Source of the DNA: Powellomyces hirtus
Taxonomy: Eukaryota > Chytridiomycota > Chytridiomycetes > Spizellomycetales > Powellomycetaceae
DNA: 64,000 nt
Assembly (NCBI GenBank): GCA_025526995.1
Contig: JAHLKG010000005.1
Span: forward strand, 62,001 to 126,000
Direction of reading: 5' to 3'
The position numbers and the translations under genes were made by a program. Each line of letters opens with the position of its first letter. Positions within the stretch are counted from its first letter, which is position 1. The notes under the pieces are model-generated. The model ran no database searches. It was not told the origin of the DNA and saw only the letters and a list, made by a program, of their open reading frames with translations. Of the stretch, positions 1 to 64,000 are shown in pieces.

Positions 1-361
1 GACGATTGCCGGGGACGCGAAACCGCGCAGCATGGACCTGCTGGCGGACTTTGGGTGGGGCAAAACAGGCACGTCGTTGGAAAACGTGCATTTCCGCTCA
101 GCTGCGATCCAGACATTTGCGATCCTGGAAGCGACCGCGGCGCGCATGGCGCCGTACTGCAAACGCGCCCCGAGCGTGTCGGCCCGCCGATATGTGAATT
201 TGTTGGCGGCGCAGGACTTTGTGAGAGGGGATCTGGCGCATTTTTATATCGAGCGGTATGAGGCAATTAGATTTGCGAGGAAAGAGTTGACAGAGGCCGA
301 GTATCGCGAGTTTATGAAGTTGTTTGCGTTGTTGCTCAAAAAGTATGTGCCAATCGCTTAG
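1..361 (+). CDS. 3' end of an unrecognised protein (partial)
   Basis: The reading frame is open from the left edge and ends with TAG at 359-361, giving at least 119 C-terminal residues. I do not recognise the family. The tail is rich in Ala, Arg, Tyr and Phe, and its last part looks helical and basic, ending LLKKYVPIA. There is no membrane segment. The 5' part of the gene lies outside the window, so neither start nor domain content can be judged. An exon boundary upstream is possible. Confidence 0.55.
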   Translation, partial: TIAGDAKPRSMDLLADFGWGKTGTSLENVHFRSAAIQTFAILEATAARMAPYCKRAPSVSARRYVNLLAAQDFVRGDLAHFYIERYEAIRFARKELTEAEYREFMKLFALLLKKYVPIA

Positions 362-961
362 GGGATCTGCACAAAACACTTTCCAGCAATTACGCTGACC
401 CATTTTTGCTCATGCAGCATGCAGTATCCGCAAGCACCATTATAAAGGACTGAAACCATCAAAGACAATGTTCATTTCGTAGCCTCGCACAGCGTGCGCA
501 CATGTACATCTCACGAGACGAGCTTGTCCCTCCTCCAAAGTTCTCCGACATTTTAGGGGGTGGACGCCACTGCCACCGTCACAATGGGAGTGCAAAAAAG
601 TCCCGACCCTAGCTCTAACCCGATCCCACACCTGACTCCACAAACAGAAAAACTCTGTCTCTCTCTCTCAAGGGAGCAATCAATCTCCTTCACCGCGCGA
701 CAGCTTGCCAATAGGATGAAAGCTTTTGTATTCGGGGTTATACAAACAAGACGGGAGAAAAATATGACTCGACGGGAAAAACGTGTCCCATCAATCCGTC
801 TTGCTACGCGTTCCCGATCCCGCACCCTCCGAATTCGCCTCGCTCGAGCCAATGCTGTTCAGCAGACCAACGACCAAACTACACAAAAGACAGATTACAC
901 ACACACACTTTTAGTTTCACCACCCGGCCAAACGACCAAAAAACATTCCACCCCGCGACAC
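362..961. other. Intergenic stretch
   Basis: This stretch lies between the 3' ends of two convergent genes. It contains short CT- and CA-rich microsatellite-like runs (for example near 655-670 and 895-910). I see no supportable gene; the open frames here have no family-like features. Confidence 0.5.
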
Positions 962-2926
962 TTACATGGTGGTAATGATAAGCGACACGCTGGTCCAGAA
1001 CAAGATGTGGAAAGGCACGCTAATGTCCTGGTACTGGCACGAATCGCCCGTCCAAGCGACCGGACCGCTGAACCCCTTGACCGGCTTGCCCGCGTCGTCC
1101 GTGTACTGGGTGCTGCATTTGCACAAGTAGCACTGCTGCGAGTCCGTCACGTTCGTCAGCGTGCACGCGCCGTGGTTGGTGCAGTTTGAAAATGCGCTAG
1201 ACGGAGAGAGAGAGAGGACGTTGTCAGCACAATAATGGTTGATCTCCGATCGAGAATGGGAATTCACCTACGTTTCACAGTCCTTCAGAGTAGTGGGGCA
1301 TGTGCTGCCAAGGGCTGTCGTGGCACGCGAGGCACGACGGAGCAGTAACCCAGAGATGCTCGGTGGCACCGTCAGAATCTGGACGAGCACATTCTTCTCA
1401 TGCATATCCGAGAAGCCGGTCGTAATCTAAAACCCGTTTTTCAGTCAATTAATAAACAACATAATCGCGTCTCGGCGCGCAACATTTTCCATTTACCTCC
1501 TGAACAGCCTTGGCAGTCATCATGACGCCAGCCTTGTACTGCTCCGAGTCCTCGCCATACTGCTCTCGCAAACCCCTGAGCCCAGACAGCGTGATGGACA
1601 CGAACAAAGGCACGGTTTCAGGTCCGGCGCGGTTCAGGTGGCGCTGCATCTTGAGTGCTTCGATCATGCTCATAGAAAATTCCAGTTCACCCTACATGAC
1701 AAGATGGGAACACCATTGGTATCATGGCTGGTTTCATTCACATCTGTCGGACTTGCGAGCGCTGTGGGGGGAAAGAGTCATTCACGTTACCATCAAATGA
1801 GCATCCATCTGGACAAATTCAACAAATGACGTTTAGTCCTCAGAGAGAGAAGGAAAAGCAGATAGCCCCCACGTTTTTGCCCAAACTTTACCGATTCCAA
1901 GCTCTTCAGCACCGCCGCGTCCTTTCCAAAGATATGGACCGCACGTGGTTCCATGTCCGCGTACGTGGTCTTTGCGATTTCCTTGACCGTCTCCTGCACA
2001 TGCTCGGGGAGGCGTTTCGTGGCAGACGTTTTGATCTCCTACCGAAGAAAAGCAAAAAGACAAAAACAAAACCATTACACGCTTTGATCCCCGCGCATAC
2101 CCCACGATGCTTTGTGGCGATATTTACCGAAGCACCAACCAAGACTCTGGCCGCGGGCCCCGTCCCCGCAGTCGATTTCTCTGACGACACAACAATGGGC
2201 CACGCGTCGTCATCAGCTTCAATGATCGCGTCGGCGGTGCGGCTTCCAAACAGCATCAATTGGGCGCCCATGTCCTGGTCGCCGCGGACGCGGTAAGTGG
2301 GTTTAATGGTGTCCAGGATCGCTTTTGCTGTAAGGATATGGGGCGGGGGGCGTTTTAGCAAACGTGGGCTTTTGGCGGGGATGCTTTTTTTTGCCCAATG
2401 TGGTGAGGTGGGGGTCCATACATTCCGGATAATCTTCAACGACGATCCACAGGTTGGCCGTCGGTTCCGCAAGCAAATCAATCTTCATCTACAAGACAGC
2501 TTTTCAATACGCCTCACACGACTCCCTCACGCCATTCGTCACACACACACTCGCACACACGCTACCTCCTTCATCGTCAACACCAACTGCTCATCCTCAC
2601 GGTTCGCCAGTGCGATCGCCTGCGGGATTGCATGCGGGAGGCCGGCGGATGCCGCGACGGAATGCGCGACGAGGGCGTGGGCGTCGGGCCATGAGATGCT
2701 GTCCCCGCGGAGTGTGGATGTGGGCGGGGGTGGGTAGATGTGGAGGGATGCTGCTGCGGGGTCTGAAACGAATGTGGGGGTTGGGGATGCATTTTGAATT
2801 TACGCGCTGTCGGGTGAGATGGCGAGTGTGATGGTATTAAGTACCTTGGGTTTGGGCGGCGGAGCACAGCAGTGGGGACGAGAATGCGGCTGCGAGGAGG
2901 AAGAGGAAGAAAGGTCTGACAGTCAT
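962..2926 (-). CDS. Vps3844/DUF3844-type ER or endosomal membrane protein, multi-exon
   Basis: The start ATG (2926-2924) opens a clear signal peptide (MTVRPFFLFLLAAAF...). Exon 1 is 2926-2845 and exon 2 starts at 2762 after a TTTCAG acceptor. Further exons carry a lumenal domain (PDAHALVAHSVAASAGLPHA, then WIVVEDYPE, then SKAILDTIKPTYRV). The last exon has the family's Cys-rich module (CTNHGACTL... CYLCKCS...), followed by DSCQYQDISVPFHILFW and a C-terminal hydrophobic segment ending at 962. The Cys module followed by a terminal membrane helix is characteristic of the fungal Vps3844/DUF3844 family, which is linked to vacuolar sorting and the ER. The membrane segment is short, stopping at LIITTM. 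About eight exons; inner boundaries are approximate. Family assignment is firm; function in this organism is inferred. Confidence 0.8.
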
Positions 2927-3439
2927 TCTGGACGGGGGTTGCTGGGGTTGGGTTAGGTTGGGATGGGATGCGAATGTCTATACAGACGGAATCGGCAAGT
3001 TTTTCAAAGGGTGACATTTGACGTTCATGACTTTTGGACTTGCCTTCATGCCGTAATCGCGCTGATTGACACTGGGACTAGATATAGTGACATCACAGAT
3101 TGATAACAAAAACATTGCGAACAGATAGACGATTCATATCCTAAAGACATGGAAAGGGTGCAATACAAAAGGAGAACCGAAGAAGATCCCATCCATGCCC
3201 GACTCTTGTAATAATCCTAGCGGTGGCCAGACTGCCTCTGTCTCACGTCTTCAGTCTAACGATAACCAGTGCAAAGTACCATGTCATCAAATTGCACCCT
3301 GCAAAAGGTGCGAGCGACGTTTTACGCATGGCGTGTTTTGCGGTCCAAGCCGGGGGACGGACGACGCAAAAGTGAATGTGTGGGTTGGAGCGGGGACCAT
3401 GATGATATTTTTCCTCGTGTATTATGTCACAAAAAGCTC

Positions 3440-3440
<1 letters not shown>

Positions 3441-3492
<52 letters not shown>
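3441..3492. repeat. 52-nt poly-T homopolymer (poly-A on the minus strand)
   Basis: An uninterrupted run of T occupies 3441-3492 and overlaps the DRE2 stop codon. On the minus strand the DRE2 TAA (3493-3491) runs directly into A(50). DRE2 has introns, so this is not the tail of a processed retrocopy. Confidence 0.95.
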
Positions 3493-3497
<5 letters not shown>

Positions 3498-4712
3498 TCG
3501 ACGTCGTCCTTGAGCAGGTTCCCAGCCAAAACAACTTTTTCGCCTGGCTTGAACGCCGGCATGCCGAGGTACGGGCAGGAGCTGCACCGGAAGGCATCGC
3601 CCAGGTAGCACTAATGAGCAAAGCGTCCACAAACAGAGAAAAAAGAGTTAGCTAGATTACCCCATGGTCAGTGAAGGTAGTTGTACGTTGCACACTTACG
3701 CTTCCACAAGATGACGCCGGGGCAGTGGCGACCTTCTTTTTTGGCGTCACGACCACGACTTTAGCGTCGTCTTCATCCGCCGCTTCTTCGTCCTCCATCT
3801 CGGCGCGACCACAGGTGCAGTCTTTGCACGCTTTTCTCTTCCCGCCGACAGGTTCGCAGTCATCGGGCACCATCTTGGTCGGAACCATGAGATCCGCCTC
3901 ATCCAACAATGCGTCCTCATCTTCCAGCTCGTGTTCCTCCTCCTCATCGTCATCGTTCGCCGAGACGGTCCACACGGCCTGCTTGGTCGGCTTGGCGACG
4001 GGTGCAGCTGCCTTCTTTCGCGCAAACGACAGGGGCAACGCCGCAGCGGCTCCCACCTCGTACGCGGGTTTGCGAGCCGTTACATCCACCATCAACACTT
4101 TTCCCTTGAGGTAATCCGCCACACCGGGCACCTCCTCTGGCGTGACGCCCCAACATGTCATCACACACCTCGCGACGGTTTCATCGTCGACGGGCGCCGA
4201 AGCCTCCACATGGGCGTCAACGTAGCCCGCGAGTTTCAGCGCAGAAAGCAACGCCCCCGTTGTCCGTGTTGGAAGGCGGAGCGCTTCGGTGGCAGTGGCG
4301 GTGGCGGCCGCGGCGTAGTCAATGAGAACAGGCTCCCGGATGCGCAGGGTGCCGTTGGGTTTGAGGGATTGGAGAATGCTGGCGAGGACGTGGTCCGTGT
4401 GCGGGAAGGCGCTGGGTGGGATGTTGCCTGATATCACCGCGTGGTAGTTTGACTTTGCCAGAGTTACTACAAAACACATACAGTTATAAAAAAAAAAAAA
4501 AAAGTTCCTCGACACATTTCATTTCCGCCGCATTGCCCCAGAACCCTCCACTTACTATGCGGGACTCGATCCAACTGCTCAAACGCTATCCGTCCACTCT
4601 GCGTGACCTGCTGAGCAACCTCCTGCTGTGCGCGCTGCAAATCCTCGGCCTGAGCGACAGGGTTCCCCAGCAATAGCACGCTGTTTCCCGGTTCAAGGAT
4701 AGAGGTGACCAT
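3491..4712 (-). CDS. DRE2: Fe-S cluster assembly protein Dre2/anamorsin (CIAPIN1)
   Basis: Three exons (4712-4556, 4466-3700, 3610-3491) give 347 aa. The N-terminal part matches the SAM-methyltransferase-like domain of anamorsin ([10 protein letters not shown]...; [18 protein letters not shown]). An acidic linker ([22 protein letters not shown]) follows. The C-terminal domain carries both family cysteine motifs: motif A around [11 protein letters not shown], and motif B, Cx2Cx7Cx2C, in [21 protein letters not shown], split by the last intron. In yeast and human, Dre2/CIAPIN1 takes electrons from Tah18/NDOR1 for cytosolic Fe-S protein assembly. The ending [17 protein letters not shown] is typical of the family. 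The stop codon is immediately followed by a long A tract. Very confident. Confidence 0.95.
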
Positions 4713-5149
4713 GTTTTTATTCGAATATCAGATGTGAGCGGTAGCTAGTGTTTCAGCGTCGTGTTCGTGTGGAGACAACTGTTATATAAGAAAGATCGTA
4801 TCGGATGAGCTACAGGCAATTGACAGGAATTTGGGTAAAATGTTTCTTTCGCTATGGGAAGGCGGTGACAAATGCAAAAATCCAAACTGCCCCACAAAGC
4901 GATAAAAGATCGCAAAGATTTGGATGGGATTTTTACTGCGCGCGCAGCACGATAGCGGGCTGACTCATGCTCACGTCAGCAGAACACTTCGGATTCTCAC
5001 ACTTTTTTCCTATATTTCGCTGTGCTTTTTATTTTTCTCCCCGGCATCCCGCAAGCGCATTCAGGGTGATCATATCGCTGGCACTTCTCCCTCATAAGGC
5101 GTACGGCTGCGTTACTTTTACCGTTCTTATTGTATAGATTAAAGAACAA

Positions 5150-7050
5150 ATGGCGTCTTTAAAGCGACTCGGCCTCTCACCTCTCCGCCACCTCCGTACC
5201 ACCCTCTCCATCCCTTCCCCCCGCACCTTACATCGACGCCTCACGCCCGCCCACCATCTTCCACTCCTCCGCAGCTATTCTCACACGCCGACATCATCGT
5301 CACAACTGACCCAAACGTTTGCGCCGGTCATTACCCAAACGCCCGTGTTTTCGGCGGACCCGGCCCAGATCACGATTCTTGACTTGCCGGCGGACTTTTA
5401 TAAAGCGATTGAGGAGGGAATCCGCACGGCGAAGAAGAGGATCGTGCTGGCGAGTTTGTATTTGGGCGCGGGGGAAGGACGTGTGGTAAGGAGCGAGCCC
5501 GCCACGCAGTTCGGCGGCGGCGTAACAGCGTTAGAGAGTGATGTGCTGAACATTCTCCAACTCATTCACACTCCCATTTCCGCATCCACGCACAGGCCAC
5601 CGCCCTCCACGCCGCCCTCACCCGCAACCCCGCTCTCCGCGTGCACATCCTCCTCGACTATTTCCGCGGCACGCGCGGGTCCACCAACAGCATCACGCTC
5701 CTCTCCCCGCTCCTCGCCGCCTTTCCTACGCGCGTCACCCTGTCGCTGTACCACACGCCCGCCGTCGGCGCCGTGATCAAGCGCCTTGTCCCGCCGCGCT
5801 TTATCGAAGGCTTTGGGCTGCAGCACATGAAGGTGTACGCGTTTGACGGCGACGTGATCTTGTCGGGTGCGAATCTGAATACGGATTATTTTGTCAATCG
5901 CCAGGACCGGTATATCCGCTTTGCGGACGCGCCCGCGTTGGCAGACTATTATTCGGATCTCGTGCACACCGTCGCGGGCGTGTCGTATACCGTGCAGTCG
6001 CCGACGGAACTCGTGCCGCCCTTTGCCCACCCGTCGGACCCGGCACGGCTGGATACGAAAACACTGAGGATACGGGCGGCAGCCGCGGTGGGAGCGTTCA
6101 CGCAGAGATGGTTTGATGCGACCGCACCGCTTCGAACGGCAGTGTTGGACGCACGGGAAGCAACGACGTCTTTGACCCGGATCCCCGATACGCTCGTCCT
6201 CCCCGTTGTGCAGATGGCGCAGTTTGGCATCATGCAAGAACAAGGCATCCTCACGACCCTCCTCACGACCCTCGGCAGCAGCACACGCACCTCCCCCGCG
6301 TGGAACATTGCGCTGTCGTCCGGCTACCTCAATTTCCCCGCCCCGATCCTCAACCTCATCCTCCACTCGCGCGCCCGCTTCGCCATCCTCACTGCTGCCC
6401 CGCAAGCCAACGGGTTCTTTGGCTCAAAGGGCGTTAGCAGACACCTCCCGGCCGCCTACACGCACCTGGAAAAAAAGCTGTTGCGGTTAGCGACCCACAG
6501 CGGGCGAGCCGACGCCGTTACTGTAAACGAATGGCGAAAGGAGGCGTGGACGTTCCACGCAAAAGGTAAAAAAAAAATAAAAAATAGTACCATAATCACG
6601 CACACAAAGGACACCGGCAGAGAGCGAGCCGGAACTCTATTTCTGACCCGCGTTTCATCTAGGACTGTGGTGCACGCCCCCCGCCGACACCGAACCCGTG
6701 CTGACCGTCATCGGATCCTCGAATTTCGGCTACCGCTCCCTGTACCGCGACGTGGAAGCGCAGGCGGTCGTCGTCACGTCCAACCCCGCCCTCCGTGCCA
6801 AAATGCAAAAGGTACAATAAACACACACACACATGCGAGAATAAGCGCGATACCCCCTCCCTTCCGCATTTCAGTCATGTGGTTTTACCCGTTTTCTGAT
6901 TTTTTTTTTTGGGTCTTTGGTGTGTAGAATCTCGACATGCTCTGGTCACACTCCCACCCCGTCACCCGCCACCACCTCGAAACCGACCCGGAGCGCACCG
7001 TCCACCCGGGCGTCGCGCTCGCCACCAGGGTCATTCGAAGCATGCTTTGA
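5150..7050 (+). CDS. PGS1: CDP-diacylglycerol--glycerol-3-phosphate 3-phosphatidyltransferase (mitochondrial PGP synthase)
   Basis: Four exons (5150-5485, 5596-6565, 6663-6811, 6928-7050) encode 525 aa. The first ~50 residues are Arg/Ser-rich without acid, as expected for a mitochondrial presequence. Two PLD-family half-sites are present. The first is LQHMKVYAFDGDVILSGANL (HxK...N). The second is FHAKG spliced to LWCTPPADTEP, followed by IGSSNFGYRS. The core block LALRVHILLDYFRGTRG-like sequence also aligns with eukaryotic Pgs1. The enzyme makes phosphatidylglycerophosphate, the committed step to cardiolipin. Intron 1 (5486-5595) was placed by matching the spacing between the ASLYLG block and the LLDYFRG block with the family. 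Stop is TGA, so TGA is a normal stop in this genome. Confidence 0.93.
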
Positions 7051-7631
7051 AACAACACCAACCCCAACCATCCCCGCCCGCCCATGAATCGGGTGCTACT
7101 ACCCATCATGGTGGCATCACGTTTGACCCGCCGCACGAGTAGAGGAGTACGACATTCCCCCAAGGCGCTGTTTTGTTGCCGCGAGAGACAAGACAACACG
7201 TCTCGCCACGTGGATGTCAACCATCTGGTCTATCTATATGCGCTTTTTATAGCGCCCGCGATTCTGCTGGCGGGTTGGTAGAAAAGTAGTACATAGAAAT
7301 GTACAGCTAGAGATATTATCCCACGTGTAGCTAAAAAAAAACACATGGAGAAAGTTGGGTATGTACATACACTGATGGTATGCATGTACAGACTTTGTAT
7401 GTGGCGCAGCTTCCAAAATTGCGGCGGGGTATTGATTTTGACACTATGTAACGCGCCCGCCAGCGCGGGGAGAATGTACAGACGGGGGGCGGGCCCGCTT
7501 CCGCTTTTCGCAAGGCACGGGTGATGTTGTCGAATAACGCAAATGTAACGTGTAAATAAAGAATGGGAGATATGTGTTTTGCTCGCATGGGTCTTTTCCA
7601 CCTTTTTGCGGGGGGGGGGGGGGGGGGGAGC
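7051..7631. other. Convergent intergenic stretch ending in a G tract
   Basis: Between the 3' ends of PGS1 and the CCDC130 gene. I see no supportable gene. A run of 19 G occupies 7610-7628, only 3 nt beyond the CCDC130 stop codon, so on that gene's strand it is a poly-C tract in the 3' UTR. Confidence 0.6.
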
Positions 7632-9485
7632 CTATCGGTGATCGTGGTCGTTGTCGTTGTCCTCGTCGCTGTTTCCATAATCTCCACAGGCGAGGGCTAT
7701 CGTCGCGGCCGCCATCACGGGAGCGCCGGTGGTTGCAGCGACGGAAGGTGGCAGGGAATCGTCCGCGGTCCGTTTGCGCACCAACGAGGCCATGGCGTGG
7801 TTGGTTGAGGATGCCCAGCGACGACTACTGTTGTTGTTGACGTGGCTATGGATGCTGGTGCTGATCGTTCGCTCGCTGCTCGTGGTGGGAACGGCAAACG
7901 GGTCTGCTTTTGGTCTTACTTTTGCGGCTAGGGTGGATATCAGGGTCGATGATGATGATGATGATGACGAAGACGAAACATGGCAGGGTGACGATTTGGA
8001 TTTCAAAGATGTGGATGTGGAGCGGGTATTGAGCCTTGTGCGTTTAGAAGGGCGGGCGGCCTGGAAGATGGAGGAAGCGTGCACACGGTTCTTTTTCTCA
8101 TCGACCGTTTGCGGTGCGGGACGCCATTCAATGGATTTCGCGCTGATGTCATCGTCGGCGGACGCGGGAAGGATATCCAACAGCAACGAATGCTTATCGG
8201 CAATCGCGGCGCCCTGTCGTTGTTCCGCTTCCCGCTCCTTTTTATCGTTTCTAAAATGTCGCCGCAGAGTTTGTGACAGCGTGTAGGGATCTTTCGAGGT
8301 CTTGTCACTGTATCGCATCAGTTGCGTCATGTGCGGGACCGTGTCTGCTGCGCGCAGGGTATTCGTGGTGTCGTGTTCGAGTTTGTAAAAGGCGTCGGTG
8401 GAGAGTTTTTCTTTCTGCTCGTCGTCCTGGAGGACCGGTAAGCCAATGTCGGCGGGATCGTAGTGTTCTTCGCGCCGGCGGGCGCCGCTGATGATGGTGT
8501 ATTGGGCGTTTTTGGGGTCAGTGTGGATCTCGATCCAGTGGTTGCAGAGATGGCATTTCATTCGGAAGCTCCATATAGGGGTGCTGTAGTACATGCCGAC
8601 TTTTTTCTTTTCGGCATTGTAGCGTACGCCTTTGGATGTGGAGAGGCAACATGAGTGAGTGAATGACGACGCGACGATGGGGATGTCTCCTCTGGGGGGT
8701 CTGGATGTCACATAAGCCCAAATCCGAGCAGACTGCAGCTGGCAATGAGAACCGCTTGCGCTCCGCTTTCCAACCCTGGCCAAGCGAATCCGCTGCGCTC
8801 CACTCTGAAGCCGAGCGAATCGCTTCGCTCGGCCAACGCTAGCTCCCCTGCGCTCCACTCTCAAACCTCGCTGCGCTCGACGACCCCAGCTCCGCCTTCC
8901 AACCCTAGCCTCGCTCCGCTCGACCAACCTTCGCTCTGCTCGGCCGACGTCAGCTCCGCTTTCTAACCCTAGCCTCGCTTCGCTCGGCCAACGCACCGCT
9001 CGGCGTTCGGCGCTCCTCAGCGCTCGCTCCGCTCGCACTCACGTACCCATTCCAATGTGTTTTTCACATCCGCCGCACCATATGCTATAAGGCATCTCGA
9101 ACCTTGAGGGAGGATGCCAAAGTCGGGTGGTCAACGTTATATCTCGTCAGCGCAGCGTGTGGGTGTCATTCTTGGACATACCGAACGATGAGAATGCCTT
9201 GGTCGAGCTTGCGGGCGCGGTCGCGCAGAGGATGTTGACCGACATATGTGTTGATGGAGCCCTGTTGGAATTTGGTAAGAGGGGAGGGATCAGTGGGGAT
9301 TGTTTGAAATCCAGGTAGAGTGGGGGCGAGTAGGCATACTTTGGAGGGATCCCAGTCTGGGGGCTGAATGAAGGAAGCAGTAGTGAGCGCCTGGTGAAGA
9401 GTGCGGCAGCGAGAGAAGAGTGTGGCAGCGAGGGGGGAGGGTAGTTACTCACATAGTATTTGTTAGTGGCCTTCCTGTCGGCCAT
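7632..9485 (-). CDS. Yju2/CCDC130 (Saf4) family splicing factor
   Basis: Five exons (9485-9453, 9363-9340, 9261-9182, 9102-9047, 8629-7632) give 396 aa. The spliced N-terminus carries the family hallmarks in order: MADRKATNKYY, PPDWDPSK, GSINTYVGQHPLRDRARKL, FEMPYSIWCGGCEKHIGMG, VRYNAEKKKVGMYYSTPIW and FRMKCHLCNHWIEIHTDP. The CxxC...CxxC zinc-binding pairs are in the WCGGC and CHLC blocks, and the SGARRREE block follows. GSINxYxGxHxLRxRARKLDQGIL is closer to CCDC130/Saf4 than to CCDC94/Cwf16. The C-terminal ~170 residues are Ser-rich and low complexity. Expected role: pre-mRNA splicing, nuclear. Intron 4 (9046-8630, 417 bp) is unusually long and full of repeats. The long open frame through that intron is an accident of GC-rich repeats. 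Confidence 0.9.
8745..9040. repeat. GC-rich degenerate repeat inside CCDC130 intron 4
   Basis: Repeated variants of a ~45-60-bp unit built from GCTCCGCTTTCCAACCCTAG and CCTCGCTTCGCTCGGCCAAC fill most of the intron. Short self-complementary pieces such as GAGCGAA...TTCGCTC recur. The array keeps a spurious frame open across the intron. No coding function is supported. Confidence 0.75.
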
Positions 9486-9711
9486 GGTTGGGGCGCCGTC
9501 CGTTACGAAGAAAGAAAATGGGCAATGGGCAACGGGAACAAGTGAAGGGGGGGGGAGTGGGGGAAGAGAGATGAAGCCCACAGCTGAGTCAGCAAAAGTG
9601 AGCTGGATGTAGGATGTACTTGATATAGGATGCACAGGGCCTTGCATGTGTGACACGTGACACGAGAGAGAGTGAATAAATGAAGACGGTCGTTGAATGG
9701 AAAGGCACCAA

Positions 9712-9854
9712 CTGTCTGTCAATCTGTCTGTCAATCTGTCTGTCTGTCTGTCTAAGACGGGGAGGGACTCACAGACAGTAATAGGCTGCTGGATATGGGA
9801 TTGTGGGCGAGGGTGAACGCAAAGAAAGGCTCTCTCTCTCTCTCTCTCTCTCTC
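9712..9854. repeat. Microsatellites (CTGT)n and (CT)n
   Basis: A CTGT tetranucleotide tract with two AAT interruptions lies at 9712-9753. A 25-nt CT tract lies at 9830-9854. Both are just outside the left end of the transposon island. Confidence 0.9.
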
Positions 9855-9917
9855 GTGTTCTTGATATTATCATGCACCCGTCGTTGTTGTCATCCACACG
9901 TGAGTATAATACCGTAA

Positions 9918-9954
9918 GAGCATCTTTAACGGCAGGCATTTAATTGTGGCACAG
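9918..9954 (+). repeat. Left TIR of element 1
   Basis: 37 bp, identical in reverse complement to 13419-13455. It is preceded by target duplication TAA at 9915-9917. Confidence 0.95.
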
Positions 9955-10128
9955 TCAAAATTTGAAGCCCGTGGTTCCCAAAGCACTGTTATAGGTGTGG
10001 CGCGGGGGCGCTATTTTGTACTAAGCGTCGCTACTTTCATGCGCCACAGTTCATATTTGAAACCGGTCGGCTCCCAGCTTTTAAAATAAAGCCTCCCAAC
10101 AGTTGGCCCGGTAAAGTTGCCTTTTGTC

Positions 10129-11184
10129 ATGGCAGACCCCATTATAGCATGAATTGCACAGTTGATTGCTCAAAACCCGCATTCTGTTGCTGCGCAAGCT
10201 TTGCTAAAACAGAACCCGGCCGCGTATACTGGAGCTACCTACACAGAATCTGGAGAAAGCAGCCTACTTGTCCCGCCTATACATTTCCCTTTGGCTTTAC
10301 CAGCTCCGCCACAGGCCGCACCGCTAACTCCACGCCAAACACTTGAACCGCAAGCGCAGGCCACACCTCCCTCAGAATCATCCTTGTGGCGTGGCGCAAG
10401 AGGAAAAGGGTTCTCCCGCACAGAAGACAAGCGCCTATGCGTGGTCTGGATTCAGATATCTGAGGACTCCATCACCGGCAACGAGCAGAAAGCGGATGCA
10501 TTTTGGAGTCAAATCCATAAGGTGTTCAACGACAATCCACCAGACGAAGCGCGGACCAGAAGCTCGCTGAAAAACCGCTGGGGGGTTGTGTCTCGCGCGG
10601 TTGCCAAATTCGCAGGACATATACGCTCAGCCACAGCTTGATTGCCCAGTGGCGCCACCAGAGACCAAATCGTGCTTCTAGGAGAAGACTTCTACTACGG
10701 AGCAGAAAAGCAAAAGTTTGTCCTGCTTCACGCCTACAATTTACTGCAGAACTGCCCCAGGTAAGCAATTAATTGCGTGGCAACATACTGCGTGATGCGT
10801 ACCTGCGTACTGCGTGGTAACGTTGTGCGTACCTGTGCGATGCGCACTGCGTGGTAAAGAAATGCTTTAACATCAACTCTATTTAGATTTATGGCAGACA
10901 GCGAGAAAACGCCACAAAAGGCAGCAGGAGAAGAGGACGAAGTCCGTCCAATTGGTATCAAACAAGCAAAGCGCCGACGAGATGAGGACTTACTGAAGGA
11001 TGAAGAGTTGGAACTTGTGAAACAACAGCTGGAAATACAGCAACGTGAGCTACAATTGAAGGAGAACGAGCAGCGTCTTAGCAGGGTGGAAAGACTGGTA
11101 CAGCTCTTTGGGCGTGAAAGCGCCATTGCTCAAAAGGCCTTGTCTCACTTGGCCAAAGAGCTGCAAACTGAGGATAGCAGCTAG
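10129..11184 (+). pseudogene. Element 1 ORF1: PIF-type Myb/SANT-like DNA-binding protein, broken by two TGA codons
   Basis: Two exons (10129-10760 and 10887-11184, GT-AG) give a 309-codon frame interrupted by TGA at 10150-10152 and 10639-10641. The N-terminal half is Pro/Ala-rich. The middle holds the Myb-like block seen in PIF ORF1 proteins (FSRTEDKRLCVVWIQIS, then FWSQIHKVFNDN, then RTRSSLKNRWGVVSRAVAKF). The second exon has the typical basic IKQAKRRRDED motif followed by a Gln/Glu-rich coiled coil. In PIF/Harbinger elements this protein helps bring the transposase to the TIRs. A later ATG at 10162 would bypass only the first stop. CGA-to-TGA is the simplest origin of both stops. Confidence 0.82.
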
Positions 11185-11252
11185 CGTGAATAAAAAACCT
11201 GTCTACCCGTTAAGGTAGCCACCGAGTTTAACGGTCGCTTTGCTTGGAACTT

Positions 11253-11719
11253 TCACCCGTTTCCTCCTTCTCCACTTCCTCCTTGCCCCGACGCCCCTTG
11301 CCCCGTCCCTCTTTGCCCCGTCCCCTCTTCTCCCCTCCTCCTCCCCTCCCCTTCCCTCCAAGCAAAGGCGCGGACCCATTTCTCTGCGTATGCGGTCACT
11401 TGATCAAATTTGGCCTGAGTTACAAGTTGCCGCAGTTAGTACAAACGAGATCAGCGGAAAATGATATTACACTTACCTTTGCCGCGGCCATATCCCAATT
11501 CACCTTGTCAAGGTGCTCCTTCATTGCCTCTTGGTAGAGGCGTGGGTACTGGCGCTGCAGCTGACGAAGCTGCACTGCGCGCCTTGCAACCTGATACAAA
11601 CAAATTAAGTGGTGTGTTATAAGCAGTATAGTAATTTAACAAATTACAAGAGCTGCTGCATTCTCTTCAGCTTGATGCTCAACGTCAGTTTGGACTCTCG
11701 CTTTCTTAGGGCGAGGCAT
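11253..11719 (-). CDS. Element 1 third gene: small basic protein with Gly-rich tail, unknown function
   Basis: Three exons with good GT-AG signals (11719-11648, 11590-11477, 11414-11253) give an uninterrupted 115-aa protein. It starts MPRPKKARVQTDVEHQAEEN. A helical segment follows (VARRAVQLRQLQRQYPRLYQ, EAMKEHLDKVNWDMAAAK), then AKFDQVTAYAEKWVRAFAW, then a repetitive Arg/Glu/Gly tail made of GTGQ-like units. I do not recognise the family. It lies between ORF1 and the transposase and so is inside the TIRs. Being intact while its two neighbours are broken is notable. Splice sites were inferred from frame continuity; the gene is not proven. Confidence 0.55.
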
Positions 11720-11919
11720 TGTGATGAGAAAACAGCGGGGCATTGCTACCCTAGTATAGTATAAGTATAAAAACGCTTTTGAGACATATTGACATGTGTC
11801 AAAGAAACAGTCAACCCTTTGAAGGAGTATATCAAAAGGTTCTAGTTTGCGTCGCACCCTTGCATGCTCTCATTGAGTCACACTGACATGTTTCAGGGAT
11901 CGCAAACGATTTATGCAAT

Positions 11920-13311
11920 TTATTGACCACCCTTCCATTCCCATAAGTGTTGTATTAGGTCTGCGCGCAACTGATGATGAAGCACAGAGTCATGCAATGT
12001 TTTTCTCCTTATTTGTTGCGATGTTTCTTCGTGACCGCCCAGAGAAATGTTAATGTCGGCAAAATCCTCTGCTATATCTTCCATTGCCGCATCTCCTTGA
12101 TCCTCGATAATCATGTTGTGCAAAATCACACAGGTCTTCATGATATTTCCCAGTTGCGCGCGATGCCACCCACGAGCGGGCCGGTGAATAATGTGCCATC
12201 GTGCTTGTAGTGCTCCAAAGGCACGCTCTATGTCTTTGCGCACTGCCTCTTGCATTTGAGCGAAAAACTTCTTCTTTTCGCAGTCAGGCTGTGAGAACGT
12301 CTGCACAAACATCGCTCAAGGAGGGTATATTCCATCCACCAAATAATATCCTAGTAGTAATGCTCTTCATGAGTATGTGCTATGCAATATTGTACCACGC
12401 AATGCGCAGGTACGCACCACGCACCACGCAACGCACCTTGAGTGTATTGACGTCCATTAATCTCGTAATCGAGGTTTGGTGTGCAACCAGCCAGTTGGTC
12501 ATCAAAGAGAGGGGAGCGGTCCAAGACATTAATGTCATTGTTAGCGCCGGGAACACCGAAAAAGCAATGCCAAATTCGTAAATCGTAGGTTGCAACCGCT
12601 TCCAAAATAATCGTCGGAACCTTTTCCTTGCCTTGAAACTGACCGGCCCACACTCGAGGACAGTTCTTCCATGCCCAGTGCATGCAGTCCAGAGAACCAA
12701 GCAGTCCAGGAAAACCACGTTGCCTGTTGATCCGCAATATATGATTTAGGTCATTTTGGTTTGGCGGTCTCAGGTAAGTAGCGGCATAGATGTGCACAAT
12801 GGCAGCACAAAAGCGGTGTAATGCAACTGTTGCAGTAGCTTCGGTGCAGCGAACGTACTCGTCCACAGCATCTGCTGCAACACCGTAGGCAAGCATGCGT
12901 AGTGCGGCAGTAAGCTTTTGTTCGGATGAGAGACCAGTAAGTCCTGTACAGTCACGACGCTATTGCAGAATTTGTGATTAAAACAAACATACTGCGTGGC
13001 CAACGGGTACTTAGTAGCGTACTTACTGGTTTAAAGTAACGGTCACTTTTGCACAGATCTGCTTGAATACGCAGGAAAAGCTGGCGTGACATTCGGAAGC
13101 GGCGCCTAAAATCCTTTTCACTGTAGATGCAATCAGCGCTGAAATAGTCTCGAAGTAGACGCTCTTGTCCTAGTGCCCTAAGGCGGTCACGATTGCGGAG
13201 GCGCTTTCTTGCTGTTTTTCTTTCCACATCTTCTTTTCGTTCCAGTCTCCGTTGTAAAATGCGCCTACCCCACTGCCTTGTATTGTACTTGGCCCAGAAT
13301 TTGTCAAGCAT
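11920..13311 (-). pseudogene. Element 1 PIF/Harbinger DDE transposase, one in-frame stop
   Basis: Three exons (13311-13027, 12959-12437, 12350-11920) give a 412-residue frame starting MLDKFWAKYN. The catalytic residues are visible: D in LLGSLDCMHWAW, D in GVPGANNDINVLDRSPLF, and E in IERAFGALQARW. The helix-turn-helix-like SSEQKLTAALRMLAYGVAAD segment precedes them. After the second intron the family block YYLVDGIYPxW is read as YYLVDGIYPP followed by TGA at 12318-12316. The TGA stands where family members have a conserved Trp (TGG), so it is a G-to-A change. The rest of the frame is intact. PGS1 ends on TGA, so recoding is unlikely. Confidence 0.88.
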
Positions 13312-13418
13312 GCTCGACCGGTCTATTTGGGCATTATTACAAGTAAAGCAAGAAATTAGCGTCAACGTGTAGGTTGGCAAGTGGGAACTTTAAAAATTCG
13401 GGGTTTCACACGTGACTG

Positions 13419-13455
13419 CTGTGCCACAATTAAATGCCTGCCGTTAAAGATGCTC
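13419..13455 (-). repeat. Right TIR of element 1
   Basis: Inverted copy of 9918-9954, followed by target duplication TAA at 13456-13458. Confidence 0.95.
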
Positions 13456-13476
13456 TAAGGGGATGTGACTGACTGA

Positions 13477-14106
13477 GGCGTGGTTTTTGCACTTTTTCCA
13501 CTCGACTTTTGAGATTGCCATCGAGACGCGCTTTACATAAGCTGTATGACTCGAGGTGTCGACTTTTGAAAGCGCGTTTTGGGGTTGGAGGTACTTTGAC
13601 TTTGCAGGTGATAAATGGCAACCAGATGGAACCAACTGGAACCAAAATCTCTAACATCCTGAGAAACGTGACTTTTCAGCTGATTGTCAGATGACTGTCA
13701 CTGGATGGTCATGTGGATGTCGAAAATAATGTGGCAATCTCAAAGTACCTCGGGAGGTCTTGCGAGTTTCAAAACGAGATGGCGTCTCTTGGGCGTGGTT
13801 TTTGCACTTTTTCCACTCGACTTTTGAGATTGCCATCGAGACGCGCTTTACATAAGCTGTATGACTCGAGGTGTCGACTTTTGAAAGCGCATTTTGGGGT
13901 TGGAGGTACTTTGACTTTGCAGGTGCTAAATGGCAACCAGATGGAACCAACTGGAACCAAAATCTCTAACATCCTGAGAAACGTGACTTTTCAGCTGATT
14001 GTCAGATGACTGTCACTGGATGGTCATGTGGATGTCGAAAATAATGTGGCAATCTCAAAGTACCTCGGGAGGTCTCGCGAGTTTCAAAACGAGATGGCGT
14101 CTCTTG
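13477..14106. repeat. Tandem duplication of the element 2 left end (2 x 315 bp)
   Basis: 13477-13791 and 13792-14106 are nearly identical; I see only a few substitutions, such as CGCG versus CGCA near 13577/13892. Each copy begins GGCGTGGTTTTTGCACTTTT and ends GATGGCGTCTCTTG. The element therefore has two possible left termini. Confidence 0.92.
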
Positions 14107-14170
14107 CTCCATCCAACCACTGTCCATCCAATATCCATCCAACCCCGAAAACAACGTCAGCACGTTCAGC

Positions 14171-15246
14171 ATGAACGTGAATCAACCCTATGGAGCTCTC
14201 ACCACTGAAAGGGCAGACATACTCGCAAAGTTGGCCAGCAAACACCCTGACATCGTGCAGCGGCATCACCAGCAGCTCGTTCAACACATCCGGTCGCCTA
14301 TGGCCACTATTACTGTGGATGACAACCTTCCTATATCTGTACAAGACGACCTCCCTACATGGCAAGCAGCTGTTTCCGGAGCCCCTGAGGTGATAGAGGT
14401 CACATCTGCACCGCAAGCAGTGGTAGACGTCAAGGCTGCAAAGGTCCCACGAAGCCGGAAGGTCAAAAGTGAGGAAAGTAAGCGACGGTGCTGGAATGAC
14501 GAGGAGATGATCGCCTTGGTCGACTTGAACAATAAGTACAAGATTTGGGTCAAAGGCAAAGTGCGAGCATCCGACTTCAATGGGATCTTCCTCTCGAAAG
14601 AGAAAGAGGCATATATGCAGCGGCATCTGTCGGAAACAGGCTTGACGGCAAAGTGGACTTATGACCAGGTAGGAAACGCCCACAATGTCAACGATGTTGA
14701 CGATGTCGACGAGATCTCAAAGCCGTCGATCTTTAATGTATTGTGCTATAGTGCAAGGCGAAGTATAACAACATTATGACCGAATATTGGAAAGCCAAAG
14801 ATGCGCTGAAGGCTACTGGAGGGTGCGGGTTGCAGTTTTATCGTGAGAGATACTGCTGGTGGGACAAAATGGAGGGAGCGAACACGGGAAACGCCTCCAT
14901 TGAGCCCGACTACGTCTATGATAATGGCGTTGAGCGAGATAGTACTCCCGAAAGATCTCGGAAACGATATGCCAGCTCCCAAGATGATGACGACACCACC
15001 CAAGAAACACCGCCGCGATCTTCCCTACGCCGGAAGAAGACGACATCACCTTTGGCGGAGATCACCCAGATGAGCAAGGAACTCAACCAAGAGAATAGAG
15101 AATTCATGGCACAGTTGGAATTGCAACGGGAGGAAAGGGAAGCCAAACGCCAGGTTGAGATGAGGCAAGCAATGGGTGAATTGATGGCACACATGGGTGC
15201 AACTATGTTGGCGGCTGTTGCAGATGTACTAAACAAAAATAAATAA
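14171..15246 (+). CDS. Element 2 ORF1: Myb/SANT-like DNA-binding protein
   Basis: Two exons (14171-14668, 14752-15246) encode 330 aa without stops. Residues ~100-200 hold a Myb/SANT-like domain: RRCWNDEEMIALVDLNNKYK, then FNGIFLSKEKEAYMQ, then WTYDQ joined across the intron to CKAKYNNIMTEYWKAKDALK. The domain ends with FYRERYCWWDKMEG. The C-terminal third is Ser/Arg-rich and then a Gln/Glu/Arg coiled coil (LELQREEREAKRQVEMRQAM). The W...E...W..CKxKYxxL pattern is that of the trihelix/Myb-like domain in plant and fungal Harbinger ORF1. Likely role: DNA-binding accessory factor of the transposase. It starts just inside the duplicated left terminal region. Confidence 0.8.
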
Positions 15247-15405
15247 ATAAATATGTTATGTAAATGAATCTACGCCATTGGAATACTGGTATAAGGAATC
15301 CCTGTCAATGGCACAGTGGCAATGCGTGCAATAGCTCGCGTGTATAAATTCATCACAGCTGTTGAAAACCTGTCAAATTCTTTAACAATTTAGGCCACCG
15401 ACCAC

Positions 15406-15482
15406 ATCGACAACTTGCCGTAGCCTTCAACGTTTGCAATCATCGACGACATCGACGACTTGCCAAAATCTGCAACGTTTCC
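15406..15482. repeat. Repeat array A of element 2 (about two 36-bp units)
   Basis: Units at 15406 (ATCGACAACTTGCCGTAGCC...) and 15451 (ATCGACGACTTGCCAAAATC...) are each followed by CAACGTTT. They share the ATCGACGAYTT...GCC...CAACGT pattern with the arrays at 16583 and 18403. The array sits in the gap between ORF1 and the first cargo gene. Confidence 0.7.
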
Positions 15483-15583
15483 AACCTATCGGACCTTCCC
15501 CAACGTCAAACGTCTCCCTACCTCTCCAATCTTTCTTTACGCGCGCGCTCCACGGAAAATGCCCCAGAGGGAAGCTCTTGACC

Positions 15584-16477
15584 ATGCACTCTGCCATGTG
15601 GATCCTGCAGGCATACCGGGAGTGGCTTATGACACCGGGATGTACGATTGGTCAATTTCCGATTGTAACACATGGGGAGCTGTTTTGGGCAAGATCCTTG
15701 TGGAATGGCTTTGTCGCCCTGATCGGATGCTCCTGCCCCCCCCCCCCCCCGGATGCTCTGAAGCTTCTATACTCAAGATCTCATACCATTGCCGCGCCCC
15801 CCGGTTCCCGAGCGCAAGGATGGCTTACGAAGGCTGTCTCGCCGAGGCCGGGTTTCAGCGTGGGTGGAGCCAACACCATCCCCCATATCCCACTACCACC
15901 CCAGATTGGCCAGTCACTTCAAACCATCTTCGCTTCTCTAGATGTGGTCCCCTCCGCCAGGGCAGAGCGCATAGGGTTTTACAGAAAAGCCACAGATGTG
16001 GGTGCACATATCAAACCCGCTCCTCTTGGAGGAATTGTTGAAACGGATCCCGCAGACGGTGTCACTCTGAAAACGGTCCGTTGGGTTCTTAATGGGTCGG
16101 GCCCCAGGAGCAAGACGTGGAATTTCCACGAATGGGATAACCAGAATAGGCAACAAGCGGTTGCAATCTTGGAATCAGCAAAGACCACCATCAGAGCCCT
16201 CTACGATGCCCACAGCCGCCTGCAGCAACTAATGCTTGACTGCAATTCTCCAGTAGTCACTGATCCCTTAGGATATCACCGCCTTCGTGCTGTTGGCGCC
16301 ATCTCTCGTCTGCTAGAGAGCCTTACCATTATCCAGCTCGACGGCGCCTTTGTGTTCATGGCAGACATGAACAACACTGATATATGCGTAGCCTTCGGGA
16401 ATAACCGTGCCGTAGCACCTTCACGGTGGGGACCCTCTCGTCACCTTCCGCATCAATGGTTTATGGATCCCCTTTAA
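15584..16477 (+). CDS. Element 2 cargo gene 1: unknown protein
   Basis: A single-exon 297-aa frame from ATG 15584; the frame is open further upstream but lacks an ATG. I do not recognise the family. There is no signal peptide. The first third is Trp/Leu-rich (MHSAMWILQAYREWLMTPG). A run of 15 C at 15736-15750 encodes PPPPP and could hide a frameshift. The second half (RWVLNGSGPRSKTWNFHEWD; ILESAKTTIRALYDAHSRLQ) looks like a folded, partly helical domain. It is convergent with the dioxygenase gene, with the 36-bp array between their 3' ends. Its place inside the element argues for a cargo or accessory role, but no function can be assigned. Confidence 0.5.
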   Translation: MHSAMWILQAYREWLMTPGCTIGQFPIVTHGELFWARSLWNGFVALIGCSCPPPPPDALKLLYSRSHTIAAPPGSRAQGWLTKAVSPRPGFSVGGANTIPHIPLPPQIGQSLQTIFASLDVVPSARAERIGFYRKATDVGAHIKPAPLGGIVETDPADGVTLKTVRWVLNGSGPRSKTWNFHEWDNQNRQQAVAILESAKTTIRALYDAHSRLQQLMLDCNSPVVTDPLGYHRLRAVGAISRLLESLTIIQLDGAFVFMADMNNTDICVAFGNNRAVAPSRWGPSRHLPHQWFMDPL

Positions 16478-16582
16478 GTGCATTGGTTATGTCTCTGTAT
16501 TAGTGTATTAGTATTAGTATAAGGTCTTTCAATATATTCCGTTTCACCACATATGTCCGTCTGTTAGCTGATGTGCGTAAGA

Positions 16583-16942
16583 CGACGATTTCGAGAAGCC
16601 GCCAACGTCTGCCATCATCGACGATTTCGAGAAGCCGCCAACGTCTGCAATCATCGACGATTTTGAGAAGCCGCCAACGTCTGCCATCATCGACGATTTC
16701 GAGAAGCCGCCAACGTCTGCGATCATCAACGATTTCGAGAAGCCGCCAACGTCTGCGATCATCGACGATTTCGAGAAGCCGCCAACGTCTGCCATCATCG
16801 ACGATTTCGAGAAGCCGCCAACGTCTGCCATCATCGACGATTTCGAGAAGCCGCCAACGTCTGCCATCATCGACGATTTCGAGAAGCCGCCAACGTCTGC
16901 CATCATCGACGATTTCGAGAAGCCGCCAACGTCTGTGATAAC
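16583..16942. repeat. Repeat array B of element 2: ten 36-bp tandem units
   Basis: Ten near-perfect copies of CGACGATTTCGAGAAGCCGC followed by CAACGTCTGCCATCAT. Because 36 is divisible by three, both strands stay open (12-residue repeats such as MMADVGGFSKSS), but no gene is implied. The array lies in the gap between the convergent 3' ends of the two cargo genes. The consensus is related to arrays A and C. Confidence 0.95.
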
Positions 16943-16948
16943 GGTCCT

Positions 16949-18143
16949 CTATGTCGGAATGCCAGTCAAAATCAACTGGTGCATCTTGAAGACAATCGTG
17001 AAGCGTTCAATGCCTTTCCACTTCCGTACAAAGTGCTCCAGCGCGAATGAACGGATGAAGATAATGTCGCCGCGTTGGAAAGGGAACTTGAGTTGCAAGT
17101 CAGCGAGGCAGAATTCTCCTTCACGAAAGTCACCGAGACATACAACGGCACACCAACCGTAACGGGAGTCGCGCAAGTCATGGTGTTTCTTCACGTACTC
17201 GTTTATGACGAGAACCATCATTGCAAACGTCTGGTTGCAAGTGTTTGGGCCCCAAAACCCGATGCCCGACCGTGGCATTCGTGCCCATGCCTTTCTGTAA
17301 GCCGCTGCCATCTCGGGATCCAGCGCGGCAAAGCATTTCGTGACGAGTAAGCACATCATGCGCACGGGAGTGGACTGGATCCAATCTTGCGTGGCATTGA
17401 GTTGTAGGTTGCTGCTACGGGACTCGCGCGACACCGTGGGGACCTTCGACGCTTGCGCCTGCCAAACGCCGAGGTGATAAATGCCGTGCAGTTTGGGCTG
17501 GTCATGAAACGTGACTTGACGGTTATCAGGTTTCACCGTTGGCAAGCTGCCAGGGGGGGTAATTCCGCAAGAAACGTCGTAACTCAATTGTCAGATGATC
17601 GCGGAGGATTTCGGGGAGTGCGCCAGGTATGTAACAGCACAAACGGCTCTTCTTGCAGTCGGTGGCGATAAACAGGGTCCTTGGGATCTCAAGATAGTTC
17701 TCGGCTTCTTGTATGCTCTCCTCGAACTCCTCTTTGGGTGATAAAGGCTTCCCCGAGACTGGCGATATCGTTGATGACCGTGCTTGTTGTTTATTCTGTT
17801 GCTGCGCCAGATCATCCAGTGAAACGGTCAAGTGCTGATGCCACGCCGTTCGTGCCAGTGCGTCCTCCAAACGGCGTATAACGCAGTTGTAGAACACCGG
17901 GAATGGCTTGTCAGAGACAATCAGCGCAGAATTCTCGTGCGTGGGGGACCGTATGCTCCACGGCTTTTCCCCCATACTGCACTCGAGTGGAACCCCGTTC
18001 ACCAAGGCGTCCATTCTGCGCCATTCATCAGAGGCAAGTCCATCAGACAGTTCCTGGGCGTACGTTGGGGGGATGCCTAGGTTGCTCTTGCATCTTTGTC
18101 GCTTGCGCTTGCCATGGGCCATCCTGTTCTGCGAGACCAGCAT
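16949..18143 (-). CDS. Element 2 cargo gene 2: TET/JBP-like 2OG-Fe(II) dioxygenase, one frameshift
   Basis: The frame begins near 18143 (MLVSQNRMAHGKRKRQR; ATG 18115 is an alternative) with a basic, possibly nuclear-targeting start. A run of seven G (17553-17559) shifts the frame once, before the dioxygenase core; about 397 aa in total. The C-terminal core has HxD in KKHHDLRDS, then YGWCAVVCLGDF, then LKFPFQRGDIIFIRSFALEH, giving the distal His, then GIERFTIVFK, giving the Arg expected to bind 2-oxoglutarate. This order and the GDIIxIRS...LEH signature resemble the fungal 2OG-FeII oxygenase group related to TET/JBP, which oxidises methylated or thymine bases in DNA. The substrate here is unknown. 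The frameshift may be a sequencing error in a homopolymer. Confidence 0.65.
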
Positions 18144-18402
18144 TAGTTTCGAGATGCCGATATGTGCGATAACCTTCAAGCTCTGGGACACTGTCTATCA
18201 CCTCGGGTTACTGCCTGCCACACTGATTGCCGCGAAAATGCAAGCAAGATGGTATGCCGGATGACAAGAAAGATGGCAAACTCGTTTGGTACAAGCGCGC
18301 GCCTGCACAAATATCTAACCCACGCGCTTCACGTGTGTATCTGAGATGTGCAGACATACACAATAACGTATCTACGAGAAATTCACGGCCATTGACAATA
18401 TC

Positions 18403-18542
18403 GACGACTTCGAAATCTCGCCAACATCTCCGATATTGACGACTTCGAAATCTCGCCAACATCTTCGATATCAGCGGCTTTGAAATCTCGCCAACATCTT
18501 CGATATCGACGACTTTGAAATCTCGTCAACATCTTCAATAAT
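18403..18542. repeat. Repeat array C of element 2: four 35-bp units
   Basis: Four copies of GACGACTTCGAAATCTCGCC followed by AACATCTTCGATATC, at 18403, 18438, 18473 and 18508. Clearly related to arrays A and B. It lies in the gap between the dioxygenase 5' end and the transposase 3' end. Confidence 0.9.
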
Positions 18543-18570
18543 GCAGATTACGGCCAGCGCAGTGATGTAT

Positions 18571-19802
18571 TTAATAAACAGGGCTAGAGTACAGTTCCTG
18601 TGCAATCCGCATGCGCAGCCCCTTCATTCCCTCATCTTCCTCATCGTCCAGCAATTCTGCATTGGCTTCTGACGTTGCGTTGTCGTCGGTGGTTGTTGGC
18701 ACTGCCCACTCTTCCATGAAAGCACTGTCTGCTCGAGCACTACAAAGGTTATGCAGTACCATACAAGCGAGTGCTACTTTTGCAGCTTGTTTGGGACTCT
18801 CCTGCTGTTGATGCAGTAACACTCGCCAACGTCCCTTAAGACGCCCGAACGCCTGTTCCACAATAATCCGGGTGGAAGAGAAAATGAAATTGAATGAAGT
18901 CTCATACGGCGGCTGCCTGACCCGAGTTGGAAAAGGGACCATCATGTACCGACTGAGTTGATAACCGGAATCTCCGATCAGGAAATGACCTCCTGGCCAT
19001 ATTTTGTCATTTCGAGCGTCGATTGCAATGCTTGAGTTGCGCCAAATGCGACAATCAGGAACGCTGCCAGGCCAACCGATGACGACCTACATCGGATACA
19101 GATGAAACTTAAAGTTAAAATCATCATCAATGGCATCGGAAAGTCGTCGATGTTGTTAATAACACCTACGTGACGGAAGATCCCTTCAGCATCCACGACA
19201 GCTTGACATCCAATAGATTGATAACTCTTTCTGTTGGTGTATGCATTGTGAATCTCATCACCTGCAGGCTTCAGAATGCGAAAGTGCGTCCCGTCAATGG
19301 CACCAATGACGTTTTCGATGCCTCGTTTGGATGCAAAGCCGTCCGAGATGCACTTCCAACCTTCTAGGTCATGCAAAGCAGGGTACCGCACCGTTCGAGA
19401 ATACAGAACCTCCTCGATGGCCTCTGCAACGTCTTTGCAGCAGTGAAATGCAGTGGATTTCGTAACTCCAAAGGAATCTGCAACAACGCGCAGTGGAATC
19501 CCGGATCCCCATCTGTAGAGGGCAATAGCGAGTCGCTTTTTCACAGGAACACCCCCTTTAACAGTGTCTTTCCAAAGGTTAACGCGCAGCTTATTGACCA
19601 GCCAATGGAACAGAGGCTTGGACACTCTGAACCTGCCCAGAAACTCCCTGTTTGTACAATCAGAGACGAGGTTCCATATGCTCCACGTTCCGTTTGGGGA
19701 TCGACGAGGGCGACGCAGGTGACGGGCTTCTTCCTGTTGGAGCTGACGTATACTCGCGTACATCACCGGAAGAGGTACGGCATCAAAACAGTAAAAACTC
19801 AT
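18571..19802 (-). CDS. Element 2 PIF/Harbinger DDE transposase (HARBI1-like nuclease)
   Basis: Two exons (19802-19170, 19086-18571) encode 382 aa with no internal stop. The N-terminal helix-turn-helix region (KKRLAIALYRWGSGIPLRVV, FGVTKSTAFHCCKDV) is followed by the DDE nuclease. The catalytic residues are D in VIGAIDGTHFRIL, D in VIGWPGSVPDCRIWRNS, formed across the splice junction, and E in IIVEQAFGRLKGRWRVL. The IGDSGYQLSRYMMVPF block is also typical. The frame is intact, so this copy could encode an active transposase. It is clearly different from the element 1 transposase, so the two elements belong to different Harbinger lineages. A frame upstream of ATG 19802 is open but lacks a Met. 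Confidence 0.88.
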
Positions 19803-20381
19803 TTTGAAATCGTGTTTGAGATGGCCATATGTCAAAAGGAGTTTCAAAAGGGGTGCAAAAACTGTTAATATTTGAGTTCCACCTTTTTGATTATAACTGC
19901 AAAAACGGCCTTTTTTGAAATTGTGTTTGAGAACGTGTTTTGAGACGCGGTCCAGAGTTGTGTGTAACAGGCTGTTGGCCCATTACCATCTCAAAAAGCA
20001 CATGACAGAAACGTGACTTTTACTAATTGATTTCTCGTTCAAAAGTGATCTCAAATAAGAAAAAACCAGGCCTGAGTGACTGACTGAGTGAGCCTGTCTG
20101 TATCTAGCATCCATCCTCTTTCATCATTCACATGACATCACATCCATGGGCGATGGGGGAACAACGAGATGAGCATTCGACAACTAATAATGAATGGTCC
20201 CTCACTCACTCAGTCAGTCACGTGTAGCTTGTGCCGTGACTCACTCGATGAGACAACTGCGGTCCCTAGAAAGAGGAGCATTACTCGTCAACGCAGAGTG
20301 TGAGAGACTGATGAGACTGAGACTGAGAGTGAGCAGGCCCGTTGCCCATCTCCCATTACCCTCGACACAACACTCGCCACA

Positions 20382-21416
20382 ATGGACGACGACCGCCTGC
20401 TCTGGACCTCGGATGGCTGCGTCTCCCTCTCCACACCCCTCGCTCCTCCCCCCGCCGCCGCCGTCTCCCTCCCGCCCGAAACCTCACTGACAACCTTCAT
20501 CTCAACCTGCACCGCCCGCTGCGCACTCGACAACGCCGCCCCTTACGCCCTCCTCGCCTTTCCCCTCTGCCACTGTCTGGCCCCCACAGCCATTCCCATA
20601 ACCAGGCAAAACCCGGTCGAGTGCGCTCTCACCTGCGACGGAGGACTGCCCTGTGGATCCACCGTTCCCAATCGCTATTCGCTGTACCTCACCGGACTAT
20701 CGCAAGTCCCACCATTACCACAACCTTCAGCGTCTGTCCCGCCCCCACCACCAACTCCCGCCGGCGCCATTGTCTATGTCACCACAACCGTCACAGCTCT
20801 CCCAACCCCGCCTGCCTCCGGTGCCCCCCGTGCCGCCGCTGGCCAAATCAACCGCACGCCATCCACCAAAAACATTGAAACCACCGTCGCCATCTCCATC
20901 TCGGCCCTCGTCCTCTTTCTTGCCCTCCTCGCCGGACTGATCTACAAACTCCGCCAACGACGCTCTCTCCAACACCTTCCCCATCTCGACCACGCTTCCC
21001 TCCCCTCCCACAAGCTGCAGACCCTCGCGTCGCAAACCCTCGCGTCACAAACCCCTACCAAACCCGCCTCCGTCTCTGCCCCCGTCTCCGCCCTTCCAGC
21101 TGCCGCCCTCCTCGCAACCACCACCATCCCCGTCTTGTCCCACCAAGGCGGCCCTACAACCGCCATCCCGAAAACACCCAACATGATCTACTCGGTCACA
21201 TCCAACTACTCTGCCCGTGCAGGCAGCGATGAAATCGACCTCCACGTCGACAATGTCGTTGCGCTTCGCAAAACGTTCCAGGATGGTTGGGCAACTGGCA
21301 TGAACATCTCCACCGGTCAGCTGGGAACCTTTCCCCTCGCCTGTCTCGTCAGCGATGACAACTGGGTCAAGAAACCTTGGGGATTGCCCGACAGAGACGA
21401 CTCCTTGACCGGATGA
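20382..21416 (+). CDS. WSC-like ectodomain, single TM and C-terminal SH3 domain membrane protein
   Basis: A single exon of 344 aa. Residues ~10-110 have the spaced cysteines of a WSC domain (DGCVSL, ISTCTARCALDN, FPLCHCL, VECALTCDGGLPCGST). A Pro/Ser/Thr-rich stalk follows, then one transmembrane helix (VAISISALVLFLALLAGLIY) with a basic stop-transfer KLRQRR. After a low-complexity cytoplasmic linker, the last ~60 residues form an SH3 domain (YSARAGSDEIDLHVDNVVAL, then DGWATGMNISTGQLGTFPLA). There is no obvious cleaved signal peptide. The layout recalls fungal cell-wall sensors (WSC) and Fus1-type SH3 membrane proteins. Role in cell-wall or surface sensing is inferred. Confidence 0.75.
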   Translation: MDDDRLLWTSDGCVSLSTPLAPPPAAAVSLPPETSLTTFISTCTARCALDNAAPYALLAFPLCHCLAPTAIPITRQNPVECALTCDGGLPCGSTVPNRYSLYLTGLSQVPPLPQPSASVPPPPPTPAGAIVYVTTTVTALPTPPASGAPRAAAGQINRTPSTKNIETTVAISISALVLFLALLAGLIYKLRQRRSLQHLPHLDHASLPSHKLQTLASQTLASQTPTKPASVSAPVSALPAAALLATTTIPVLSHQGGPTTAIPKTPNMIYSVTSNYSARAGSDEIDLHVDNVVALRKTFQDGWATGMNISTGQLGTFPLACLVSDDNWVKKPWGLPDRDDSLTG

Positions 21417-23311
21417 ACGAAACTGTAACATTCAATCCCTAGAAGAAAACCCATACCTGATTCGATATCGCGACTCCCGTTACCCTTTTTAAATTACCCC
21501 TTATCTCCTCCCACTTGCTATATATTCTGTTCCCCGTGTTTTTTATAGTCTGTATATCGATATGATGTGTAACTTTTTGTACAATGTGATGTGGTCAGTG
21601 TTTGCTTGATTGGCATGGTTGCTCAACTCGCGGCTTATTTACATACTACCTTATAGGCATAACACCCCAATCCCTTTTTCCCTTTTACAATAACACATTC
21701 ACACCCTTGTCAATGAGAACTAGTCATTGTCTACACCGAGTGAAAGAAAGGGAAAGGCTATCTTAGCGTCCCTTCCCAATATAACATAACTGATATTCTC
21801 TGGACCAAGTCCCACCGCCATTATTTTCCCGTCCACGTCGCGTAACATGTCAGCAGTCACGTGATGCAAAGACTTGGAGCCCATGTCGCGCACGCACAAC
21901 TGCTGACACAGATTATCCTCTGCAACCTTGTTCGATTTGGCATTTCAGTTGGGGGGAAACGATCGGTGACGCTAAGAAGCTATAACTCCGTCGCCGCGAA
22001 AGGGTCCACCACAAAAGAACCATGTTTCGAGTCTACTCCACACGTGAGGGGTTGAAGGAAATTGCTCACGGTCTGCTATACCATAGTTATTGTTCGTTCG
22101 TTTGGAGTTTCGATAAAAGGACGTGAACAACACTGTGTTGTTTGTAAAGATGCACGAAGCTTGAGCCCATTGTAAAAGCCCTCTTGACATAGGTTCTAGC
22201 AGGTATAACGCCCGCCGGGTGGATGGGGTCCCTCAGAATGGGGCCCAAGACGTTTGGCGGCGCCAAAAGCGACCCAGTGATTTTCATAACATTATTCCCA
22301 TTATTGAGTGCATCTTCAATCCCTTGAATCTTGTCTCTGCCGTTTTCGATGAGGTCAGAAAGCTTCTGTGCTGCCTCCTCCGGCATGCTTGTCGAGCGCA
22401 AAAAAGTCTTTGCACTTGTCCCAAAGTCACAAACCATGTCGATGACTTTCAGGAGAATTCCGTCCGGAAGATGCAACAACACCGGGGCTGATCCAGGGCT
22501 ATCGGGGGGCCGTCGCTGACACATGCGGATCGCTACTCATCGGCTGGCGGAGAGTAACGGGCGGCATGGGATGCCAGGGGGCAAACACCCAAGCATGTTC
22601 TCGCGACCCAAGAGCGGATATGAAACATCTTGCACTCAAACATGCTACCGTAGTCGTGCAATTCGAAACGGCTCGTGTCCCCCGGGGTTTGCCAACCTGG
22701 ACGGGTATGTATAGCCGGAGCCCGGAATAACGTAACCGTAGGATCTGCGGGCGTGTGGGAGAGTGATATTTTGTACGCCCAGCCAGTTGTCCTAGAACCG
22801 AGCGCAGGCGAAATGAGTCGGAACAGCATACGACCGTCTATCCACTCTGCCAGGGCAGCTCGTCGACATGGGTTAATAAACTGTTCAGGCACAATCGCCT
22901 CTTGGCCGTCAATGTCACCAGGGCCGTAGGGAATTCCATCTGGTTGTTTGTACGCCCACAACGGTCAGAAGAGAGCCGTCGTAGCGCATGCCCTGAACTT
23001 GCTGGAGTTGTTGATGCTGACCTTGTGCGCAACCATTCTACATTCCCGCTGCTTTCGTTGGCTTCACAGCCCTCCCCTTGCCCCTTGTCAATTTCGTCGC
23101 CTGTGAGTTGGATGGTGCTCGCTATACGGCCAGTGGGGATGTTGCAAACGACACATACATTGCAAGCCGGCATTAATGTTGAAATTCAAGCATGGGGTGT
23201 GACGAGGTGACGGGAGGGAAGTCGCGGTTCGATTTTGCTTTTGGGTCGTTGCTGTCATTTTTATCGCTCGCCGAACCCTTGTCACCATCCCCCACCCCAC
23301 ACATACAAAAA
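21417..23311. other. Gene-poor stretch with possible minus-strand exons
   Basis: Minus-strand frames at 22961-22533 and 22524-22087 are open and could be exons of one spliced gene. The segments MLFRLISPALGSR, ELHDYGSMFECKMFHIRS and LRDPIHPAGVIPAR look protein-like. I recognise no family and could not build a convincing splice model or start. The 5' part would reach about 23173. The first ~650 bp after the SH3 gene hold nothing supportable. Confidence 0.3.
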
Positions 23312-24164
23312 ATGCGACTGCCAATCCTCCGAATCCCCACTTCCCCGTTTCTCTCGTCCACCCTCCAGCGCATCCCGCGTCGATTCCTCCAAGCGCAAGT
23401 CAACACGGTCAAGCGCGGGACGGTGCTTGAGCACAAGGACAAGAAATGGCTCGTTAGTGGCGTCACCCACCACACCAAGGGCCGCGGAGGAGCACATTAT
23501 AAGATTGAAATGAGGGAGATGGTGGGCGGGGGGAAGATGATGGAGCGGTTTAATTCCGGGTCGTTTGTTGAAGGTGGGCGGGATTGTGGATCAAGAGAGG
23601 GGCCGAGGGGGGTTGTCACCACCATTGGAGTTTTCTAAACTTTTTGTCTACGATTGTTTGTTTTTGTTTGTTTGTCTGGTGTACAGTTCTGGAACTGGAT
23701 GTGAAAGAACTGGAGTTTCTCTACATGGACCACGAACTGCACCTGATAGATCCCGAAACTTACGAAGAGCACGTCTTCTCAATGAATCTATTCAACGGTA
23801 CAGTACTCCCACCCTTCTTCACAGCAGAAGGAGACACCACCCAACTGACGTGCTTGCATTCTACTGTATTTCGCTCTCAGGTGGCGACAAAGCCCTTCCT
23901 TTCCTGCGGGAATCCATGAAGCTCAAAGTCGAGTTTCACGAGTCGCAGCCCGTGGTGGTGAAGATGCCCGAGCGTGGGACATTCAAGGTCGTGAATGCAC
24001 CCCCCGCGGCGTCGAGTGGGACGAACGAGAGCAAAGGGACCATGTTCAAAGAGGCGGAGCTGGATACGGGCGCAACGGTGCAGGTGCCAGAGTTTGTCAA
24101 CATTGGCGATGATATTGTCGTGGATTTGGTCGAGCACAAGTATGTTTCCAGAGCCCGGTCATGA
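23312..24164 (+). CDS. Mitochondrial elongation factor P-like protein
   Basis: Three exons (23312-23573, 23687-23797, 23881-24164) encode 218 aa. The N-terminus is Arg/Pro/Ser-rich (MRLPILRIPTSPFLSSTLQR), consistent with a mitochondrial presequence. The EF-P KOW-like domain follows (VKRGTVLEHKDKKWLVSGV, with THHTKGRGGAHYKIEMREMV). Next come the OB-type domains (ELEFLYMDHELHLIDPETYE; MKLKVEFHESQPVVVKMPER), ending VPEFVNIGDDIVVDL, which matches the EF-P C-terminal block. Bacterial EF-P relieves ribosome stalling at polyproline; an organellar role is inferred from the presequence and bacterial-type sequence. Stop is TGA. Confidence 0.85.
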
Positions 24165-27100
24165 TTTGCGGCTCAGGAAATCAACGGGAACCAGGGTTCT
24201 CTCTACGACGCTGCACACACATCCAAACCCCACACATACATGCATGCAACAGACAGGTCACAGCACTTTTTAGATAGACGGGGTCAAGACAACACGCGGG
24301 ATATCAGTTTTGTACATGAAATCTTATTATATATACGTAACACCGGCCGAACGACCCATCTGTACTGCCCACACCCTGCGCACACTCTGCATTTCCGAAT
24401 CGGGTGCGATTTGATGTCATATATTGGATTTGCGAAAGTGGGCAGTTGCGTGAGCGCCTCCCAAACGGAGATTCAGCGGGTTTGAGTCTTAGCGGCGGGC
24501 CCCTTCATTCCCATCATCGCCGTTGATCTCCCCCTCCCCATCGCCCATCGCCCCCCGTTTACTAATAACAAGATAACAACCCGGTGCCTCGGACAGAAAT
24601 AGCAATTACGAGGCAGCGGGCACCCAAATCGGGGCAAAAAAGTAAGCGCGGGCGATTCGGACAGACATTTCGTATTGACGGAGGGATCAGAAAGTGGATG
24701 TCGTACGGGATGAAAGAACGAGCAGCAAGCGGTATCGACAACGCGCCATCGTTTCATTGCAAATGGGCAACATGTCGCGAATTCGACAATGCGTCAGCAA
24801 TGAAGGTCGGTGCGATAACATGTGGGCGGCAATCCCACCACATTGGTAATGGACAGGTCAGCGATGTTGAAAGGGGCGAGCAGAGCAGCAGGACGAAAGA
24901 TCGCGGCATTCAATCAACGGTAAAAACAACATCAAACCAGTCACCTCAGGACGGCGGTAGTTGATGGGACGGACAGTGCTCACGTCGTTGGATAGAGGAA
25001 TGATTTTTGATCATTGACGTGATACTACGGCACTACGGCGGTTTGCTTGTCAGCACAAGGTACGTACGTCTGCATGTGCCCCGGAAGCGAAAATACAGCA
25101 TCGGAGGTCGAATAGCACGGAATGGTCAGAAGGAGAGTATGGCAATCACCGGCGACACTCTGTTGCTCTTTGAAAGCTACATAGAGGCGCAAGTAGAGGA
25201 AGCGACACCAACGTGAGTTGGACGTGATAATAGAGACGGGATCCACTAGTGCGCGCCGGGGAAAGTTTGACGAATGCGTGGAAGATTGGAACTCTGAAAT
25301 GAACACGTGGATCAGATATGTTGTTGGTAGAAACGGGGTTTTCTCGTTTAGCGAGGATTTTGTGAGTGTCAAATGTGATTGGCGGGAATCTGGAGGTGGG
25401 GTTATGGGTATGGGATTGGTGCACATCGGGAAGAGGTCGGCGGCGCACGTATACGCGAACTGGAATCTGAGGGCGCCCTCGATCGTCGCTGGGATAGCAT
25501 GATGTGATATGTGCGGCGAGGGGCTCAGCGTGACACAATATCGGGCTTGATCACTCAGTGGCCAACAGCAGCATGTCGCCGCAAATAGCTCAGCGAAGAA
25601 CCGAGATTCGAGGGCGAGCAGTGGAAATACACCGTGGCTCACAGGGGCTACGGTTCGGCCATATGTTGCACAAAGGAGCAGAAGCAGACGGTGCGGAAAA
25701 TAGATGGTGATCACGGCGTCATGGATACTCGACCGCAAACAGTGATATGTTGCCGCAAAGGGGTAACAATAATGGAACTTCCATGGGCCTCTATTTATCG
25801 CATTGGCTACAGTGACGGAGCCCCAAAGCCAGCATCTCTCAAATGCATTAGCAGCGTCGACAGTGCAGGTTTCGCGGGGGCCCCATCGAAAATTTGCGCC
25901 GCAAAAAGTAAACTCAAGGAAATGATCCCACGGCGCGGCGCACTTCGAGTGGAAACCGTGCGTGGGGCACTTCACTTCCATTGCCAACGTGCGTTCATAC
26001 TGTTTTCATCCGAACCGAGGCAGGTTCAGGTAAGCCGGTGGAAAGTAAGCGCGTTAAATTGACTGCTGTCGGTAACAGTACCGTCATGGACTATCCGGGT
26101 TGAGGCAGGTGAGCCCGTACAGGTAAGACCGTCGGACTGCTTCTGATGTCGTTCACCTGTATTTATGTTTTTCAGTGCCGGTTTCGTCGAGGATTTCTCG
26201 TTCAAGGCAAAGAAGAACCTCATGGTAAGCCCGTCGACCAGCTCTCCATGACCGTATTGGTAGGGTTTTGGGTGCTAGTACCGTTGCGAGTTTTGTAGAA
26301 GATTTTTCGGGGGACGAGGGCTGGTCTAATGAGAGCTCGGCTTGATGGCTGCACACGTGAAGAAGAATCGATTCCGCTTTGTTTTTTTTTTTTTTTTTCA
26401 GCACCCGACATTTGTTTTGCATCGATGCAGAAAAACAAAGCGGAATCGATTCTTCTTCACGTGTGCAGCCACATCAAGCCAATTTCCTGCCTGTTCCCAC
26501 ATCCCATCAGGACACTGAGGTGCGCGCACTATATGCTGCCGCAATCACTGAAACCTTGATGAAGAGATAGGCAAGTTCTACCTCTTTCCCGTTGTGGCGG
26601 ATGTCGTACCGAGTCATTGAATGTAGAATGTCCACATTGTGTCAAACGAGCGGGGAGGTGGGGCTGGCGGTCGATTGAGCACGACTGGGATCGACGCCAG
26701 CAGTAGTGTCGGATTGGAACGGAAAGATCAAACCGATGGCAGGAGTTCTGGCAGCACAAAGAGCGGGGGTCATATGGATATGCAACGATCGGGAAATGGT
26801 ATTTACAACAGCGGATGTGGTCTTGATGTCAGAAGTATGATGGATGTTGAGACGCAAAGTTCGTGTGATCGAAATGCTGAAGCGTGGGATATCGATGTAG
26901 AACAAATGCAACTGGAACTGGTGGGGTGTGAAATCGAGCGCGTCCATCTAACGCGCGAGACACGCGTCGGAGGAATCGAACGTAAGCGTCCTAACGGGGA
27001 AAGCAAACCTGAAGCAGGCACCTGGGGTTCCCCAACAGTTGGAAGGCTTGATCATCTTTTTTTCAATCTGCGATGTTGGCCTTGCTGAGTGCGTTTACGC

Positions 27101-27970
27101 TGTCATGACGGAAAATGCTGTCGAAGAACATTTGAAATGTATTTGGATGGGTTCCGCATGGAGCAGGCGCAAAGAAGGCTGACTGCCGCAGTTTGGGATC
27201 TGGGACGGTGTGGCACCCATTTCATATCGGGCAATTGGACGTGCAGAGCATCAGATCCGAGTGAGAGCCAACGAGGGTCCTAACCTGTCGAACTTCATGG
27301 CTCGGGGCAGCTTATACAAGCGATTGGACGGCTCATCCCACGGGAGGACAAAATGATGAATATTATATGCGTGAATATGGGTGAAACGGTGTAAGGACAA
27401 AGTGGAAGGCGCTCGCAATCATTCATGAGGAGGATTAGGACGATCTAAAATGCTGCAGACATGGTTTGAGTACCACGCGGGTCTCATAACGTTAGACCAT
27501 GGCGATAATCATGGCTCACTACTAGACCGTCTGACCGTTGCAAGGTCCGTTCTGCGGAGGATTTTTTTTAAAGTCCCCCACTTGGCGACATCAGCAGCTC
27601 CTTCTGACATCCGTATTAAATGCTCCGCACATTTTCCTTCCGGACGACAACCGAGAATTTTTGCGTAGATCGGGTTTGAACACACGCACTTGTAGCGTGC
27701 AAGTTGGTGCTCGAGGAGCTTAGTCGCGCGTTTCGTGAACACCTTCAGGGAGGGCACCCCCGGTTGGTCCTGCTCGCCGAAAGTGCGAATTCACAGAAAC
27801 GAGCATTTGTGCAGACCATTTGAACATATATCTACTGCTTGCAAATGAGTTTGCAGAAGCCCTGGGTGCACGACGAGGACTGAAGAGCCTACGATACGAT
27901 ACATCATCTTTCCTCATATCACCTTAGCGCTGCACCGCAGTGTCAAACATCTTTGGAGTACAGTATCGAC
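24165..27970. other. 3.8-kb gene-poor region
   Basis: No supportable gene. The longest frame, 25987-25025 on minus (320 codons), has no domain, signal or family-like pattern, and its composition looks like chance. Three copies of a GGTAAG(C/A)CCGTCG-like motif occur at about 26028, 26119 and 26223. A long inverted repeat lies at 26340-26480. The last few hundred bases are presumably the promoter of the N-acetylglutamate synthase gene. Confidence 0.5.
26340..26480. repeat. Long inverted repeat (hairpin), arms about 47 bp
   Basis: The left arm starts GCTTGATGGCTGCACACGTG and continues through GAAGAAGAATCGATTCCGC to a T tract (26381-26398). The right arm (26431-26480) is its reverse complement with a 2-nt insertion (GCAGCCACATCAAGCC). 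The spacer is about 45 nt and includes the rest of the T run and CAGCACCCGACATTTG. A transcript would fold into a very stable stem. It could be a small foldback element; no target duplication is evident. Confidence 0.9.
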
Positions 27971-29713
27971 ATGAGGGTCCAAACATTGAGGTGCAGCAAG
28001 ACCACGTTGGCAAGGACGTTGCGATCATACACTTCCAGATCCAACTCCGCAAAGAACAACAATGGAAATAGCGAGTACCACTACCGTGACTCGCATCCTT
28101 CGCATCTTACACCTCAAGTCCCTCGACCAGTACCAGCAGACCGCCAACTTATTTTGGACATCTTGTCCACAAAACCGTCGCAACGCGAAGCCCGACAGTT
28201 CTTGAAACGGTTCAATCAGGTTCCCGGCAGCAAAAAGCATGGCGACATGCACTACCGGGATCTTCGCCCGGCGAAGAATCCAGCAGAGGTGCTGTTGGGA
28301 TCGATGCAGCAACAGCAGCAACCGGGCCAATTGGGGATCATCAGTTTGCAGAACACGGTATCAGAGGGGCAATTAGCTCAGTTCGCGGGGATCCTGGTGC
28401 ACTTGCAAAAGTTGGGGCTGATGCCCATCATTGTATTGGAGGATGCTACCACGGCGGAACATGGGAGCAGTGATTTTCGCATTGTGCAGGAGGCGGGAAT
28501 CAAAAGGTTGTTCAGATTGGTAGACCTGATCGACGCCGCAGGAGGACGGGGCATGGGGCTTTACAATGGAATCTTCTCTCAAACCAGTGGTCACACTTCA
28601 TCATTATCGTCATCACCGGAACCTCCGCTTGCCGACAATGTGCACGTCGACCTCAGCCCTGTCCACGTTGCGCTCGGTCTTGGCCAAATACCCGTTCTCG
28701 CAACTTTCAGCTTCGACCAATCTCACTCGCGCACGACTGTCCTCTCTTCCTGCGACGCGCTCGTCGCCCTCTCCAAAGCTCTAGCAAGCGACAAAGTTCT
28801 CACCACACCACTCAAAACCATCCTTGTCAACCAGCGTGGTGGGCTTGCCGTCGATCCCGCCAATCCGATCGGTTTCGTCAACCTCGAAGATGAGTTTGCC
28901 GATGTCAGAGAGTCCATCACTGCCCGTATCACCGATAGTAACGCCAACAGCAACGAAGAAGACCACCACCGCGACCTAGCCAGCCAACTGCGAGACCTTG
29001 ACACTGCTCGCAGTATCCTCACCGTTCTGCCGTCTTCCTCCTCCGCAATCATCACATCAGTCGCCTCCTCCGCTGCTCTCATCTCAAACCTCATCACCGA
29101 TAAACCACCCAACCCATCCACAACATCCTTACAAAGCATGACCTTCGACTACGTTCCCCGTTCAAAACACGACCACCACCGCCATAATACCCCGATTATA
29201 CTCCCAACCGTCCTCCGCCACGGCCTCCGGGTCGCCATTTACAAATCCACAGAAAATGTCGACCTCGACCGGCTTTCCACGCTCCTCGAACAATCGTTCC
29301 AGAAACACCTAGAAGCTGAACCGTTCTGGGAGCGCATGAGCCATGTCTTGGACAATATTATAGTTGCTGGAAACTACGACGGAGCCGCTATCGTCACCCA
29401 GGAACCCGATCCTTTCGATCGATCAAACACTCTCCCCTATCTTGACAAATTTGCCGTCGCACCCACGTCACAGGGCATAGGCGTCGCCGACATATTGTGG
29501 AAACAACTCAGGAAACAATATCCCAACCTCTCTTGGCGATCTCGCGCATCCAACCCCGTCAACAAGTGGTATTTCGAACGGTGCGAGGGAAATCTCCGCC
29601 TTCATGACTCGGTATGGCAGCTGTTTTGGTACGGTGACGATGGCGTGGCCAAATTGAGGTCGTACGAAGAGATGGCCCGGAATGTACCCGCATCCTTTTC
29701 TGCAAAGCAGTGA
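27971..29713 (+). CDS. ARG2: N-acetylglutamate synthase, mitochondrial
   Basis: A single exon of 580 aa from ATG 27971. The N-terminus is Arg/Ser/Thr-rich (MRVQTLRCSKTTLARTLRSY), a likely mitochondrial presequence. A degenerate amino-acid-kinase-like region follows (DRQLILDILSTKPSQREARQ; LVHLQKLGLMPIIVLEDAT). The C-terminal GNAT-type acetyltransferase domain contains PYLDKFAVAPTSQGIGVADI, SRASNPVNKWYFERCEGNLR and VWQLFWYG, the hallmark of fungal/animal-type NAGS. It transfers acetyl from acetyl-CoA to glutamate, the first step of arginine biosynthesis. A Gln-run (QQQQQ) and a Ser-rich insert interrupt the kinase-like part. Assignment is firm. Confidence 0.9.
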   Translation: MRVQTLRCSKTTLARTLRSYTSRSNSAKNNNGNSEYHYRDSHPSHLTPQVPRPVPADRQLILDILSTKPSQREARQFLKRFNQVPGSKKHGDMHYRDLRPAKNPAEVLLGSMQQQQQPGQLGIISLQNTVSEGQLAQFAGILVHLQKLGLMPIIVLEDATTAEHGSSDFRIVQEAGIKRLFRLVDLIDAAGGRGMGLYNGIFSQTSGHTSSLSSSPEPPLADNVHVDLSPVHVALGLGQIPVLATFSFDQSHSRTTVLSSCDALVALSKALASDKVLTTPLKTILVNQRGGLAVDPANPIGFVNLEDEFADVRESITARITDSNANSNEEDHHRDLASQLRDLDTARSILTVLPSSSSAIITSVASSAALISNLITDKPPNPSTTSLQSMTFDYVPRSKHDHHRHNTPIILPTVLRHGLRVAIYKSTENVDLDRLSTLLEQSFQKHLEAEPFWERMSHVLDNIIVAGNYDGAAIVTQEPDPFDRSNTLPYLDKFAVAPTSQGIGVADILWKQLRKQYPNLSWRSRASNPVNKWYFERCEGNLRLHDSVWQLFWYGDDGVAKLRSYEEMARNVPASFSAKQ

Positions 29714-30071
29714 ACATTTTTGTCTTCCGTCCTCTGTCCCAACATTACTATGACTTGCCTGATTTCTACATTACATTTCAAATACATCGTCTGCATCCAT
29801 CTCAGCTCCATCGCTTCCATCACACAAGGCATACCCGGAACGCAGTCGAAATCACGGACAGCATGATTCTCAACTAATTCCTGATTTATATCGGCTCTAT
29901 GCCGGCAATCAATATGTCTTCAATTTCTTCAGGAAGATGGCCCTCCTGACTTTCCTTTCCCTTGTCTGGACAACAAACATAAAATTGCTCTATGCAAGAC
30001 TACGTCCTTTAATTCAAAGAACAAAATCTAATCGAGCCTATTAAATACACCAAACCATTAAGCCAAAAAAA
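29714..30071. other. Short convergent intergenic stretch
   Basis: Between the 3' ends of ARG2 and the PPR gene; AT-rich, nothing supportable. Confidence 0.6.
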
Positions 30072-32666
30072 CTATCTTGTGTCAGAATATTGCCGAGATT
30101 GAGATGTCTGCCAGTCGAGCTCGACCACAAGCTGATCCGGAATCCCACGCCACCCGGACCTTTCCCTTCGAACGAAGGCGCGAACTCCTTCAATGCCCTG
30201 CTTCTCCGCCAACGCAGCCACCAAAGCATCTCTAGCCTTTTTCAGCACCCACGGCGACATAATAACAACGCCTTGCTCGTCCTTCTCCTTGTTTGCATCG
30301 GCAAGCATTCGCCTGTACACTGCTTCGCATTGAACAGGGAGCCCACCCTTGCTGAGTCCTTCAATCAGAATAACATAGTGTCCAGGCAAGAGCACGACGC
30401 CCAGACCACTGACGATCCGGAAGACACGCAGGGCGCTATCGAGATCGTTGTGTGATACGAATCCTCGCAACAGAGCTGAGACAAGCACTTCATCCGGAAT
30501 GATTTTGGGTCGAGGGTCCTTTCTTCGTTGTCCCGTTTGCACCATGCGCTCCAAATATGTGACGGCAATCGCCACGTGTCCACGCTTGAAGCTTTCTTGT
30601 ATCAGAATAGTGTACGTCCGCACATTGGCCCACACCTGCGCGTTGTCCATCTGGTCCAGCATCTGGTCACAGGCCATAAAGTTTCCTTGTGTGGCGAGAA
30701 GGTGCATCACGGTGGTATATGTCACGACATCCGGCTGCAACCCGTCGGCGATCATTTGATCGAATGCCTGTATAGCTCGTTCTGTTTGCCCGATCTTTGC
30801 ATGGGCAACGATTAGAGTCGTATACACAATCTTGTCAGGTTGGAGGCCGTTATTGTAAATCCGCAACAGCATATCCTGGACGCCTTTGAGATCTCCCTTT
30901 TGCCCGTATGCTTCGATAAACAAGGTGTAGGAAACAACATCCGGCTGATAGTTGTTTTTTAACATCGCCTCCAGGAGGTTGAGGGCAGCGGTAATGTTGC
31001 TTTGCTTCAGGTAACCGTTGATGAGGATTGTCCAATGATGAATACTAGTATCGCATAGGTCTGCTCTCAACCGATCAAGGCACGCGACTCCATCGTCGAC
31101 CAGCTCCAGGGCGACGTATGCGGTCAACGCCAATACCCCAATCGTGTGGTCAGGGGCAAGTCCTATCCTGCTCAGAGTGTTGAATACGCCCAGAGCATCT
31201 GCCGGTCGCTTATTGACGTTGAAACCGTTCATCAGAGTTCCATAGGTGACTAGATCGGGTTCCACTCCTTGCGTCTTCATTTGCTCCATAACTTCATAAG
31301 CGAGGTCTATTTGCTTGCTCTTCAGTAGGAAATTCAAGAGGATGTTGTAGGTCCAGACTGACGGGACCGCGGTCTCAGAAATTTCCGGCAGACGCTTGAA
31401 AAGCACATACGCCCCGTCCACATCTCCTTTTTGGCCCATGTCGTACATCAATGCTTCAATGGTCACAGCATCAATGGGTATATCTTCCCCTTGCATTCGC
31501 TGAATCAGTTCCCTGACTTCATCGACACGGCCCGCTTTCGTGTATGACCACACCAGCAAGTTGCACATTTGCGTTGTTCGCGGGATATGGTTTGTAGCAG
31601 TGAACTCCTGACACAGTGCTTCGGCAGCTTGAGTGTCACCCATGGCACACAAAATGCGGACGATGGAGGTATATGTTAGCAGATTGGCAGCCTGTTTCTG
31701 TTTTGCCCAACCGAAGATCCGAACCGCCTCATCCAAAGTAGATATTTGCTCAAAGCCGCATTTGCGAATCAGAAGAGCACAGAACTCGTCATCAATTCTC
31801 CCGGTAAACGTTTTCTCGCAAAGATGCATTGCCATCTCTGCATGCCCAAGGCGACAGTACGTGATCGCCATGCTGAGGTGTGCGTGGTCACCGGCTCGAC
31901 CGGCTTTGATTGCTTGCCGATGAAGCGCTTCGGCTCCCCAAAGATCCCTGTGATTCCGCAGGATCTTGATAAGGGTAGCGTATAGCTCGTCTGTTACGTC
32001 TGCAGGAGACCCGCTCCACCAAATCATCCGCAGGAACTGTTCCGCATCCTTCAACGTCTTGATTCCGGCATGCCGCGCCCACTCCTCGAGCATGGGTCCA
32101 TCGACTGCCCGCCCAGATCCATACATGTCGCTCAGAATAATGTCCATCTTCTCCCAAAACGGTGCCCCATGCTGCGATTTATCGTTGCCGAGCATCACTA
32201 GGAGACGAAACCAGTCATCGCGATCGAGTAGTTTCACTACTTCACGGTTTGTGCGTATTTGATCAACATAGTGCCTCCAGGTAGCTTGTACAACAGTGGC
32301 TGCTAGCGAATGGCTCGGCGTTTTCCGAAGATGCTCCTGCCATGCGTCAACTGTAGACTCTGGACCTGTCTTCCCGCTGGATGTACATTTCTCTGTAGTA
32401 GTCAGTCCAGTATCAGTCGCCAAAGACTTTTCCTCAGTTTTGCCTGACAGACTGCTGGTGTGTTCCCTCCGCACGAACGTTGCGTACCGCCGACGACATG
32501 GAGTTTCGGAACTAGCCAAGGTAGATTTGGAAGAGCAAGAGCCCTTCACAGACGGCAAGGGGCTGTTGCTGGCGATAGATGAAAGGACCAATTGCCATGC
32601 CAGAGAGCTGGAGAAAAGGCGGTTCAGTCGGTGAGTGTGGTGGGCCACTTGACGTACATAACACAA
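30072..32666 (-). CDS. Large pentatricopeptide repeat (PPR) protein, probably mitochondrial
   Basis: A long open frame of over 860 codons on minus contains at least a dozen degenerate 35-residue PPR units, such as VVSYTLFIEAYGQKGDLKGV, IVYTTLIVAHAKIGQTERAI, VVTYTTVMHLLATQGNFMAC and LVTYGTLMNGFNVNKRPADA. The 5' end of the frame lacks an ATG (TTG at 32666). The true start is probably in a spliced first exon, with ATG 32884 (MGDAAGMFSPEFILRIAHRG) the best candidate. The early part of the frame is Ser/Arg-rich as in mitochondrial targeting sequences. PPR proteins bind organellar RNA; the target is unknown. The PLS/DYW motifs of plants are absent. Confidence 0.82.
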   Translation of the reverse strand: MCYVRQVAHHTHRLNRLFSSSLAWQLVLSSIASNSPLPSVKGSCSSKSTLASSETPCRRRYATFVRREHTSSLSGKTEEKSLATDTGLTTTEKCTSSGKTGPESTVDAWQEHLRKTPSHSLAATVVQATWRHYVDQIRTNREVVKLLDRDDWFRLLVMLGNDKSQHGAPFWEKMDIILSDMYGSGRAVDGPMLEEWARHAGIKTLKDAEQFLRMIWWSGSPADVTDELYATLIKILRNHRDLWGAEALHRQAIKAGRAGDHAHLSMAITYCRLGHAEMAMHLCEKTFTGRIDDEFCALLIRKCGFEQISTLDEAVRIFGWAKQKQAANLLTYTSIVRILCAMGDTQAAEALCQEFTATNHIPRTTQMCNLLVWSYTKAGRVDEVRELIQRMQGEDIPIDAVTIEALMYDMGQKGDVDGAYVLFKRLPEISETAVPSVWTYNILLNFLLKSKQIDLAYEVMEQMKTQGVEPDLVTYGTLMNGFNVNKRPADALGVFNTLSRIGLAPDHTIGVLALTAYVALELVDDGVACLDRLRADLCDTSIHHWTILINGYLKQSNITAALNLLEAMLKNNYQPDVVSYTLFIEAYGQKGDLKGVQDMLLRIYNNGLQPDKIVYTTLIVAHAKIGQTERAIQAFDQMIADGLQPDVVTYTTVMHLLATQGNFMACDQMLDQMDNAQVWANVRTYTILIQESFKRGHVAIAVTYLERMVQTGQRRKDPRPKIIPDEVLVSALLRGFVSHNDLDSALRVFRIVSGLGVVLLPGHYVILIEGLSKGGLPVQCEAVYRRMLADANKEKDEQGVVIMSPWVLKKARDALVAALAEKQGIEGVRAFVRRERSGWRGIPDQLVVELDWQTSQSRQYSDTR

Positions 32667-33000
32667 TGCAGTAGCTAGTGATCTCTACCGTTGTCCTCCG
32701 CGTTGGACAAATACGTGTTGCAGAAGACGACCCACGGACATTGCCCATAGTTGACCTGTTTGAGAAGGTTTGAAGGGAAAGTCCAATGCTTTCTAAGAGA
32801 GCACCTTGTGGCTATGGACAGGGGACCGCGGTGGGCGATTCGAAGAATGAATTCCGGAGAAAACATTCCTGCCGCGTCTCCCATTCCACTTTACACTTTT
32901 TTTCCCTCCCACTTGCCCACCCAACAATTCCGGAGTACCGTATGGTCTTGCCGGCTTTGCAGTCTTCTCCTACCCAGTTAGATGCGCCCAGGCTACGATC

Positions 33001-34190
33001 ATGTTGTTTCGCTGTTTACCCTCCCTTCGCCTTAGAAGAAGCATATCAACAATCCCTGCTTCAGCCGTCTACGTGACTACTTGCTCCCGAGAATTAGCTA
33101 TCATTGATCGGGCAGCTGTGGCTAAAGAGTGGCCTTTGCGGGCAGAGTACTGGGATGCAATTCGCAGAGGAGCATTCAGAAAGAGAACAAACGGCAGGAG
33201 CGTTGAGGGTCGGTCGCTCTGTAGCAATCGGAAAGACTGCAAACTCCGACACGATCGCTCTACCTTGGTGTCCTTGGGCGACGAATTGCAAACCCCCCCC
33301 CCCCCCCCCCCCAAATGCAGTGCTTTTTTGTCCATAGCGACAAGGCGGAGTGCCTGAGACTCAGCCCGTTGATGCGAGACCTATGGCGTATTGCTCACTT
33401 CGGAATGCCACCACTTCGTCTCAACAACATCAGGGTTCTAAGTTTACCACGTCCGCCCTTACCTGCACTAAACAACATCACATGTTCGCTCTTGCATCTT
33501 CCTGTGGAGATCATTCTGAAGATTAGTACGCAACGGCTCCCTATGATGACGCGTGCAAGTACGCCACCGTTTGCTCAACTTTCGCCCGGCTGAATCAGCA
33601 ACAGTCGATGTGGGGACATCTCTTCATGGTGCATTTGAATTACGCCATGGTGCAGGCTCCCTTCTGCCCAGGAGTAGCCAAGTCTGATGAGGCACTTCCG
33701 TCGCTGAGACAGACAAGAAAGATGAATACGGCTGCGAAAACCTCCCGGAAGCGAGAAGAGTCAAACAGCGCAGGAGGAGCTCTTTGCCTTTCTCGCCAGC
33801 TTTGGAATATCCCCTTCGGCCGATGATGTCTCTTCACAATCCTTCCGCGGACCCGTTCTTCATAAACACGTCACTAGCTGGTCCACGTACTTCCGCAGTG
33901 AGAACCGATATGGAGCCGGTCTCTTTCGGACAGAATCTCTCGATTCCGACCTCGCTTTCTTCATCATAACCCCTCTCGGACTGCTTTGTTCGTGGCAGTA
34001 CGAATCATATGATTACACGCGACCCATGTACCACCTCTTGGACTTCACTGGTACGCTTGCATTCACGAATTGCGTCAAAAAAGTGTCCTGGTTGCAGAAT
34101 ACTCCAAATCGCTCAGTACGGCTCTCTGCGAGATTCTATCATGGCGTTCTCCAGTCTGTCGAATTGGTGGCCAAGTAATTTATAGCGGGC
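33001..34190 (+). pseudogene. F-box-like protein relic, frame broken
   Basis: A typical F-box start (LLHLPVEIILKIS) is encoded near 33490-33525. The expected continuation is in another frame (APYDDACKYATVCSTFARLN, then MWGHLFMVHLNYAMVQAPF). Around 33770 the coding frame shifts again, to ELFAFLASFGISPSADDVSS, then SWSTYFRSENRYGAGLF and MYHLLDFTGTLAF. No convincing GT-AG introns reconcile these joins, so a degraded gene is likely. A frame starting at ATG 33001 (MLFRCLPSLRLRRSISTIPA) ends after the C20 tract and may be its first exon or chance. Alternative: a real gene with unusual short introns. Confidence 0.5.
33293..33312. repeat. Poly-C tract (20 nt)
   Basis: Uninterrupted run of C inside the F-box-like relic. 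Confidence 0.95.
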
Positions 34191-34590
34191 TATTATTAGC
34201 AGTGTCCTGCCACCTATTGAACTTAACGTATCGGCTGCCATGGCCATCAAATGCGTGGAAGCCATCGCCCTATCGAATAAGACTATCGCCTGCATCAACG
34301 TTGGGCCAGTTCCGTAACTTCCCAACAATTCAATTCCCTTATTTCTTCGGCTTTTGGGCATCCCATGGGGTTTTCCATGCAAAAAGGGTAAGCGGCAGCT
34401 CCGTTCTGCTCCAGCTCCCCCAATACGCGCTCCTAACGTGCTGAGTAAGCGCTGACATCAGCCGAGTAAACATTGCGGAACGGAGGTCTCCCCCCGATGA
34501 TCTGACCCATGGAATCGTGAACGGACCTAAACCCCTCGGTTAATGATCTGATCAAATAGGTTTACCCTCACAGAAAGCAGATATCCCAAA

Positions 34591-36912
34591 ATGTCTACTG
34601 AAATTCAGCAAGTCCCATCCGTGCTGGTCACTCGCGACGACGATGTGTCCATCCAGCTGGGAAATGCTTTGAGGAACAATCGGGTCGTAAAGGAGCAGAA
34701 AATCGCAGCGCAGCGAAAATGGAACATGTTCTCGGAGGAAGAAGGTAGAGTGTCTCGCAGATGTTCTACCTTTTCCATGGAGCCGTAATCCCACTCTGAA
34801 TTGCTGTCTTGAATACTGGTTTGATCAGTGTCCGTGTTCGAGGCCAACATCAAAGAAGCGCGACAGCTGTATGAGCAACAATTGGACGAGCAGCGGCTGG
34901 CCGACGATCGCCAACGCGAGGCTGCTACGGATCTGCTCACAGCCGAATCTCGCAAGCGTGAATTGGTCGGCCTCGTGTCCAAAATTGCTGCCATCAAAAC
35001 CCACGTCACAAGCCAGGATCAGGCTCGTGAGAAGGAGCTCGAGTTTCGAGGTGCGTTAACCGCTACCCTATGTTGCCCAGACCAAGATGATTTAAACGTG
35101 CTTTATGTTTTCAGCCAAACAGAAACAGAAGCGGGAAGCATTTGAGAAACGTAACAAGGTTATCGAAGCTGCTCAAATCACTGAACGCGAAGACTTGATG
35201 AAAACCCAAGACCGTGTAGCTCGCAATCTCAGTCTCGTTCATTCTCTGGAGCTGCGAGGCATGTCGGAAGACGCGCGGAAAGCTCGGAATCGAGAGTTTC
35301 AGCAGCAGTATCAGCAGCTGAAGATGAGACAGCAAAAGGAAGCTGAGCAGTTGCGTGAAGTGCAGGTTGGTTACAGCCACACGAACGCATTCACTTCGTC
35401 AAAAAATAGGAAATAAGCTTGTGGATTAACATGATGCGGTTTGTTATCCACTAGCTGTTGAAAATCCGCCACATGTCTGAACAGATGGAAATGGAATTGC
35501 TTTCAGCGACCGATCTTGAAGATTTGGCAGCTCAGCACCGAATGCGAGAAGATTCCTTGCTGGCAGAACAAGTGATGGAGCGTGCCAGCGAGGCTTCAAA
35601 GCTCGACCGCCAGCAAGCTCAGCTCATGGCTCTGCAACTCCAGGAAGAGCAGAAACTTGTCAAAGGCGGCCTTCTGCACAATCAAGCTCGTCAACGCAAA
35701 CAGCTCGAGCGCAGCCAAAAGTCCTCTGCACGTCAGAGGGAGCGCATTATGGTGGATGAAACGGCCACGATGCTCGCCGAAGTCGGGCAGAAAGCCGCAG
35801 GGTCGGGCGGCGATGAAGGGTCTCAACGTGCCAGCGACTTGGACGCGAGCGAAATACAAACCTCCTACCTCGGGACCTCCGAAGGAGGAGATTTCATGGG
35901 CAGCGGACAAGACATGAGCGGCGTTCCAAGCGGGGCACAAGAAACCGAGGCCGACACTGAACGACGTCGCAAGCAGCGTACGACGAACGACGCAGCCGCA
36001 GAACTCAAAGAATCGCTCGAAAAAGGACTCCAACGTCTTCAAAACGTCGAAAAGCAACACAAAAAGATGTTTGATTCGATCCGTAGCCAGCACAAGGACC
36101 AGTTCTTGCAGAAACTCCGCGAGGTGAAGCGTAAACAGAGCCAACTACTCAAAGACCAGGAAGACGAGGTCCAGACCATTCGCAAGGAACAGGTCGCAGA
36201 TATGGAAGAACTGTTTGAGATTCTCAAACAGGCCCAAGATCTTAACTCGCAGCACACCATCGGTCAGGGTACCGAGCGGATCAACGTCGGCAACGCTATG
36301 CCGGGCTCCTTCTTCGAAAGCATCAAATCGGGATACACACCTTCGCCGGTCACATACAGCCATGCTTGCGTTATCCGCACGGCCATCTCGGGATTCAAGC
36401 TCCTCAACCCTAAACAGATGATGACCATTATCCAGCGCCTGTCGGTCGCAGTCGATGCCACCATGCCAAAGTTCCCGACCATCTGCAAGGTTGAGAACAT
36501 TGGCGAAGGGTATCTCCTTTGCGCCGGATTGAACTCGGACACTCCCGAAGACGAGGAAATGGACGAGACCGATATCGTCCAACGAGACGTCGCGGGAGCG
36601 CTTGAATGCGTGCAGGCTCTGCGGGCTGCCGTAGAGGAAATTGATGTATCTGATTTGAACCTACCTGATGGGAAACTGGCTCTCAAAGTTGGTGTCACTC
36701 AAGGCCCCGTCATGGCCGGCCTGCTCGGTAGCCGAGTCCCGCACTTCAGGATTTTGGGCGCCACCGTCGATCGCGCGACCAATATATGCACTGCTGCTGA
36801 GCCAGCTGGCATTCTTGTGTCAGGGTCCGTGAAAGATCTTCTGGCCAACGAGAAGTACTCTTTCAAGGCACACAAGGAGCCTGACACGTTCTGGTTTGCT
36901 GATAGCTCCTGA
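34591..36912 (+). CDS. Coiled-coil protein with C-terminal degenerate class III nucleotidyl cyclase domain
   Basis: Four exons (34591-34744, 34829-35050, 35115-35365, 35455-36912) encode 694 aa. Residues ~40-480 are almost entirely coiled coil (Gln/Glu/Arg/Lys-rich, e.g. REFQQQYQQLKMRQQKEAEQ), with a Ser/Gly linker around 310-350. The last ~200 residues have the class III adenylyl/guanylyl cyclase fold: SPVTYSHACVIRTAISGFKL, ICKVENIGEGYLLCAGL, LKVGVTQGPVMAGLLG and HFRILGATVDRATNICTAAE. The first metal Asp (FxDIxGFT) is absent, the second is Glu (IGEGY), and the transition-state Asn/Arg pair appears as Asp/Asn. The domain may therefore be inactive. No membrane segment. Function unknown; a scaffold role is possible. 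Confidence 0.78.
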
Positions 36913-37271
36913 GTAGGTTTTCCGTTTGTGATCTCCGTTCGAGATAGTCTGTTTGAGATAGTCTGCCGCCTTCTCCTCGTCTATGTTTCTATCGTCTGCT
37001 TGAAGCGATGCGTTGTTCAGTTTTGGAGGGCGACACTGATTTGAATAAGAAAGGCGTTGCAACCGTATGTCGGCCAGATCTTTGTTCGTATTAGTCTTTG
37101 ACTGGGTACTTCAGATTGGCCAAAAGATGCTCATTGCAGATAATGATTAACATAAGGGTTCTCTTAATCCCCAAAAATGAAAATACAAAGAGTCAACAAC
37201 TACCCAGACAACTCATACGTCCGGCGTATGTCGATGCCGCAAACACGGGTTCTTCATGCCATAGCGGTCTG

Positions 37272-40200
37272 TCACATGGCCTTCCCAACGCCCCCAACAA
37301 TAACTCCCTTCCCAGGCGCATATCCAATTTCATAATCCTTCTCAGGGACCATCCGTCCGACATCTATAGACTTGTCAACCCACGGTTGTCCCACCAGATG
37401 ATGCCGATGTGCATGCCTATCCGGCAATAAAGCCAAGAGGTGACGAACCAATTGCACCCGCGATGTAAGCGTCTCCGGGGAGGACCGCACGTCGAGAACA
37501 ACATGGGTAGTGAACTCATCAATCGCATCCACGACCACTGCACCACGAACGCGGAGTTTCAACGCGACGATGTCGAGCCATGAATCCTGCAGGCATTCGG
37601 GTGGTGGCACTTTCGATTCGGTTTCGTCGTCTGACGTAGGAACGATGGTGATTTCGGTAGGTGGCTCGTACGAGGCCAGTTGTGATGTGAGAGAACTGCT
37701 GACACGTAAGTCGTGAAAACGATCGAGATACACGCGAATTCTTCGGAACAAGGACCCTTCGTGTGGCGTCATGGAGAAATAACGCTCGTCAATTTCTTCA
37801 ATGGTAGTATCCCGAGTTCGCTTGGGAGAGCTGATATCTGCCTTCTGATCTGACGAGCGCTTCCGTTTTTTCTCTGATTTCGCTTCGGTTGTGTCCATAT
37901 GGCTGAAAAGCTGAATGAAACGTGTATTGCTTCAGCGACAATTCCTGCCTCTCGGAAAACTGTGCCCATTTCCTACCTCTTTCATGGTCGATACTCGCAA
38001 ATCATCAAAGTAGCTATCTCCCCACTTGTCCACACACTCTTTAAATTTCTCTGTTGTAACTGGAGACGTGTAGATCATATACCTGTGAAGAATCAATAGG
38101 TGGCGTTAGAAACGCATTTACCTCGGCAAAGTGCCAAGTAAAGAGCTCACCGTGGAGTGAGAGGTAGGATCTTTTTGGCGAGCAAGCAAACAAGAAGGTA
38201 ACGGGAATGGACGATGTCATAGTGCCCAGACCTTATGAAATTGCTCACGGCGAGAGCTAAAGAAACTTCGTTAGCCATTGTGATTCGCTCACAACGAAGC
38301 AGACATACGGCTCGCCCTACTTACTGTGTTGATCTGCAATAATCATCGTTGTGCTACTCGTTGGATTTGCAACTGCACTTCCTCCATACTTCTTCATCGT
38401 TACCCATATCGATCTCCTATCTTCACAAGCTCTCAGCAGTTCAGGTGGAACGTCTTTGGCCTCCTGTTTGGACAACTGGACCCCCGCGCCTGGCAACACG
38501 CAAACTTCCATGCCGGCAAGCCAATTTTTGTCCTTGGACACCTTTGACACGTCGACGGCTTGGTACTGTGACGCGACCTTGACTGTCGCCTGCACATTTG
38601 GTCGACGAATAATACCTTTTGTCTTAGAGTCCGGAGACGATGCAAAGTTAGGATCGAGCAACCGTCGCGTTTGCATCCTTCCGTCTCCCTTTTGGGCAAT
38701 CTCGAGCATTTCCTTTTGCGTCAATGTGGAGTCCAGACTTTTATCGTCGCGTATCTTTACGAACCGCGGGAACCGCAACGTCCATTTTGAGGCATATTGG
38801 TCCGATGGGACGATTTGGAATGCTTTGAGTTGAACCACAATAGCGTTGTGAGGCGAGGCAATGATCATATCTGGCTTTTCCTTACTGCCCCGGGGATGCA
38901 GGAACCATGAAGGAAGCCGGTTCGGATCATATGTCCTCCAAATCCCTTCCCGCTGTCGCGAGATGCTTTCAATCTCGTCCAACTTGTATCCTGAGCCAAA
39001 CCTGCAAAAAGACATCCATCGAGGCTCTTGATTCGGCGGCGGGGGATCTTCTAGAATAGCGCACATGAAGTGGGATAGAACTCCACGCCGTCTGCCCTCG
39101 CCGTAGAACCCGGCAATCAGCAACACATCGACGTCATCGCCTTGTCCTTCCAGATAGTCGGGCTTCATTTTCAACCAGTCATCGCATTTTGTGGACGGCT
39201 GATACAGACTCATCGGATTCTTGATACACAGTCCTTCCTCCATGTGCTCCATCCTTTGATCCATAGCAGTGATCAGGTCTGCCACGGAACTACCTTCGGT
39301 ATGCGGATTGATTTCGAGGAATGTCTTTTTCTCTTTGAGCACCTTCAGCAAACAGTTGTAGCGTGACGTCAAAGACTGATCCAGTAAGCTCCGTCCGTTC
39401 CAATATACAATGTCGAATACTATGAAGCACACTCGAAGTTTCGCGTTCTCGCCAAACTGAAGAACTTCCTTCGAAGCGGTTTTCAAAGCGCCGAAGGGTT
39501 CGTAGATCTGAGTTTCCGTATTGTACGCCATCAATTCGCCATCCAGGATAACGTTTTTGACCGTTGGCGGGAACAATTCATAGATGTACGGCGCCAATGA
39601 TCCTTCCTTATCACTCGCGCCGTAATCCGGCGTATAATCCGTTGCATTCCTCGACCACCATCCAAATTCACATCCACTGCTCGTCCGACGCATGTGCATT
39701 TGCATCCGTTCTCCGTCCAACTTGGTCTCAATCCAGAATGTGCCGTGTCCCATCGCCTTCACGGCATGCTCCATCTTATCCACCCTGCGAGAAAGCATTG
39801 GTTTGAAAGGCTTGAAAATGTCGATATCTGACTGACCAAGCCGCTTCTTTGGATCTCGAAGCTCTTTGGTAACTTCTGCCAAATCATTGCAGACATTGAA
39901 CAGATCTAGCCCGTCCGGATGCCATATCTTCAGAATCGTTTTCTCGGACACACCCAGCTTGAGATCTAGTAGGCCGAAACTGTTGAGAGAACTTCCTTCC
40001 CTCTGCTGCCTTAAGTCTCGTCATTTACCCTTCATGATGACGCGTGCGATCCACGTCTGCTCCATAGGTGTGCAATTTTGGAAGAAGTATCTTATGATGT
40101 CTCTCCTCTCGTCTCTATGCCATCGGTCAACACAAGATCTCAAGCCAAACCATCAGCGAATAAACTGACTTGTCTTGAGCCGCATCCAGGCGATCAAGCT

Positions 40201-41026
40201 GTTCATTGACATCTGCAACCGTCACGGCGCTTTTCTCTCGAACGCTAGACCTCCCAACAATCACGTTGTACAGAACTCCTGGAAAATCACCAGCAGTGGC
40301 CTGGGCGCATGCATCTGATCAGTCCAAACGACATCCTCGCTCAGGTTCAGGTGTAGATCTTTCATCAAGCTACCTGCATACTTCTGCTAGGATTCCGCCA
40401 ATTCATCAACGCATCAGCGTCAGGGGACGTCGCAGCTAGCCCCAGCACTTCGACATAGGTCTTTGCCAGATTCTTCTCTTTCATGCCATAACTGGTTCGC
40501 GCTTTATCAAGCTAATAAACAGGGACGTTCAGTTCTTCCCATGGGGACAACTTGTGATGTTGGCGCACCCACATGTGGAAGGATGAGTCGGACAGCAGGA
40601 TGGAAATCGCCACCAGTAGCTCTCCATTCCTGAACATAGCACAGGGTTGAGAATTTGTCTATTCCAATATAAAATTCTGGGGGCGGGGAAACAACTCTCA
40701 ACCTTCATATAAATCCGCATTTTCTCTACTTTGGCATCCTTCCCACGCTTCACTAGAATACTTTGTAGACATTTGCACAGATCGTAGAAAGACGCCCGCG
40801 ATGCAGTATCTGGTTGTATGTTTTGACTCATCTTCTGGATATCAATGCCATAACACTCCAGGACAAGATCAAGCAGGACGTCACCGCAAAAACGTCGCGT
40901 GTATTTGTCATTTGCGCAACTTTTTACATTTTTGACGGGATGGTTCGGAACTTCCTTCCCACCGTTCCCTCTGCTCACTTTCAATCTCACTAGACGCAAC
41001 TGATCATCGGTGACATCCTCTCGCAT
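37272..41026 (-). CDS. LIG4: DNA ligase IV (NHEJ), multi-exon
   Basis: The gene starts at ATG 41026 ([10 protein letters not shown]; exon 1 to 40703). Small exons encode the N-terminal ligase domain: [11 protein letters not shown] joined to [20 protein letters not shown], then NWRNPS, then [21 protein letters not shown] large exon (about 40020-38320) carries the nucleotidyltransferase core with the active-site Lys in [14 protein letters not shown]. It also has [19 protein letters not shown] and [13 protein letters not shown], plus the OB-fold. BRCT 1 begins at GMEVCVLPG...KYGGSAVAN. The last exons (37898-37272) hold a basic KKRKR linker and a second BRCT ending with [10 protein letters not shown]. 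Lig4 seals double-strand breaks with its Xrcc4/Lif1 partner. Exon limits 38320-37900 are approximate. Confidence 0.9.
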
Positions 41027-41087
41027 TTGCGATACTCTTCACTCTGCCCCACGTATTTCGCATTCACAACCACCCTCTGACTGCACA
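41027..41087. promoter_or_regulatory. Bidirectional promoter between LIG4 and COX17
   Basis: Only 61 bp separate the divergent start codons of LIG4 (41026, minus) and COX17 (41088, plus). Core promoter elements and both 5' UTRs must overlap here or extend into the neighbouring coding sequence. No TATA box is evident. Confidence 0.7.
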
Positions 41088-41315
41088 ATGGGAGCCGCTG
41101 ATTCCAAACCCACCGAGTCTACACCAATCCCCGCGCCTTCACCGCCGATAGCTGCCAGCTCCGACGCACCCAAGCCAAAGTGCAAGCCATGCTGTGCCTG
41201 TCCCGACACACGCAAGGCCCGTGACGAGTGTGTGTTTGACAATGGAGAGGAGAAATGCGCTGATCTCATTAAAGCGCACCAGGACTGCATGCGGGCTCAA
41301 GGTTTCAACATATAA
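41088..41315 (+). CDS. COX17: Copper chaperone Cox17
   Basis: A single-exon 75-aa protein. After a Pro/Ser/Ala-rich N-terminus it has the invariant copper-binding [20 protein letters not shown] block (the CC pair in KPCCAC). The twin Cx9C motifs follow: [11 protein letters not shown] and [11 protein letters not shown], with ending MRAQGF. Cox17 carries Cu(I) in the mitochondrial intermembrane space to Sco1 and Cox11 for cytochrome c oxidase assembly. Imported by the Mia40 pathway, so no presequence is expected. Length matches the family. Divergently transcribed from LIG4. Confidence 0.95.
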
Positions 41316-41722
41316 AGAAGAACAGGCCGATCGCCGCAGCTGAAGCCAAAGCTGCCAAGACGAACAAGGCCGCCTATAGGCTGGGCGCAAAACAGCTCAG
41401 AAATCAGAACAAGCAGCGAAGCTTGCATAGCGGCTCGATCCGGCGTCGCATAACGAAGCGCAAACGGAAATACATCACTCCCCCCAAACATCTTCCTCAG
41501 TAATCATTTCGACGCATCAATCGATATACATAGCATTTAGTAGACTTTGTCTTGCACACGCTTATGATATTGGATTCAAAGTGTGGAGCACTCTATTCAC
41601 ATGTGATTAAATTAAATTTGCAATGTTTGTACAGCGCAAAGGATACCTGCTCCTACATACTATACGCCGGGTCAAATGCTATTTACAATAATGCTATCGT
41701 GGACTGTCGCGCCCGCCTCTAA
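41316..41722. other. Convergent intergenic stretch
   Basis: Between the 3' ends of COX17 and the PB1-domain gene. AT-rich in its second half; nothing supportable. Confidence 0.5.
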
Positions 41723-43105
41723 TCACACCATGACGAATTCGGCGGGGGAAGCAGTCTCCTCGGTCTCGTGCTCATCACCCTCCTCATTCTCCTCCTCGAG
41801 TAGACCATCGCTCTCTTCATCCGAGGCTTCGCGGGGATATGGGCTGCGGGGCTGGTCGCCGTCCGAGTCGTGGTCAGTGGCCTCATCAGCGTCACCGGCC
41901 TCCTCTGTAATTGTTGGAATTCGGATCGAGTGCGAGAAGTCGACATTCTTGTATCGGCGTTGGGTGGTCCGCATGATGGCGTCGGGTCCGGAGCGAGCGT
42001 CTATGCAGACTGTGTTGAAGTGCTGCGTTTCCTTGTCGACTCTAGATGTCGTTGTTGTTTCGCATTGGGTGGAGGTGCTGGCAATTGCGGGTGATGGCGG
42101 GTCGTACTGGCATGCCATGTCGTAAGTGGTTCGCGGAATGACCTCCGTTGAGGCATCGCTGGTCATTCGTGTCGCTTGTATCGCGGTCGTAACCTTTGTT
42201 ACGGTAATGTGCTTGGTGTCGCGGGATGTGGGCGGGGCGTACGTCGCGGGCTGGGTCAAGTTGATGAGGTTGACCTGTATCGACTGCTCATGGGTGATCG
42301 TCGACGCCTGGACGCCGACCGGGGTGCGGGGCCCATGGAGGTGTGTATTGTCCGACTGACACGAGACGGACCTGTACCAAGGCGCCGTCATCATGTGGTG
42401 GTCGTCCATCATTAACATGGACCCTGACATGCCGGCCGGCAACAGACCTTCCTCCATTTCCCGATCCTCCATTTCGCGGATCAGCGCGGTGGCGGTGCTG
42501 GAGAGGGGAGTATAGTATGCGGTGGGGATGCCCGAGTGCGGCTCGTCATCAGAATCCGATGCGCTCTCATATTGCTCATAACCTTTGGTGTGGTCCCGCT
42601 CCGCTCCTCCCTCGCCGTGGTCATCTTCGGACTCTGAGTCCGAGTTGTTACTGTTGGAGTCATTCTCGGAGAAGAGACCGATCCGCTCGGCCCGTTCTGT
42701 CAACGAAGCGTGCAATCTCAGCAGATTCGTCTGTTTGGCGAACCGAGCGGCCTCAACCAGCTCGGCTTCGTGGTCGAGTCTGCACTCGTCGCCTTCGTCG
42801 TCAATCCAGGACAGACTGAGAGCCAGCTGGTCGGACAGACCAAACAGTGAGCGAACGGTGGCGAGGAGTTCGGTGTGATCGATGGTGGCGAGCGAGAACC
42901 GGCGAATGGTGTCCTTGAGCTATGTACGAAAAGATACAAGGTCAGCGCTCACAATCAAATGTCGAGGAGAACCGAGATGATTGCTTTTTAAGCTTACAGT
43001 GACTTTCACAGCCAGCTCCTCTGTGGCTCCCTCAAGCGGGAGGTAGGACTCGACGGTCGGGAACGACATTGGCCAGGCGTAGGACATGGAAGCGTCTCCA
43101 ATCAT
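41723..43105 (-). CDS. PB1-domain protein with long disordered tail
   Basis: Two exons (43105-42998, 42919-41723) encode 434 aa. Residues ~30-110 form a PB1 domain. They have the conserved basic cluster (ELAVKVTLKDTIRRFSLA) and the acidic OPCA-like motif (LSLSWIDDEGDECRLDHEAE), followed by AARFAKQTNLLRLHASL, so the domain may bind both acidic and basic partners. The remainder is acidic, Ser/Thr-rich and probably disordered. It contains three sequence repeats of the type VSCQSDNTHL, MACQYDPPS and STQCETTTTS, suggestive of short linear motifs. PB1 domains mediate heterodimerisation in kinase, autophagy and polarity scaffolds; the partner is unknown. Confidence 0.75.
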
Positions 43106-44013
43106 GTTTGCTGATGTGTATGTGAGTGAGTATGCGAATGCACAAAATAAATAGTATCTGACTTCTAAACAAACTGCGGGGACTTTGCTTTTGTGTTCTT
43201 GCTTTTGTGCAAAGGCTCTTTCCCCTTTTTTGCTCAAGCGAGCAAAGAGATAACCGCTTCTGATTTGGTCACGTCCCCCGACACACGTGCGGAGTTTCCA
43301 ATCCCCGGATTCGCGCGTGGCTTAGTTCCGCGCGTCGGTCTGTCGGTCGGTAAGCTGGATATTTCACACATGCTATCAGAGTTGGCCGCAGCGGTATGCT
43401 ATTCTTGGCGTACGGTCAAGGATGTTTCAGACGTTTCAGACTGGTCATGCTTCATGGGGTTTGCTTGTGTTGCATGTGTCATTGTAATCTCGAAAGAATA
43501 TGTCTGGACGTCCAGACGTGTTGCGTTGACAGCTCACGGAAAAAATCCTGTCAGTTCGGACTTGTCGTGTTTTGCTTCAACGCCCGCGCGGTATCGGGGT
43601 TGTGTGCTGCAATTTGGATATTTGCGCGTCATACTAGACAGTCCTCGTGCAGTCTCTGACGCTCGGCAATGACAGCTTCTCACAACGGGTATAGTGAAGC
43701 CGGGCGGGGAAACTCCGGTGACTGACAGGAACGTCCCTTGCAGGGGTATTTGATATCATATCAATGCGCTCACCAGTCCAAGAATATAGGATATGTGAGG
43801 GAAACACGCTTGATGTCACACCTTCCTTGCATCACTGCCCTTTTTCAAATTGACCATCCGGCATGTCAGCAAGTCACCCATGAGCACTGCCCGCGTCTCA
43901 GATCCCTCCACAAAAAATCTGGTTCTGCGCATAAAAGCAGAAGTGCAGCCGACATTCCTCCTTGCTTATTTTTCACAGCTACATTCTGGGTTATTGCCTG
44001 TCATCCACATTCC
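43106..44013. other. Intergenic stretch
   Basis: Upstream of two divergent genes. A 159-codon frame at 43193-43672 (+) shows no domain or signal and is probably chance. Confidence 0.5.
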
Positions 44014-44473
44014 ATGGCGCTTCTCTCACCTCGATCTCTCACCTCCAGTATCGTGCTCATCTGCACGCTGCTCATCACCAACACCCTCGCTTGCGGAAAG
44101 CACGGTGTTCATATACCTTACCACAACCAAGCTGTCTGTAAGTTACCGCGACCGTTCGTTAGGAATCTCACTCCCTGCTCTCGCCACGCGGTGCTAAATT
44201 TGCCATGTGTTTCTCTTCGGCCAGCCCACGGATACTGCTCTGAATCATTCGCTGAAGCAACGACCCGTTGTGCCAAGACGATGGGGGAAAACACGGCTGG
44301 GTTTACGCACTGTGTCGCCAGCGCTGAAAAGTAAGTTTTTAGACGGGACACGTCAGATTTGTCAAAGAGTTGATATACTGATTCTGCGTGGGTTCTGGTG
44401 TTCTCCCAGGGTTTACGTTACATGCACCGCCACTGCGGATCAAGTGCAACAGTTGAGAGTACAACAGAAATAG
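44014..44473 (+). CDS. Small secreted cysteine-containing protein
   Basis: Three exons (44014-44137, 44225-44330, 44410-44473) encode 97 aa with consistent GT-AG introns of 87 and 79 bp. The first ~27 residues are a clear signal peptide (MALLSPRSLTSSIVLICTLL, then ITNTLACG). The mature peptide is ~70 aa with about five cysteines (GKHGV, HGYCSESFAEATTRCAKTMG, FTHCVASAEK, VYVTCTATADQ). I do not recognise a family. Two small introns in such a short gene support it being real. Likely extracellular. Confidence 0.6.
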
Positions 44474-44782
44474 AGCGGACTTTCGTGAATTGTCCGCCGT
44501 CTGGCAAAACTACTCGTATATAGTCTCCCGCATGGTAGCATTATGACATGAGATGGCTTATACCATGCAACGTGACTACAATCACTCAAATATTTGCAAG
44601 ACGATAGTCAACGTATCAAGTTCTCGTTTCTGCACAGATCCTGAGTGGCCGGATTGTTCTTTGTTGTCTTTTCGCGTCCCCGTCCGGTGCAGCGATTGTA
44701 CAATCTGTCCACTTCGGACAACAGGAAACTGAAAGAAGAAAAACAGTACTGAACTCTATGTACGCAATAGTCTACGCTTACT

Positions 44783-45412
44783 CTAAGCTGTGGGAACAGC
44801 AGCAAACGGACTGAACCCCTTCCTTGTAGCCTCCAAACTCAGCAAAGGTGTAAACAGCGGCCTTAACTTCATCAACTCCTCATACGATACAAACTTCCAC
44901 GATTCACACTTTTCTGGTTCCAGTACCTAGAGGAAGCAAGTCGGTAAGAACACCTACATCCACAATGCACCACCTGATGCTTTCTTGGATCTTACAGCAG
45001 GCTGCGGCACTTCGTCGATGCAGTGAGCTCGCATGAAGATGGTGACATAGTGCTTGCCCTCTGCCGGCATCGGATCGTTTGTCGCGGTCAAGAAAATAGG
45101 GTCCTGGACGCGCAGACCTGTTTCTTCTAACACCTCGCGCGTGGCACAGGACTCAAATGTCTCGTAGGGGTCGAGATGCCCACCGGGAAGTTGATATGTG
45201 CCTTTTCGTATTGTTGGTTTTTTGTGCATCCAGCCTGAGAATATGCTTGCTAAAACTATCTATGTGCATAGAGAGCAAACCGTACCTGCACCATGGCTGC
45301 CTATCCGCTTTCCGACCAAGATGGCACTGTCGCTGGCCCGGACGACAAATACGCCGACTCCGACTCCAATGTGCGTAGGTTTTGTTCCCTGCGATGTGCT
45401 CGTGGCTGTCAT
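44783..45412 (-). CDS. Nudix hydrolase, NUDT15-like
   Basis: Three exons (45412-45286, 45234-44996, 44926-44783) encode 169 aa. It starts MTATSTSQGTKPTHIGVGVG, then VFVVRASDSAILVGKRIGSHG. The Nudix box is complete (GGHLDPYETFESCATREVLEETGL pattern, GX5EX7REUXEEXGU). KHYVTIFMRAHC and a C-terminal LEPEKCESWKFVSYEEL block follow, ending in a hydrophobic PFAAVP. The GxWxLPGGHLE and YVTIFMRA patterns are those of NUDT15/MTH2-type enzymes that hydrolyse (oxidised) nucleotide triphosphates. Its exact substrate cannot be told. Stop TAG at 44785-44783. Confidence 0.85.
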
Positions 45413-45576
45413 TGTTTGTCGTTTGCCGGTGGAAAAGCTGGGAAAGGTGCAAAATGTCCGACACCTCCGCCGGCGCTGCGGCTCCTATATTCGGCATGGC
45501 TGCTGCGCTTTTCGATACTGTCAAAAAGTTTTCGCACTTCCGATTTTCTCGACCCATCTTTCTGCGTTTGTGAAGC

Positions 45577-46788
45577 ATGAGTTTCTTTCATTCGTCAAGT
45601 ATGCCGACTCGCGCTGTTGTGCGATGCACGCAACACCACATCCGTTCGGCGTTCCCTCGATTTGCAGCAGTCCCGTCTCCTCCGTTAGCAGTCTCAGCAC
45701 GCTCTCCGACATCACGACCACTTTCGCAATCCACCACACCACCACCTCCCACCAACAACCAACCCACCATCGCACCCGTGTGCAAAAGCGCACCCCGTCG
45801 CCCACCCATCCCACCCCTCATCACCAGCGCCAGCACCCCCTACACCTCCCTCAAAATTTACGTCTTCCCCACTCTCCACAACAAACACGTCTTCCACCCC
45901 GCATTCCTCCGCCCGCGGTCCCCGTTTGAGCGGGGCGCCATAATCGCAGCCTACATCTTACGTAAATGGCGGTACCAGCTGTCGGACACGTTTGCGTTTG
46001 CGTGGCATGCCTTTGGAGCGTCGGCGGCCACGTCAGGAATCATGCCGGCGAAAATGATGTATAAATGGGGAAACCGCGCGACGACGCGGAAGGCGGCGGA
46101 TGAGTACTTTTTGAAAAGCGTGCCGAGGATTACTGAACATGTAAGAGCATTGCGAGCGGATGAAGTGGGCTTGTTGGCGCCCGTAGGGTTTCTAAAGGCC
46201 GCGTTTTGTTCAGGTCGAGTTCATTTACCCCGCCAGCGCCAACGCGAAACAGATCAAGAACCAAGTGGGCGAGATTCTGGCCAGTAGGTTCCATAGCCCC
46301 AAACGCAATGTGCACAGTTTGCGCAGCCAATTCTAAGTAATTGGTATTTTCTTGTGATCTCAGACAGCGACCGTCACCGCGGCAAACTCTTTCTCTGGGC
46401 GCTCCTCCTCCCCTCCGCCCTCTACATCTCCAAATTCTACCTCGCCCTCGCCAACATCCTCTTCACCTACAACGTGTTCCGTCTCAACGCGTCCTGGCGG
46501 TCCATGTACGGGTCCAAAGTGTTACAAAAACTCATCGATTCGCGCAACGTCACATGGACTCCGTCAGAAGAGCTCGATGCGCAAGTCAAGAGCATCAGCG
46601 AGGATGTGACGAAACGACTGAGCGGTGAGGGAGCGGAGGGACGGAGGGTGTGGAGGTGGACAAGGGACGGTGATTTGCATGATGAGGTCATGGAGCAGCT
46701 GGAAAGGGATTTGAAACTTGCCGAGTTGGGAAGGACGTACCGAAGAGCTAGATTGCAGTACTTTGTCCACGGCCCAAAGGAAATGTAG
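45577..46788 (+). CDS. Mitochondrial K+/H+ exchange-related protein (Mit_KHE1 type)
   Basis: Three exons (45577-46140, 46214-46283, 46364-46788) encode 352 aa. The N-terminal ~85 residues are Ser/Pro/Thr/Arg-rich, a plausible mitochondrial presequence. The conserved body follows: YTSLKIYVFPTLHNKHVF, then AAYILRKWRYQLSDTFAFAW, then VEFIYPASANAKQIKN, then GKLFLWALLLPSALYISKFY and NVFRLNASWRSMYGSKVL. This order (KIYVFP, then a Tyr/Trp-rich core, then LxxWxxLLPxxLxxSKFxxxxxNxxFxYNxFRxxAxWR) is that of the fungal Mit_KHE1 family, which includes yeast YDL183C. The C-terminal part is a charged helix. The transport role of the family is not firmly established. Confidence 0.65.
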
Positions 46789-46867
46789 TGTATCTAGCAT
46801 ACGCAGCTGCATCTTCCCGTTATATGTACACTCTCTATAGACAGGCTGCGGTACTTGTATAGATATG

Positions 46868-48926
46868 CTATGACACGGACGGTTCACTGGCTTGCTGATC
46901 TGCCGTCTCCACCCCGCCCATTTCCTCTGTAACTGTTTCCTGCGATTCCAGCTGTTGCTCCTGCTCGCCGGTAATAGGAACCCATTCATGCGGTACGCGC
47001 CAAATCGCTACACTACTATCTACCACAATCCGATTCGCCGACGCCGCTTTCAATTCCCCTTCCTCTTCGTCGCCTTCTTCGTCTTCATCCGTGTCAGCAT
47101 CGCTGGCATCGACGTCAATGTACTCGACGGCTCCGTTAGCATCATAGACGGGTGCGTCTAGTATGATGTCACGCCGTTGGCCGGAACAGGTGCCGAGTAA
47201 GGGCAGTGTTGGGTGGAACACGGCAGAGGAAACCACGTCTACGAAGAGGGAAGGATAGACACTTGTCAGCCCCTCACAATCGCGATCAAGCTGATTGATT
47301 GCTTTGTGTGCTGAGTCATACCTTGGTGGCCTTGAAAGCGCTTCGCCAGCTCGTTTGTGTGAAGATCGTAAATCAGAACATCTCCAGTCTGCGAGAGTAG
47401 GAGCAGGAGAGTCAGAAAATCTTCAGAATCGCCGTAGATCCATCAACGGCCTCTCCGTACCTGATCACCTGTGCTCAGATATCGGCCCGACGGGTCCAAG
47501 CTGAAGCTGATGCGCTGGTTGGTATTTCCCAGGCGCGGATACGTTGCGAGTATGTCACCCGTGTTGCGGATGTCCCAGGCCAGCAGTTTGTCGCTTTTAC
47601 GAGACGCTGAGAAGAGATAGGATCCGTCACGCGAAAACTCAACCTGAGAGAAACAATGGATTTGTCAACACATGTTCAAAACAAAACGATATTGAAGTCA
47701 CACCGGTGCACGCCTACCTGCGTTATCCCTCGCCCATCCGTATCCCTCATCTGACAAAGCAGCTCATCATTACGTTCATCATACAAGCCTATAGATCCAG
47801 TATATGACCCCGCAGCATACATGCCCGACTGATCAGGATTGAACGCGATACTGGAAATGAGCCCCTTTTGCCCCTTCTTGCTCTTCTTATTTGGTGATGT
47901 TGGTTTCCGCACGCAGTCGCGGCCGGGGCGGTGGGTATCGAAGATCTGAATTAGGTTGTTGAACCCGCAGTATAATCTATGTAATAGTGAGATTGAAAAG
48001 GTTAAAATATGTGCGTTTTATTAGCTTTGTTGAGAGGCGTTCATACTTTGTACCGTCGAGATTGAATGTGAGGCAATTTGGCGCTTGCACTTGATCCAAA
48101 TGGTCAAAGGCTACGTAGGAGCATCTTAGCTATTGGTGTGCATAGTGGTATTAGCAAAACACTTCCCATCGTTGGTGAGTGACTCTGATGGAGGCTCTAT
48201 ACCTGTCCGGTATATGCGTCCCACAGCCGGATAGGATGATCACGAACACTGCTCAGGAAACAGCAAGTGGCTGGATCTGTGTCGCAAGATCGCACAAAGT
48301 TAACGGAAAGTCTAACAAACATGCCGTTATGTGTCAATGTACCTGTTGAGTTCATGAGCGGGTACCACTGAAAATCATAGACACACTCCGGTTCCGAGAT
48401 CGTTAGGACGGGCGTCAATGGCGCCTCCACTATTGTGGACCCTTCGTACTCTATATCTGCCGGCCTGGGAATGTGAGCTGATGGGTCCTCATGTCTGTCA
48501 GGGAAGCACGGGCTCACTTTTCAAATACCCGGAATGTGTTGTCGGCGGTGCTGCTGAGTAGACATGTGCCGTCGGGACTCCTACACAGGCGATTTACCTG
48601 TTAGCAAGATACCAGGAACACTGCTGACTACTGCAACATTCTTCGTACCATTTCAACGCTTTGCAGAAATTACTGTTCAATCCACCCTTCACGTCGCCCG
48701 TTGTCACGAGGTTGTTGCACAGCGTTCGGCCGGTAGTGCATGTCTTCACTGGGCCTTGAGTGAAATCGTAGCTGATGCACGCGGTCCACTGCGCAGCTGC
48801 CTCGCCATCTACTGCAGTTGGTGTTTCCAACGGTACATCTGTTTCTGACACATGTTCGTCGTGTTTGAGATGGATTTCCGCGCTGAACTGTGAGGCGGAA
48901 TGGCTGCCGTCTTCGGCCATATCCAT
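46868..48926 (-). CDS. WRAP53/TCAB1-like WD40 protein
   Basis: About nine exons on minus, starting near ATG 48926 (MDMAEDGSHSASQ). The spliced product has the family order: FCKALKW joined to SPDGTCLLSSTADNTFRVFE, then PECVYDFQWYPLMNSTDPAT, CCFLSSVRDHPIRLWDAYTG, LRCSYVAFDHLDQVQAPNCL and YCGFNNLIQIFDTHRPGRDC. Next come GLISSIAFNPDQSGMYAAGS, RGITQ joined to VEFSRDGSYLFSASRKSDKL, then LAWDIR and DVVSSAVFHPTLPLLGTCSG. VYDFxWYPxM, TFRVFE and HPIRLWDAYTG are signatures of telomerase Cajal-body protein 1 (WRAP53) and its fungal relatives. In animals it brings scaRNAs and telomerase RNA to Cajal bodies. The C-terminus is acidic. Start codon tentative. Confidence 0.82.
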
Positions 48927-49345
48927 CGGCACGTTTTCTGGTCCAACGAGACAAAGAGAGTGCCCAACTTCAAGTTTATCTTTGGAACTCTGATCCTGCT
49001 AGCAAAGAACTCCTCAAACCCCTGGTTTTGTGAGTCTTTTTCAGGGACTGTGAAAGGCACCGACTGTGGAATGAACAGGTTCCGCGATCCTCGAGTGCAG
49101 ACAGGTTGCAGTAAATGCAAGTTTGGTGGGACTTAAGCGTCTTCCAATTCGGCAAACAAGTGCAGTTGAGCAGTGATTTAGCGGGATAAACTAAACAAAT
49201 TTGTACACCGCAATCCGAAATGTCAAAGACAAAAAATCGTCCAATTCCAGTTCCAATATTTCCCCACACGCGCAGCAGCTCCGCGACCCTCCGAAAAACC
49301 TGAACCGCCCTCCTTCAGACATCCATCGTCCCCAACATCACAATA

Positions 49346-50560
49346 ATGACGACCGCCAAAACAGAGGAAGAGTCTCGCCAGAACAAGGGTGTTGCCGAGC
49401 TCGGCACGTATATGCTGAAAGGATGGGTAACTACACGTGTGTGCATGATATAAATCGTCGAGGTTCTGATGGTGTGTCCTGTTTTAGGTTCTGACTGATG
49501 TCATTTGTCCTAACCCGGGGTGTAACGTAAGGCGACACCTCATTCTTCGAAACATGAGTTTATGATAACGATGTTGCTGCTATAGATCCCAGTCGTGCGC
49601 TCCCGGGACCGCTCGACACAACTCTGCGTTCTCTGCGACGATCCCGTCAACCCTTACCCACCCATCTCTCAGCTCGCAGCCGAGACCGAGGTGACTATCG
49701 TTGAGGACCCGTCAGTCGTGCCCTCCACCTCGGAGCCCACGGGCGCGGTGACGACGCCAGAAGAAGATGCGGAATTGGAAGCTGTTCTGAATGAAGGTGA
49801 GCTTTCATCAACAGAAGATGATGGATGTTCTGTAGGGTATATACTGATCAGGGATTTATCGCAGAAGTGACGCCAAGTCGTAATGAGGCTGCGGAACGGA
49901 GAAGGGAGAAGGGAAACCAAGCTAGCAAACTCCTGGGACAGAAGATGTTGGCTGGATGGACTATGCTGGAAGATACTTGCCCGAATCCGACGTGCATTGG
50001 GGTAACGAGTAAAAACCGACCACTGACTCGCTATGATTAGATCGACTAACGAATTGCATAACAGGTTCCGCTCATGAGAAGCCGCCAAAAGCAGACAATT
50101 TGTGTCATGTGCGATGGTCAACCAGCGCCGCAGCCGAATGGTGTGGTCCCGGCTGCCCAACTCAAGGCAGCTGCCGAGACCAAAGTCACGGTTGTGCCAG
50201 AACCCATTCCCAAGCTATCAACTCTGGCAGAGAAAGCTTTATCGGAAACTTCTGCTGCCAAAGTGCGGGTACTGTCCTCGAGGCATTTGGGTGCTTCGAA
50301 ATTGATAAATGAAACTGACATCTGACTATCCCCAGAATGATTCCCCCAAACGCCGAAAGATAGATCCCACCGCATCGTCCATCGATACGCTCACCGACCA
50401 AGTAGCGCTGACCATCCTAACATTGACCGGGCGAATGGAAGATCTGCGCCAATCGGTAGAAAGCAGCACTACATCAGTAGACGACACCCGCGCGATCTGC
50501 GATGCCATCTCCAGCTGTGCCGGTGCGATTGTCGCTTTGCAAGCCGTGAAAAGGATTTAA
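49346..50560 (+). CDS. Two-copy p27/SSSCA1 (ZNRD2-type) zinc-ribbon protein
   Basis: Six exons (49346-49426, 49488-49526, 49586-49796, 49865-50001, 50065-50262, 50336-50560) encode 296 aa. It contains two copies of the autoantigen p27/SSSCA1 zinc motif. The first is MLKGWVLTDVICPNPGCNIP, then VVRSRDRSTQLCVLCD. The second is MLAGWTMLEDTCPNPTCIGV, then PLMRSRQKQTICVMCD. Both keep the CPNPxC...CVxCD cysteines, although the first is more diverged. In both copies an intron falls just after the CPNPxC half, suggesting an internal gene duplication. The C-terminus has a basic patch (KRRKID) and a helix. Human ZNRD2/SSSCA1 is poorly characterised (tankyrase binding). Confidence 0.78.
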
Positions 50561-50750
50561 AAAGTACGATTTACGCAAATCTAGTATTGATATAGCCCCA
50601 ACACCCCGTCGCTGTAGAGTGCGAAAAATACACGAATCTTATTATTTGGATAAGAAACAAATGAAACTATGTGCAAAAAAAAAGGTTGCCTGCCGGGCTA
50701 TTATATGTAGCTGCGAACCCAGACTATGGTCCGACTCGCGTCATGTTTTT

Positions 50751-51417
50751 TCAGAATCCATTAGCTACTGGACGGGCTGCTCGGTAGTGGTGGCCAGATA
50801 GGGAAACGTCGATATCCTGAAAAACGACTTCCGAAAACGGCCTGTCTGGCTGGTCCAATGGTTCGTCCTCCTGGTCGTCCACTTCATCCACCTCATCCCA
50901 AGCACCAAACCCTTGTGGCACTTCATCCTCCTCCTCCTCCTCGTCGTCATCCACTGAATCCGGTCCCGCAGCCGCAACTACGTTCTTCCGCAGAGACGAC
51001 CTATTCTCGTTCCATTCCAGTGGCGCTGCAGCTGACGCATGTGCGAATTCGGCGCGCTGGTTCGTTCGGACTTTGGATAGTGGGCGGATATCGTCGGTGG
51101 TGGTGGGAGCACTGTTGCCTGATGTGGAGAAAAAGTGGGAGGGGCCTTTGCTGAGAGATAAAAAATCAGGTCTACGAAAAAGAAAAAAGCATCACGGTTA
51201 AACGAAACCGCAAGAACGGGGCTATTTTCAATGGGAAGACGGCTTACTTTACGACTTCCGCCTCATCATATTGCCGCCGCGCAAGTCTCGCTCTGTTTGT
51301 ATATTGCAAGGAAGCCCAGGGTGCCGATGACGGGACCTGGATGGCTAGTGAGAGGGAGCAGCAGAATGCCAGGAGGAGAACAAGAGTGGTGGCGATGCTG
51401 GTTCTGCTGGGAGTCAT
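50751..51417 (-). CDS. Secreted acidic protein, unknown
   Basis: Two exons (51417-51248, 51150-50751) encode 189 aa. The first ~26 residues form a strong signal peptide (MTPSRTSIATTLVLLLAFCC SLSLA). A possible dibasic processing site follows (ARLARRQYDEAEV). The mature part contains a Ser/Thr-rich region and a highly acidic tract (DSVDDDEEEEEDEVPQ; DEVDEVDDQEDEPLDQ). No cysteines and no domain are recognised in the mature part. The plus-strand frames over the acidic tract are shadows. Confidence 0.6.
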
Positions 51418-51849
51418 GTGCGGACGTCAGCGTGAGAGTGGGGTGTCCTGATTGTTTTCTGTGGATCGTTTATGCTTATTTGTGGGTGAGCAGTTTGGGT
51501 GGGAGGATGGGAGTTGGGTTTTGTAGACCATGTCGGGTTTGCCTGCCACAGCCTCAGCAAGTGTTCTTTCACTCAGCCGAATGGAATTCAGATTCAGCCT
51601 TTGATGGGCCGCATGCGGCGCAGCAACTAACAGGCGCGTGGCGTATTCTACAGCTGAAGCACACTGTCAGATTGTGAAAAGGTGCGGTGATCATCCGGGT
51701 AACGAGGAAAAAAGTTGCTGAATTATTTGATATTGACATACTATGTAACGGGCTGGCCACAAATAGACAATACTGGTTGAAATGGCGTCCACTCCCACGA
51801 CTCATCATGTTTCCCTTCATCGCAACTATCCACACTGCTCCTCCCCTCC

Positions 51850-52640
51850 CTCATCCCATCAAACTATTTCCTCGCCACACCCGCCACATCCTCCCCAACA
51901 GAAGATGCGCCAGCGCCTTGGCCGAATCCTTCCCGGAATGCGTGTCGGGATGAGACGCGCGCCGGAGTAACGATATCATGTGTGGCAAGATGGTCTCAAA
52001 CACGAGACCGACCCACAATGCCCAAGTCGCGAGCGAGCCGCATGTTCTTGCATGAACCCGGGGTTCAATGTCATGACGCTCCAACTGTGATGTGATGTGC
52101 CGTGGGTGATGTTATGGTAGAGGGCGTGGGTGGGTGTAGAGGCGGTCGCAGAGTTTGGATGTTGAGTAGGCTTTTGCATTCTCAAATTTGAACTTTGGGT
52201 TCGGGTAGGCAAGTTGCGGAGCGGTCGTGTACTCTGCGTTCGGGATCGTTTGCGTCCCGCTTGCAGTGATGAGAATCCGCGCGTGAGGGGTCAAGTGTGG
52301 TTTGAGCGGCGAAAAGAGTAACGCACATGGTTGACACCAAACCTGCGTTCAATCCCGTCAGTCGTGAATGCCGGGACATTCCTTAAAACGTGCAAACCTG
52401 CATTGAGCAGGAGTGCTTCAATTTGGAAGGGGGTGGGGGCGGTGGCAAGTTGTTCCGTTCATACTCATCAGCAAACCGACGAATATCCTTCACTGAGCCA
52501 AGGTCGAGCGGGGCGAATTGGCTGTTGGAAACCGATGGCGTTGAGGTCGGTGCGACTGGCGGTTAGGACGAGCTTGGTAGGGTAGGCATGCGCCGCCGAT
52601 CATGCGTATGCAGGATTGGAAGGCGGTTTCCGTTTCGGAT
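51850..52640 (-). pseudogene. Short-chain dehydrogenase/reductase relic
   Basis: Conserved SDR pieces appear in order but in different frames. KLVLTASRTDLN is near 52570. LDLGSVKDIRRFADEY, then FQIEALLLNAGLHVL (the NAG motif) and GIERRFGVNH are at 52540-52340. HARILITASGTQTIPNAEYT and KAYSTSKLCDRLYT (the catalytic YxxxK) are near 52165. LNPGFM is near 52055. At least three single-base shifts separate these segments. No GT-AG introns restore continuity, so this is a decayed SDR gene of the retinol-dehydrogenase/WWOX-like type. The N-terminal Rossmann glycine motif is not visible. Confidence 0.7.
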
Positions 52641-53355
52641 AGCTCGTGGGATTTTAGACTTGTGAGAGGGATGCAGTATTGAAGGCCTTGACTGACGTCA
52701 ACGCAGTGAGGTGCAGGTCGCTTGTACATTACCGTGCTTGGGCAAAGGTTGAAGGCTTCTAAACCACTGATGGCGGATGGGTGTATCGTCCTGCCATGTC
52801 ATATATATAATACACGCAAACAATGTGTCATGATGGCCCGACACTACTCTTTTTCATCGATGCCGCTTCCGTTCTCCAGTACCGCAAGCCGGAAAGGAAC
52901 TGACCATTGAGAATTAAACACATAGGCTAACTCTGCCCTATCTACCCCCAAAAAGGTATCGGGCTGGCGCTAGACCAGATCCGCTTCCTCAGTTGAGAAT
53001 TATGCATATGTCATCTCCCCATACCCCACAGCCCACACACCGAGAAAGAAACGCATGTCCCTGATAAGATGGCGAGGCTGAGGCGCTCATCCTACGGGAC
53101 CGTATTCCGATGTTGAGCTAGATTTGGGATTTCAAACTCTTGGAACGCGAAACCGAAATGTCGGTAGACGAGATGACGAGGTGAGGATTAGATGGGGACT
53201 ACAGCTAAAACCTCACCGATACAGTGCAAAACGTATATAGAAATGTGGCGATGCAGCGGACAAATGATCATGCGGAAAGCTATGGAATGATGTTGTAAAG
53301 CAACGAGACTACGATTCTCTACCAAGAGGATGTGATTGCGACACCTAATGCTACC
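52641..53355. other. Intergenic stretch
   Basis: Between the SDR relic and the pectin lyase 3' end. No supportable gene. Confidence 0.5.
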
Positions 53356-54959
53356 TCACATCTTTCCAAATCCTGAGCCCGCCAACACGACCTGTCTCGC
53401 CTTATTCGCGGACGTGATCCCCGTCAGCACATCGTTCGGAAACAACGTCATAACAGTGGTATCATTCGTTCCAGGCTGGTTCTCCAGAGCGCCTGACGTG
53501 GCGAGTGTGTTGACAATGCACTTGCGACGGAGGGGTGTGGTTCCGCACGCAAAGAGCGAGGTCGCGGTGGGCACAAAGGCGCGGCTGGTTGCGTCGGCGT
53601 ATTTGGGGGTGGCGACGTTGAGGAAGTAGTTGGCTTCGATGAGGACGGAGGAGCCGGTGGATACGTCGAATGCGTGGCCTTTGATGTTTTCAAAATAGTT
53701 GCTAGAATGGATAAAGTGTTTAGCTAGAATCCAATTTGAGCGGAAGGGGAACGAGAATGTGTCGTCAAAAGCATCACTCACTTGACAGCATGCAACAAAA
53801 CATTTCCATACGCGCTCCCGCCCGATTTCGGACTCCTGCCACTCGTGTCATGCACGTAGTTGTTCCAAAACGTGATCTTATCGCCCGCGCCAATGAACAT
53901 CATGGCCCAGTAATGGCACCCGTTACAACTCGCCGACCACGGGGTGCGTCCATCAAACTCCGAGTTACTGACCGTCAATGACCGCGAGCCTTCATAGTTT
54001 GACACAATCATTTGCCGGCCCACGCGGGAGACTTTGACGTGATCGATCCAGACGCGGTCATTGTTGTAGGTGTGGATGCCGTCGCCGCCCCAAATGTACT
54101 GCGGGTTCAGGTTAGTGATATGGATGTTTTGAATGATGACGTTGGACCCGGTGATGACCAGGCCTTTGCCGTACAGCACACCCCGATCGCCGAGCCCGCG
54201 GAGGGTCTTGTTGTTTTTCACACTCATTCCACTCTGCCCCGCGACATCGTATGTGACGTTGATGGGCGGTTGCGTCCCACACCAGTTGCCCGAGGTGTTG
54301 ATTGCATCCTGCCCGCCTTTGCCTGGACACGTGTTTGAGGTGGGCCGACACCCGACTTCGGTCTTCTTGCCTTCACTGTTGGTAAAATCAAAGGTGCGGT
54401 TGAGGTAAATCACACGAGGGAAGGCGTCCGAGAGGAGCGATTTGAGGTGTTTGATGTCGGTGGGGTATATGGGCTCGACGGTGCCGCCTCCGGTGGTTCC
54501 TGCTGCAAAGCCGGGGGCTTTGCCGATGGGGACTACCAAGGTGGTAGGCGTTGCCGTGGTAGAGCTGGTCCGTGTCGCCGCTGCAGAGCCAGGGGCATTG
54601 CCGATGGGGACTACCGAGGTGGTAGGCTTTGCCGTGCTAGAGCTGGTCCGTGTCGCCGCTGCAGAGCCAGGGGCATTGCCGATGGGGACTACCAAGGTGG
54701 TAGGCGTTGCCGTGGTAGACTTGCCGATGGAGACTATCGAGATGGTGGACGTTTCGGTGGTAGCGACGGCCAGTGTCGCAGCTGCCAAGCCAAGGGCGTT
54801 GCCGATGGAGACTTCCAACGAGTTAGGCGTTGCGATGGTAGACTCAGTCGGTGTCTCTGTCGTCGCAGGCATTGGACCCATTGTCCCATACTGGCAAACC
54901 TGCGCGGACCCAAGTCCGAACGCAGATGCCACAAGGAACGCAACTGTTCTCAGTCTCAT
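53356..54959 (-). CDS. Secreted pectin lyase (polysaccharide lyase family 1)
   Basis: Two exons (54959-53782, 53701-53356) encode 507 aa. The signal peptide (MRLRTVAFLVASAFGLGSAQ) is followed by a ~140-residue Ala/Thr/Pro-rich linker. The catalytic PL1 parallel beta-helix comes next: KTLRGLGDRGVLYGKGLVIT, IIQNIHITNLNPQYIWGGDG, VWIDHVKVSRVGRQMIVSNY, then SYxxFDGRTPWSASCNGCHY-type sequence and ITFWNNYVHDTSGRSPKSGG. IDHVKVSRVGRQ (with the catalytic Arg) is closer to pectin lyase than to calcium-dependent pectate lyase. Several cysteines (GCRPTSNTCPGKGG, NWCGTQ, CGTTPLRRKC) suggest disulfides. It cleaves pectin in plant cell walls. The linker repeats are annotated separately. Confidence 0.9.
54520..54860. 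repeat. About 78-bp imperfect tandem repeat encoding the pectin lyase linker
   Basis: Repeated GCCGATGGGGACTACC and GAGCCAGGGGCATTGCC blocks spell a ~26-residue Ala/Thr/Pro unit containing VVPIGNAPGSAAATRTSS-like sequence. There are three good copies, and further diverged copies (VSIGNALGLAAATLAV, VSIGKSTTATPTTLVV) towards the signal peptide. The length change is in multiples of three. Confidence 0.8.
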
Positions 54960-55114
54960 TCTTGATTGATGTGTATAAGAAAAAGGAGGTATAAGAGGAT
55001 CGCGTCTGAACAGAGGGGGCGGGGGCCACACACCACCTGGTCCGCGATATTTAAAGGGGCGACGAAAGATTCCGCGGCGACATGTGTTTATAAATCGCGA
55101 ACGCCTCAATTTCC

Positions 55115-55158
55115 ATTATTTGCATTGAGTTTTACTATTATTTGCATTCAGTTTTACT
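55115..55158. repeat. Two tandem 22-bp copies
   Basis: ATTATTTGCATTGAGTTTTA (with CT) and a copy with one substitution (GAG to CAG), at 55115-55136 and 55137-55158. They lie upstream of the pectin lyase gene, 150-200 bp from its start, so they could be regulatory. Confidence 0.75.
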
Positions 55159-55572
55159 CTATGTTGCTGATTCTGTTTGCGAACAAAGGGCCTCTGTGAT
55201 GTAGAAGCACTGTAACAATAGAATTGCGTCAACATAAGCTCAACTATGTGCTTTGTTCCCTGTCTCGGGTCGATATACTGGCGGAGTTTTCCCCGCGACT
55301 GCGCCACCGATAGACGCAGAGACCAGGCTAGCGAAACCCTTCATATTGAGAACATTAAAGATTGCAAAAACAACAAATATTAAACCACTGAAACCTCATT
55401 GTGTCAGAACAATCGACCGACAAGTATCTTATCTCCACCCGAGCCTTTTTTTTGTGCTCTCAGAAAGAAATCGGGCCACCACTCTTATTCTTTCCGAAAC
55501 CATTTTCCACCTCTGCAGGCGTGGAAGTCGTTAAATTAGCCGCTCGTATCTGTTGCATTGACTCTCATTTGA
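55159..55572. other. Intergenic stretch
   Basis: Nothing supportable. Confidence 0.5.
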
Positions 55573-55917
55573 TCATTTCGACATTTTAAGTCCAAGAAGC
55601 CTTTTGATATCCAGATAGTTTGCTGGCAAGATGATTTCCAACTCGTCTTTGTCTATTGCTGTGAAAGTCTTATTCCCACTGGTCCGCCTCCTCTGTTTTG
55701 GGTTCTTCTTTCGAGACACCCTCATCCACCTTGGATTCTTCTTTGTGATGGTCGCAGTAGGGTAAGCACTGTCGTCAACCTTCCTTGTGCGTTTCGGTAA
55801 AAGGGATTGGATGATCCTCGTCTCTGCCAACAAATTTCGAATTGACACCAATCGTCTCGCGTCTTCTTTATCCACAACAAGACGCTCGTCATTGGACGAT
55901 CGAAAGGGTACTGACAT
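55573..55917 (-). CDS. Small basic hypothetical protein
   Basis: A 114-codon frame from ATG 55917 (MSVPFRSSNDERLVVDKEDA). It is Arg/Lys-rich in its centre (KKNPRWMRVSRKKNPKQRRR) and ends in an apparently structured tail (AIDKDELEIILPANYLDIKR LLGL). The frame is open further upstream to 56103 without other support. No family recognised; it could be chance, but the amphipathic C-terminal helix looks protein-like. Confidence 0.3.
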   Translation of the reverse strand: MSVPFRSSNDERLVVDKEDARRLVSIRNLLAETRIIQSLLPKRTRKVDDSAYPTATITKKNPRWMRVSRKKNPKQRRRTSGNKTFTAIDKDELEIILPANYLDIKRLLGLKMSK

Positions 55918-56370
55918 TGGTCGTTGATATATGGTGAACGATGGTGCCAGGTGAGGTACGTCAGTGAGACGTTGGGCCTGCAACGGCTGTCTAAATACAT
56001 GTATGTGTGCGATAAACGTGGGGGAATTTGGGGGTGGAGCCCGCAAACGCGCTCTTTTTACCAGCAAGCGATACCGGGGCTTTCTTCTTTTCCTTCTTCT
56101 CAAAAACGGCCCCAGTATCGCTCGTTATCATCGATCCTAAGCTATCGGGCACGGATCTTGTCCCTTTATATGGGCAGCTAAACTTGGGGTAGAATTTTTC
56201 GAAGGCGGAAGTGGGACCCTTTACATTTGGCCAAAAAGGAACGTGAACTGTTTTCACAATAGCCCAATGCTAAAGGGTATTGTCAGATATCGATCTCCCC
56301 AAAGTGCGCATCTGGTCACTAGAAACACAATCTGATTATCATCGCCCTCCAGAGGAGCAAAAAAATGTGC

Positions 56371-56452
56371 GACAGCTGCAGGATTCGAACCTGCGCTCCC
56401 AAAGGGAACGTGATTTCAAGTCACGCGCGATCGACCACTCCGCCAAGCTGTC
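56371..56452 (-). tRNA. tRNA-Ser (anticodon UGA)
   Basis: Read on minus, the 82-nt sequence folds as a class II tRNA. The acceptor stem is GACAGCT/AGCTGTC. The D arm is GGCGGAGTGGTCGAT. The anticodon stem is CGTGA/TCACG with loop CTTGAAA, giving anticodon UGA. A long variable arm (TTCCCTTTGGGAGC) is typical of serine tRNAs. The T arm is GCAGGTTCGAATCCTGC. No intron; CCA is not encoded, as expected for a eukaryotic nuclear tRNA. It should read UCA and other UCN codons by wobble. Confidence 0.95.
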
Positions 56453-56949
56453 CTGCTTGAAAATAAAGGATGTCTGTATGCAATTCAAACAGGGTCGTGT
56501 AAAGGCTCACTGGTGGTGGCGAAATTGCACAACCTTCATTTTCTTGGCTGCGACAACATGGTTCTCGCTGGTGGAATTGGAATCTGCTGTGGGCGTCATC
56601 ATCATCATCATCGTTCACTCTGGCTCCTCCATTCAGGTCCTTTGCTCAGCAACGTGAGTGCATCAAAGTCAGTTGATGAAAGCAGACTCGTAATAGTGAT
56701 TGGCGCTGCACAGAGGAGGCACCCAAGCGCATAAAGTGCCGGAATAAAATCGTGTCGTTTTGCGGTTGCAAATTCAACAAGGCAGGCTGCTCACCCATTT
56801 CTTGACCCTGCGACGGCGTTCCAGCCGTGATCATCTTTATTTGCCTCATGATTTTCGCAAATGAGGAACTCTCAAATACTGCCCAAAAGAGTCCGCCAAA
56901 TGGTTCGATTCAACGTTTCGGAAGACGAGCGACAAAGAGCTGCTGCTTC

Positions 56950-57977
56950 GTCGTTAACTTGCACCATATACCTCAAATGTCCCACCCACATAGTTTCCGA
57001 CCCGATCATCATTTATCAGCGCCCCATTGTCGATGTGGGAACTGTGCGACAGAAGGCCCGGAAAGAATATAGCTTCCTTAAAGGCCTTCCATCGGTCGTG
57101 CTCTGTAAGGACATGTGGCCGCACAGAGCCAGGCAGCAACTCTGCTGCACCGATTGTTAAAGCGGTATGGTAAGCGACGATCTGAGCTCTAACAGAGTCC
57201 GAACGTTTTTCGATAACGGCGAGGATAACATCAATGCATTCCGGCAGTTATCGGCAAAGCGGTCTCACAGATCCAGTCCGAGTTCTCGCTCGCGCAGCCT
57301 GTTTCCCTGTTCTTTACCCTGTCCAAATATTCGATCTGGTGCATCGTCAGCGTCGTAGGCCTGTTCGACAAGCCAACCGACAATGCGCGGATCGTTTGGA
57401 TGCTTCGGTCTAAAAAAAACTTTCGAGGTCATCCGTCTTTCGGCATGTCAAAGCCAGGAGCAACACTGATTGTTGCTCTAGACGGACGGTGTGGCGCCAG
57501 GTGGTCGACAGCTGACGCATTATTCTTCTCGCGGAAACGAGCCATTTTAGGGTTAGGGTCAGGTATTTCCTGAACCTCTGGTTTAGGAAAACGCTATCTG
57601 ACACGGCACTGTAATCCTGAGAGACCAATCCGCGTCTAAACGGGGATCCAACATCTGTTGAAGATGGGGAGGCAGTTGACCAACTGAGCGCAAAAGGAAC
57701 TGTGAGTCAATCTTGAGTTGAGTGAACGCCAGTTCAGCTCTCGGCCGCATCCGACCCGAACACTTTGGGAAATCCTCAAGCTGAAGAATTTTAACACCCA
57801 AAGAAGTGGAGATGCCCCATATTCCAATCGGAACCAGGGACTCATACAGCTATCACTCTGTCGAAACTGAATGATACGTTCAGGCATCCGTGGAGAGACT
57901 GAGGTGGGCTGTAAACCGGACTGGGACGGAGCAGTTGGTTGTGAGGACTCGGGACTAGTGGCAGCTGCGGAAGCCAT
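56950..57977 (-). pseudogene. Degenerate unknown gene, frame broken
   Basis: Protein-like segments follow one another on minus in different frames. MASAAATSPESSQPTAPS starts at 57977. GVKILQLEDFPKCSGRMRPR and LRSVGQLPPHLQQMLDPRLD come near 57770-57600. EVQEIPDPNPKMARFREKNN is near 57560. PKHPNDPRIVGWLVEQAYDA is near 57390, followed by an in-frame TGA after ERELGLDL. IDVILAVIEKRSDSVRAQIV and ELLPGSVRPHVLTEHDRWKA come near 57230-57100. Some joins could be introns, but the stop and several shifts suggest decay. I do not recognise the family. Confidence 0.4.
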
Positions 57978-59277
57978 GAATGTCTGCAAGTACTTTTTTG
58001 AACAGCAAACTGCACTTGGACAGCAAACAAGTGTGGTCAGCCGCGACAGGTCGAAGAAATAGCGCGGGGGTGCAAACACCGTTTCAATGTGTATCATCAC
58101 TCCGATTCTTTATCACTCCTATTCTAAGTTGAATGTGTTAGGGACCAATGCCATGTGTCCCTACAGCAGGTACGGTAAGTGCCTGCTTTTCTGACGCAAG
58201 TGTGTGAATTCAACTTTTCACAGCAGACCGCACTACTGTAACTGAACGGCAATTTGGAATACGCTGCTGCAACTTGGACTACCGCGACATAAGATATCCA
58301 CCTGCGTTACATTTCCACTCAATTCTCAATTAATAATATCTCCGTCCGAGACATTCCAGAGCAAATGGCCAGTGTCGTAGTCACGTGCATTGATGGGTGG
58401 ATGGGTGGATGGTTCTGGAAATCTCCGCTCAAACGGGGGTCTCTAAGCCCTGCCCTTTTTTCTTCTCTTTTCTGATGTGTAATCATCTTATGATTGGTGG
58501 CGGTCAACTTTAAACCCAAGCGCAGTGGACTGGATTCAAGATGGCCATGCGATGAGAGGCATGATCCCGCGCAATTATCGATAAATTGGGGGGCCTCAGG
58601 GGGTGGATGGCTGTACGTCTGAGTCATGGGTTTGGCATGAAAGCGGAAATGGAGTTAATATAGGACTCAAGCCACGAAGGGTGCGACCGTCACGTCACTG
58701 TAATAAAGTTAACGTTACAGCGATCGCAGTAACGCGTGTTCGATGCAGGGGCTGAAACGCTAAAATGAAGCACGAAGGTGACATTGATGTCATTATAGTT
58801 AAGTTTGCGCGATGCAAATGAGAGAAGTGTGCGGTCAGGTTGTGGCTCTTTGGGGAAGGTGCAGGAAAGAAGGTCCTCCTTCATCTACTAGATTCAATCA
58901 ATGACCCCATCATCATCCATTCAGTCAGTCAGTCAGTCAATGAGAGAAAGAGAGAGAGAGGGGACGGACGTCGAAGGGGGTCTACTGAACAAACTAAACT
59001 CCCCCCCCCGTGGGCCAATTAGAAAAGAGCCAAGCGTTTCCACGTTCGTCTCATCGCTTGAATCATCCAAATTCTCCGCCCAATCCGCCAAGAGACAGAG
59101 AGAACAAAAACTTGCCTTTCTTACAGTAGACTCTCACGCTATAGATAGACAACTTAGACCTCCTTGTCCTCCCCGCCATCCCCTCGTTGTTCCCACACTT
59201 CCCCGCCAGCGTCGGTCTGTTTTCTTTTGATTCGTCCTTTCGCAACCAACACTTTCCCCCATCTCCAGTTTGTCGCA
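57978..59277. other. Intergenic stretch with microsatellites, upstream of the glyoxal oxidase gene
   Basis: No supportable gene. A TCAG tetranucleotide repeat (58921-58938), a GA tract (58943-58960) and a short poly-C tract near 59001 lie a few hundred bases upstream of the glyoxal oxidase start. Confidence 0.55.
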
Positions 59278-61636
59278 ATGGGTCTGCTGCTCACCAGAAC
59301 CGTCTTGGCTGCCGCTGTCCTCTCGGCCGCTGCTGCCCCCGCCGTCTTGGCCCAGAGCGCAACGGCTCCCGCTGGCGCTGCCCCGACGGCCGCCACTCAA
59401 CCTAGCGGCAGCTGGGCCACCAACATGAAGGATACCAAGGCCGTTCCCATTCACATTATGCACTTCCCCGGTGACAAGTTCACCACAATCGAGCGAGTGC
59501 ACGACCTCAACCCTCCTTACGAAAACACCGGCAACTCTCTCGATGGCTTTTCCCCGGCCGCGTACGCCTCCCACAGCACTGGCCTCTCCTCGCAGTGGTT
59601 CAAGGGCAATCCCAACGTTATTGCCGCCGGTGTCCTTTCCGACTCGTCTTATGTCGACCTCGCCGCCAACACGGCCGTCATCATCGACCGCAAGTTCCCT
59701 TTGGACGAACAGTTTGCCAAGAACGAGGGTTACGCCTTCTGCGCTGGTCACGCGCAGATGGCCGACGGCAACTACCTCGTCGTCGGAGGCGACCAGTTCT
59801 GGAACCACCAGTACTTTGGACGCAACCGCACATCTGACGGCCGTCGCGACATTCGTATTGCCAAGCCGGCCAACGGCGCAACCCCGGCCTCCATGGACAA
59901 GGTTGCTCAAATCGCCAACCCATCCAGAATCCAGAGGTTCCCCAACGGCACTCAAACTATTGGACCAGTGGCTTCCGATGGAGACGTTACCTACTATGGT
60001 CGTTGGTATCCCAGTGGTAAGTCTCGCATGTCCCGCACGGTAGCCTCTTGCAACCCTTGTGGGTCTTCTCATGCTTTACTGTTTGCCTCACAGTGATCAC
60101 CCTGCCAAATGAAGACATTCTGACCATCGGTGGTCAGGGCCTTTTCTTCAAGCCCGACGATCCGCTTGCTGACAACCCCACCTACGAAATCTTCCACCCT
60201 CAAACCATGATTTCCGACACGATTACGAACATCACCCTCCTCGCCGAAAAGTAAGGCGCTTTCTCAACCAATGACCAAGCGACCTGTTCAGTCATATTGA
60301 CTATTTCGTTCTGCCACCGTTATTCTAGATATCCCATCAACATGTACCCCGTCGCATACGTTCTCCCCCACAGTGGCAACATCTGGTTGCATGCGTTCGA
60401 CGACTCTGTCGTTCTCGATCTCGTGGCCAAGACGGAAACCAAAAAGTATCAGAAACACGATCTGGCCAAGGAGAACGGTTTGATGGGCCGAAACTTCCCC
60501 TTTGTTGGCTCCAACTTTGTTCCCATGATGACGTACAAGGACAACTACAAGATGGTGGCGTGGTTCTGCGGTGGAGTCAACGCAACCAATGAAGCTGGAC
60601 AGCCGTATCCCCGCGAAGGCACTGCTTCGTACAGCAACTGCCCAACCTGCAAGGGATCAACCCGCTGCAATTCCCTGGATCTGTCGGTGGAAGGTTCCGC
60701 ATGGGAATCAGATGATATGCCTCTTGGTCGCTCGCAGCCTACCGCCGTGAATCTTCCAGGTATGCTTTCCTGCATTGATAATCAACAGAGAGCTAAAGCG
60801 TTCCCTAACTTGTCTGCGCCACGCACATTTTCGCCGCAGATGGAACTATTGCCATTGTCTCCGGTTCCGGCTTAGGTCATCAGGGAGGCGTGTATGGACA
60901 GCCCATCGCGTCCGCTGGTGTCAAGGAAGCCGTTATTTTCAACCCAGCCATTCCCAAGGGTGGTGACGGTCGCTGGAAAGTCATGGCAGCGGCACCTACC
61001 GCTCGTCACTACCACAACTCGGCCTCTCTCCTCGAAGACGGTACCGTTGTTACCGGAGGCGGTGATTCGCAGAACGGAGATGACCCGATCAACGGAAAAC
61101 CGTGGGACATGACCATGGACGTGTTCTCTCCTCCTTACAAGTCGATCCCTAACCCTCCCAGCTTTGTCCTTCCCCTTGCGACTGCTACTGCCACCTACGG
61201 TCAGGAGCTCGTTCTCCAGTTCAAGACTCCTGTCGCAGACACTATCAGGCAGGTCAGCATCATGCGTTACGGATCCGTCACCCACTCTACCAACCTCGAC
61301 TCGCGTCACATTGAGCTCGAGATTCTGAAGTTTGCCAAGGACAAGGTGCTCGTCAAGCTCCCCGCCGACGAAACCATTGCTCAACCTGGTAACTGGATGG
61401 TGTGGGCTGTCGACAACAGAGGTGCTCCGGTGGAAAGGTCCGGTCTAGTGAACATCCGCCGTTCCAACCCTGCGGTTGCCGCCGCATGGAACGCCGCTGA
61501 AGAGATCGCCGCTCCCGCTGGAACAACTGGCTCCTCCACCACTGGTGCCAAGGCGCCGAGCGGGGCAGCCACCGTTGCCGCCTCCCTCTCTGCCGTCTTG
61601 GTCGCTGGCTTTGCCGCGATCGCTTCGGTCTACTAA
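59278..61636 (+). CDS. Glyoxal oxidase-type copper radical oxidase, secreted, GPI-like tail
   Basis: Four exons (59278-60016, 60094-60250, 60329-60759, 60840-61636) encode 707 aa. A signal peptide (MGLLLTRTVLAAAVLSAAAA) is followed by a kelch-type beta-propeller and a C-terminal E-set (DUF1929) domain. The copper-radical centre is visible: Cys in YAFCAGHAQMADGNYLVVGG, Tyr in YYGRWYPS (first splice junction), the Tyr-His pair in RHYHNSASLLEDGTVV, and the distal His in SVTHSTNLDSRHIELE. This arrangement marks glyoxal oxidase-like AA5 enzymes, which make H2O2 from small aldehydes. The Ala/Ser-rich terminus ending in a hydrophobic ~20-residue segment suggests a GPI anchor, so the enzyme is probably wall- or membrane-bound. 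Confidence 0.9.
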
Positions 61637-62048
61637 TCTAACCCTGCACTCGTGCAACACGTATGGTTGCCGGACGATAGCCATCCTGTTCTTCAACTTT
61701 ATTTGCCCTAGACTGATTGGCGATCCCATCACTTCACATCTATATAGAAGCTCGTACGAGCCAAACACACAGTACCATTTACATAGTCCTTTTAGTGCGT
61801 GCGAAATAAAAACATGTCATATACTTGAAAGTGGGAAGATCTCGGTGTGGGAGCAAGCCACGTTTCGTGACTTGCACGCCTCTGAAGAGCGAGAACATGC
61901 AACTCCTATCGTCGCAATCCAGTTTAGAAAATAGCCTTCCCAATCCGTCGCAAGCTGACGACCGTCTATCTTCTCAACGCCTCTGCGAACCAAGACTGTG
62001 TCATCGCATTGGCCATCACGCGTTCCGTTTCGACCGGCGCTCCCCATC
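61637..62048. other. Intergenic stretch
   Basis: 3' region of the oxidase gene and promoter of ERV41; nothing else supportable. Confidence 0.55.
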
Positions 62049-63513
62049 ATGTCGTTTCTGGACCGCTTCTCGAAACGAATAGTCCACCTCGACGCCTTCC
62101 CCAAAGTCCAGCGCAACATCCAGCAGGCGACGGGGTCGGGCGGTCTTCTCACCGTCTTTGTCGGTCTTCTCCTCGCCTACCTAGCCGCCTCCGAATTTGC
62201 CCAGTACCGCGCCGTCAACCAGGAATATGAGTTTTTGGTTGACCAGGCCCGCAGCATGGACCATGGATTGCAAATTAATCTGGATCTTACCATTGCAATG
62301 CCGTGTGATTGTGGGTGTTGGGAGCGGGAAGGAGGAGGCAGAGGGAAGAGATATTTATTTAGAATGTCTTCGTAGATTTGAGAGCGGATGTTCTGGACGT
62401 CGGGGGTGTGTCGTTGCCCATGTCAAGAGAACTGAGTTCGCAAGCGGTAGGGTGCACTCATCTCTTGATGAGTCTCAGTCACAATCTAATCATTTCTGTT
62501 GCGTCTCCCGCAGGTCACCTTCCAAACCAAAGGAACAAAACGATTAATGTATGGGTCAGGATTTTCATCAATCTTGATCCTCAACAGCTGAGCAACGATT
62601 GGTTGTTTTTACAGAGATGTAGTCGGCAAAGACAAACTTGACATTCACAAGATTGTCGAAAAAGCGGGGAAGAAGTATCGAGAGCAGAATCTGGACGGTA
62701 ATCCAGGTGCGACGATTTGCATCATTTGAGCGCAATTAGAGGAAATAAGCGGCGGCTCATTCTGTCCCTTTGAACGCAGAGAATAAAGGCGCGTGCAGGA
62801 TTACGGGCGCGCTGAGAGTGGACAAAGTCTCCGGAATGCTGCATTTTACGGCACCGGGACATGGATATTCGGGTGGCCATACTCCGCATGATAGTCAGTA
62901 CCATCAACATGTCTACCACCGCGCCGCACGGGGGCAAAACCAGCTAAACGCTCCTTCCGTCTCCTAGTCATGAACTTTACGCACCGCATTGACAAACTTT
63001 CGTTTGGTCAGTACTATCCCGGCCTGCATAACCCGCTGGACCGGACTCTCGAAACGGCGCGCTCGCCCATGGACATGTTCCAGTACTTTGTCGCCATCGT
63101 GCCGACCATCTACCTCGACGCCAACCGCGCATTTGGAAAAAAAGTCATCCTCACGAGTCAGTACGCCGTCACGGACTATCAGCGGTCGCTCGATCCGATG
63201 CATAATCAGGGCGGCGTGCCCGGCGTGTTTATCAAGTATGATATTGAGCCGATCATGGTGCGGATTACGGAAAGTCGGATGGGCATCTTGGGGTTCTTGA
63301 CCCGGTTTTGTGGAATTTTGGGAGGTAGGCAAATGATCATCTCTCTGACTGGAGGCGCTGAGCAAAGCGAATGCTGCTTCCCCTTCATTTTCTAGATCAA
63401 CTTTGCTAAAAATGTTCTTTCTCTGTCATATCTTCTTCTTTCTTTCAGGCATTTTCGTTACCGTTGGCATCATTTTAGACGTTTTCCGGTGGATCACGAG
63501 CTGGTTCATGTAA
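62049..63513 (+). CDS. ERV41: ER-Golgi vesicle cargo receptor Erv41/ERGIC2
   Basis: About seven exons starting at ATG 62049 (exon 1 to 62310). The order is MSFLDRFSKRIVHLDAFPKV, first TM (GGLLTVFVGLLLAYLAASEF), LQINLDLTIAMPCD joined to YLRADVLDVGG, then VTFQTKGTKRLI. Next come VVGKDKLDIHKIVEKAGKKY, NKGACRITGALRVDKVSGML, NFTHRIDKLSFGQYYPGLHN, FQYFVAIVPTIYLD, QYAVTDYQRS, GVPGVFIKYDIEPIMVRITE and the second TM (GIFVTVGIILDVFRW). PCDxLxxDVxDxxG, GCRxxGxLxVxKVxG and FxHxIxxLSFG are Erv41/Erv46-family signatures. With Erv46 it cycles in COPII/COPI vesicles as a retrieval receptor. Internal exon limits are approximate. Confidence 0.88.
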
Positions 63514-64000
63514 ATTGCAAACAGCTTTTACCTTTCCATGGAGACACGCGCACACACAAGTCCCAGTGCGGAAGACTTGCGTACGTGTGTGTGTGTGAAG
63601 CACTCCCGATATCTCACCAGCTCTCGCGCGCGCGTTCACCGCATGCTGTCTGGGCATACGTTCGAGTGGTTTTTGTTACATGTATATATGCTGGTCAGGC
63701 ATATGTTTACCCACGCATTAGATGTCCACTTGATTTTAAGGCAGATGAGCTTGAATGATCTGGTGGTATTGAGCTGAATCAAATGAAGGAAAACCCCACA
63801 TTGACAGAGAGCCATCTATTTGGGGAGCAGACGTTATACCAGGAGAAAAGGAAACAACATCTTGCTGGTGATGTAGGGTTCTGAAGTGAGGGGTTGTGAA
63901 AGGCAGCTCCCGTAGGTTTCCGACATAGTGTACGCTGCAACCTTGCAGACATTTTCAAAGGATCTATTAACGTCGTCGGCCGATGCCGTCTATATGGATA
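63514..64000. other. Right-edge non-coding stretch
   Basis: Short (GT)n and CG-rich runs near 63580-63640. No supportable gene up to the window edge. Confidence 0.5.

Follow-up and report, generated by a model that had tools for sequence, protein, structure and literature searches.

The window, a 64,000-nucleotide stretch of the genome of the chytrid Powellomyces hirtus (Chytridiomycota), contains a complete Harbinger element at positions 13477-20072. The element encloses four genes, encoding a Myb/SANT-like ORF1 protein, a DDE transposase, a TET/JBP-like dioxygenase and an orphan protein (gene 2). A preliminary description of the locus had grouped these genes into one Harbinger unit, and all of them lie within it. 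The features are:

13474..13476, no strand: left target-site duplication, TGA, inside CTGAG (end comparison)
13477..20072, no strand: whole Harbinger element, window copy, with termini and a TNA target duplication common to all five full-length copies found
13477..13488, plus strand: left terminal inverted repeat GGCGTGGTTTTT, complementary to the right end at 11 of 12 positions
13477..14106, plus strand: left terminal region, a tandem duplication of 2 x 315 bp (13477-13791 and 13792-14106) with 99% matches (copy comparison)
14171..15246, plus strand: ORF1, Myb/SANT-like protein, exons 14171-14668 and 14752-15246 with an inferred intron at 14669-14751 (domain via P0008)
14708..14730, plus strand: single element motif inside the inferred ORF1 intron (motif scan)
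15424..16477, plus strand: gene 2, orphan protein of about 348 aa, whole frame open in copies C7 and C23
16583..16935, minus strand: tandem array, 36-bp unit, holding 10 copies of the element motif (16581-16927)
16949..18122, minus strand: TET/JBP-like 2OG-Fe(II) dioxygenase gene, about 390 aa (top Pfam match and HxD...H...R pattern)
18398..18540, minus strand: 35-bp tandem array with four copies of the element motif
18571..19802, minus strand: Harbinger DDE transposase, exons at about 19802-19164 and 19086-18571 with an inferred intron (Pfam match)
20061..20072, minus strand: right terminal inverted repeat AAAAACCAGGCC, completing the imperfect 12-bp inverted ends
20073..20075, no strand: right target-site duplication, TGA (end comparison)

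The ends of the element read GGCGTGGTTTTT / GGCCTGGTTTTT. Short inverted ends with a 3-bp duplication are those of a PIF/Harbinger transposon. A genome search for further four-gene copies, with alignment of their ends, recovered dispersed copies with the same termini. Full-length copies are the window copy, C6, C7, C26 and C1, the last of which is interrupted by insertions. These five diverge by 1.0-2.3% and have their gene order and ends in common, save for one base at the left end of C26; each is flanked by a TNA duplication within CTNAG. The left terminal region is duplicated in the window copy and single in the other four. The dioxygenase lies between the ends in all five. Because the full-length copies share ends and gene order and each has its own TNA duplication, we conclude that the dioxygenase moves with the element, as mobile cargo of the kind first proposed. 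Seven short loci consist of both end regions without genes, three of them with clear TNA duplications. In none of the five Harbinger copies are all four genes open.

The transposase matches DDE_Tnp_4 across the whole profile in a hand-spliced reading (E 1.9e-35), and exon 2 alone does so with E 1.8e-24, identifying it as a Harbinger transposase. Its frames in the window are free of stops. The Myb/SANT accessory protein expected of a PIF/Harbinger element was recognised through P0008, the annotated C1 copy of ORF1, which matches Myb_DNA-bind_4 just under the cut-off (E 1.2e-5, 26.1 bits; cut-off 27). The window ORF1 exons, each scanned separately against Pfam, matched no family. The neighbouring element 1 (9918-13455) had been taken for a version of the element that lacks the dioxygenase. 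Its own 37-bp inverted repeats, TAA duplication and Plant_tran-type transposase place it in a different Harbinger family. It is thus ruled out as a cargo-free sister, and the absence of the gene there shows neither loss nor gain.

The mutation record of the copies is biased towards CpG. Copy-specific substitutions number 206, of which 106 are C-to-T at CpG. The 143 C-to-T singletons, taken from columns that had four or more copies and two states and polarised by the majority rather than by an outgroup, include 106 at CpG, whereas CpG accounts for 732 of the 3040 C sites (p 3e-36). A RIP-like process at CpA was considered and dropped, since the bias sits at CpG. CpG is depleted in four of the seven short derivatives (0.31-0.55), compared with 1.01 for the window outside 10.7-20.1 kb, and the flanks of some depleted loci are depleted likewise. 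Other repeats also carry the signature (15 of 23 and 12 of 15 C-to-T changes), which is therefore not special to the element. Given its strength, the element copies were probably CpG-methylated in the past. Fourteen matches to C5-methyltransferase domains, at nine loci of the genome, exceed the Pfam cut-off. In early-diverging fungi, 5mC has been described as near-undetectable (excerpts of PMC13297926), with Phycomyces as a known exception (excerpts of PMC11258239). The clear CpG-deamination decay of repeats and the methyltransferase domains seen here contrast with that description.

We favour, with moderate confidence, a reading in which the P. hirtus Harbinger carries a divergent TET/JBP-like dioxygenase together with an orphan gene, and in which the dioxygenase would oxidise 5mC of the element and relieve its silencing. 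Here, host CpG methylation would target the element, and the enzyme would act on 5-methylcytosine in the element's own DNA. Oxidation would lift the silencing of the transposase genes and raise the chance of transposition, while copies in which the enzyme is lost or too weak would decay via deamination of 5mC. It is plausible that silencing methylation is erased in this manner. The CpG signature also means that methylation-linked decay went on in spite of the enzyme.

In a rival reading, which we regard as unlikely, a trapped TET/JBP-like gene would hitch-hike without aiding transposition and now be decaying. The dioxygenase frame is open in C6 only and broken in the other six of seven copies, while the transposase lacks stops and frame shifts in four of the five Harbinger copies. 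Among the Harbinger copies alone, some pairs appear unconstrained (dN/dS, counted with gapped and stop codons skipped, of 3.2 for C6 and the window, and 0.97 for C6 and C7). Against this, Harbinger copies compared with the dioxygenases of C23 or C34 give dN/dS of 0.28-0.47 despite decaying terminal branches (Fisher p 1.8e-6 to 6e-3 over ten non-independent pairs). This shows a gene that, judged by its substitutions, was under purifying selection in the past and whose terminal branches are decaying. The gene is also kept in all five full-length copies found and has homologues in Geranomyces michiganensis. Moreover, the breaks in the window, C7 and C1 amount to one single-base indel each, in the window within a G run near 17556, and could in part be assembly error.

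The residues of the active site bear on which base the enzyme would act on. The Fe(II) triad HxD...H and the 2OG-binding Arg are present (H313, D315, H363 and R373 in P0001 numbering), and H313, D315, D318, R373 and H381 are kept in every row of alignment A5 that covers them. A5 holds no dioxygenase row for L017; a decayed C19 relative (L042) is in alignment A2 and absent from A5. Base-contact positions were set by CcTet numbering. D318, at H+5, is the equivalent of CcTet Gly331, TET2 Asn1387, NgTet1 Asp234 and CMD1 Asp350; H381, at R+8, corresponds to CcTet Arg393, TET2 His1904 and NgTet1 His297. Of the base-contact set (Asn or Asp at H+5, His or Arg at R+8, an aromatic residue at R+6), the first two thus agree. 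The third is Lys, where known TETs have an aromatic residue (CcTet Phe391), and H+11 is Cys. These two deviations would suit an enzyme that acts on another base, chiefly N6-methyladenine, or that adds a modification as CMD1 does, instead of oxidising 5mC. P. hirtus is listed as one of the chytrids in which 6mA is high, above 1% (excerpts of PMC11258239), and CcTet oxidises both 5mC and 6mA (excerpts of PMC11040006). However, the H+5 Asp is invariant across the five A5 rows (Glu in the decayed C19 relative), in conventional TETs the side chain at this position is said to clash with 6mA (excerpts of PMC11040006), and the mutations seen in the copies speak for 5mC. We regard action on another base, or a CMD1-like modification, as improbable.

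How closely the enzyme is related to TET/JBP proteins depends on profile matches that are all weak. Tet_JBP is the top and only plausible Pfam match for the window dioxygenase (E 0.0022, 17.7 bits), P0001 (the C6 frame), the C23 copy and the Geranomyces proteins P0005 and P0006, with E from 1.5e-4 to 3.3e-3 and 17.1-21.5 bits against a cut-off of 34.9. P0003, a model with missing parts, gave no Tet_JBP match, and P0004 is a mis-annotated model whose C-terminus does not align. A genome-wide search gave five Tet_JBP matches, all under the cut-off; the E. coli control likewise gave sub-cut-off matches, at similar levels. Among PDB profiles, Naegleria Tet was the sole 2OG oxygenase matched, below threshold (E 0.44-1.4). 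The predicted structure of the catalytic region, where a TET/JBP protein would have a double-stranded beta-helix close to that of TET/CMD1, reached a mean pLDDT of only 38.7, too low for structural matches to carry meaning. An alignment-based search over the best 8000 candidates returned six proteins, the five already known and P0009, a 106-aa metagenome fragment; neither this search nor an earlier one returned dikaryan TET/JBP relatives. The TET/JBP assignment of the preliminary description thus stands as regards the leading family and the HxD...H...R pattern, with every Pfam and PDB match below threshold, and we say "TET/JBP-like" because the Tet_JBP scores stay under the curated cut-off. 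Such scores could mean that the protein belongs to a different 2OG-Fe(II) family and resembles TET/JBP in its catalytic strand pattern only. Yet Pfam scans at limits from 0.1 to 10, in which program filters remove most weak matches, showed no other 2OG-Fe(II) family. The HxDxxD, H-10-R and R-8-H spacing fits TET/JBP; H-10-R and R-8-H also occur in the Naegleria alignment, where the distal His, the Arg and the next His align without gaps. The company of transposon genes fits as well. We consider membership of another family decidedly improbable; the element dioxygenase is most likely a divergent TET/JBP protein.

Two further dioxygenase copies, C23 and C34, adjoin Fanzor genes instead of a Harbinger transposase. 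The C23 locus also keeps the last ~110 bp of the Harbinger ORF1, and a third Fanzor locus, on C1, has only a 98-bp ORF1 piece with 97% identity. Because of these ORF1 pieces, the Fanzor-locus sequences look like remnants of Harbinger copies, and with such pieces at two of the three loci we set C23 and C34 aside as a refutation of the Harbinger association. That the dioxygenase is a separate insertion or a host gene merely beside the Harbinger genes, as C23 and C34 taken alone might suggest, is refuted for practical purposes by the shared termini, which enclose the gene, flanked by target duplications, in five dispersed full-length copies.

The searches matched gene 2 to no credible family. Near a run of C, its reading frame in the window copy is offset from that of C7 and C23. 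The non-coding parts of the element are marked by one 23-bp motif, present in 15 copies over three stretches of the window element. The 36-bp array varies in length, with 10 motif copies in the window and five each in C6, C7 and C26. The motif also occurs at Fanzor loci. One can extend the proposed 5mC oxidation to self-targeting, in which the Myb/SANT ORF1 or the gene 2 protein would bind the motif and bring the TET-like enzyme to the element alone. We consider this extension rather unlikely. If true, an early-diverging fungus would have an enzyme-based equivalent of the VANC system of Arabidopsis, and the protection would extend to other transposons through the motif copies at Fanzor loci. 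VANC itself is a DNA-binding protein and is not known as a dioxygenase.

TET/JBP genes carried by transposons are on record for Basidiomycota and Pezizomycetes (excerpts of PMC12730594 and PMC13297926). A case in Chytridiomycota, with the classical two-protein Harbinger core and 3-bp duplications, suggests that the capture of DNA-demodifying enzymes extends beyond Dikarya, and it may have occurred more than once within the Harbinger class. The element also marks where to look for 5mC and its oxidised forms in a chytrid, for which copies with open and with broken enzyme genes form a natural comparison set.

The preliminary view that such cargo is known from KDZ transposons only is outdated, as Kojima 2025 lists TET/JBP cargo in 11 transposon lineages, Harbinger included (excerpts of PMC12730594). 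No KDZ transposase was found in the P. hirtus genome by a search whose controls gave no match either. TET-positive Harbingers, named PHISTA, are reported from the rust fungi Puccinia and Austropuccinia (excerpts of PMC12730594). Like the chytrid element, they are Harbinger-class DDE transposons whose termini enclose a third protein alongside the TET/JBP dioxygenase. However, PHISTA elements as excerpted there have TA dinucleotide duplications, a third protein that is not Myb/SANT and a rust host, whereas the chytrid element has TNA duplications, a Myb/SANT-like ORF1, an extra orphan gene and a chytrid host, and so falls outside the PHISTA definition. The proposed independent recruitment gains partial support from these differences in duplication and Myb/SANT protein, which set the two apart by described features rather than by a joint tree. 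For TET-positive Harbingers, we found no published account of a chytrid host, of the classical architecture, of the decay signature or of motifs in tandem arrays, and the passages of the literature that name P. hirtus do not mention this element. With canonical Harbinger/Nuwa elements, as described in excerpts, the chytrid element shares the two core genes, the 3-bp duplication and short inverted ends, and it adds the dioxygenase, gene 2 and the motif arrays. The AG-type TET/JBP proteins of Kyakuja/Zisupton, CcTet among them, are likewise DNA-transposon cargo with HxD...H...R; the chytrid dioxygenase differs from CcTet in Asp at H+5 for Gly331 and Cys at H+11 for Asp337. VANDAL21 of Arabidopsis, with its VANC anti-silencing system, belongs to a MuDR family, unlike the chytrid Harbinger. 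Each element repeats a short motif of its own family in tandem, in arrays that differ in length, with one orientation per array and in intronic and intergenic positions, and in both the transposon is thought to counter its own methylation (excerpts of PMC5735166).

The preliminary description took the PIF/Harbinger element at window 13477-20072 to carry a TET/JBP-like dioxygenase as cargo, and further copies in the genome bear this out. Searching the genome of the source chytrid, Powellomyces hirtus (Chytridiomycota, Spizellomycetales), with this interval, which gives lower bounds on copy number, recovered at least three uninterrupted copies besides that in the window (contigs C6, C7 and C26), and an interrupted copy on C1 whose three pieces are spread over about 26 kb. 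Comparison of the copies placed the termini at GGCGTGGTTTTT...AAAAACCAGGCC, with one change at the left end of C26. The target duplications are TNA within CTNAG, the insertion context of all five full-length copies: TGA/TGA in the window, C6, C7 and C26, and TCA/TCA in C1. Full-length copies are 1.0-2.3% apart (uncorrected pairwise differences), and the left 315 bp is present twice in the window copy. From left to right, the genes are:

ORF1, + strand, Myb/SANT-like
gene 2, + strand, orphan
dioxygenase, - strand, TET/JBP-like 2OG-Fe(II)
transposase, - strand, DDE

Seven short loci (L018-L024) retain both end regions without the genes, and fix the termini independently. TNA duplications are clear in three of them, and the flanks of the remaining ones are worn or unlike. 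These loci are MITE-like derivatives of about 0.5-0.86 kb. By the evidence of copies and duplications, a TET-like-positive Harbinger in a chytrid is real and evidently mobile. Next to it lies another Harbinger element of a different kind (element 1, window 9918-13455), which ends about 20 bp before the main one. It has 37-bp perfect inverted repeats and a TAA duplication; its Plant_tran-type transposase is split over frames, and its NAM-associated-like ORF matches only weakly, below the cut-off.

The main element's transposase matches Pfam DDE_Tnp_4 (E 1.9e-35). The ORF1 product encoded by the C1 copy is Myb/SANT-like, its score falling slightly under the Pfam cut-off. Gene 2 has no credible family, and its homologue search returned P. 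hirtus proteins only. The public gene model of the C1 copy (P0008) fuses ORF1 and gene 2 into a single 583-aa protein.

Homologues of the dioxygenase were found in the P. hirtus copies and in two proteins (42% and 33% identity) of Geranomyces michiganensis, which we take to belong to the same family, Powellomycetaceae; a wider search added a 106-aa metagenome fragment among the best 8000 candidates. Tet_JBP is its top and only plausible Pfam family, with E-values of 0.0022 (window), 8.7e-4 (P0001, the C6 frame), 1.5e-4 (C23), and 3.3e-4 and 3.3e-3 (P0005 and P0006, from Geranomyces). All five matches fall below the cut-off of 34.9 bits, and P0003, a model with missing parts, had no Tet_JBP match. 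A genome-wide search with Tet_JBP gave five matches, none above cut-off. Single scores of this kind prove little, because an E. coli control also produced a sub-cut-off match. PDB profile searches retrieved Naegleria Tet at E 0.44-1.4 and, as the sole other chain, the unrelated auxin response factor 7 (E 0.89); the modelled fold gave no confirmation of TET/JBP identity.

The expected Fe/2OG residues are present in P0001 (H313, D315, H363, R373). Five places after the first Fe-binding His, where CcTet reportedly has Gly331, TET2 Asn1387, NgTet1 Asp234 and CMD1 Asp350, P0001 differs from CcTet in having D318, an Asp as in NgTet1 and CMD1; a decayed relative on C19 has Glu. Eight places after the 2OG-binding Arg, where Arg393 of CcTet is reported to correspond to His1904 of TET2 and His297 of NgTet1, P0001 has H381. 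In contrast to CcTet, the aromatic R+6 place (Phe391) is Lys and the H+11 place (Asp337) is Cys. What counts for TET/JBP is that weak scores agree across five proteins, together with the residues. Tet_JBP is the best family and the catalytic residues are conserved, but every profile score is sub-threshold, and we call the enzyme a divergent TET/JBP-like protein. Four more distant TET/JBP-like relatives (L042-L048) lie at C19:625105, C3:1363153, C20:397768 and C8:757529, most with stops or frame breaks; that on C3 is about 5-6 kb from C5-methyltransferase fragments.

Parts of the element also occur at three loci that share a Fanzor gene:

C23:195-203 kb
C34:34-40 kb
C1:348-352 kb (L025, at C1:349 kb)

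At C23 the Fanzor protein matches that of Spizellomyces punctatus, whose structure is solved (E 5.6e-38). All three loci also have a dynein light chain gene, which Pfam identifies in C23 and C34 and DNA similarity indicates in C1. The dioxygenase occurs at C23 and C34 (91-92% DNA identity) and gene 2 at C23 (85%), and ORF1 remnants persist as its last ~110 bp in C23 and a 98-bp piece in C1. We read the three as duplicates of one locus, in which insertions of an older Harbinger copy have degraded. They may instead represent a composite element, and the cargo may have been transferred from Harbinger to another element. An independent cargo association was set aside on account of the ORF1 pieces at C23 and C1.

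Taking C23 and C34 as older copies, dioxygenase dN/dS against the Harbinger copies is 0.28-0.47 (Fisher p 1.8e-6 to 6e-3, from non-independent pairs) and 0.54 between C23 and C34; gene 2 against C23 gives 0.65-0.74. Among young Harbinger copies alone, dioxygenase values are mixed (0.30-3.2, from few counts), and the transposase showed no constraint in this comparison. Low values against C23/C34 together with mixed values among young copies show past constraint on the enzyme and recent decay. Its frame is open in one of seven copies, C6; single-base indels break it in the window, C7 and C1, a stop at codon 182 in both C26 and C23, and a stop at codon 332 plus an indel in C34. Transposase exons are free of stops and frame shifts in four of five Harbinger copies (in C7, exon 2 aligns only from its third base), the exception being C6 with two stops. 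Every Harbinger copy lacks an open frame in at least one of the four genes.

Singleton differences among the five copies are mostly C-to-T on either strand (143/206), and 106 of these 143 fall at CpG, which makes up 24% of C sites (732/3040; p 3e-36). CpG C-to-T changes also account for five of the eight nonsense events tabulated. CpG observed/expected is 1.01 in the window outside 10.7-20.1 kb, 0.84-0.90 in L018-L020 and strongly depleted, at 0.31-0.55, in L021-L024; flanks are also depleted at L020, L021 and L023. C5-methyltransferase domains score over the Pfam cut-off 14 times in the genome, spread across nine loci. Two of the matches, at C13:798 kb and C50:21 kb, have equal scores and open-frame length, perhaps through recent duplication or assembly redundancy. 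This picture fits repeat-directed CpG methylation. The bias is general, since three-way comparisons at the Fanzor loci repeat it (15/23 and 12/15 C-to-T changes), and its presence in the copies means that the enzyme gave them no full protection. An anti-silencing role is our best guess from these sequences. 6mA may also be a substrate, because P. hirtus is listed among chytrids with over 1% 6mA (PMC11258239).

A motif pattern taken from the element's own sequence, GRCGRSWTYTCRAARNCGTCGAT, has 15 matches in the window when up to 3 mismatches are allowed, against a shuffle mean of 0.05. All are inside the element and outside exons: ORF1 intron, 1; gap between gene 2 and dioxygenase, 10; gap between dioxygenase and transposase, 4. 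The middle array has 10 motifs in the window copy, 5 in each of C6, C7 and C26, and fewer in C1 (about 2) and C23 (2); C26 and C1 have additional weak (3-mismatch) matches in the transposase part. A stricter pattern gave 22 matches genome-wide (18 in Harbinger copies, 4 at Fanzor loci) against 1 for a control pattern, and 17 other loci (48 kb) contained none. Arabidopsis VANC proteins, which cause methylation loss, are described as binding short motifs in variable, one-orientation tandem arrays located within introns and between the genes of their own transposon (PMC5735166). The likeness is architectural only, and plain minisatellite growth explains the P. hirtus arrays as well.

We found no description of the P. 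hirtus element in the searched literature, most subscription journals lying outside its reach. The main text of PMC12730594 does not mention chytrids, Powellomyces or Fanzor; it reports TET/JBP genes in 11 DNA transposon lineages across three fungal lineages, including Harbinger in rusts. The chytrid element, a variant not found in print, is thus of a kind known from rusts, and differs from the rust TET-positive Harbinger, which is described there with TA duplications and no Myb/SANT protein.
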